Assembly: GCA_000467715.1 (NCBI GenBank)
Contig: AJFK01000105.1
Span: 1-34,783, forward strand
Length of the DNA: 34,783 nt
Direction: 5' to 3'
From: Hysterium pulicare CBS 123377
Lineage: Eukaryota > Ascomycota > Dothideomycetes > Hysteriales > Hysteriaceae
Part shown: in pieces, positions 1 to 34,783 of the stretch
Layout: each line of letters opens with the position of its first letter
How positions within the stretch are numbered: the first letter of the stretch is position 1
The notes under the pieces: model-generated
What the model was told of the DNA's origin: nothing
Database searches by the model: none
The model's input: the letters and a program-made list of their open reading frames with translations, nothing else
Translations under genes and position numbers: made by a program

Positions 1-3
1 TTG

Positions 4-44
4 CACACGATCAATTGTTTTCTTAGGACGTGATTCATAAGAGT
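4..44 (+). repeat. Left terminal inverted repeat of the MITE-like element
   Basis: This arm pairs with 221-260. It shares CACACGATCAAT at the outer end and GACGTGATTC further in, and ends with AAGAGT. Confidence 0.8.
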
Positions 45-220
45 TTCAGCTCTACCGCTGCAGGATTGTTAAGATCATGTAAACTCTGTACCCAGCAACG
101 TGGTGTTGCCTATCATTTTTGGCGACTCGAAAAAACAGCAGCCTGGTAAACTTAATGCGGGAACTCTGTATCTCTACCAAAGTTAATATTATATAACAAT
201 ACCACAGCGATGGATGTGAG

Positions 221-260
221 ACTCTTACGAATCACGTCTTAAGAAACGATTGATCGTGTG
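221..260 (-). repeat. Right terminal inverted repeat of the MITE-like element
   Basis: This is the reverse complement of the left arm at 4-44, one base shorter because a run of T has lost or gained a base. The outer end reads ATCGTGTG on the plus strand. Confidence 0.8.
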
Positions 261-3200
261 TAATCTCAAGGTTGCGGGTATGTCTAATTCCCCATCATAA
301 TGACGAATAACACCTCATTAGCGACGACCCCCGCATCAGGCTTCATGCTTCTTTTTTGGCTGCTCGATTCACCTTCGGAAGGGATGAGAGTCACAATTTA
401 CCATTCCTGGACCCTTGGTACAGGCACTTCGCCGGCTTTCATTCTTCTTACAACCCACGCACAACTCTATGAGCAAGATCTGCATACTGAAGAAGCCTTG
501 AAGAAGAAAGTATCATCGCCGATGTCTATCAGGTTGAAACAAGCTCACTTCGATAATGCAGACGGCACGAAGCCTCAAAAGCCATTCCGCTGCTCTCATT
601 CATCTCGCTAATCCCATACAAACGAAGTCTAGCTATCAGCGAAAAATAAACAAACCATCCAATCCGATACATCGAATTTTATCAGTGGCCACTCCTTCCT
701 TTTTGTCAGAATGTCAGAAAAAGGCATTTGCAAGCGATCCCAAAAACCAGCCTCACCTTGAAACAACCCTCAAACGACACGTGGGTGGGGGTCAAGAGTC
801 CTTTCTCACACAATCAAAAGCTTCCCGGAAACGCTAAAATGAACAACGTGGGATGGATGGACGGACGGACGGGTGATCCTCCCAGCTGATGGCATCCTCC
901 CGGACATGTAAGCCCGTTGAAGTCCTATCATCCCGTTCCTTCCTTCCCATCGGGGAATGTCCTTGAGAGGTGGAAATAAAACTGATAAAGGTGAGATTCG
1001 CGGACTTCCGCTCGTTTTGATAGGATTGGAGTGGTACGTGATATTGGTGCGCCCGAAAATTGGATGGCTAGCCGTTTGCTGAATACATGTCCGGTTTGCG
1101 CCTCCATGGACATTTTCTTTCATGCATGCATGTAGTCAGATAAGATAGTGGCACTATGCAGCTATAATGTCGGTCCGTTATGGATTGCATATGCATGGCG
1201 TACGCCCTCATCTTGCTCTGAAAGTGATCACGGCATATCCATTTAGGCAGTCCTGAAGCACACGTGTGCTGATGTCAGCATCAGGAAATCCGCCTAGATA
1301 AAATGTCACTACAACAATATCACTGGATATCAAGATATATCATGATGCATGTTGAAGCTTACATCCTGCGATACTGGCATATATTCAACGGTGTGTAACG
1401 AACTCGGTGCTTTTTACAAAAATAGGCCCCTCGTCGTCTCACACCGTCTGGATATAATGAGCATTACCTTCTTGGAGCCAACAACCGGGTGGAATGCCTA
1501 TTCCCAGGACTTCGGAAGTCGAGTTCGGCATCTTACATGAGAATTGAGCCATTTTCGCTGAACTATACATCCAATAACCATGGATCAATTCCGACAGCCG
1601 TTGAGAACTACTGTTCGTAAGATCGATTGCAGAAAGGCGACCAGGGTTGGTACAGAAGATGATGCAGCGAGCCGACGGCAAGGACGCTTCACAACAGCGG
1701 CAACCTCGACGCAAAGAAGAAGCATATGCAATCCAATTTCTGGTCGTTGGGTACCGAGGTCGATCGTATTTTGTCCTGGTACTGTACAACAACCGACTCG
1801 GGCCGAGCTTGATTGTTCTCTCTCTCACGCGACACATGTCAAAAGAGTCCCGGAGGTTGGGTGCCCGAGTCCTGCATGCTGCTGCCCTACGAGAAGCTTG
1901 GAAAAAACCTTGATGGGATGGCGAGGATGACTGGTGTTTCGGCACTTGATCGACAGGGACGAACAGGAAGGCTGGGTAGGAATTGCGACTTGAGGTCATT
2001 CCTCTCAATTCAACACGACGGATCCAAGAGCACAGATCCCCTTGACCGAGATCGGCAGAAGGACATACATCAACGACGAGTTGGGAAGCCTGGAGTGAGA
2101 AACATTTCCGCAAACAAAAAGTAGAGTAGCAGCCAGCAGGCGTCGTGAAACGTTACGAAGATACTTATGTCCATCCATGGATGCTCAGCAAGCCGCATTT
2201 CCTGTTGCGGACGGCTTGATCCACCGGGTAATTCACCATTACCGTAACCGGTTCGGCTGAGTACTGAACACAAGGTACGGAGAACCTCGTACTTCTGCTC
2301 GGCGGTCGGAAGAAGAGTAAGTCCATCGGCTGAGCAGCCGGTGTCCGGAATGTTTAAAGAGAAGGTTGAAGAAGCAGCTGCTACTGCTGGTGGAGGGCGC
2401 AACGTTGCACTCTGCTCTCACCCCCAAACTGTTCCTGCAACAGAGAGCCCCTTTCCACAAGGCGTGCTCCACTTCCCACGTTTTCGGCAGGGTTAACTCC
2501 TTTGCAGGTATCGATCGCAGCTTATCCTTGTCTTCGCTTCCAGCGGAATGGACGAGCCGATGCAGGTTGCATTAGTGCTGCTGCAGCTAACAGGACACCG
2601 TTCGCCCACAATTCCGTCCTCCCCACAGCCAAAATTCCAGCAGCCAAATCTCGGATTTCGAATTTCTGGTTTTGTGGAGAAATTTTGTTGAGTGCTCCTG
2701 GGCCTGCAGGATGCGCAGTGAATGACTTGCCGCGCAGCGTCGGCCTTTAGGAAGTCTTTGCGACGGAGACCGTAGCATCTCTGCCGCGTCAGGGCGGGTC
2801 TAATCGCTCACTTTGGCAACTGGCAAAATGGTTGTGTCGGCCCATGACACTATCCATCCTACCTGAGTAAATGCCCTTTGAAATCAGAGTCAGGTTCTTA
2901 GCTGCCGTTGCTTGGGTGACTTGCCTTTTCACCTTGTTCCATACTCATTCTAAGGAGGTTGGGGGATTGGGCATGGTTGGTCATAACGTTCAGGCACTTA
3001 AGGATTTGTCTCACTCTGTTGCTGCCAGCCCCTGTCTATAGTTCGTAAGCTGAAAGTATATGCCCTGGAAGGCTGGATTCATATCATGAGCGACTCCCTT
3101 AGATTACTGTCCCTTCTCAAGAGACTCAGGCAAATTGTGAGATGTCAGTCCGCGTCCGCGTCCAAACGGCAATTCTCGCGCAAAGTGATTTGAGCCGTCC

Positions 3201-4900
3201 TTGTTCATAAAGATGTGACGGATCACTCTGTCCATACTCCATATTCGCGCAAAAAGATTCGTTGTGTGTGAAACCGGCAAATCCAGGTACGCACCCCAGT
3301 CCTTGCAGAGACTTGCAGCGAACGATTCCACGCGGAAGCGTGCAGGCAGCCTCCGCTTCCTTCGACCGCGCCGCGGAAGGCTTGCAGGGCCTACGACGAT
3401 CGCTGTATTTGTCTAAATGCGACATGTCTGAGATGAAGCGACAAAGAAAATCCGCTCTTCTGGCCCTCATGGCTTTGCAGTGAGCAATAACATGACACAG
3501 CTATCGGCTGCGGCATCGCATCCCCATCCGCATCCGCTTTTTGAGACGGCCAAACAAGGGAGCTGCTTGGCCGTCGAAACCTCCCATATGATAAGTGGTC
3601 GGCGACATGGGGCGTGGGCCAATTTGAGTCGCGCGTTTGTTAAAGTCCGAGTGAAATTGACCTTGGGCGCGGATCCAGGTAACCCAACCGGCTGATCAAA
3701 CGAAGCGCCTCGATGCTTTCTAGAGTCCTTCCAGAATGAAATAACCAAGCGAAGTTTAGGCGGCGCACCTGTCGAGTAAGGCGCTGTTCCATGCTCGGCT
3801 AAGCTTCTGTTTCCCCTTTGCAGTGACAAGTCCGCTCTCCAGCCAGCGCTCGCCATGCCGGACTCACTGTTGCCTACGAGCCATGGATTTGACACGAGTT
3901 GTGATTGCACTCTCGACCACGGACGTCTATGACTCTTCCCCGAATTAGCCCAGCGAGGATGTGCACAGTAGCGCGAGGGATGTGATGTCGACGGGTGCTC
4001 AAAATCCCACGTGGATAAGGGATGCCTATCAACGGGCATGGGCATTTTCATCAAAAGGAACGAGAGGTCCACGACAGCGTGCCGCGCTGCTGCCACAAAG
4101 ATACAGTCCGCCAAAAGCAAAAACACTGTGACTCCGTGCCTTTGACTTGGGACGATTTAGGGGCAGCTTACCAGCTACCCGGGCGACGGATGGCAACGAT
4201 GAAGACGATTTGGGCTCAGAGACACGCACAGTGGGCCCATCGGGGAAGCCCATCCGCGGCTTGGTGGGCGTGTTCTAGTGATTCTGGCGATGTTCTAGGA
4301 CGTGCATCAGCGAGTCAAAAGGCACAGGAGGGCTTTGGCTGCGCTTATTAGTCGCTGCATTGGTGCTGGCGTAGGGAGCACCGAGCAGGTCACCTACCCA
4401 GGTCCCAGGCGCTGACACGGTCTCATCTAAGCCGAGAAGGGCGTGTCATATGCGTCGCCAGGAGCCCACGGCTGGAAGGCAACATGGCAAGTTGGATGAT
4501 AGAAGAAGTCGACGGAGGATGGAAGGGCAGAATGTCGCCGGCCTAGCACGGTAGGACGTGCTGACTGCTCAGAGGGTAAAAGACGTTAGAACACGGCGAA
4601 TAAAAAGAATACGGCCCCTAGCGTGTGCGGCAGGTCTTGGGCTGGCGCAGGTACAGGCTCTTGTGGGCCTCTGTGGGAGCTTAGTGTGTCGTCGAAGCCA
4701 GGGGCAACCTTTCAGGTGGGAGCTGAGTTGCAGATCCCCTTGTCCAAGTGCCAGAAAGTATTTTGCGCCAGCCTGCAGGGAAGCAGTTGAAACAGCCCCG
4801 AAAGTCCCGTCGGCCGGCACGTCATGTTGCCTACGCTTTGATTCCTGAAAAGAAGTCCTCATTTCATTTGTCTCGCCGCCGCCAAGCCTGTGCTTTTGCA
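261..4900. other. Gene-poor stretch with no supportable gene
   Basis: Open frames here are short, overlap one another on both strands, and encode nothing I recognise. The longest (minus 1439-2113 and minus 3467-4126) are rich in Arg, Ser and Cys with no domain-like blocks, as expected of chance frames. Small motifs are present, such as a CACGTG at 779-784 and short GGATGGAC-type repeats near 843-870, but nothing forms a clear gene, RNA or transposon. It may be the long upstream region of the unit that starts near 4930, or a gene-free island. Confidence 0.5.
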
Positions 4901-4929
4901 AGTCATGAAGCCCCTTAACGGGTGAATCT

Positions 4930-4935
4930 TATATA
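4930..4935 (+). promoter_or_regulatory. Putative TATA box before a pyrimidine-rich leader
   Basis: TATATA is followed about 40-100 bases on by a strongly CT-rich tract (around 4976-5025). TATA plus a CT-rich start region is a common arrangement at highly expressed ascomycete genes. No long ORF follows, so the assignment is tentative. Confidence 0.35.
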
Positions 4936-5367
4936 GGAACCGCTGCCCTGCCTGCGTGAATTCCTGGCCCTGTACTTCTCTCAACACCTTCGCTCCCTCT
5001 GTCTCTCTCTCCCTTCCGCAGACTCGCTCGAACGCCCCAAAGACCTACCCGGCTGTAGTCTCTTGGGCAACACGACACTATTAATTGCGTCTGCCAGCTC
5101 GCACACGAAGTCTGCCACACCTCTTGCTTGTGACCCATTCACTCTATCGGGGCCTTCCAGGACGTTTACCGCCTTCCCCCATCTGCTCCTCGCTACCTAT
5201 TCCGTCGCTTTCTGCTGCTTGTACAAGCATCTCGGCCCACGGCTCCATTCGCTCGCCCTAGCTGACGCTACACTTCCGCTGCCTGCTGCTGTGCCTGTGA
5301 GTCAACCACAATATCGGCTTTCTGCCAAGATAAGCTGACCGCATCGTGAACGCCATTGACTGACGGT

Positions 5368-5375
5368 TATAAAAG
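5368..5375 (+). promoter_or_regulatory. Putative TATA box (TATAAAAG)
   Basis: A canonical TATAAAAG lies 17 bases before ATG 5392 and 47 before ATG 5422. The same bases could instead be the 3' part of an intron starting at a GTGAGT near 5296. The two readings exclude each other. Confidence 0.3.
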
Positions 5376-5391
5376 CAGACCCAATCCCACC

Positions 5392-5490
5392 ATGATACTC
5401 AGGGAACCAGAATCAAACAACATGGGACGCGGAGCCTACGACACGACGGGAACGCCTAAACCCCCACCGCCGCCACCCAAACGGCGATAG
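5392..5490 (+). CDS. Possible 32-residue proline-rich small ORF
   Basis: ATG at 5392 sits in a good start context (CCCACCATGA). A second in-frame ATG at 5422 (AACAACATGG) is also good. The ORF ends at TAG 5488-5490. The peptide is hydrophilic, with six consecutive prolines followed by KRR at the C terminus; from the second ATG it is 22 residues. It lies in a stretch with promoter-like (TATATA 4930, TATAAAAG 5368-5375) and splice-like signals but no larger ORF. If TATAAAAG is a real TATA box, initiation would fall past the first ATG and favour the second. It could be a small peptide gene, an upstream ORF of a transcript with no visible main ORF, or chance. I do not recognise it. Confidence 0.3.
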   Translation: MILREPESNNMGRGAYDTTGTPKPPPPPPKRR

Positions 5491-5673
5491 CGATCCAATA
5501 TCAACCTCTCATCGCACATCGTTCAACCGTCGCCACGCTTTCTTTTTGTTCCGCCCAAGTCCGTTGCCTCCAGACGCTCCCTGGCGAAATCCCGTCTACT
5601 AGGCGCAATTTCAAAGAGTTCCACGGCCTGCTCGGTGTTCCGTTGAGAGCAGAGGGATGACATTTCGCGCGTC

Positions 5674-5733
5674 GTAAGTTCCAAGCCTAGCATTGCTCAC
5701 CACACCTTGCATAAGACCCTGACTAACCAATAG
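5674..5733 (+). other. Consensus spliceosomal intron in a transcript without a recognised ORF
   Basis: The segment has a GTAAGT donor, a CTAAC branch motif at 5723-5727 and an AATAG acceptor, 60 nt in all, similar in size to the introns of confident genes in this window. The flanks contain no long ORF in phase with it. A downstream short ORF starts at ATG 5853 (43 codons). This suggests a spliced leader or noncoding transcript on the plus strand. Confidence 0.4.
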
Positions 5734-6801
5734 CCACTGCAGCCCACACTTCCACTTTTCATCAAATCTCACCCAGCACGCACATCTTATTCTCACCGGC
5801 TTTTCTCGCGATTACGGCTTTTAATAATCAGCGGCTCATCTTCGTTCTCAGCATGCCTAATACCCCCGTCCTGCGTTACTACGAGCGAGCTTTCCCTGCA
5901 TCAATCTGCACTGTATCACTAGACCTTTCCTCCGGGCCATTCCCGACACGACGGTTTCTCCTTGCTTTCAACAGCACCTTTTAGCGACAGCATTTCATTG
6001 CGAAAAAAAGTTTCTCTTTGGCGTTTGAATAGATCAGGTGGCTCAGGCATGGATACCAAAAATCGGACTTCTCATTTTGTTTCCTTTCTTTTTTTCTCTC
6101 GGAACAGCATTTGGGTAGACTTCCATTCGCCTGCAGTTCATTCTGCCACATAGGGCGTGGATCATTTGTACAATAGCTCAGCGGGCCTGCGATGGGTTCT
6201 TCGTCGGTCATGACCACACGGCGAATCTGCATTCATCATCGGGCCTGCACATCAGATTGAGCGCTGACGGCGCTGCTCGTTTTGATCACTTTTCGGAGCT
6301 GGAAGGGTACCTGGGTATTGGTCCTGTGTTTCGTCAAACACTTACCGGGGGTGGAAATAGACTGTCGCTGTAATCACAATAGATTTTATCATTCTCCAAA
6401 TAGAAATGATGTTATAATTGGTGTGAACCAGGTAATCACTCTCCCGCCGGAGCGGCACGGTAGCACGCATGGCGTTGATGATCGCGCCCAAGGCGCTTTC
6501 GATAGGCGTTAGATGACAAGCTGCAGCCTGCTTCCCATTGTTTTCTTGTGGAAGTCCAACCCTTGCTTGTGCGACTGTTGGAGCACCTCGATACCTTGCC
6601 CTTATTGCCGCGGCCTTGGCAGATTTGGTGGAGAGGAAATCCCCCACGCTGCTCGGCGCGGCTGGTCTCCTTGCAACCTCACGAAGTCAACCACGACCAA
6701 GCCTCAACCACTCGACGCAGCCACCCTTCGCAGACCTTACTGATCGCGACCGACCGCCCTTTTGCTATCGATATTGCACCAATATAGTGGACAAAGCCAC
6801 A
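5734..6801. other. Intergenic, 3' part of the leader-like unit and ARPC5 upstream region
   Basis: Only short frames are present (for example 5853-5984). A locally AT-rich segment lies around 6380-6420. The last 200-300 bases are presumably the promoter and 5' UTR of the Arp2/3 gene starting at 6802. No RNA gene or repeat is recognisable. Confidence 0.4.
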
Positions 6802-7954
6802 ATGGCCACCCTCAACTGGCGGACAATCAACATCGATGCGCTGGATCCAGACTCCCCCGCCAATTTCGACCTCAGCACTCTCACCCCCGCCGTTGCACCG
6901 GTATCAACGGCCGACGTACAGAGTCTTGCCGGCCAGATACGCCAACTGTTAAGAGGCGGAGACAATGAGGGGGCGCTGCGAGGAGCGCTGGAAAACCCGC
7001 CATATGGGGGTGACGAGCGAGGAAAGGTTCGTAGCATCAAACACCCCTCCAGCTCAACACTACGCTCCAACCCATCGCCATGGAACGCTATTGGATGTCT
7101 CGCCAGATCTGGTCCTCGTGAGAAGGTCGCAGCCGGCCTTTTGGGTTGGAGCTCCCAGTGACATGGGAGGGTAGCGAGCACGAGTACACAAGCACACAAG
7201 AGTAGCAGACAGGGCTGACAAATGTCTCACTTTTTCAATAGGAAGTCCACCTAGCCACCGTCATCGAAATTCTCCAATCGATCAGGCAATCGGAGATGTC
7301 GCCCATTCTAAGTCGTCTATACAAATCGGAAGGTGGGACGGAGGCGCTGGACGTGCTAATGAAATATGTGTATGAGCCCCTCATTCCACAATTCAACAAT
7401 GGGAGAGATCCGTCACGGACAAAATTGGTCTATACCGCCTTTTGAGCCCCCCAGATGATCTCTCCAGATCCCGTACCTCAACGTTCTACAATTCGCTTGA
7501 AATTTCTGCATGGAGCTTCTCGGGCTGACGTCGGTCTCTCATCAGATACAAAGGCATGGCACACACAAGTTCGGCTTCGTCAGCTAAGGCTCTCACACCG
7601 CAAGCAACCGGATTCTCGCAGATTCACGGTCGGGGTGGAGGCGAAGGAGGTGGGCAAGCGATGAGCGTACTCTTGTCCTGGCATGAGAAGGTATGGTAGT
7701 ATTCGCTCTTGCTCCTGATTCTACTTCCCTCGACACTTCTCCGAGTCTACGATATCAATTCGCCGTATATCTGTCCACTTTCCGAAATTCCTCACTTGTT
7801 GCACGATTACCTATGCGACACTTCTCGCTCCTTCTTCATCTTCGTACACACTCCATGGTGCGTTCACTGTCACCCCACTAACACCTCTCAGCTCGTCGAA
7901 ATTGCAGGACCAGGCAGCATCGTCAGGGTTATGACTGACCGACGGACCGTATGA
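6802..7954 (+). CDS. ARPC5: Arp2/3 complex subunit 5 (p16-Arc/ARPC5), four exons
   Basis: ARPC5 is the small structural subunit of the seven-protein Arp2/3 complex that nucleates branched actin filaments at cortical actin patches during endocytosis and growth. Exons 6802-7026, 7242-7369, 7546-7690 and 7892-7954 join in phase to 186 residues, slightly longer than the animal protein (about 151) and normal for fungi. The N terminus contains NWRTINIDALDPDSP. The second exon holds VIEILQSIRQSEM and LDVLMKYV; exon 3 continues YKGMA and ends with MSVLLSWHEK. The last exon gives the diagnostic C terminus IVRVMTDRRTV. Introns are 215, 176 and 201 nt, longer than most here. The internal Gly/Ser-rich loop between YKGMA and the WHEK helix is the variable linker seen in filamentous fungi. 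The start is chosen by homology and context (CACAATGG). Confidence 0.95.
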
Positions 7955-9456
7955 TCAAACATCGAGCATCAGACAGCCATCAGGAGACGAGGATGTTCCG
8001 GCGAGTTTCATGTACCCAACTACCGCGAACATCAGGTCACGACAACCTGACCATCACCTCATGAACAAGAAAAGGAATCGGGAAACACGACTTCGTAACT
8101 TCACGATCTCACATCCTCCATAGAGACGAGTGCGTCACAGTCGCGCAACTCACCAACCCAGACTATCTAGGTAGAAGGAAACAGTTCTTGTTAGACATGT
8201 TAATTTTCCCATCCTTGCCGCTGCTTACTCTGCACTGACCTCGAACCGTCGACCTTGACACTTTCAGCCTCATCCATGCAAGAAAAGATTCTGCAGCAAG
8301 GTTCTTATCAGGCATGCATACGCCGCACCCAAGTCAAAACGAACCCCCAAATTCTAACTCTACCACTCCCCTTTTTCCTACTGCATGTTCCTGCAATGCC
8401 CTCACTCAAGTCCTACACGAACCACGCGCCATTTTCTTACTTCGAAATGCCACCAGCTGCGAATCATGTCCACGATGCAGAAACACTCACCCGTCCTCTC
8501 CGTATGGTCTAGTATTTCCATACGTCGTTGCCGCAGCGATCTTCTCGGCCTCCAGGATCACAACTCACGCCACTTCTCATCCTCTCATCCTTCCCCCCCT
8601 CCCTCCATTCCTTCCTTCCCTCTCTTCCTTAAGAAACCCGCCGCCTCACTTAATTCCCGCGAAACGCTTGTGCGTTTTGGAGCTCGGATGCCCTTCCCTT
8701 CCCTTCCTTCTCTCTCTTCAACAGGTTTCAGGAAGGGAACACGTAACATATTGCAACCCCTACCTACGATCCCTATATCACGGTCCATCCATTCCGGCAT
8801 CTCGGAATCGAAAGTCCATAGCTCTCACGCACGTACGTATGCACGCTGCGCGCACGATCTAAACTTTGGGGCGCGCGGGGACAAATAATATACGCAGTCA
8901 CGCGTTTCGATGGAAGTTTGATTTTTCTTGATTACTTCTCCTACGATCCATGCACCGACTACGTATGTCCGCAGTCTGCTATTAAGATATCCCCATTTCC
9001 AGCACTGCATGTCATAATCCCATCGAACCCATCTAATCCCAATCCTAACGGAGACGCCCAATTAGAAGAATAGGTATACCGAATAAACCATAAGCCATCA
9101 TTCTATCAGACTTGTTTCTCGGGCGGGGGTATAATAAGGGGCACTGGTAAGAACAAGATATAACGATGGGGAAGTGAATGAATAACCCCAGTCCCAAAAA
9201 CCCTGATAATTCGTTTCCTAACGCCCCCCAAAAACTCCAGTGATGCATTTGTTCGTTGATCTGGCCTTTTCTTTCATCTCCTGGCCCTCTTCTGATTTTC
9301 TTCTTTTCCCCGAGTAGGAGGAACAATTGATGAAGCTTCTACTTGCATCTCATGACACCCCTCCTCCTCTGTTCTCCCTTCTAGAGTAGAGGATAACAAT
9401 TATCGCCATTCGAGCACCCTCCCATATTTCATTTTCACGGGACCTTCCTTCCTCCC
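7955..9456. other. Intergenic between convergent genes
   Basis: This is the 3' flank shared by ARPC5 (+) and the membrane-protein gene (-). It is rich in CCTTCC/CCCTCC runs, mainly 8580-8720. The overlapping plus-strand frames at 8314-8888 are low-complexity Pro/Ser/His translations of those runs. I see no gene, RNA or transposon. Confidence 0.5.
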
Positions 9457-10423
9457 TTACACACCTTCGTACGGCCTGTTTGGCTCGTGAGGGATTTGTG
9501 GAGCTCCATTAGACGTCACGTGCGCTGGTGCATGCGTTGGTGCGGGCGCTGTGGGTAGCTGGTCGTGGTTGTGTGCCATGTCGCCCATGCCTAGGCCATT
9601 GGACCCATTTTCTTCTCTTCCGAGTTTCGATTCAGCGGTGCGGGCGTGCGTGGATTTGGGACCGAACTTTTCGTTGTGGTTGTAGCTCCTCCAGAGGATG
9701 AAGGTGCTGTCCGAAAAATGTCAGTATTTAGATTCCTAGATTAGGGGGTAAGGGGAAATGCGATGCTACTCACCTCGTAAATGTAGCGATCATTCCCGGC
9801 CACTCGAATACCACGCTTGCGATGGCGCGCCCGTTATGCCGGTATTTCAATGGACTGCCTCCGTATTCTACTAATAGTCTTGTGGCTGTCGCTGAATCCG
9901 TCCCGGTCACGTATGCAGCATGCGATGCGACGATGATGGTGAGACCAAGAGCAGAAGCGAGGGTGAAGAGACATGCGAGCACGCTGCAGATGCGCCAGGC
10001 GAGTTTCACAGCGGGAGACTCGTAGCGTTCGGGCCAGAAGAGGTCGAAGAAGAATCCCGAACCGAAGATAGTAGCAACGTAAATGCCGACAAAGATGTTG
10101 TAGGAGGCCATTCCTATGAAGTCGTCGTTGTGGACGGTTGCGCCGGGGGAGCGTTTGGCGACGAAGTCTTGTTGGTCTACGTAGTCTAATGTGCCGTTCT
10201 ATGTTAGCATTTGCAGTTCATTCAAGCACTGTGTGTGTAGAAGTGTGGGAATACCTGATAGAGCCGCCGTCCCTAAACTCTCGCTAACAACTGTACATAT
10301 CATGGCGATTTGATATACGATGAATTTTGTTCTTCGCAAATGGTACTCGTTGTTCCACATGTAACTATTCTTGAACTTCCCCCATTGCATGTCGCGCAAG
10401 TCGAGACCCCATATTACTGCCAT
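9457..10423 (-). CDS. Conserved fungal four-span membrane protein of unknown function, three exons
   Basis: Exons 10423-10255, 10185-9774 and 9706-9457 join in phase to 276 residues. The introns (69 and 67 nt) have GTATTC and GTGAGT donors and CTAAC/CTGAC branch sites. The N terminus reads MAVIWGLDLRDMQWGKF, then YMWNNEYHLRRTKF before the first membrane span. Four hydrophobic segments lie at roughly residues 33-55, 82-104, 113-147 and 178-200; the second ends in FFFDLFWPERYESP. The tail (about 205-276) is polar, rich in Asn, Pro, His and Gly, and probably cytosolic. I recognise the pattern as a family widespread in filamentous ascomycetes but know of no assigned function. An alternative start upstream (10537) is in frame, but the 10423 ATG begins the conserved block. 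Confidence 0.8.
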
Positions 10424-12004
10424 TTTTGCCGAGCTGTGTCTGTTGGTGAGCTCGTGCGTCGAATCTAGCGGTTGTGAGATGGTCGGGAGGATCGATAGAC
10501 AATGTCTCAAAGTTTCTCGGCGAAGACTCTTCCTCACACAAGGATCCGAAGGGGTGAGAGAGGTGGCGGAGTTACTCGGCGATTTGGCGGATGCTTGCGG
10601 ACGCGTATTTCTTTGGAGTGATGTGCGATGACTGAAAACGGTGGCTGGACGGCACCAAACTCAAGTTTGATTAATCACTATGCTGAAGCACAAAGCAGAT
10701 ACAGATATCCAGAGAACATAAAAGATGAACAAATCCGAAGCCTATGAATTGTTGGTGGTGTTGAAGTTCAGTTGGGATTGCGGAAGTGGCATGTGGAATG
10801 CTGGTGGAGTTTTAACCAGAGTTATTGCATCACATCAGTTTATGCCTTCCGGGGTCATCTCTTATCATGGGCACATATCGCCTGTATCGGAAGGCCCGCG
10901 CAGGCATAAACTCTCTCTACAAGGCGGGCAAGGCCGGCCATCCCATTTTTCATCAGTCACATTCCTCAGCATGAGAATTAGGGCGGCTTTAATCAGCAAG
11001 CATACTGCTCGGAAGGCCCATAGTTCTCCAGTTAGCTCCCTCTCCCGGATGCGCCAAGCGAGCGATTTACATTGCTTAAGTTTAGCCTGGCACCAGCGGA
11101 GGGATTTCGGGGGTGAGTTTCGGTGTGGACGGATGCTGCCTACGTCATTTGCCCTCAATCTCATAGGGCTGACCACGTCGGCCGCTTGCACGAGCCAACA
11201 ACGTCATAGATAGAAGTGTCAAATGCCATGGCCGATGTTCAGAATGCTGTTGAACACGACATGGTATTGTCGGGAATGCTATCATTTCAAACGAGCAGCC
11301 ATCTTACTTTTCTAGTCGACTCTGAGGCTATGAATCCCGAGTCGGATGCATCAGGGAGTTTTGAAAGCAGCATTTCTCGGCACTTTGAATCTCGATCCGC
11401 GTAGTGCCGAGCGCGAGTTGTGATTCGCGAGAGAGATCTAGCCGTCACACGATCCATGTTTCGAACAGATGTCTTCGTTTGATAGTACCTGGTGTAGATA
11501 CGAAAGAATGCTGGAGACATACTCAATGGTCATTCAATCCTCCAATAGCTCAACCCATTTCTTGCTATGGGAGGCAAAACTGCACCTCTCGTGGCTGTCA
11601 CTTCGACGAGTTCTAGGTGAGAATGTTTGGTGGAGTGGCTTAACCTGCCCTCTTTGAGTGAAGTGAATCCGCACCTGGGTGAAGAGTAAGACGGTGAATT
11701 CGTGACCACCTCAGACCACCGAAGAAGCCAGTGAGAATGATGCAGGAAGCTCGTTCTTCCCTACCTGCTTTACTTCACTTGTCCAATCCAACCTTTCTAG
11801 TTTTTTTTCACAATCGTCGCCTCCTATTTTCTCTATTTCTTTGGTAATCATCACCATCCACGTCCAAGTTTCCTTTCTAGTAGCAGGTGGTAAGTGGACT
11901 GAATCTGAGATGCAGAGACTGTACTTATCGAATTTTGACAGATGAGGCGTGAAGTCACGGCTTCACAGACAGGGCCATAAGTAATCGTTGCTTTCCAATT
12001 CCCA
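10424..12004. other. Intergenic, with the 5' leader of the coiled-coil gene at its right end
   Basis: The overlapping frames at 10725-11213 (+) and 10865-11191 (-) are unrecognised and probably chance. An 8-bp perfect inverted repeat (CTCGGCAC at 11376-11383, GTGCCGAG at 11404-11411) could form a hairpin. A CT-rich, T-run region near 11780-11870 looks like the start region of the next gene's transcript. Confidence 0.4.
11890..11941 (+). other. Probable 5'-UTR intron of the coiled-coil gene
   Basis: A GTAAGT donor and TTTTGACAG acceptor are 52 nt apart, the same size class as coding introns here. It lies 63 bases before ATG 12005. A short upstream ORF begins just after the acceptor (ATG 11942). 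Confidence 0.45.
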
Positions 12005-12704
12005 ATGGGCCGGCAAGCACAATCAGCAAAGGCGAACATGTCTCCATTGTTATCAACACGTCGAAATCAGCGCCTTCTGGCAAAGAAAAGAACAGGTCAA
12101 GTTGTCACGCCGGCTTCCAAGCCGAACCCAGTAGCGAAGGCCAAATTGCCAGGTCTTGGTGCTGGAGTCGTCGGACAATCTCTGAACAATGCCTTTTCTG
12201 CGGTAAGTATAGGTCTTTCATTCACGAAGATTTACTCATGATCATCAGGTATGGAACGCAGCTAGTGTCTCTGAAGTGAACCAGCTCAAATTTGCCAAAC
12301 TCGAGACACGAAAAGCAAAGGAGAAAACGAAGAAGCTCGAGGACGAACTAAACACAGCCCAAGCCACAATCTCTCAGAAGGACATGAATATCACGAATCT
12401 TACCAAGGAGCTAGAAGAGACGAAACAGAAATTGATCGCAGCCAAAGCTTTGAACGAAGAGTGGCGCACAGGGGTTCAAGAATGGGAGAAGTCAATGACA
12501 GCTTGGTTTCGAAAGCAAGGAGATGAGGATCAGGGATACCCAGAGGCAGGCGATGAAGACACCGGACTTGCGGACAGCGAACCTCTCCCAGGTTATATAC
12601 CTCAAGATGATGAATACCCGTATGACGAGGAAGCAGATATCATGACCGGGTACGGTGGATTCACCAACGTCGAGGATATCTATGCACCCTTGACCCAATA
12701 CTAG
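12005..12704 (+). CDS. Coiled-coil protein with acidic tail, function unknown, two exons (possibly three)
   Basis: Exons 12005-12202 and 12249-12704 join in phase 0 across a 46-nt GTAAGT...ATCAG intron, giving 217 residues. Residues 1-60 are basic (RRNQRLLAKKRTG, then a Pro/Lys-rich stretch). After LNNAFSAVWNAASVSEV comes a long heptad-type helix of about 75 residues (Lys/Glu/Leu rich, for example KLEDELNTAQATISQKDMN). The rest is acidic, rich in Asp, Glu, Tyr and Pro. No enzymatic motif is visible and I do not recognise the family. The frame stops at TAG 12702-12704 and again at TAG 12714-12716, yet continues open with the same acidic/Ser composition to TGA 12900-12902 (see the next entry), so the true C terminus may be longer (267 residues). 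Confidence 0.65.
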
Positions 12705-12716
12705 GATCCAGTTTAG

Positions 12717-12902
12717 GATTTCTCGAATATCAACACTAGCACGCGGGATAAGGAGGATTCTAGTTATGGAGACACAACATCCGATACGCCTGCAGTGGGA
12801 TCCAGTGACGGCGATGAACTCTATGATCGCCATCTCGAGGATTTCGGAATGAGATCGAGTATCACGACTCCTTCGAGTAGGGACGTTGTTTTGGTAATTT
12901 GA
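12717..12902 (+). CDS. In-frame continuation of the coiled-coil gene, possible third exon
   Basis: Sixty-one sense codons follow the two TAG stops in the same frame. They encode an Asp/Ser/Thr-rich, low-complexity sequence much like the preceding tail (for example SSYGDTTSDTP and SSDGDELYDRHLED). A 48-nt intron 12669-12716 (weak donor GTCGAG, acceptor GTTTAG) would remove both stops and keep phase 0, and its size equals neighbouring introns. The alternatives are stop-codon readthrough, a recent nonsense mutation, or chance. Confidence 0.35.
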   Translation, partial: DFSNINTSTRDKEDSSYGDTTSDTPAVGSSDGDELYDRHLEDFGMRSSITTPSSRDVVLVI

Positions 12903-13538
12903 AGGTGATCAACTCTGAATCTCGAGATGGATGAATTTGTGGTTGTTCTTTTTATCACAGCAAATCACCACTTGGCTGAGCAACGGCATAGTTCCATGAT
13001 TGTAAAGGATATCAATGAGGGCATTCGACCGAGACTTCATCTTCGCTTTGACCAACATTCATGATTGAGATGAACCAGTATTCTCTCTAAACTGCGATGT
13101 CCTCTTCGTAATGTGAAACTCATAATGGATGTCGTAATTTATTAGATTTTAGCATCCCTTTTCCTCCACAACCAACCACAGAAGGCTATGCTGACAATAA
13201 CTTCGACCTCCGCTGAGGATTAGATACTCCTTTGCAATTATAATTCCAGGATAAACTATCATATGTGCTTAGCAAGAAGAGTCGTTTCGAGGCTGATACG
13301 CTGAATACGGCAATGCCTATACCGTCCTAGCCTGCCAAGGACCGTTCCTAGATTAGCGAGCTTAGTCCATGATCGATGACCAAGTGCATTCATCCTTAGT
13401 CTACCAAGCTCTAAGCCGCCTCCGTCAACACTCGCTTTATTATGATTTGCACCTTTCACGCTTCAAAATGTCCAACATCCTGCATCGCCACTCCCTCAAT
13501 CCCGGAATTACCTGACCCTCCACCTCCAAACTCCCACA
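12903..13538. other. Intergenic, photolyase promoter region
   Basis: No ORF of interest, repeat or RNA is recognisable. The region holds the 3' end of the coiled-coil gene and the upstream region of the photolyase gene. Confidence 0.4.
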
Positions 13539-15566
13539 ATGCCCAAAGCTCGCGTTTGCTACTGGTTCCGTACCGATTTGCGCCTCCATGATTCTCCTGC
13601 ACTGAAAGCTGCTCTGGACCTTAAACCGGAGTGTTTCTACCCCATATGGACATGGGATCCACATTACGTGTATCGTGCAAGGGTCGGTCCAAATCGTTGG
13701 CAGTTCTTGTGCGTCAAAGATAGAAGCTGTCCGTCCTAGAGTTGGGCTCATTGACATACAGGATTGATTGTCAAACCGACCTCTCAAAGTCCATCACCAA
13801 GATCAACCCGAATTCGAAACTCTTCCTTATTCGTGAAGCCCCGCAGACCCTATTCCCTAAGCTGTTCAAAGCTTGGAAGATTACACATCTGGTATTTGAG
13901 AAGGATACGGATGCATATGCAAGGGAGAGAGACGAGCAGGTCATTGAATTGGCTAGAGAGGCTGGTGTAGAAGTTATTGTCAAGACTGGGAGGACTCTAT
14001 ATGATCCGGATGAGTTGGTCAAGCAGAATCACAACAAGCCTACCATGTCAATAACCTCCGTGGAAAAGGTAATATCAGGGCACTGTATTACGTACTCGCG
14101 GGCTGTACTAACATAAAACATAGGCTGGAGTGCGCATTGGACCCGTTCCTCGCCCTATACCGACCCCAAAATCCATACCGGATCCCGGCGACCTTTCTTT
14201 GGACTTCGATCAAGATCGCCCGTCTCAGGAGCCGGATTGCAATGCGGTACAACGAGATGGCTCTGAGAACTCTTATTCTTCTCTGGCAGGGCCAAATGGA
14301 GATTTTTCACTCCCAACAATGGAGGAATTAGGTCTCAAAGAAGCGACCACACCACACAGGGGTGGCGAGACAATTGCACTGAAGATGCTTTCAGACATCA
14401 CTGCTGACGAAGACTACACTGCTACCTTTGAGAAGCCAAAGACCGCCCCTACTGCCTTCGCTCCTCAGGCTACGACGCTTTTATCTCCACATCTCCACTT
14501 TGGTTCCCTAAGTTGTCGCGAATTCTACTGGCGTGTCCAGGATGTCGTCGACAAATACAAAGGCCGCGCTAGCAAACCACCAACGAGCCTTACCGGCCAA
14601 TTGCTATTCCGAGACATGTACTTTGGCGCACAAGCTAGCCTGGGTTATCGTTTCGGTCAGACATATGGCAATTCTCACTGTCGGTTCATTCCTTGGCATC
14701 TTCCATCTGAAGTCGACACCAGTACTGGGCAGATTACAGGGAAGTATATGACAGATTCGGTTGAGGCTAAGCAGCAATTGGAGCGCTGGAAATATGGCCT
14801 AACGGGTTTCCCTTGGATCGATGCTTTGATGAGACAGCTTAGACAGGAAGGATGGATTCATCATCTTGGAAGACACGCCGTGGCTTGCTTTCTTACCCGG
14901 GGTGGATGCTACATTGACTGGGAGCGTGGTGCTGAGGTTTTTGAAGAATGGCTCATTGATCACGAAGTCGCGTGCAACGTTGGAAATTGGCAGTGGTTAA
15001 GTTGTACAGCATTCTTCAGCCAGTTCTTTCGCTGCTACTCGCCGATCGCTTTTCCGCAAAAGTGGGATAAAGAGGGGAATTTCGTCCGGAGGTATGTTCC
15101 AGAGTTGGCAAGCTTTGATCAGAAGTACATTTACGAGCCCTGGAAAGCACCGATTGCGGATCAAAAGAAATGGGGTTGTCTCATCAAAGGTGATACTCTT
15201 GGTGAGGACGGCAATATGAAAATCTACCCAAAGCCAATGTTCGATTTCGCGCAGAGGAGGGAGATATGCATCAAGGCAATGAAGAATGCTTATCACGTCG
15301 GCTTACACGGGGACGACCCGAAGGTCCTAGATGGAAGTTGGAGAAGATTGTTTGATGATGCCGCAGAGGGACCGACTGAAGGCAAAGATGGACAACCGGG
15401 TGCTATGATTGCGCATGAAGATGCGACTGCGGAGGAAGAAGTTCATCATGAAAGCCCTCCATCCCCGAAGAAGACTCGCAAACAAGCGACATCGACTAAG
15501 GCTGGACACAAGAGAGAGGCTAGCCAAAGTACGCTTGATGGTATGGTCAAGAGAACGAAGAAATGA
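13539..15566 (+). CDS. (6-4) photolyase / animal-type cryptochrome, three exons
   Basis: This is a flavoprotein of the cryptochrome/photolyase family, expected to repair UV (6-4) photoproducts in nuclear DNA or to act as a blue-light sensor. Exons 13539-13708, 13762-14068 and 14124-15566 join in phase to 639 residues, with introns of 53 and 55 nt. The N-terminal antenna domain begins CYWFRTDLRLHDSPAL and contains RVGPNRWQFL. The FAD-binding catalytic domain includes LSPHLHFGSLSCREFYWR, LTGFPWIDALMRQLRQEGW, HHLGRHAVACFLTRGG and the Trp-rich NVGNWQWLSC. The two active-site histidines of (6-4) enzymes (406 and 410) are both present, which favours repair activity. An unusual polar insert of about 40 residues lies around 180-222. 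The roughly 100-residue tail is acidic then strongly basic (KKTRK, VKRTKK), a likely nuclear signal. CPD photolyase is less likely given the histidine motif. Confidence 0.95.
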
Positions 15567-16527
15567 TGACTGTCAAACGTCTCATCTCGTCGCGTGTGCG
15601 TAAATTACTTATAGACCTAAACCTTTTCCAAACAATACACGCACATGCTTTCATGGCTTTCGCTGAGCTCAAATGATCTAGGTAGACCTCTCACAGCTCT
15701 GGTGATAGAGCTTAGACAAACACTAGAGCTACAGACTACTACTTTCTAGGTTGAAGCTGCAAGACTCAGGAAACACTCTATTATTACCTGCACATCCCTG
15801 TTGTAAGTTTGCAAGCAACTTACGCGCACCCATCTCATCTAGTCCAGAAATTCAATCATTGGACCTTTGCAATATCGTTGATGTTCGTGAACCATCTTGG
15901 AAGCGCAGTTGCATGTGATGGCGGTTCGGCGCCGACGGACCGGATCATCATCAGGGATATAAAGTAAACATTCAACGCTCACACAGCTCGCTAGGAGAAA
16001 TTTCCTAGGGAACACAATTCCTGCAAATAGCTAATTGGCGGATTCTCGAAACCCATAACAACCATGCAATATATCTGTTTCGAACGCATATACATACCGG
16101 GACTTAGAAAGTCTTCGACGTACCAACTACCGGCACCAGGAACGGAAGAACAGGCAAGAATAGGCAGGCACATATCTTTTTAGGAAGCCTAACATTCGAA
16201 AGCTCATGTTTTTATCTGCGTTCAGTGGTGACTAGGCTTGAAAGAACACTCTCATTGACGAAATAGGAGATTGAGGAAAGAGTTGGGCCAGGTCTTCATT
16301 TACATGCACCCTGCAAACCAAGGAATTTCTCCGAGCCGACCTGGGAAGATTGTATCCCCAATCCAGGGTGCGCGAAGAGAAATATGTAAGGTGCCGATAA
16401 CAGTGTTAATAAAGTCCGTCCTTCCCTTCCCTCCCCATCGTGAACCTCACCCTTCGTCCCGAACCCCAGACTATCTCAACCCCCTTCTTGCCCTACATCG
16501 GCATCTCCCCCATACTTATTCCCCATC
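15567..16527. other. Intergenic
   Basis: This is the 3' flank of the photolyase gene and upstream region of the secreted-protein gene. Short frames only; CT-rich near 16420-16520 just before the ATG. No repeat or RNA is recognised. Confidence 0.4.
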
Positions 16528-17389
16528 ATGCTCTCCCTCATCTCTCTCCTCCTAACCCTCACATCCTTCCTCCCCTCCCCCGCCAGCGCAGCAACATGGT
16601 ACTTCCTCCGCTACAACCTCCCCAGCACGCAAGCCTTCCAGACCTTCAACGGCACGCTCTCGATCCCCAAACTGCCCAAAGCAGGCACCTACTACCTGTG
16701 GCCGGGGCTGCAACCCACGGACGGCAGCGGCGTGTATCAAAATGTACTTGATGGTCGCAGCGGCACGTGGTGGATCGGGAGTGGGTGGTGTTGCAAGAAT
16801 CCTGATTTGCCCTGGGGGAGCGGGTTCAATGTTCAAGGGGGGAATATGGTAGATTTTGCGAATTTTAAGGCGGGGAGTGGGTGGACGAGTCGGCTGCAGA
16901 AGGAGGGGGGTGCGGCGGTGACGGATACGTTTGCTTTGGGTGAGTGGTATGGCGTGGCGGGAGAGAATGAAAGAAGGAGAAGGGAAAGGGGAAGGAGAGT
17001 GAGTGAATGAAGAATGCTGATGATGTGTTGTGATGAATAGGTTCCAAGACGTTTAATCAGGTCCTCTTCGCCATCGAATTGACGGGCGTGAGTTGGGATT
17101 TCGGTCCTTTGACTTTCACGAATGTCGTAATCGTAAGTTTTTAACATCTCCCCTTCCCCCCAATGAAAGCTTTCCCTCATAAGTCAATGACATGTATCTG
17201 AGTTGATTCATTAACTTCTTCTTCTTCTTGAAATAGACTTCCTCCGGCACAAGTACCTCCTGGTGCACCAATAAACCGGAGAACTACAACAACGCGGCCA
17301 ACTACGCCGTTACTGGCGTCTCCGCTTCCGTTAGTGGGAACGTCGTCACTTGTAAGATTGATAGTGTGGTTTTGCAGAGTCCAAAGTGA
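16528..17389 (+). CDS. Small secreted protein of unknown function, three exons
   Basis: Exons 16528-16939, 17041-17132 and 17237-17389 join in phase to 218 residues. The introns (101 and 104 nt) begin GTGAGT and GTAAGT and end AATAG. Residues 1-21 are a clear signal peptide (hydrophobic Leu-rich core, then SPASA before ATWYF). The mature chain is about 197 residues and rich in Gly, Trp, Asn and Ser, with YYLWPGLQP, GTWWIGSGWCCKNP, SWCTNKPENYNNAANY and a final VTCKIDSVVLQSPK. Four cysteines could give two disulfides. The alternation of aromatic and Gly residues suggests a beta-sandwich, perhaps a carbohydrate-interacting fold, but no catalytic signature is visible. Similar lectin/glucanase-like secreted proteins occur in plant- and litter-associated ascomycetes; function is inference. 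Confidence 0.85.
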
Positions 17390-17500
17390 GGGTTCTGGGG
17401 ATGCAGGAAATTGTATTGAGAAATAGCATAATACATCTACATTCTTATAGATAAGGCTGCATATTGGAGGGGGTTCGTGAAATGATCGTGCGGCCGGTGC

Positions 17501-17638
17501 CTCTGTACCTCCCTACCGGTACCTCCCTACCTCTACCAGTCTACCTCTACCGGTCTACCTGTCTACCTGTACCGGCCTACCTCCCTCCCAGTACCTCTCT
17601 ACCTCTCTACCTCTCTACCTCTAACCCCCCTACCAGTC
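17501..17638 (+). repeat. Degenerate CT-rich tandem repeat (unit about CTACCTCT / CTACCGGT)
   Basis: Successive units of CTACC plus CTC, CGGT, TGT or AGT occur over about 138 bases. The end (17601-17621) is a near-perfect run of the 8-mer CTACCTCT. The strand is strongly pyrimidine-biased, typical of an expanding minisatellite. Confidence 0.7.
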
Positions 17639-17931
17639 CCAGAAATTAATTACGAACCAGACCACTAGCTCAAGGCAATACATTAACTCTTAAGAGCTCT
17701 AAAAGGGCTCCCTGCCAACCTATTTACTATTACAAAGTGGGAGCCGTCTCAGTTGGCTTCGTTTTATGGGAGGCTTATATTCTAGATTATTAGCAACGGG
17801 AACCTGATGAGAATAAAGGTCTCGCGTGGGTTGAGATGGAATCTTTCAAGACGAATCTGGGATAATAGTAGGGACTTCCCAGCATGTCGCGCCGGATGAC
17901 CGCGCGGGTGTCATGTTTCGACATTATTAGA

Positions 17932-17955
17932 GGATGTGGATGTGGATGTGGATGT
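17932..17955 (+). repeat. (GGATGT)4 microsatellite
   Basis: Four perfect copies of the hexamer GGATGT in tandem. Confidence 0.85.
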
Positions 17956-18628
17956 GTCTACCAAGTTCTTTACTATTAACCTATGAAGATGACTCAGTTT
18001 CAGTATAAAGCGTGAAGCAAGCTACCACCCTAAGCTTATTCAGAAACTGGGGTATGGAATGGGATCTATCCAGACGTGGACGGTCATGGAGCTCTGCAGT
18101 ACGACGAAATGTGCACCTACTGTGGCCCTGCAAGTCAATCATGTTCATGGTGACTGGTACCTCATATCTCGTTAGTTAGAAGTACTCCCGTATACGCCGG
18201 CGCGTTCACCAACGCCGTAAACCGTTGAGGCTGGCATCTACAAACGACATGGAGAAAAGAGGCGGAAATTTTGTGCGAAGTAGGACATTGACCGTCCTCC
18301 ATGAGATACGTATGTATTTACTTTTTTGCGCGTCATCTTGAAGATAAGAATGTAGAGAATCTGAGAAAGCAATATCAAGAGACTCCTTTCTATCCTTTGA
18401 CACCAGTAGCGCCGATGCCACATGTACATACCATTTCCTCCAACGTAGCCTCGATGAATATATTTACAAGAAGTAAGGGTAATAAGGAAAAGGAAATGAA
18501 ACGAAGAGTTTGAACAAGGTCGGAACGTTCATAAATGTCTCGAATATGAGAGAGCGTTGAAGAGTGCGAGAGAGTCCCCAAATAGATCACCCAAAACGCC
18601 TGTTCCGACCAGTCTATAGTCATAAATG

Positions 18629-20947
18629 TCATTGCGTATTCCAAGGCGGGACGTCTTCCATGAATTGTTCATCGTATTCGAAGTTCGCGTCTAGATTATT
18701 GCTGAAATCGAGAGGCAGGTCCGGGAAAGCATTCATGCCGGCGAGAGTATCAGCAGTGGTAAATTGCATGTCTGAAAGTTGAGTGTTGGTGTAATCAATC
18801 GAGTTACCAAAGGTCTCGATGAAGTTGTTCGTTCCAAAGGGCATGTTAGGCAACATAGGAGCTTGTTGTCCGTACGCAGGCATCATTTGTTGCATAGGGG
18901 ACATGGTTGTGGCTCTCCCTGGCACTGATTGAAGATAGGGTGATTGGGTGGTCATTGGTAAGGTTGTATTTGAACTTCTGGCTGTCGGTTGTCCGTATGG
19001 TGATTGTTGCTCCATGGGCGAAGTGGTGTTAGATGAACTTGAAGCACTACCGGTCATAGTCATTGTGTCCTGGAAAGGTGCTAATGGAATCCGAGGCGTT
19101 TTCGGTCTCTTGATTGGATCTTGGGGACTTAGTCCGTCAACGTTGTTTCTCAACTCATTCATCTGTGGGTTAACCCATTGAGCCATGATCATGCCGTCCC
19201 GAAAGTGATTCGCAATATGAGTCTCCCTCATATCCCAGGTTTCAAGAATTTCAGGGCAGAATCCACACTTCCATGACTTAGTGACCTGCTCTGCTGCTGC
19301 TTTCTTCCAGCGAGTGCTAGCGAGATCATGAAGTGGAGCACCATGGTAGTTTTTCACATGCTGTCGTAGGTGGTCAGGACGGTAGAAGGTCCGGTCCTGA
19401 GATGGTCTGGCCTCGCACTCGCTAATTCGATGGTTGTGTAGAAAATGGTCTTCGGATGGATTTGATTCCAGGCAGAAAGCACAACAACTACCTTGGCGGT
19501 TAATATATGAAATGCGAGGGCCAAAGAGCATGCACGTCCATGATACCCGTGGTAAATGTTGGGTCTCTTCGTGACGCCTCCATGATTTGGGCGATAGATG
19601 CTTGAGACAGAATGTGCACTGCCATGTATCTTGGATAGAGGTCGAATTAGCGTTGGAAATTGAGGGAGCCGGAACGGCAGTGATAGTAGGTAATTGCGGC
19701 GCCTGCCAGCTCCTCCTGTAGTTTTTCTTCTTCCCTCTTCTGGAGGAACCTTGGCGGCAAGCGAGCGGGGACTGAGGTGATGAGTTGCATACACTAGAGC
19801 CTGAGACTGAACCAGCTCCTAGTCGAGGGCTCAGAGTAGTAGCGAATAATGGTTGAGAGAATGCTTGACTGTATTGTGTACCTGACGCGGCACTTGCAAC
19901 GGCACTCTCCGGTGGTGCCTCATCGTCAGAACTGCTCGATAACCATTGTTCCATAGGGTTGAGTTGACGGGCTCGAGCATTGGTAAACCAAGTGGTGACC
20001 TGTTTTTCAGTGATATTGCACTCTTGGGCTAATTGCCTCTTATCTTCCGCGCTGGGGTACGGGTTGTCTTGATGTGCATCCAGCCACCCTTGGAGTTTAT
20101 TCAATGCGCTCAAAGGTAACTTGAACGAACGACCGGCCCTTGACCTCTTCACCTTGGGTGCTTCTTCGATCGGTTCAGGCTGTGAAATCACTTTCGGAGC
20201 AGCGTTAATGCAGCTCGGGCACTTCGCCGGTTTTCCAGGATTGATGAGAGCCGACAACTCGCACGCTGAACATCGTAGTTCAGACTTTGGAATCTCCAGC
20301 TTCGACAACTCGGGCTTCACATCCTTTGCTTTTTGAACAGGATTCGGAAGCTGGGACAAACTAGGGGCGTTGCAAGTTGTGCATTTGATGTTCTCTCCAG
20401 GATTGGTGATGCCCCAGAGTTCACAAGCGACACAACTTTTGTCTTCGGTAGGTTGTCCTGGACCACAAAAGAAACTGTTCGTGCGAGATCCTTCTTTAGA
20501 CGTGAAAACACTGAGTCTCGTGACGACAGGATTGATGGTTGGCTGATCTTGTTGAACACGGACTTGATCACCCTTGCTGACATTAGACTTCTCCAAAGGT
20601 AGTGAAGAACAAAAAACACCTACGACGTGTACGTTCCAAAAGGTTCCAAACTTTAGGCCACCATTGACATCTTCTCCCAAGGGGTTGTTGATGGTCGAAG
20701 GTCCAGCAATTTGTTCGGATGGATACTAGGAAAAGTCAGACGGTTCGTTCAAGAGGACATGATGAGTTATGAATGGCTAAGAAGTGTTTCGTACCTGATC
20801 GTCAAGGTCCGAGGGTGTCACCTCCGCAGGGTGAAGCTCTCCGGGATCATATGACGAGGAGCCATAGCCAGAGTCGAAGGACCAGATGGAGGGAGCTGCT
20901 GCGGCCTTGCGAGGCCCGCTCGGTCCAAGCATCGTGGCATTGGGCAT
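18629..20947 (-). CDS. Homeobox and C2H2 zinc-finger transcription factor, two exons
   Basis: A nuclear DNA-binding regulator. Exon 1 is 20947-20795 and exon 2 is 20725-18629, joined in phase 0 across a 69-nt intron (donor GTACGA, branch CTGAC, acceptor CCTAG), for 749 residues. The N terminus contains SIWSFDSGYGSSSYD. Two Cys4 motifs with identical C-x2-C-x13-C-x2-C spacing (about residues 149-169 and 203-223) resemble small zinc ribbons; both have an NPG turn. A homeodomain of TALE/KN character spans about 246-306, with helix 3 reading QVTTWFTNARARQL. Three C2H2-like fingers follow (about 420-440, 465-487, 537-557), then a Pro/Gln/Ser/Met-rich activation-type tail. Homeobox plus C2H2 proteins are a known Pezizomycotina class linked to development; the target here is unknown. 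Start chosen at the first ATG in the frame that gives SIWSFDSGYG. Confidence 0.88.
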
Positions 20948-21596
20948 ACAAAGAGGCGATTTGTGGGTTCTGGGGATAAAGCGTAGGCTGACTATTAAAA
21001 GACAAGAGATCAGGCAGTGAGGGCAAGGCGCCGAAGTTATGTAGTCGAAGCCCTTCACCACTTGAGTTAGAGGGTGGTGGTGGCTCAGCAGCGCACTAGC
21101 GTGGACGCCTCCATGCCTTAGCCACACTGCATCGCATCACACCGCACCCGCCCTTCAGCTCGACAGGGGTCGCATTTCTGCTGCCCAGCCTCACGTCATA
21201 GCTAAATCGAGCTCGGCGGAAGCGCTGTGGCTTCGGTGCCTGTCCCAGAGCCTCATCGGAACTTTATGCGAAAACGCGTGGGGTCTGGAAGCAGCTGCAT
21301 CTTGGGCATCTTCGTCATTGAATGCATTAATGCTAGTTACAGACGCTCTCAGAGCCATCTACTTCGTTCTGTGCCTCAATCGCAACCGAACACACTCAAA
21401 CGCATGGTGCGGCTTTCTTCGGGGCCCTCAAGAGACCGCCACCCAATCGCTCGTACACCAGCTTCAAGACCATATCATCTGTGTTCTTCTCTTCCACCCT
21501 TCTGTCGAGCGCACAGGGCTCGCGTTAAAGCACCAGGCCTCACGCGGCCATAGCCGCACTGCACGGATAGAGATTGTGGCCCCAACGTTGGGCTTC
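20948..21596. other. Intergenic, homeobox-gene upstream region
   Basis: This lies between the start of the homeobox gene and the stop of the next minus-strand gene, so it holds the homeobox promoter and 5' UTR. No distinct element is recognised. Confidence 0.4.
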
Positions 21597-24500
21597 TCAT
21601 GTTCCATATTCTCGTCCGGCTTTGGTACCATTCATAGTAGTTTCTTTGGCCGAAAAGACGTCCAAGAAGCTCTTCCGCGGCCTGTGCGTTTTGTTTGGGT
21701 GACCATTCTCGATGACTTTATCCTTGAAATGAAGTGTCCGCGCTCTCGTCGTCTCCATGTCTGGTAGTAGAGTCTCCAGGGTTGGGATGTCCCTCGCCGC
21801 ACTGAAGAAAGACCCATGCGGAATCCAATACAGGCCTTCCAATTCCATGAATTGTTGACGCGTTTTGTTAATGTTGGTCTGAATCTCATCAAAGTCATAT
21901 TCGGGAGATCCTTCTGGAGGGAATCGAAAGTCTTGAGCAAGAAGAGCAACATCGTAGGACCTCAGAACAACCTCTCTCTGGTTCGAAGTTACTTGTTTGC
22001 GAGGCCATTCACAATACGGAGCATCCAGAAGAGTCAAATCAAGCTCTGCCAAACCAAGTACTCCGACAGCTTGGAAGGTTAACATCCATGGTTCATCTTT
22101 AACGACAGACTCACAACCGGGGTCAATTTCCTCCAGCGGCGTGACCAGTAGAGGCAGGAACACAGCTGAGATGCCTAACTCCTCACCGGAAAAGTGTAAG
22201 GGACGGTTTAGCCCCAAATCTACGGCACGCTTGAGTGCTTTTGGAAGCTTGGATATCCGCTCCATATGAGCCGCTCGTTTTGCCCGCTCATCCGCCAATC
22301 GTTGGGCCTCAGCTTCTGCAGCAAGGCGGGCAGCTTCCTCTTCATCAGCAATCCGTTTCGCCTCTGCTTCAGCCTCGGCGATCCTTCGAGCTTCCTCCTC
22401 TTCTGCGGCCTTACGACTGGCCTCCTCTTCTTCCGCTTTGCGAACCGCTTCTGCCTCTGCAGCTTGGCGTTTGCTTTCTGCAACTTGTCGTTCCGCTTCC
22501 TGGCGTCGTGATTCGCGTATAGACTCTGGCGTCGAGGCCTTCTCAGGCGGTGCTGGCGTTGATTTTGCCGATGGCGTTGGTGTCTTCTTAAGCTTGATCT
22601 CGTCTCCCGTCTCATCATTAAGCGGCCGTTTCACTTCCTTACTCTTCTCTCGTTCTGCCGCGCGAGATTTGGATAGCATCTTCCTCGACGGTTTCCGTTC
22701 GTCTGGAGATTCTGCCTCAGGTGTTGGCTTGACATGACGCGCTTTTGCCCCATCACCTATAGGCGGTTTTGTGCCTGGTTTCTTTACAGGTCTACGCCGT
22801 TGGCCATTATCGCTTTCCTCAGACCGAGCACGTGCGGTTCTTCTTGGAGAATCATGATCTTCAGATTGTCGTTTGGCCGATTTCTGGACAGGTTCCTGCT
22901 CCTCTCCTTCGCTGTACGATCGAGCTTTAGCCTTAACCTTCTTGTGCGGTCTCACTTCTTCCTCGCTTTCCTCTGGAGACGACTCGTCTTTTACTACTCT
23001 TCTGACTCTTTTGGCGTCGCGCTGATTTGCTAGCTCCCGTCCAGACATGAGCCTCCCTCTTGACTTCTGGGGAGCCCCTCCTGGCACCGTAGAGGACTTT
23101 ACGAGATGACTACGTTTGGTCTCCTGCCGCGGAGAAGACGAGCGCTCTCTTCTGGGTGAAGATCTTCTTTTCGTTCGCATTTGGGACGCAACGGGTGCTT
23201 CCTTCTTATTCCTTCTAGGACTTCTATGCTGTTGACGATAAGTGTCGGACGCTGTTCTCAAAATGTCTCTCTCTTGCTCCCATTTGGGACCCCGGCGCTC
23301 GGCAGATATCTCGTAGTATGTTCGGCCTTCACGATTTCGCCGTGTGGGATCGAAGTTGTCTTGCTCAAGCAGTAAAGTGATAATTTTTAGATGACCTCTT
23401 CCAATGGCAACCAACATAGGTGTTTCACTATGCTTCGATGGATCGGGATCTGCTCTGAGTCCCATTGCCAAAAGGAGGCTAAGAATATCATAATGACCGC
23501 CTCGAGCTGCAGCGACACCGCATTGGATGTTGGGCTTGATGTTACTATTGAGCAACTCTCCAACCGCAAGCATATCACCCACTGCACATTTCTCTATCAA
23601 AGTCTCCATGTTGTACTCGTTGTAAAGTAACCGAGAGGCCTGCTTTGTCAGACTGGGAGTGTCGTTCTCGTCTTCGTTGTGGACGTCTGTTTCGCGTTGC
23701 ATCGCTTCTTTTAGTTCCTTCTCGATTTCTTCGGCATCGTCATCGTCGGGATCAAGGACATCGATGGCGCGCTGGCCTTTCTTATTCTGGTGATGTGGAT
23801 TAACTTTGCCTTTTCCCAATAACAGTCTAATCACGTCCAAATGACCATTCTCAACAGCGTCGATCAGCGGTGTATCCTGGTTGTCGGATTTGCAATCGGT
23901 GCGGCAGCCCTGATCAATGAGAAAGCCGACAACCTCGACCCATCCGTGAAGAGCAGCCTTCTGCAAAGGCGTAATGCCTGCAAAATCAGCTTGATTAAGC
24001 TCCTCTGGCGCTGCTTTGTATGCTGCTTTAACTGCGTCCAGTTCGCCCTTCTCACTCTCACGTGCAAGCCTAGTTGCGCCAAATTTGTCGACATTTTTCT
24101 TGTGGCCCATGGTACGGGCCGGGGATGTTAAAGCGCGATGGGAAGATCGCTTCACCCTAGAGTATGTTGATAGACCAGGTGTCTGTACCGGCCTGGGAGA
24201 AGACGAGTCGGAGCTGGAGTCGGACCAAATTTTCCGCTCTTGTGGTGGCAGCACAATGCTCGTTATCTCTCTTCGCTTGCGACCCTGTGTGCCTTGTAGG
24301 ATAGATTGAGATGATTGCGAACGTTTGTGAGCTCTACCTAAGCCGGGAGTAGTAGGAGAAGTCGCCTGGTTACGAAGAGCGTGCGGGTCTCTCGTGGGTC
24401 CTTCAGTCTTCGCCTTTTGTCGCGGAGGCTCGATGGTTTTGGGATTTGATTCATCTCTCAGTTTGCGCTTTCGAGACTCGACCGTCGATGAACTCCTACC

Positions 24501-25061
24501 ACGAGTGGTTGGGAGAGAAGGGGAGGCCACCGGCTGTGGAGAAGATTTAGTTGGTTCCGTAGGGCTTGTGTCCTTCTCTTGACGTGAGGTGGCCTGACTG
24601 CTGGGTGAGGTTGGAATAGGGCTCGTCGCATCACGCTTGATGCCGTTCTTGGCGCCGTTCACCTTCGGGCCAGACGACGGCTCTCTTCGACCATTCGCCA
24701 CCGATGGACGCGCAGATGTGCCTTCCTTCGTGGAGCGGAGACGAGTCGCATCATCTTCGTCGCTTCGCTCGGTCTTGATCATGTTTTTCTCCTTATCCTC
24801 GTCCTGTGCAGTGTCAGCGAGAACGACAGTTTCTGCCTCGGACTCGTTAGGTGCATCGTCTGAGCTATTGTCGCCATTTTGGAGGCGTAATGTCGACGAC
24901 GACGTGTCTTGTAACGATGTGGGTGAGGGTGACTTGGTTAGGCGCGATACGGATGCGTGCTTCGAGGATGGAACGGGTCGGTCGCTCTTGCGGGCTGAAT
25001 AGTCTGCAGCATGGGTAGAGGTGGTGGATATGGTGTGAACAACATCGCCATTACTGGTCAT
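21597..25061 (-). CDS. Large ankyrin-repeat, coiled-coil nuclear protein (Hos4-like candidate)
   Basis: A single uninterrupted frame of 1154 residues. Residues 1-320 are disordered, Ser/Thr/Pro-rich and basic (KRKLRDE, GRKRREITSIVLPPQERKIW). An ankyrin array covers about 325-595 (for example FAGITPLQKAALHGWVEVVG, DNQDTPLIDAVENGHLDVI and a later SETPMLVAIGRGHLKIITL). A highly charged basic linker with KKVKAKAR, RRPVKKPGTKPP and similar motifs follows. An alanine/glutamate/arginine-rich single helix or coiled coil occupies about 849-934. The final 220 residues look folded and contain FLPLLVTPLEEIDPG and YCEWPRKQVTSNQREVVL. The layout resembles fungal Hos4, the ankyrin subunit of the Set3 histone-deacetylase complex, but this is inference from architecture; it could be another chromatin-associated ankyrin protein. 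The ATG at 25061 is the first in frame. Confidence 0.85.
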   Translation of the reverse strand: MTSNGDVVHTISTTSTHAADYSARKSDRPVPSSKHASVSRLTKSPSPTSLQDTSSSTLRLQNGDNSSDDAPNESEAETVVLADTAQDEDKEKNMIKTERSDEDDATRLRSTKEGTSARPSVANGRREPSSGPKVNGAKNGIKRDATSPIPTSPSSQATSRQEKDTSPTEPTKSSPQPVASPSLPTTRGRSSSTVESRKRKLRDESNPKTIEPPRQKAKTEGPTRDPHALRNQATSPTTPGLGRAHKRSQSSQSILQGTQGRKRREITSIVLPPQERKIWSDSSSDSSSPRPVQTPGLSTYSRVKRSSHRALTSPARTMGHKKNVDKFGATRLARESEKGELDAVKAAYKAAPEELNQADFAGITPLQKAALHGWVEVVGFLIDQGCRTDCKSDNQDTPLIDAVENGHLDVIRLLLGKGKVNPHHQNKKGQRAIDVLDPDDDDAEEIEKELKEAMQRETDVHNEDENDTPSLTKQASRLLYNEYNMETLIEKCAVGDMLAVGELLNSNIKPNIQCGVAAARGGHYDILSLLLAMGLRADPDPSKHSETPMLVAIGRGHLKIITLLLEQDNFDPTRRNREGRTYYEISAERRGPKWEQERDILRTASDTYRQQHRSPRRNKKEAPVASQMRTKRRSSPRRERSSSPRQETKRSHLVKSSTVPGGAPQKSRGRLMSGRELANQRDAKRVRRVVKDESSPEESEEEVRPHKKVKAKARSYSEGEEQEPVQKSAKRQSEDHDSPRRTARARSEESDNGQRRRPVKKPGTKPPIGDGAKARHVKPTPEAESPDERKPSRKMLSKSRAAEREKSKEVKRPLNDETGDEIKLKKTPTPSAKSTPAPPEKASTPESIRESRRQEAERQVAESKRQAAEAEAVRKAEEEEASRKAAEEEEARRIAEAEAEAKRIADEEEAARLAAEAEAQRLADERAKRAAHMERISKLPKALKRAVDLGLNRPLHFSGEELGISAVFLPLLVTPLEEIDPGCESVVKDEPWMLTFQAVGVLGLAELDLTLLDAPYCEWPRKQVTSNQREVVLRSYDVALLAQDFRFPPEGSPEYDFDEIQTNINKTRQQFMELEGLYWIPHGSFFSAARDIPTLETLLPDMETTRARTLHFKDKVIENGHPNKTHRPRKSFLDVFSAKETTMNGTKAGREYGT

Positions 25062-26002
25062 AACGCAGGTGTTCGACAGGACGCGAGGGTGCCTGCCTCA
25101 TCGTTGGCTTGGACGATGCACGGGACGGAAACGGTCAGGTGGAGCGGCAAGAACAAGGCGGACGGCTGCCACTCCTTTCGACGTAAGCTGGATGGCTTTG
25201 TGCGCTGCGAGATGTGATGGAGTTGAAAGGATAATCGATCGAGTGGCAGCGGGATCGTGAAGAACAATGAGGGCGAGGAGAACAACAGTCAGGTGGATAG
25301 GCGAGGAAACGGAGGACTGGTAGCCTGTGTAGGGGCATTAATGCGACCGAGGAGGAGGCGAGGGTGCACGTCAAATTGGCACAGAGTGGCCGACACGGCT
25401 GAGGCTGGCCTAGCCATGGCCCTCTGCGATGTGATTGACGGAGCCATGATCAACGGCCCCTGCAAGAGAGAGGATAGGGAGGACAAGGGGACGGGGTGCG
25501 CCGCGGCCATATAACGGAAGAGGAGGACATTCATCATTAGAACGTCGGCTTCAGCTGTTTGCATTCACATCTTCTCAACCTTGGGTCGCATGCATTCATT
25601 CCTTACCCAGTGCTCGTGCGCGAACGGACCTTGGAAGAGCCTCGATACTGCCATCTAGCCATCATCAATACACCACGAACAATTATTTTGACATCTCTCG
25701 CCCAACAATTCTCGCTCCTATTATTATAGCTGAATGTTTCAATGCACTACTCCATAGCAGGCCACTAGAATCTAACCCTAACGCAGTGCCCGAACGTATC
25801 CGAAAGTTGCAGCGCCCGGTCGGTGTGCACAGCCCACAGCCTGCGCGTTTGAGCGGTGACGAGAAAAGGCTTCGACGTTCCACTCCACCACGTCGACACA
25901 CCCAACTCGAGACAGCTGTAAATTGCTCCGACCAAGAACGTCCTCTCGGCAGTGCACCACGTCATATAATCATCTATAAGATTTGACCTGTATCGTTGTA
26001 GA
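25062..26002. other. Intergenic between divergent genes (shared promoter region)
   Basis: This 941-bp region separates the ankyrin gene (-) from the DFG10-type gene (+) and must carry both promoters. No supportable ORF. An 11-base telomere-repeat-like motif sits at 25773-25783. Confidence 0.5.
25773..25783 (+). promoter_or_regulatory. Telobox-like motif CTAACCCTAAC
   Basis: The motif matches almost two units of the CCCTAA telomeric repeat. Interstitial teloboxes bind Myb-type factors such as Tbf1 in fungal promoters. A match of this length can arise by chance in a window this size, so the call is weak. Confidence 0.25.
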
Positions 26003-27017
26003 ATGACTGTCGCAGACTCCGTTCCAGCCTTCGTGGATCCTGTTCTGCTCTTGCGAACCTTCTACCTCGTCGCATCCGCTCTTGTATCGAGTCCTCGACT
26101 TCAACCAGTAGCATGCTAAACCACTGACTCCGTTGGCTTACTAGATACTCTCTATACAGGCTATACCAGCTCTACGCACCCGTTTCCTGGCCTACGGCTC
26201 ACGCGCGACCTCGACATCCCCCAAATCTCCACCATCATCCCACAATGCCACTAGGCATTCTATCTCCCAACTTCTCGACTACCTTACGACCTTCCGCGTC
26301 CCACACAGCTACTTTGAGCACTTTTATGTCCTCTCTACACTCTGTGGCCTGTTCTGGGCGCATCAGCTGGCGACGCAGGGACCTGCATTCCAATTCCTTG
26401 CCAATTATAGTACCCAAAGTCCGCCCTCCATGACACCTTCCCAACTCCAACTCGTATGGGCTTTTATGTTCCTCCAAAGCATCCGACGACTTCTCGAATC
26501 GTACTTCTACACTTCCAAAAGTACAAGTCAGATGTGGATTGGGCATTATGTTTTGGGTCTCCTCTTCTATTTGACCATTAATACAACCATCTTCATCGAG
26601 GCTATCCCCGCGTTTCTCGACAGGCCATCGATAATCTCTCTGCACAACCAAGAAGAGATACCATTTCGATGGAAAATCTTAGTGCCAGGCATACTGACAG
26701 CTCATCTGCTTCAGAACACCTACCACGCATACCTCTATAATTTACGCGCCAACAACCCCATGTACCAATTACCGTCCCATCCGCTATTCCCAAATGTCCT
26801 TTGTCCGCACTACACTTTCGAAGTTCTGATCTACGTCTTCCTTTCAGTCCTCGCCGCACCTTCAGGATACATGGTAAATTGGACAACCGCATCCGCCGCG
26901 TTGTTCGTAGCTGTAAACCTAGGCGTCACGGCGCAGGGGACGAAGGAATGGTATACCCAGCGATTTGGAAAGGAGTTGCTCAATAGGAAATGGAGGATGG
27001 TGCCTTGGGTTTGGTAG
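26003..27017 (+). CDS. DFG10: Polyprenal reductase of the DFG10/SRD5A3 family, two exons
   Basis: This ER membrane enzyme acts in the polyprenol-to-dolichol pathway, supplying the lipid carrier for N-glycosylation. Exon 2 (26160-27017) encodes the conserved part: FRVPHSYFEHFYVLST near its start, LQSIRRLLESYFY, MWIGHYVLGLLFY, QNTYHAYLYNLR, PHYTFEVLIYV and the C-terminal WYTQRFGKELLNRKWRMVPWVW-type ending, all typical of the steroid 5-alpha-reductase C-terminal fold. At least five hydrophobic spans are visible. Exon 1 begins at ATG 26003 (MTVADSVPAFVDPVLLLRTF). The donor is uncertain: GTAGCA at 26108 gives a 52-nt intron and about 320 residues, GTATCG at 26084 gives a 76-nt intron and about 312 residues. 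Both keep phase 0 and share the acceptor TACAG at 26159 and the CTGAC branch near 26124. Confidence 0.9.
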
Positions 27018-27413
27018 AATTGTAGGAATGCTGTGGAATACACATGGTAAAATGGGTTGTCGGGGTCCGTAAAGTCACTGCCAAACTTCAGACGGCCATT
27101 TTGGCTACGAAGTACTTAAGCCTCGCCTATAAAATAGTAGCCAGAATCCAACAAGTATCCTGCCAACAATGGGTTCGTTAAATTTGCGGATTCCTTGGCG
27201 ATCATTTGATTGCCCGCGTTACTGTTAGGCAGCGGCCTTGCTCAGCCTTCTCTTGTACCACCCACGCAGCGGCTGCGCCATGCGGAGTGCCCACGATGTA
27301 TAAAGCTATGCGCGTAGGATAGCGGTGGGCGGTGGCTACCATCTCAAAAAACTCATCCGTCACTTACGTATTTGTCACTATTCGGTCGACATTCCCATCC
27401 TTTCAATTAGAGC
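27018..27413. other. Intergenic, CorA-like gene promoter
   Basis: A TATAAAATA sequence lies near 27129. No ORF or repeat of note. Confidence 0.4.
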
Positions 27414-29969
27414 ATGGGTCGTGATGGCTACAACGGAGGTGGCCCCGTTGTAATTGAACCAAAAGAGGACAAGGTCCACATCATTCCTCTCGATATAGGG
27501 GAGATTGAAAAGGATCTTAAAATACCAAAGGATTCCCAGGTCTTCGAAGCAGGAGAACAGCTCCACAACCCAATAGGAGGCTTCCAGGCACAATTTGGCT
27601 ACATTATCGGTCCTGCAGCTGCGGAACCGCCTAAATCACCGAAACTCCTATCAAGGCTCTTTTCTTACCTCAAGCCTGGTAAAAAAGGCAAGGAGGACTT
27701 GTATAACGATTCCTATCACTGGGTGGCAGCCTCAAGTCTCCTCAAACACGCTCCTGAATTGGCTCGAAACTACCATACGAAACATCCTTCAGCGCCTAAA
27801 CCGTACGGTTTCGACGATCACAGCCTGAGTCCAAAACATAGTTGTACCTGTTGTGAGCTGAAGGGTGATACCAATGGATCGAGCACGGAATAGGTCATCA
27901 GTTCGTACATCCAACGAGAAAGACTACCATGGAGTTTCCATACCCGGTAAAACTGCCGAAGGCCGCAGCCCTCAATCGTCGTGGACCCAGAGAACGTACC
28001 CAGATGGGGGCTCTTCCACTCTGCCTTATGGAAAACATAATGCCAGTGTAGCCTTCAAGGGCTCTGCGGTGTCCACTCGGCTTGATTTTAGCCAATTCAT
28101 CAATTCAATGGATGACGCATCCTTCGCTTACTTCTCCCTCATTCGCGAGTACGCGTTACGGTCGCTACAAGGAAATGCTTTACAGTACGAAGGATTCTAT
28201 AAGGCCATGATATCCCAACGATGGGAAGACGAACAGCTAGCCCGATCCTCAGTCATTGAATTTCAGGAGAACGGCTCAAGATCGAGGACCTTTACTGGAT
28301 ACGACGATTTCAAGTCCTACCTCGAGAACGTTCCGGCCGACGAATCACCGAGTCGCCTATTTATTCTTGAAGATCTCCCTGTGAGATTTGTGTGTCTGTT
28401 TGGATCACGCCTGGGCGTCCATCCTAATATCTTCGCTTGTCACTATAGTACAGAAGACAGCTCGACCGTGTCTGATAATATAATGGCATTCCCATCAATA
28501 ACTCGACAGGACACGATAGACGGGCTGGAGTATTCAAGCACTACAAGCATCCAACAAAATGATGAGAAACGGCACTTTACATTGCGTTATCCCATTACCA
28601 TGCCACGCGTCTCGGCCAAACAGCACCCTGACCCGAACCTTTGCCCTCCGTGGCTCAAACCAAGCACTCGACTCATGGACCAGAGTGCTTATCCCAATTT
28701 TCTGGTAGAGCGACTGCTTGATACACCGTCGCTACATGATAAATGGGACGCGCGTGGTCAAGTTTCTGAGCTGGAGGGACAAGTAACCTATTGGTCCCAA
28801 ATAGTGCCTTCTGGCAGTTGGAACAGTGAGTTCATGATTCTAACACCCATAGAGCGCATAAATTTGATGCAGGCATTCGTTGGCCTCGACAAACTCAATT
28901 GAGTCAATTGCACTCCCCGCAAGAGAGGACGGTGAAGCCGTATATGTCTCCATGAGATCATTGTACAAGTATGCCGCTTTTCGAAACTAACAGTTTACCA
29001 GGTCTTCTTCTAGTAGATCCATGCCTCAAGGATCCTTCCCATGTCTCCCTCATTAACGGCGCGCCTCTTCTCAACACCAGCCGAATGATTCGATACCCGG
29101 AACTCGAAGACCACGAAAAAGTCGAGATCGCCCCTAACCCTCTCCAATGGCACCCTAGCGCCGCTTTCACCAAGTATATCCTGCACGACGACATCCTAAC
29201 TCACTTCTCCGTTGCCGATGCTGGCCCTGGTAATAGCCCACTCGCCGTCACACCTTTCATACGTGGTTTTGTAATCAGCAAGTGGGCCGCACATCTCAAC
29301 CATATGCATAGATGCTACACCAACACTCGCGCTGCTCTTTTCTCAGGTTACGACAACCACAACTCTAAACACGCCAATAATAGCATTAGGCTGGTAAATC
29401 ATATTGAGCGCTACGGTGGCGACTGGAAAGAGTGGATGTTTGAAGCCATGACGCGCTTCACCAGTGACCTCGTCCTCGCCCGTCTTAGTGTCGAATGCAA
29501 CATGCGCGCCCTCGGAATGGACGTCGATAATGTGAACAGCTACGGGCTTGTTGGTAAGCGCGAGGCGCAGATGTGGCACTGCGTTCGGGGAACTTGTTCG
29601 GATACGCAGCAGATGTTCGAGAGTCTAGCAAATTCGTATGCTCAGGTGGTGGCGTTGAGGGAGGCGCAAGCGAGCAACGTGCAAGCAAAGTCGGTGCGGT
29701 GGCTTACGGTTCTGGGAACTTTTTTTGTTCCCTTGTCCGTGGTGGCGGGAATATTGTCGATGGGTGGAGAGTTCTTGCCGGGACAAAGACACTTCTGGAT
29801 ATACTTCGCAGTGGTTGGTCCGCTGTTATTGCTCTTTGGTGCTCTTTTGATAGGTCTTATGGGATGGGAGAGTGCCATCAAAAGGTGGAGAAAGGCTCGG
29901 AGCAAGACGAAAGGGGTCGCCCATGGCACAAGTTCAAGCATTTGGGGGAAGAGTGAACATCTGCTATGA
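27414..29969 (+). CDS. CorA-like magnesium-transporter-family membrane protein, three exons
   Basis: Exons 27414-27852, 27902-28825 and 29002-29969 join in phase (phase 1 at both junctions) to 776 residues. Intron 1 is 49 nt (GTGAGC...ATCAG) and intron 2 is 176 nt (GTGAGT, CTAAC branch at 28986-28990, ACCAG). The joins remove an otherwise awkward ORF overlap at 27865-27893 and give a run SWNSLLLVDPCLKDP across junction 2. The long cytosolic part includes DASFAYFSLIREYALRSL and YKAMISQRWEDEQLARSS. The C terminus has two membrane spans (about 689-707 and 719-741) separated by the loop SMGGEFLPG, in the position of the GMN loop of CorA channels. The GMN triplet itself is not conserved, as in other divergent fungal members, so Mg2+ transport is not assured. 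Residues 1-146 carry no known domain. Confidence 0.82.
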
Positions 29970-30120
29970 ATCATGATTAAGAACATTCCATTCTACTAAA
30001 GTCCTGCCAACTCACTACACTTAATATTTCAATACAACGTTGATTTTCCAGTATACTCATTCCTGGAAAATTGCAGGTAAGGAGGTGACCATACCATGCC
30101 TCCTGCGATGCTAGATCATG

Positions 30121-30370
30121 ACGATGACACTACATCACAATGATGATACTAGATAAGAATCCTAGACCACTTTGAATGCTGGATGACGGTAAGGATCTTG
30201 GGTCTCTGTTGACAATGGAGGATTATGAGGATTCTGGCCCTTGCAGAATACTGAATTATGATACTAGTGCTCAAGAATGATAGAGATCCTAGACCTCTAT
30301 TGATGCGGAGGATGATGAAGATCTTGGGATTCTGTTGATGCTAGATAAAGATGATGACGTTGGAAAATTG
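30121..30370 (+). repeat. Degenerate tandem repeat, two units about 127 bp apart
   Basis: The block around 30157-30210 (ATCCTAGACC ... GGATCTTGGGTCTCTGTTGA) recurs at about 30285-30337 (ATCCTAGACC ... AGATCTTGGGATTCTGTTGA) with an offset of 126-127 bases and roughly three-quarters identity. The whole tract is rich in GATGATG/GAGGAT. It may be a decayed minisatellite or transposon fragment. Confidence 0.6.
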
Positions 30371-31204
30371 TTGCTTGTGGTATTCTACGGGAATCAACGC
30401 TCAATGATCATATGAAATTGTGGACCATTGGGATAGCTGCGGAGAGAAAGAGAAGAGAAACCACCAACGTTCATTGAAGCCACTAAAGTCCATTGGAGTT
30501 TTTGTCCTGAATCTGGTGCTGAAGGCCATCAAGAGCCCTCCTTTCTGGGGTGGTCCAACTTAGATTGGGTGGGCACCGGTAGGGCCGTAAGGCGAGGAGG
30601 CTTGGGAATCCTAAATTCAACGACGTTCATTCTCCAACCATGAACTCTGAGCTTGTAATTCTTCATTGACTTTTCTTTTCATTAAACTTACGCATGATCG
30701 CATGCCTAAAGGCTCATGGACGCCCCATGATTGCCGGTTAAACGCCTTGCTTCTGCGGAGGAGGTGGCTGGTACTATCGTTCCGCCGAGAGTATCTGCGG
30801 CTGGCATGAGATTAGTAGTCGGGCACAAAGATTGAATGGTTTGGAAAAGGTGTCGAGGAATGGATGGAACGTTCCATGTTGGATAGAAAGCGGTTCTTCA
30901 GATAATATCACAAGAAGCACCTTAAAGTAGGATTGAAGAAGACCATTGAAGACTGACGAAGAACAGGACTGAAAATACAGTATTCCCATCAGCTATAAGG
31001 ACCTAGAGAGAGGGAAACTCTCCTAGTCTCCCTCTATCAAGATACAAAATGCGTGGCAACACAATAGCTCTCAGGACAGCGTCTAGAAAAGGCACCTAAG
31101 CCCAGGTCGGATTTCCAGTTGACGCGGCTAATGAGAAAGGGACTGGTAGGCATACCTTCCAGCCGTGATAGAACGTATCTAGGTATCTCTTGAACCCGAG
31201 GCAG

Positions 31205-31269
31205 CACGTGCAGAGCTAAGATCTAACGCAGGGGCCACATACGCTGGTACCACCGAACCGGATCACGTG
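31205..31269. promoter_or_regulatory. Pair of CACGTG palindromes upstream of the U2 gene
   Basis: CACGTG occurs at 31205-31210 and 31264-31269, about 205-270 bases before the RNA start. The E-box core is bound by bHLH factors such as Cbf1-type proteins in fungi. A role in U2 transcription is inference. Confidence 0.35.
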
Positions 31270-31429
31270 CGAGTGAACGTCTCCTCCGCCAGATAGAAAA
31301 TTCTGGAAACAGACTGACCGCCGGATCAACTCCGGATCAGCAAACTCGCTTCAATCGCCTCAGATCGACCAGGCAACAGCGGATTAGTCAGAAGTTGATT
31401 CGGCTGCCCGCAGGCCGGGCCTCGAAACA

Positions 31430-31437
31430 TATAAATA
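31430..31437 (+). promoter_or_regulatory. TATA box of the U2 snRNA gene
   Basis: TATAAATA lies about 45 bases before the predicted RNA 5' end and is followed by a CT-rich tract. Fungal U2 is made by RNA polymerase II and commonly has a TATA element at this distance. Confidence 0.7.
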
Positions 31438-31474
31438 CCACCTCACCTCCTCCTACTTTCTCTTTTTTTTCTTT

Positions 31475-31736
31475 AGCTCTCTTTGCCTTTTGGCTTAGGT
31501 ATGTTTTCTTCCAACCCAACCCTTCCCTTCTCTTACTTGATGGTCTATTTGCTAACATGTCTCGTCCATCAACAGATCAAGTGTAGTATCTGTTCTTTTC
31601 AGTTTAATCTCTGGAAGGTGGCTACGGCCACATACTTTGATTAATCCAGTTTTTGGAACTCGTTCTCTGGCCGCTGGGCTTGCTCATGTCAGAGAACACA
31701 GTGTCGCTCGTATTGCACTGCCTCGGGCTGACGCGA
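31475..31736 (+). ncRNA. U2: U2 spliceosomal snRNA gene, interrupted by an intron
   Basis: U2 pairs with the intron branch site and with U6 in the spliceosome core. Exon 1 (about 31475-31498) ends TTTGCCTTTTGGCTTAG and exon 2 (31576 to about 31736) begins ATCAAGTGTAGTATCTGTTC; joined, they match the most conserved stretch of U2 base for base with yeast. GUAGUA (31583-31588) is the branch-site-recognition sequence. Downstream are stem IIa (UUCAG/CUGGA), stem IIb (GUGGC-UACG-GCCAC, a UNCG-type loop), a Sm site AGUUUUUGG (31648-31656), stem III (GTTCTCTG 31662-31669 with CAGAGAAC 31690-31697, perfect) and stem IV (GUGUCGCUCG with CGGGCUGACGC, loop UAUUGCACUGCCU, closing at 31734). Mature length is about 185 nt, normal for fungi. 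A T-run follows at 31741-31747. The ends are approximate. Confidence 0.96.
31499..31575 (+). other. mRNA-type spliceosomal intron inside the U2 snRNA gene
   Basis: 77 nt with donor GTATGT, branch site TGCTAACA (CTAAC at 31552-31556, 20 bases before the 3' end) and acceptor CAACAG. All three signals are near-consensus for ascomycete pre-mRNA introns. Excision restores the uninterrupted conserved U2 sequence exactly. The position corresponds to between yeast U2 nucleotides 26 and 27. Confidence 0.92.
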
Positions 31737-33536
31737 ATCCTTTTTTTCATTGAGTGCTCCAGCTTGTCTGGTGCCTTGAAGAAGAAACCACTTCTCTTCC
31801 ATTCCGATCTACGGTGTGAGTTGGTGTTGAGATCTTGTTGGTTTTGGTTATGTTGCGTTGTGGCAGCGGGGTCCACTGTCTGTGAGCAGGCTCACTTCAT
31901 AACGTCTATTGGATTGTAAGCACTTGATTCAAATCACATTTAGGATCTTCCAAAGCATCTTCATTTACTAGGCCAGATGTTCTCTTCTTTGACCTTCCGA
32001 CCTTGACTTCTAGGAAGTTGCTCAACCTCACCTTGTAGCCGGGAGCCTCTCACCGCCACCTCTCACTTCCACCTTCTTGTCGCTTGCCCCACCAAATCGA
32101 CCAACACGACGGCTGCCTAATGATCGCAATAGATCTTTGGCGTTTCCAATCTTGGTGAGTGGTGAGGTGACGTCGCTTGTGCAGTATGCTCGTGCCAGGA
32201 CCCGAATAATGTTTCCAGGCAAACGGTCTGGGTGGCATGTTCTCGTCCTCTATCCGCGCTCACTGGTAGCCATTCCTTTGGACCTTGTTGACCCCCATTA
32301 GCCAGTGAAGAAGGATACTATCTCCGCGAAGATGGGTGCATACACGACTCGTAACCCTCCTACCTACCGCTTGGTACGTTATCCATACCACATTACATCA
32401 CGCCTTTCAGATGAGCGAGTCACGGGTGGGAATCTCCACAATCATGGCCAGCGATGAGAATGAAGGGTTTGCCAGGATGGTGGCATGGAGCCTGCCCCAA
32501 AAGTTCATACATCGTTCGCATAGACTTGCTGCCCGCCCCCGCTCGCAAACATCTGTGCCTTTCTTCTGGGACAGGCAAACTAATCTACATTCTAGGGAAG
32601 CAAGTCCATGTCGGTAGCACATTGCATGTCCAGGCGAGAAGCGAAGAGATCCAACACGCGTTGTGCGGACAAACAAGGTTTGATATTGACAGCTATGGAA
32701 GCGTCAGCGAATGAGGATCACAGCGAGCAGTGCAAATGGTGGGGTTTACTCTAAACGCATTACCTCACACTTCATATCAAACAAGAGCATAAGGCAAATG
32801 AATGGGAAGCTCTTGCGAGTGTGTAGTACTTTTGAGGCCCGGCACGGAGTTCATATGGCTCAGCATATCACGAAAACCTTGATATGGAAAGCTTCACACA
32901 TCTTCCAGGTCCCACCAACTCCTAGTCACGCATTACGAAGGGCCGATACCATGAACTTGCTTTTATCGTATTGGTGATTCGTAGATCGATATGCCGGTTC
33001 AAAGAAAGTCCCGTCGCACGTAGATCTGGATATTCATATCCTTTCGATCTAGATTTCACCAAGCAACCGATTGGGGCAATATAGACTGGACTATCATAAC
33101 TGATGGTTTGGGCTACACAAGGAGCGTCATCGATAAATGAACGGTAGAGATCAGAGCAAAGACGGGCGGTTGGAAAAGGACAAGATGGAAGATCGGTTTC
33201 AGCAGGCGACGAACGATGGACTGTGGCTGTTCCGCATTGAGGCAAGATCGAAGGCGGAGAACAACCTTGTCCAGGTGCTCCAACCCCAACCCACCCAGCT
33301 GGCGGCTTCTTGCTCAAGCGTGACTGCCCATCATGTCTGTAAATAAGAAAGGCAGTCAGATGTCTTGCCTTCGCGCATTCCATGCCTCCCAGCACCCTCA
33401 CCGCATCTTCCACCCCACTATCGGCCGAAGAATCCCTTGTACGAGCTTCCGGCTGACCCCACCTCCCTCTACGACGACAACTTGCCTGAGGTTGTCCTCG
33501 TGTACTCCGGATTGATACTTCCACGAGACTGCCGCC
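31737..33536. other. Intergenic, gene-free
   Basis: This 1.8-kb region follows the U2 gene. The longest frames (plus 32077-32301, minus 32922-33524) have no recognisable domain and overlap other chance frames. No second snRNA, tRNA or transposon is recognised. The last 150-200 bases are presumably the promoter and 5' UTR of the hydrolase gene. Confidence 0.45.
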
Positions 33537-34783
33537 ATGATCTCCGACCTCGTCTGGCGGGTATTTCGCCTTCTCTTTGGCGCGTTTAACCTCGTGGTTT
33601 TCATATGCCTTGCTGCTCGTGATGGAGATCTCTTCCGCAAGTCCACCGAGAAGGAGAAGAAAGAGCTAGCAATTGGTATGAAGAGATCCCTCACCGATCG
33701 AACGAAGCTAACAGAAGCTCTACCTAGCTCAAGAAAAGTACTGGGACCTCTCCAAATCACCCCTCGGCCTCAGACACAAATTCTACACTCTGAAGAATGG
33801 CGTCAGGCTTCATTACGTGGAGAATGTTGGAAGCAGCAACTCCAAGAATGTCACCATCTTCATCCATGGCATGTCCCCACGGCCTTGAAACTTCAACGTT
33901 GGGCTAATTTAACCAAGGCTTCCCCGACAGCTGGATCCTCTGGCAACAACTTCTCACCTCCTCCCGACTCTCTCAAAGCTCCACCCTCATCGGCGTTGAC
34001 CTCCCTGGATATGGGGGTAGCGATGGTATACCGAAGTACAATGCCGAGGGGGTTTTGGAGACCTTGACTGCGTTCATCCTGGGTATGAGGGAGGCATACG
34101 GGCAAGCAGGAGGCAAGCTATTCGTCGTGGCCCATGATTGGGGAGCCATATCTGCATTCAGGCTTGCATCCGAAGCTCCTCAGCTTGCAGACCGCTTTAT
34201 CATTGCAAGTGCTGTTCTTGTAAGTCGCGAACAACTTCGTTGGTATATCCTGGTACTGACTTCATCATAGCCCCAACAAGTCTACTCCACAGTCCAAGCC
34301 CACGTCGCGTCATCAAAGCAAATGCTCCATACATGGACCCACCGGCCTTTCTCCCTCCGACTCCTCAGACGCGCTGTACAGACTGTATCCCCCATTCTCA
34401 GCCAAGCCTCCAAGTCCAGCTATGTCTTCGTGTTCAATCTGCCTGCGCCGTTCTCCAACTTTGCTGGCAGCATGGGCAATATGTGGTTTCTCAGACTCTT
34501 AAATAAAGTTGCAATGGGGAGATTCCGGAGCGGTAAACTGGAAAGTTTCGAAGGCATGGAAGCTGCCGAAGCCATGGCCAATTCTAGCGGACCCGGACTA
34601 GCACAGTGCAGCACATCTACCTCGGACGAAGGATATCCGGATTCAGTAAGGCGTCGTGTTGCGGATCGCGGATGGGGCGAAAAGATTCGATTCTACCGCG
34701 AAAATCTCATTCTCGGTGAGTGGGAGAAGTCCATCGAGACAATCGTTCGCCTTAGTGAGATTGAGGGTTCAACTTCGCGCCGC
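33537..34783 (+). CDS. Epoxide-hydrolase-type alpha/beta hydrolase, 3'-incomplete, four exons so far
   Basis: Exons 33537-33675, 33728-33868, 33918-34219 and 34271 to the window end join in phase to 365 residues, still open at base 34783. The N terminus has a hydrophobic segment (LLFGAFNLVVFICLAA), a likely membrane anchor. The oxyanion-hole motif FIHGFPDSW (His93-Gly94) and a GVDLPGYGGSD block follow. The nucleophile elbow is VAHDWGA, with Asp167, which is characteristic of epoxide hydrolases rather than Ser esterases. The lid region contains KIRFYRENLILGEWEKSIET-like sequence; the catalytic acid and His should lie beyond the window. Introns are 52, 49 and 51 nt. Intron 2 appears to use a GC donor (GCATGT...CCAAG); reading through instead meets a TGA and breaks the HGFPDSW motif. 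The start context GCCGCCATGA is strong. Substrate unknown. Confidence 0.9.

Follow-up and report, generated by a model that had tools for sequence, protein, structure and literature searches.

The U2 snRNA gene in the window

The window, here meaning the whole 34,783-nt stretch of DNA that was analyzed, is the entire contig C87 of the 37.2-Mb genome of Hysterium pulicare, which is assembled in 596 contigs. It contains a U2 snRNA gene at 31475 to 31737, on the forward strand like its parts and flanking elements described below, which was detected with Rfam model RF00004 at 121 bits (gathering cut-off of 46; E value of 3e-24). A reading of the gene made earlier from the letters alone (the sequence-only reading) had ended it at 31736; its coordinates were right to about 1 nt, with the start standing and the end moving to 31737. 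The first exon (nt 1 to 24 of the RNA, AGCTCTCTTTGCCTTTTGGCTTAG) occupies 31475 to 31498, where A31475 is the inferred 5' end on the basis of the position of GUAGUA at nt 32 to 37 and the spacing to a TATA-like element, CATATAAA, at 31428 to 31435, which begins 47 nt upstream of this inferred transcription start. The exon is followed by an insert of 77 nt at 31499 to 31575, with the layout GTATGT...TTTGCTAACATG...CAACAG, which its splice signals and the empty sites in paralogues predict to be a U2-type GT-AG spliceosomal intron. The 5' splice site GTATGT (31499 to 31504) and the 3' splice site CAG (31573 to 31575) can be read directly, and a CTRAY motif marks the branch site GCTAAC at 31551 to 31556; its branch A is nucleotide 31555, and the intron ends 20 nt further on. 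The insert lies between nt 24 and nt 25 (site B), in what is presumably the U6-pairing part of U2 (helix I).

The second exon (nt 25 to 186) extends from 31576 to 31737, beginning with ATCAAGTGTAGTATCTG and with its unmapped 3' end placed at ..GACGCGAA. It carries the branch-site recognition sequence GTAGTA (31583 to 31588), which falls at nt 32 to 37 once spliced and is joined to exon 1 only without the insert. Downstream are stem IIa (31597 to 31616), with six pairs of which every cell is paired in four distinct paralogues; stem IIb with a UACG loop (31618 to 31631), where one of five pairs has changed on both sides; stem-loop III (31662 to 31697), with two pairs changed on both sides and 1 of 32 lower-stem cells unpaired, in the C387 paralogue; and the stem-loop IV region (31701 to 31734), recognized by Rfam and without variation among the four distinct intron-bearing bodies that were aligned. 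Between stems IIb and III, sequence reading and the Rfam match identify AGTTTTTGG at 31648 to 31656, an Sm-like motif that we take to be the Sm-site region. The element TTGA-N9-CTTG-N9-TTGARGAAGA at 31750 to 31785 was found by a genome pattern search and follows U1, U2, and U4 genes.

The Rfam alignment spans 31523 to 31742, leaves one stretch unaligned, and begins within the 77-nt insert. This has a practical consequence: because the match starts inside the insert, a routine search with the Rfam model gets the 5' end of the window gene wrong, as had been anticipated for snRNA searches that assume a contiguous 5' end. Elsewhere in the window, open reading frames encode a protein with a cryptochrome/photolyase FAD domain (14124 to 15566), a KN-type homeobox protein (18629 to 20725), an ankyrin-repeat protein with DUF7593 (21597 to 25097), and a CorA-like membrane protein (28956 to 29969).

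The U2 gene family

A genome-wide U2 search, in which 46 of 531 candidates were scored, gave seven matches, six of them above the Rfam cut-off; the seventh, on C15 (34.3 bits), is a 3' fragment. Five of the six genes contain introns, six in all, and these occupy one of three places, following nt 6 (site A), nt 24 (site B), or nt 36 (site C). The gene on C387 has one intron at site A, those on C569, C87 (the window), and C180 have one each at site B, and that on C40 has two, a GC-AG intron at site A and one at site C that splits GUAGUA between its fifth and sixth bases. The C159 gene is without an intron. From nt 37 onward the U2 bodies are contiguous in all six copies. The intron-bearing genes scored 139.4, 121.8, 121, 120.1, and 86.7 bits, compared with 80.5 bits for C159; the score of 86.7 is close to that of C159 because the intron of that gene divides the best-conserved part.

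The intronless gene is divergent. It is identical to the C87, C180, C387, and C569 genes at 111 or 112 of 164 to 165 aligned positions and to C40 at 108 of 161, and it reads ATCATATG where the other copies have ATCAAGTG, ATCAUAUG in place of ATCAAGUG, and a loop of ACAA in place of UUUU. GUAGUA is intact in this gene, as is the 3' element, and a TATA-like element lies at -50. Its fold z score was -1.39 over 197 nt, compared with -2.99 for the window body over a different length of 155 nt.

Two sequence patterns were also run against the genome. A 17-base exon 1 pattern allowing up to two mismatches had 14 matches, of which the five exact ones are the five intron-bearing genes and the other nine have two mismatches; the reversed control gave five. 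A pattern for the branch-site region (up to one mismatch) found C87, C180, C387, and C569, with one match for its control; it misses C40, which is split there, and C159, which is too divergent. The sequence-only reading had proposed looking for a contiguous U2 copy elsewhere in the genome. One exists, in the form of the divergent C159 gene, but neither the Rfam search nor the two patterns found a contiguous canonical U2 gene in the assembly. A search for 5.8S (39 of 1,289 candidates scored) likewise gave no match in the assembly, which, together with its 596 contigs, makes it look incomplete, so that a contiguous canonical U2 gene could be missing from it.

Intron boundaries

When the insert is removed from the window gene, the junction (14 nt on each side) is identical at 28 of 28 positions to the corresponding sites of C387 and C40, while none of 50 shifted 3' boundaries does better than 22 of 28. 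The match to the sister genes is not chance. In the genome itself, C387 runs through the full 28 nt without a break; in C40 this is true of 26, since the site C intron of C40, two bases from the edge, was removed computationally. The claim that a U2 gene is here broken by a 77-nt segment with intron signals is borne out by these exact boundaries. For all six U2 introns, the spliced junction matches every canonical paralogue lacking that intron at 27 to 28 of 28 positions, in contrast to 22 to 23 for shifted boundaries, in a comparison for which other introns of the paralogue were removed beforehand and C159 was left out.

Numbered from A31475, the spliced window RNA would have A29, G30, and GUAGUA at 32 to 37. 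The U2 of Chaetomium thermophilum has A29, G30, and a branch-site region of G32 to A37 in a structural paper (PMC11958768), and this agreement in register favors the intron reading. For Neurospora, PMC2780460 gives a methylated U2-A31 adjoining G32, a numbering that disagrees with the window register if the same A-G is meant.

Helices, promoter, and 3' element

In U2 stems IIa, IIb, and III, 95 of 96 helix cells are paired across four distinct intron-bearing bodies, a number reached by 13 of 500 shuffles, and three helix pairs have changed on both sides, which was matched by 18 of 500 shuffles. Further pair types in the helices were within the shuffle range (116 of 500). Sliding the helix partners left 28 to 56% of cells paired and zero or one pair changed on both sides, a comparison in which the unslid version is favored by a helix structure taken from Rfam. 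C569 was omitted from the helix count because it is identical to C387, and C159 was omitted from the pair count because it aligns poorly in stems IIa and IIb.

By a motif list of our own choosing, a TATA-like element starts at -47 in four of the intron-bearing U2 genes, at -46 in C40, where ACAAATA matches weakly, and at -50 in C159, so that the TATA distance is nearly fixed whichever intron site is occupied. The 3' element, in the general form TTGA-N8/9-CTTG-N8/9-TTGARGAAGA, is downstream of all six U2 genes and has 20 matches in the genome, compared with none for a reversed control pattern. It is hairpin-like and is also found downstream of U1, U4, and several other RNAs; the U5 and U6 genes inspected showed no such element behind them. 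The element is likely a common 3'-end formation signal of Pol II small RNAs. Together, the paired helices and the TATA-like and 3' elements are signs of genes that presumably work. The view that the window gene is functional rather than a pseudogene gains from the compensatory helix changes, the nearly fixed TATA distance, and the common 3' element, and these features, along with the splice signals and empty sites, equally favor the proposal that its insert is a spliceosomal intron of the mRNA type.

Two related RNAs on C16 (L019) and C56 (L021), which have GATCTCGTTGTCAARAGGTAC in common, also lie upstream of the 3' element. The C56 RNA additionally resembles U2 in its Sm and stem IV region, and neither had an Rfam match at an E value of 0.05.

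Candidate introns in U1, U4, and other snRNA genes

The genes for U1, U4, U5, and U6 were located with the 3' element and Rfam searches. Counting U1, U2, and U4, the genome contains 15 candidate snRNA introns of 50 to 77 nt, 14 of them GT-AG and one GC-AG; the sites were chosen by eye, so that the GT and AG ends are partly built into the choice. All 15 have a CTRAY branch site 9 to 20 nt from the 3' end, and two have a second CTRAY at 24. The U1 genes on C242, C243, and C289 each contain two candidate introns, after nt 6 and after nt 115. The first divides AUACUU|ACCU, which we take to be the sequence that recognizes 5' splice sites, and the second directly precedes the Sm site. One candidate intron was found in the U1 gene on C300 and one in the variant on C15; there is none in the U1 gene on C315, and none is visible by eye in a divergent U1-like copy on C250. 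The U4 gene on C48, for which the 5' end was inferred and the 3' element is imperfect and outside the 20 matches, has one candidate intron at about nt 13, and the U4 gene on C596 has none. Introns were not seen in the sole U5 gene found (C329) or in the best-scoring U6 gene (C383). The intronless U1 (C315) and U4 (C596) copies mean that splicing is not obligatory for those families.

Once spliced in silico, the three two-intron U1 genes all measure 155 nt to the 3' element. The junction test was applied to eight U1 and U4 introns, without that of C15, and in six of them (both sites of C242, both sites of C289, site 2 of C243, and U4 C48) the junction matched better than shifted boundaries did, at 23 to 27 of 28 positions versus 19 to 23. 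The other junctions were weaker, at 24 of 28 versus 23 when shifted for site 1 of C243 and 22 of 28 versus 22 for C300. With the Rfam U1 model (cut-off of 69.5 bits), two of the three two-intron genes scored 32.9 and 28.2 bits and the third had no match; the intronless U1 gene was also below the cut-off, at 53.4 bits.

There are thus six candidate intron sites (U2 nt 6, 24, and 36; U1 nt 6 and 115; and U4 nt ~13), each of them empty in another copy. They fall in what are presumably the regions where U2 contacts U6 and the branch site, where U1 contacts the 5' splice site, and where U4 contacts U6. Five of the six are within the first 36 nt (P of 0.0024, with the limit set after seeing the data, independent gains assumed, lengths rounded, and C15 omitted), a 5' bias that is suggestive only. 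The cores of the snRNA introns are poor in G, at 6.5% versus 19.5% in mRNA introns of the same genome, a comparison of 15 snRNA introns, two of which are identical, with nine putative mRNA introns chosen heuristically by a further rule after an earlier filter had kept 9 of 185. This may be a sign of constraint or of a style common to highly expressed genes.

Several variant RNAs accompany these genes. If spliced, the U1 RNA on C300 (L031), the copy for which shifted boundaries matched equally well, would have the 5' end AUACUCACCU in place of AUACUUACCU, a variant expected to form a stronger pairing with GTGAGT donors. Divergent copies of U2, U6, U1, and perhaps U5 exist beside the canonical ones on C159 (L006), C300 (L009), C250 (L013), C15 (L018, L007), and C327 (L033/L034); the second C327 RNA contains CCTTTTACC, and several divergent copies retain the 3' element. 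They could be a second variant set or decaying copies. In a U6-like sequence on C6 (L011), the sequence breaks after GACAC and seems to resume at ATCAAAGAG; the intervening stretch, GTGAGG...CCTAAC...TACTAG, could be a candidate U6 intron. This stretch and an upstream intron in C342 (L010) were judged by eye, and neither is claimed.

Possible gain, loss, and movement of introns

The U2 copies allow related genes with different intron sites to be compared. C387 and C569 are identical at 151 of 151 body positions, and their upstream DNA is related (78 nt at 82%), yet the intron is at site A in the former and at site B in the latter. The window gene and C40 have related upstream DNA as well (219 nt at 77%; E value of 6e-42), with an intron at B in the former and at A and C in the latter. 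The site C intron of C40 resembles the site B intron of the window gene (TTGATGRTC..TTTGCTAACATG..TCAACAG), a likeness reached by 1 of 5,000 shuffles in global and 0 of 5,000 in local alignment, with splice signals kept fixed and 92 cross-site pairs possible. The same intron is weaker in its likeness to the site B introns of C569 and C180 (57 and 109 of 5,000 shuffles globally; 31 and 1,126 locally). Taken with the related upstream DNA, the likeness points to the same intron at positions 12 nt apart, and one intron has apparently moved between sites B and C in this pair of genes. ATC follows both of the acceptors, and the 12 nt between the sites start with ATC, a repeat at which a template switch is no less possible than reverse splicing.

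In the 3' flanks, which cover some 50 nt surrounding the 3' element, C569 goes with C40 and C180, and C387 with C87 and C159. The grouping differs from that given by the upstream DNA, which is a sign of conversion among copies. The site A introns of C387 and C40 are weakly alike (73 of 5,000 shuffles globally, 181 of 5,000 locally) and, by their position, likely share descent. A common origin of the U1, U2, and U4 introns was considered and is not claimed, since likeness between families is not clearly above that expected from composition; the best U2-U1 pair had a z score of 2.2 (7 of 300) and shuffle counts of 125 of 5,000 globally and 343 of 5,000 locally.

A predicted spliceosomal intron in U2 and its alternatives

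The interruptions, the splice signals, the exact restoration of U2 sites, and selection on the exons are evident in the DNA. We are confident that the window contains a Pol II-type U2 gene with a U2-type mRNA intron at 31499 to 31575, predicted to be removed by the spliceosome, and that it is one of five such U2 genes in a genome with short introns at three U2 sites and candidate introns at two U1 sites and one U4 site. A filamentous ascomycete is also likely from a 406-residue Prp8 fragment of this genome, which scored 884 bits against PDB 9l5r, the subject of a C. thermophilum paper, compared with 796 bits for 3jb9, which is S. pombe spp42; 9r8v reached 899.6 bits in total over two stretches, the best of them at 792. 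We infer from these features that the introns are spliced and that the intron-bearing copies are expressed. Under this model, a primary transcript made by Pol II would begin at about A31475, the ordinary spliceosome would excise 31499 to 31575 before or during 3'-end formation at the common element, and the product would be a normal U2 of about 186 nt. As the spliceosome would be removing an intron from U2, new U2 would be made with the help of existing U2.

Two other accounts deny such splicing or its importance. The intron-bearing genes might be pseudogenes or minor copies, with working U2 made by C159, an intronless gene in which GUAGUA, the 3' element, and a TATA-like element (at -50) are all preserved. 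C159, however, departs from the U2 sequence common to the other five genes, scores 80.5 bits, and has the weaker fold, whereas the intron-bearing copies maintain their helices through compensatory change, and we regard this account as improbable. Retention of the inserts in the mature RNA as expansion segments is the least probable account of all: extra segments reportedly can occur in fungal snRNAs, but these inserts lie within the most conserved functional stretches, one of them inside GUAGUA, sisters lack them at the same place, and every insert has a branch site and acceptor at intron spacing. An introner-like element with copies throughout the genome is also hard to credit as the source of the inserts. 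Elements of that kind are described in fungi (PMC3443670); a BLAST search of the window intron against the 37.2 Mb returned only itself, which excludes near-identical copies, although the search was blunt enough that the related B introns of C569 and C180 were also not listed.

Other alternatives concern why the introns are there and how they came to differ. They may be kept as a control device that ties snRNA supply to splicing capacity so that the RNAs adjust together, which would fit their presence in U1, U2, and U4, with none seen in the sole U5 and the best-scoring U6, and the G-poor cores (6.5% versus 19.5% in the nine putative mRNA introns). The presence, number, and position of introns differ between near-identical copies, however, which fits turnover better than a designed circuit; U1 and U4 copies without introns exist, and the mRNA comparison set is small and heuristic, so that a control device seems unlikely. 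An ancestral U2 gene with introns at all three sites, followed by differential loss through cDNA of spliced RNA or gene conversion and without any movement, has more in its favor, since sites A and B are each filled in more than one copy and the flank groupings indicate conversion. Set against it are the specific likeness of the C40 site C intron to the window intron and the upstream DNA common to both genes, and we consider it somewhat unlikely. A bolder model, which we hold to be less likely than not, is that in this fungal lineage introns are gained again and again in the RNAs of the spliceosome. Excised introns would reverse-splice into the contact sites of U2 (nt 6, 24, and 36), U1 (nt 6), and U4 (about nt 13), be copied into the genes, and then spread or vanish by conversion; C40 and C87 would represent one such move, and all canonical U2 genes found would now depend on splicing. 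Reverse splicing agrees with the sites and with the shift from B to C, but differential loss of old introns combined with template switching fits nearly as well. This part of the mechanism, in which introns are gained and moved by template switching or else through reverse splicing into snRNAs and the copies are mixed by conversion, is more speculative than the predicted splicing itself.

Comparison with known snRNA introns

Rhodotorula hasegawae, the subject of work by Takahashi and colleagues in 1993, is a basidiomycete yeast. Tani and Ohshima (1989, 1991) and Canzler and colleagues (2016) reportedly described introns in the U6 snRNA of Schizosaccharomyces pombe and other fungi. The R. hasegawae U2 snRNA has an mRNA-type intron according to the title of Takahashi et al. 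(1993, Mol Cell Biol 13:5613), as cited in PMC2586383. The genes described here are similar in having an mRNA-type intron in U2, but differ in that the fungus is an ascomycete, that six introns at three sites are distributed over five U2 paralogues, one of them with two introns, that U1 and U4 are also interrupted, and that one intron has apparently moved. The S. pombe U6 intron is of the mRNA type and near catalytic nucleotides, and reverse splicing is its usual proposed origin (PMC10484740). Fungal U6 introns are likewise mRNA-type introns in a spliceosomal RNA; unlike U6, which is made by Pol III, it is the Pol II-type U1, U2, and U4 genes that contain them here, and the best-scoring U6 gene, on C383, is intronless.

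Introns are also present in the U3 snoRNA genes of fungi, including most Pezizomycotina (Canzler et al. 2017, PMC5832005), and the same paper states that, to date, frequent interruption by introns is known for U3 and U6 and for no other small structured RNA. As in the present case, the U3 introns in that paper are GT-AG with RCTRAC branch sites and a 5'-biased position, and filled and intronless copies occur in one genome, although U3 is a snoRNA. Intron transposition and introner-like elements, with related introns at new positions, are described in fungi in PMC3443670, which cites Torriani et al. (2011); those cases involve mRNA genes, whereas the target here is a spliceosomal RNA and no near-identical repeat was found. 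Among the matches listed from searches of the open-access literature, none reports introns in the U1, U2, or U4 genes of an ascomycete. Exon 1 joined to a GT donor had no match in the viral_contigs and genome_contigs collections, which include no relatives of this fungus. As a kind, snRNA genes with mRNA-type introns are already known; the ascomycete U2, U1, and U4 case has no precedent that we located and may be new.

Introns in snRNA genes are a main circumstantial argument that spliceosomes can insert introns into their own core RNAs. To our knowledge, U6 has so far supplied most of the cases behind this argument, with a single yeast as the case for U2. A single genome with several copies of each snRNA, filled and empty sites, identical bodies with introns at different sites, and one intron apparently present at two sites makes gain, loss, and movement testable. 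If C159 is silent and the assembly has not lost a contiguous copy, the U2 supply of this fungus would be wholly dependent on the spliceosome.
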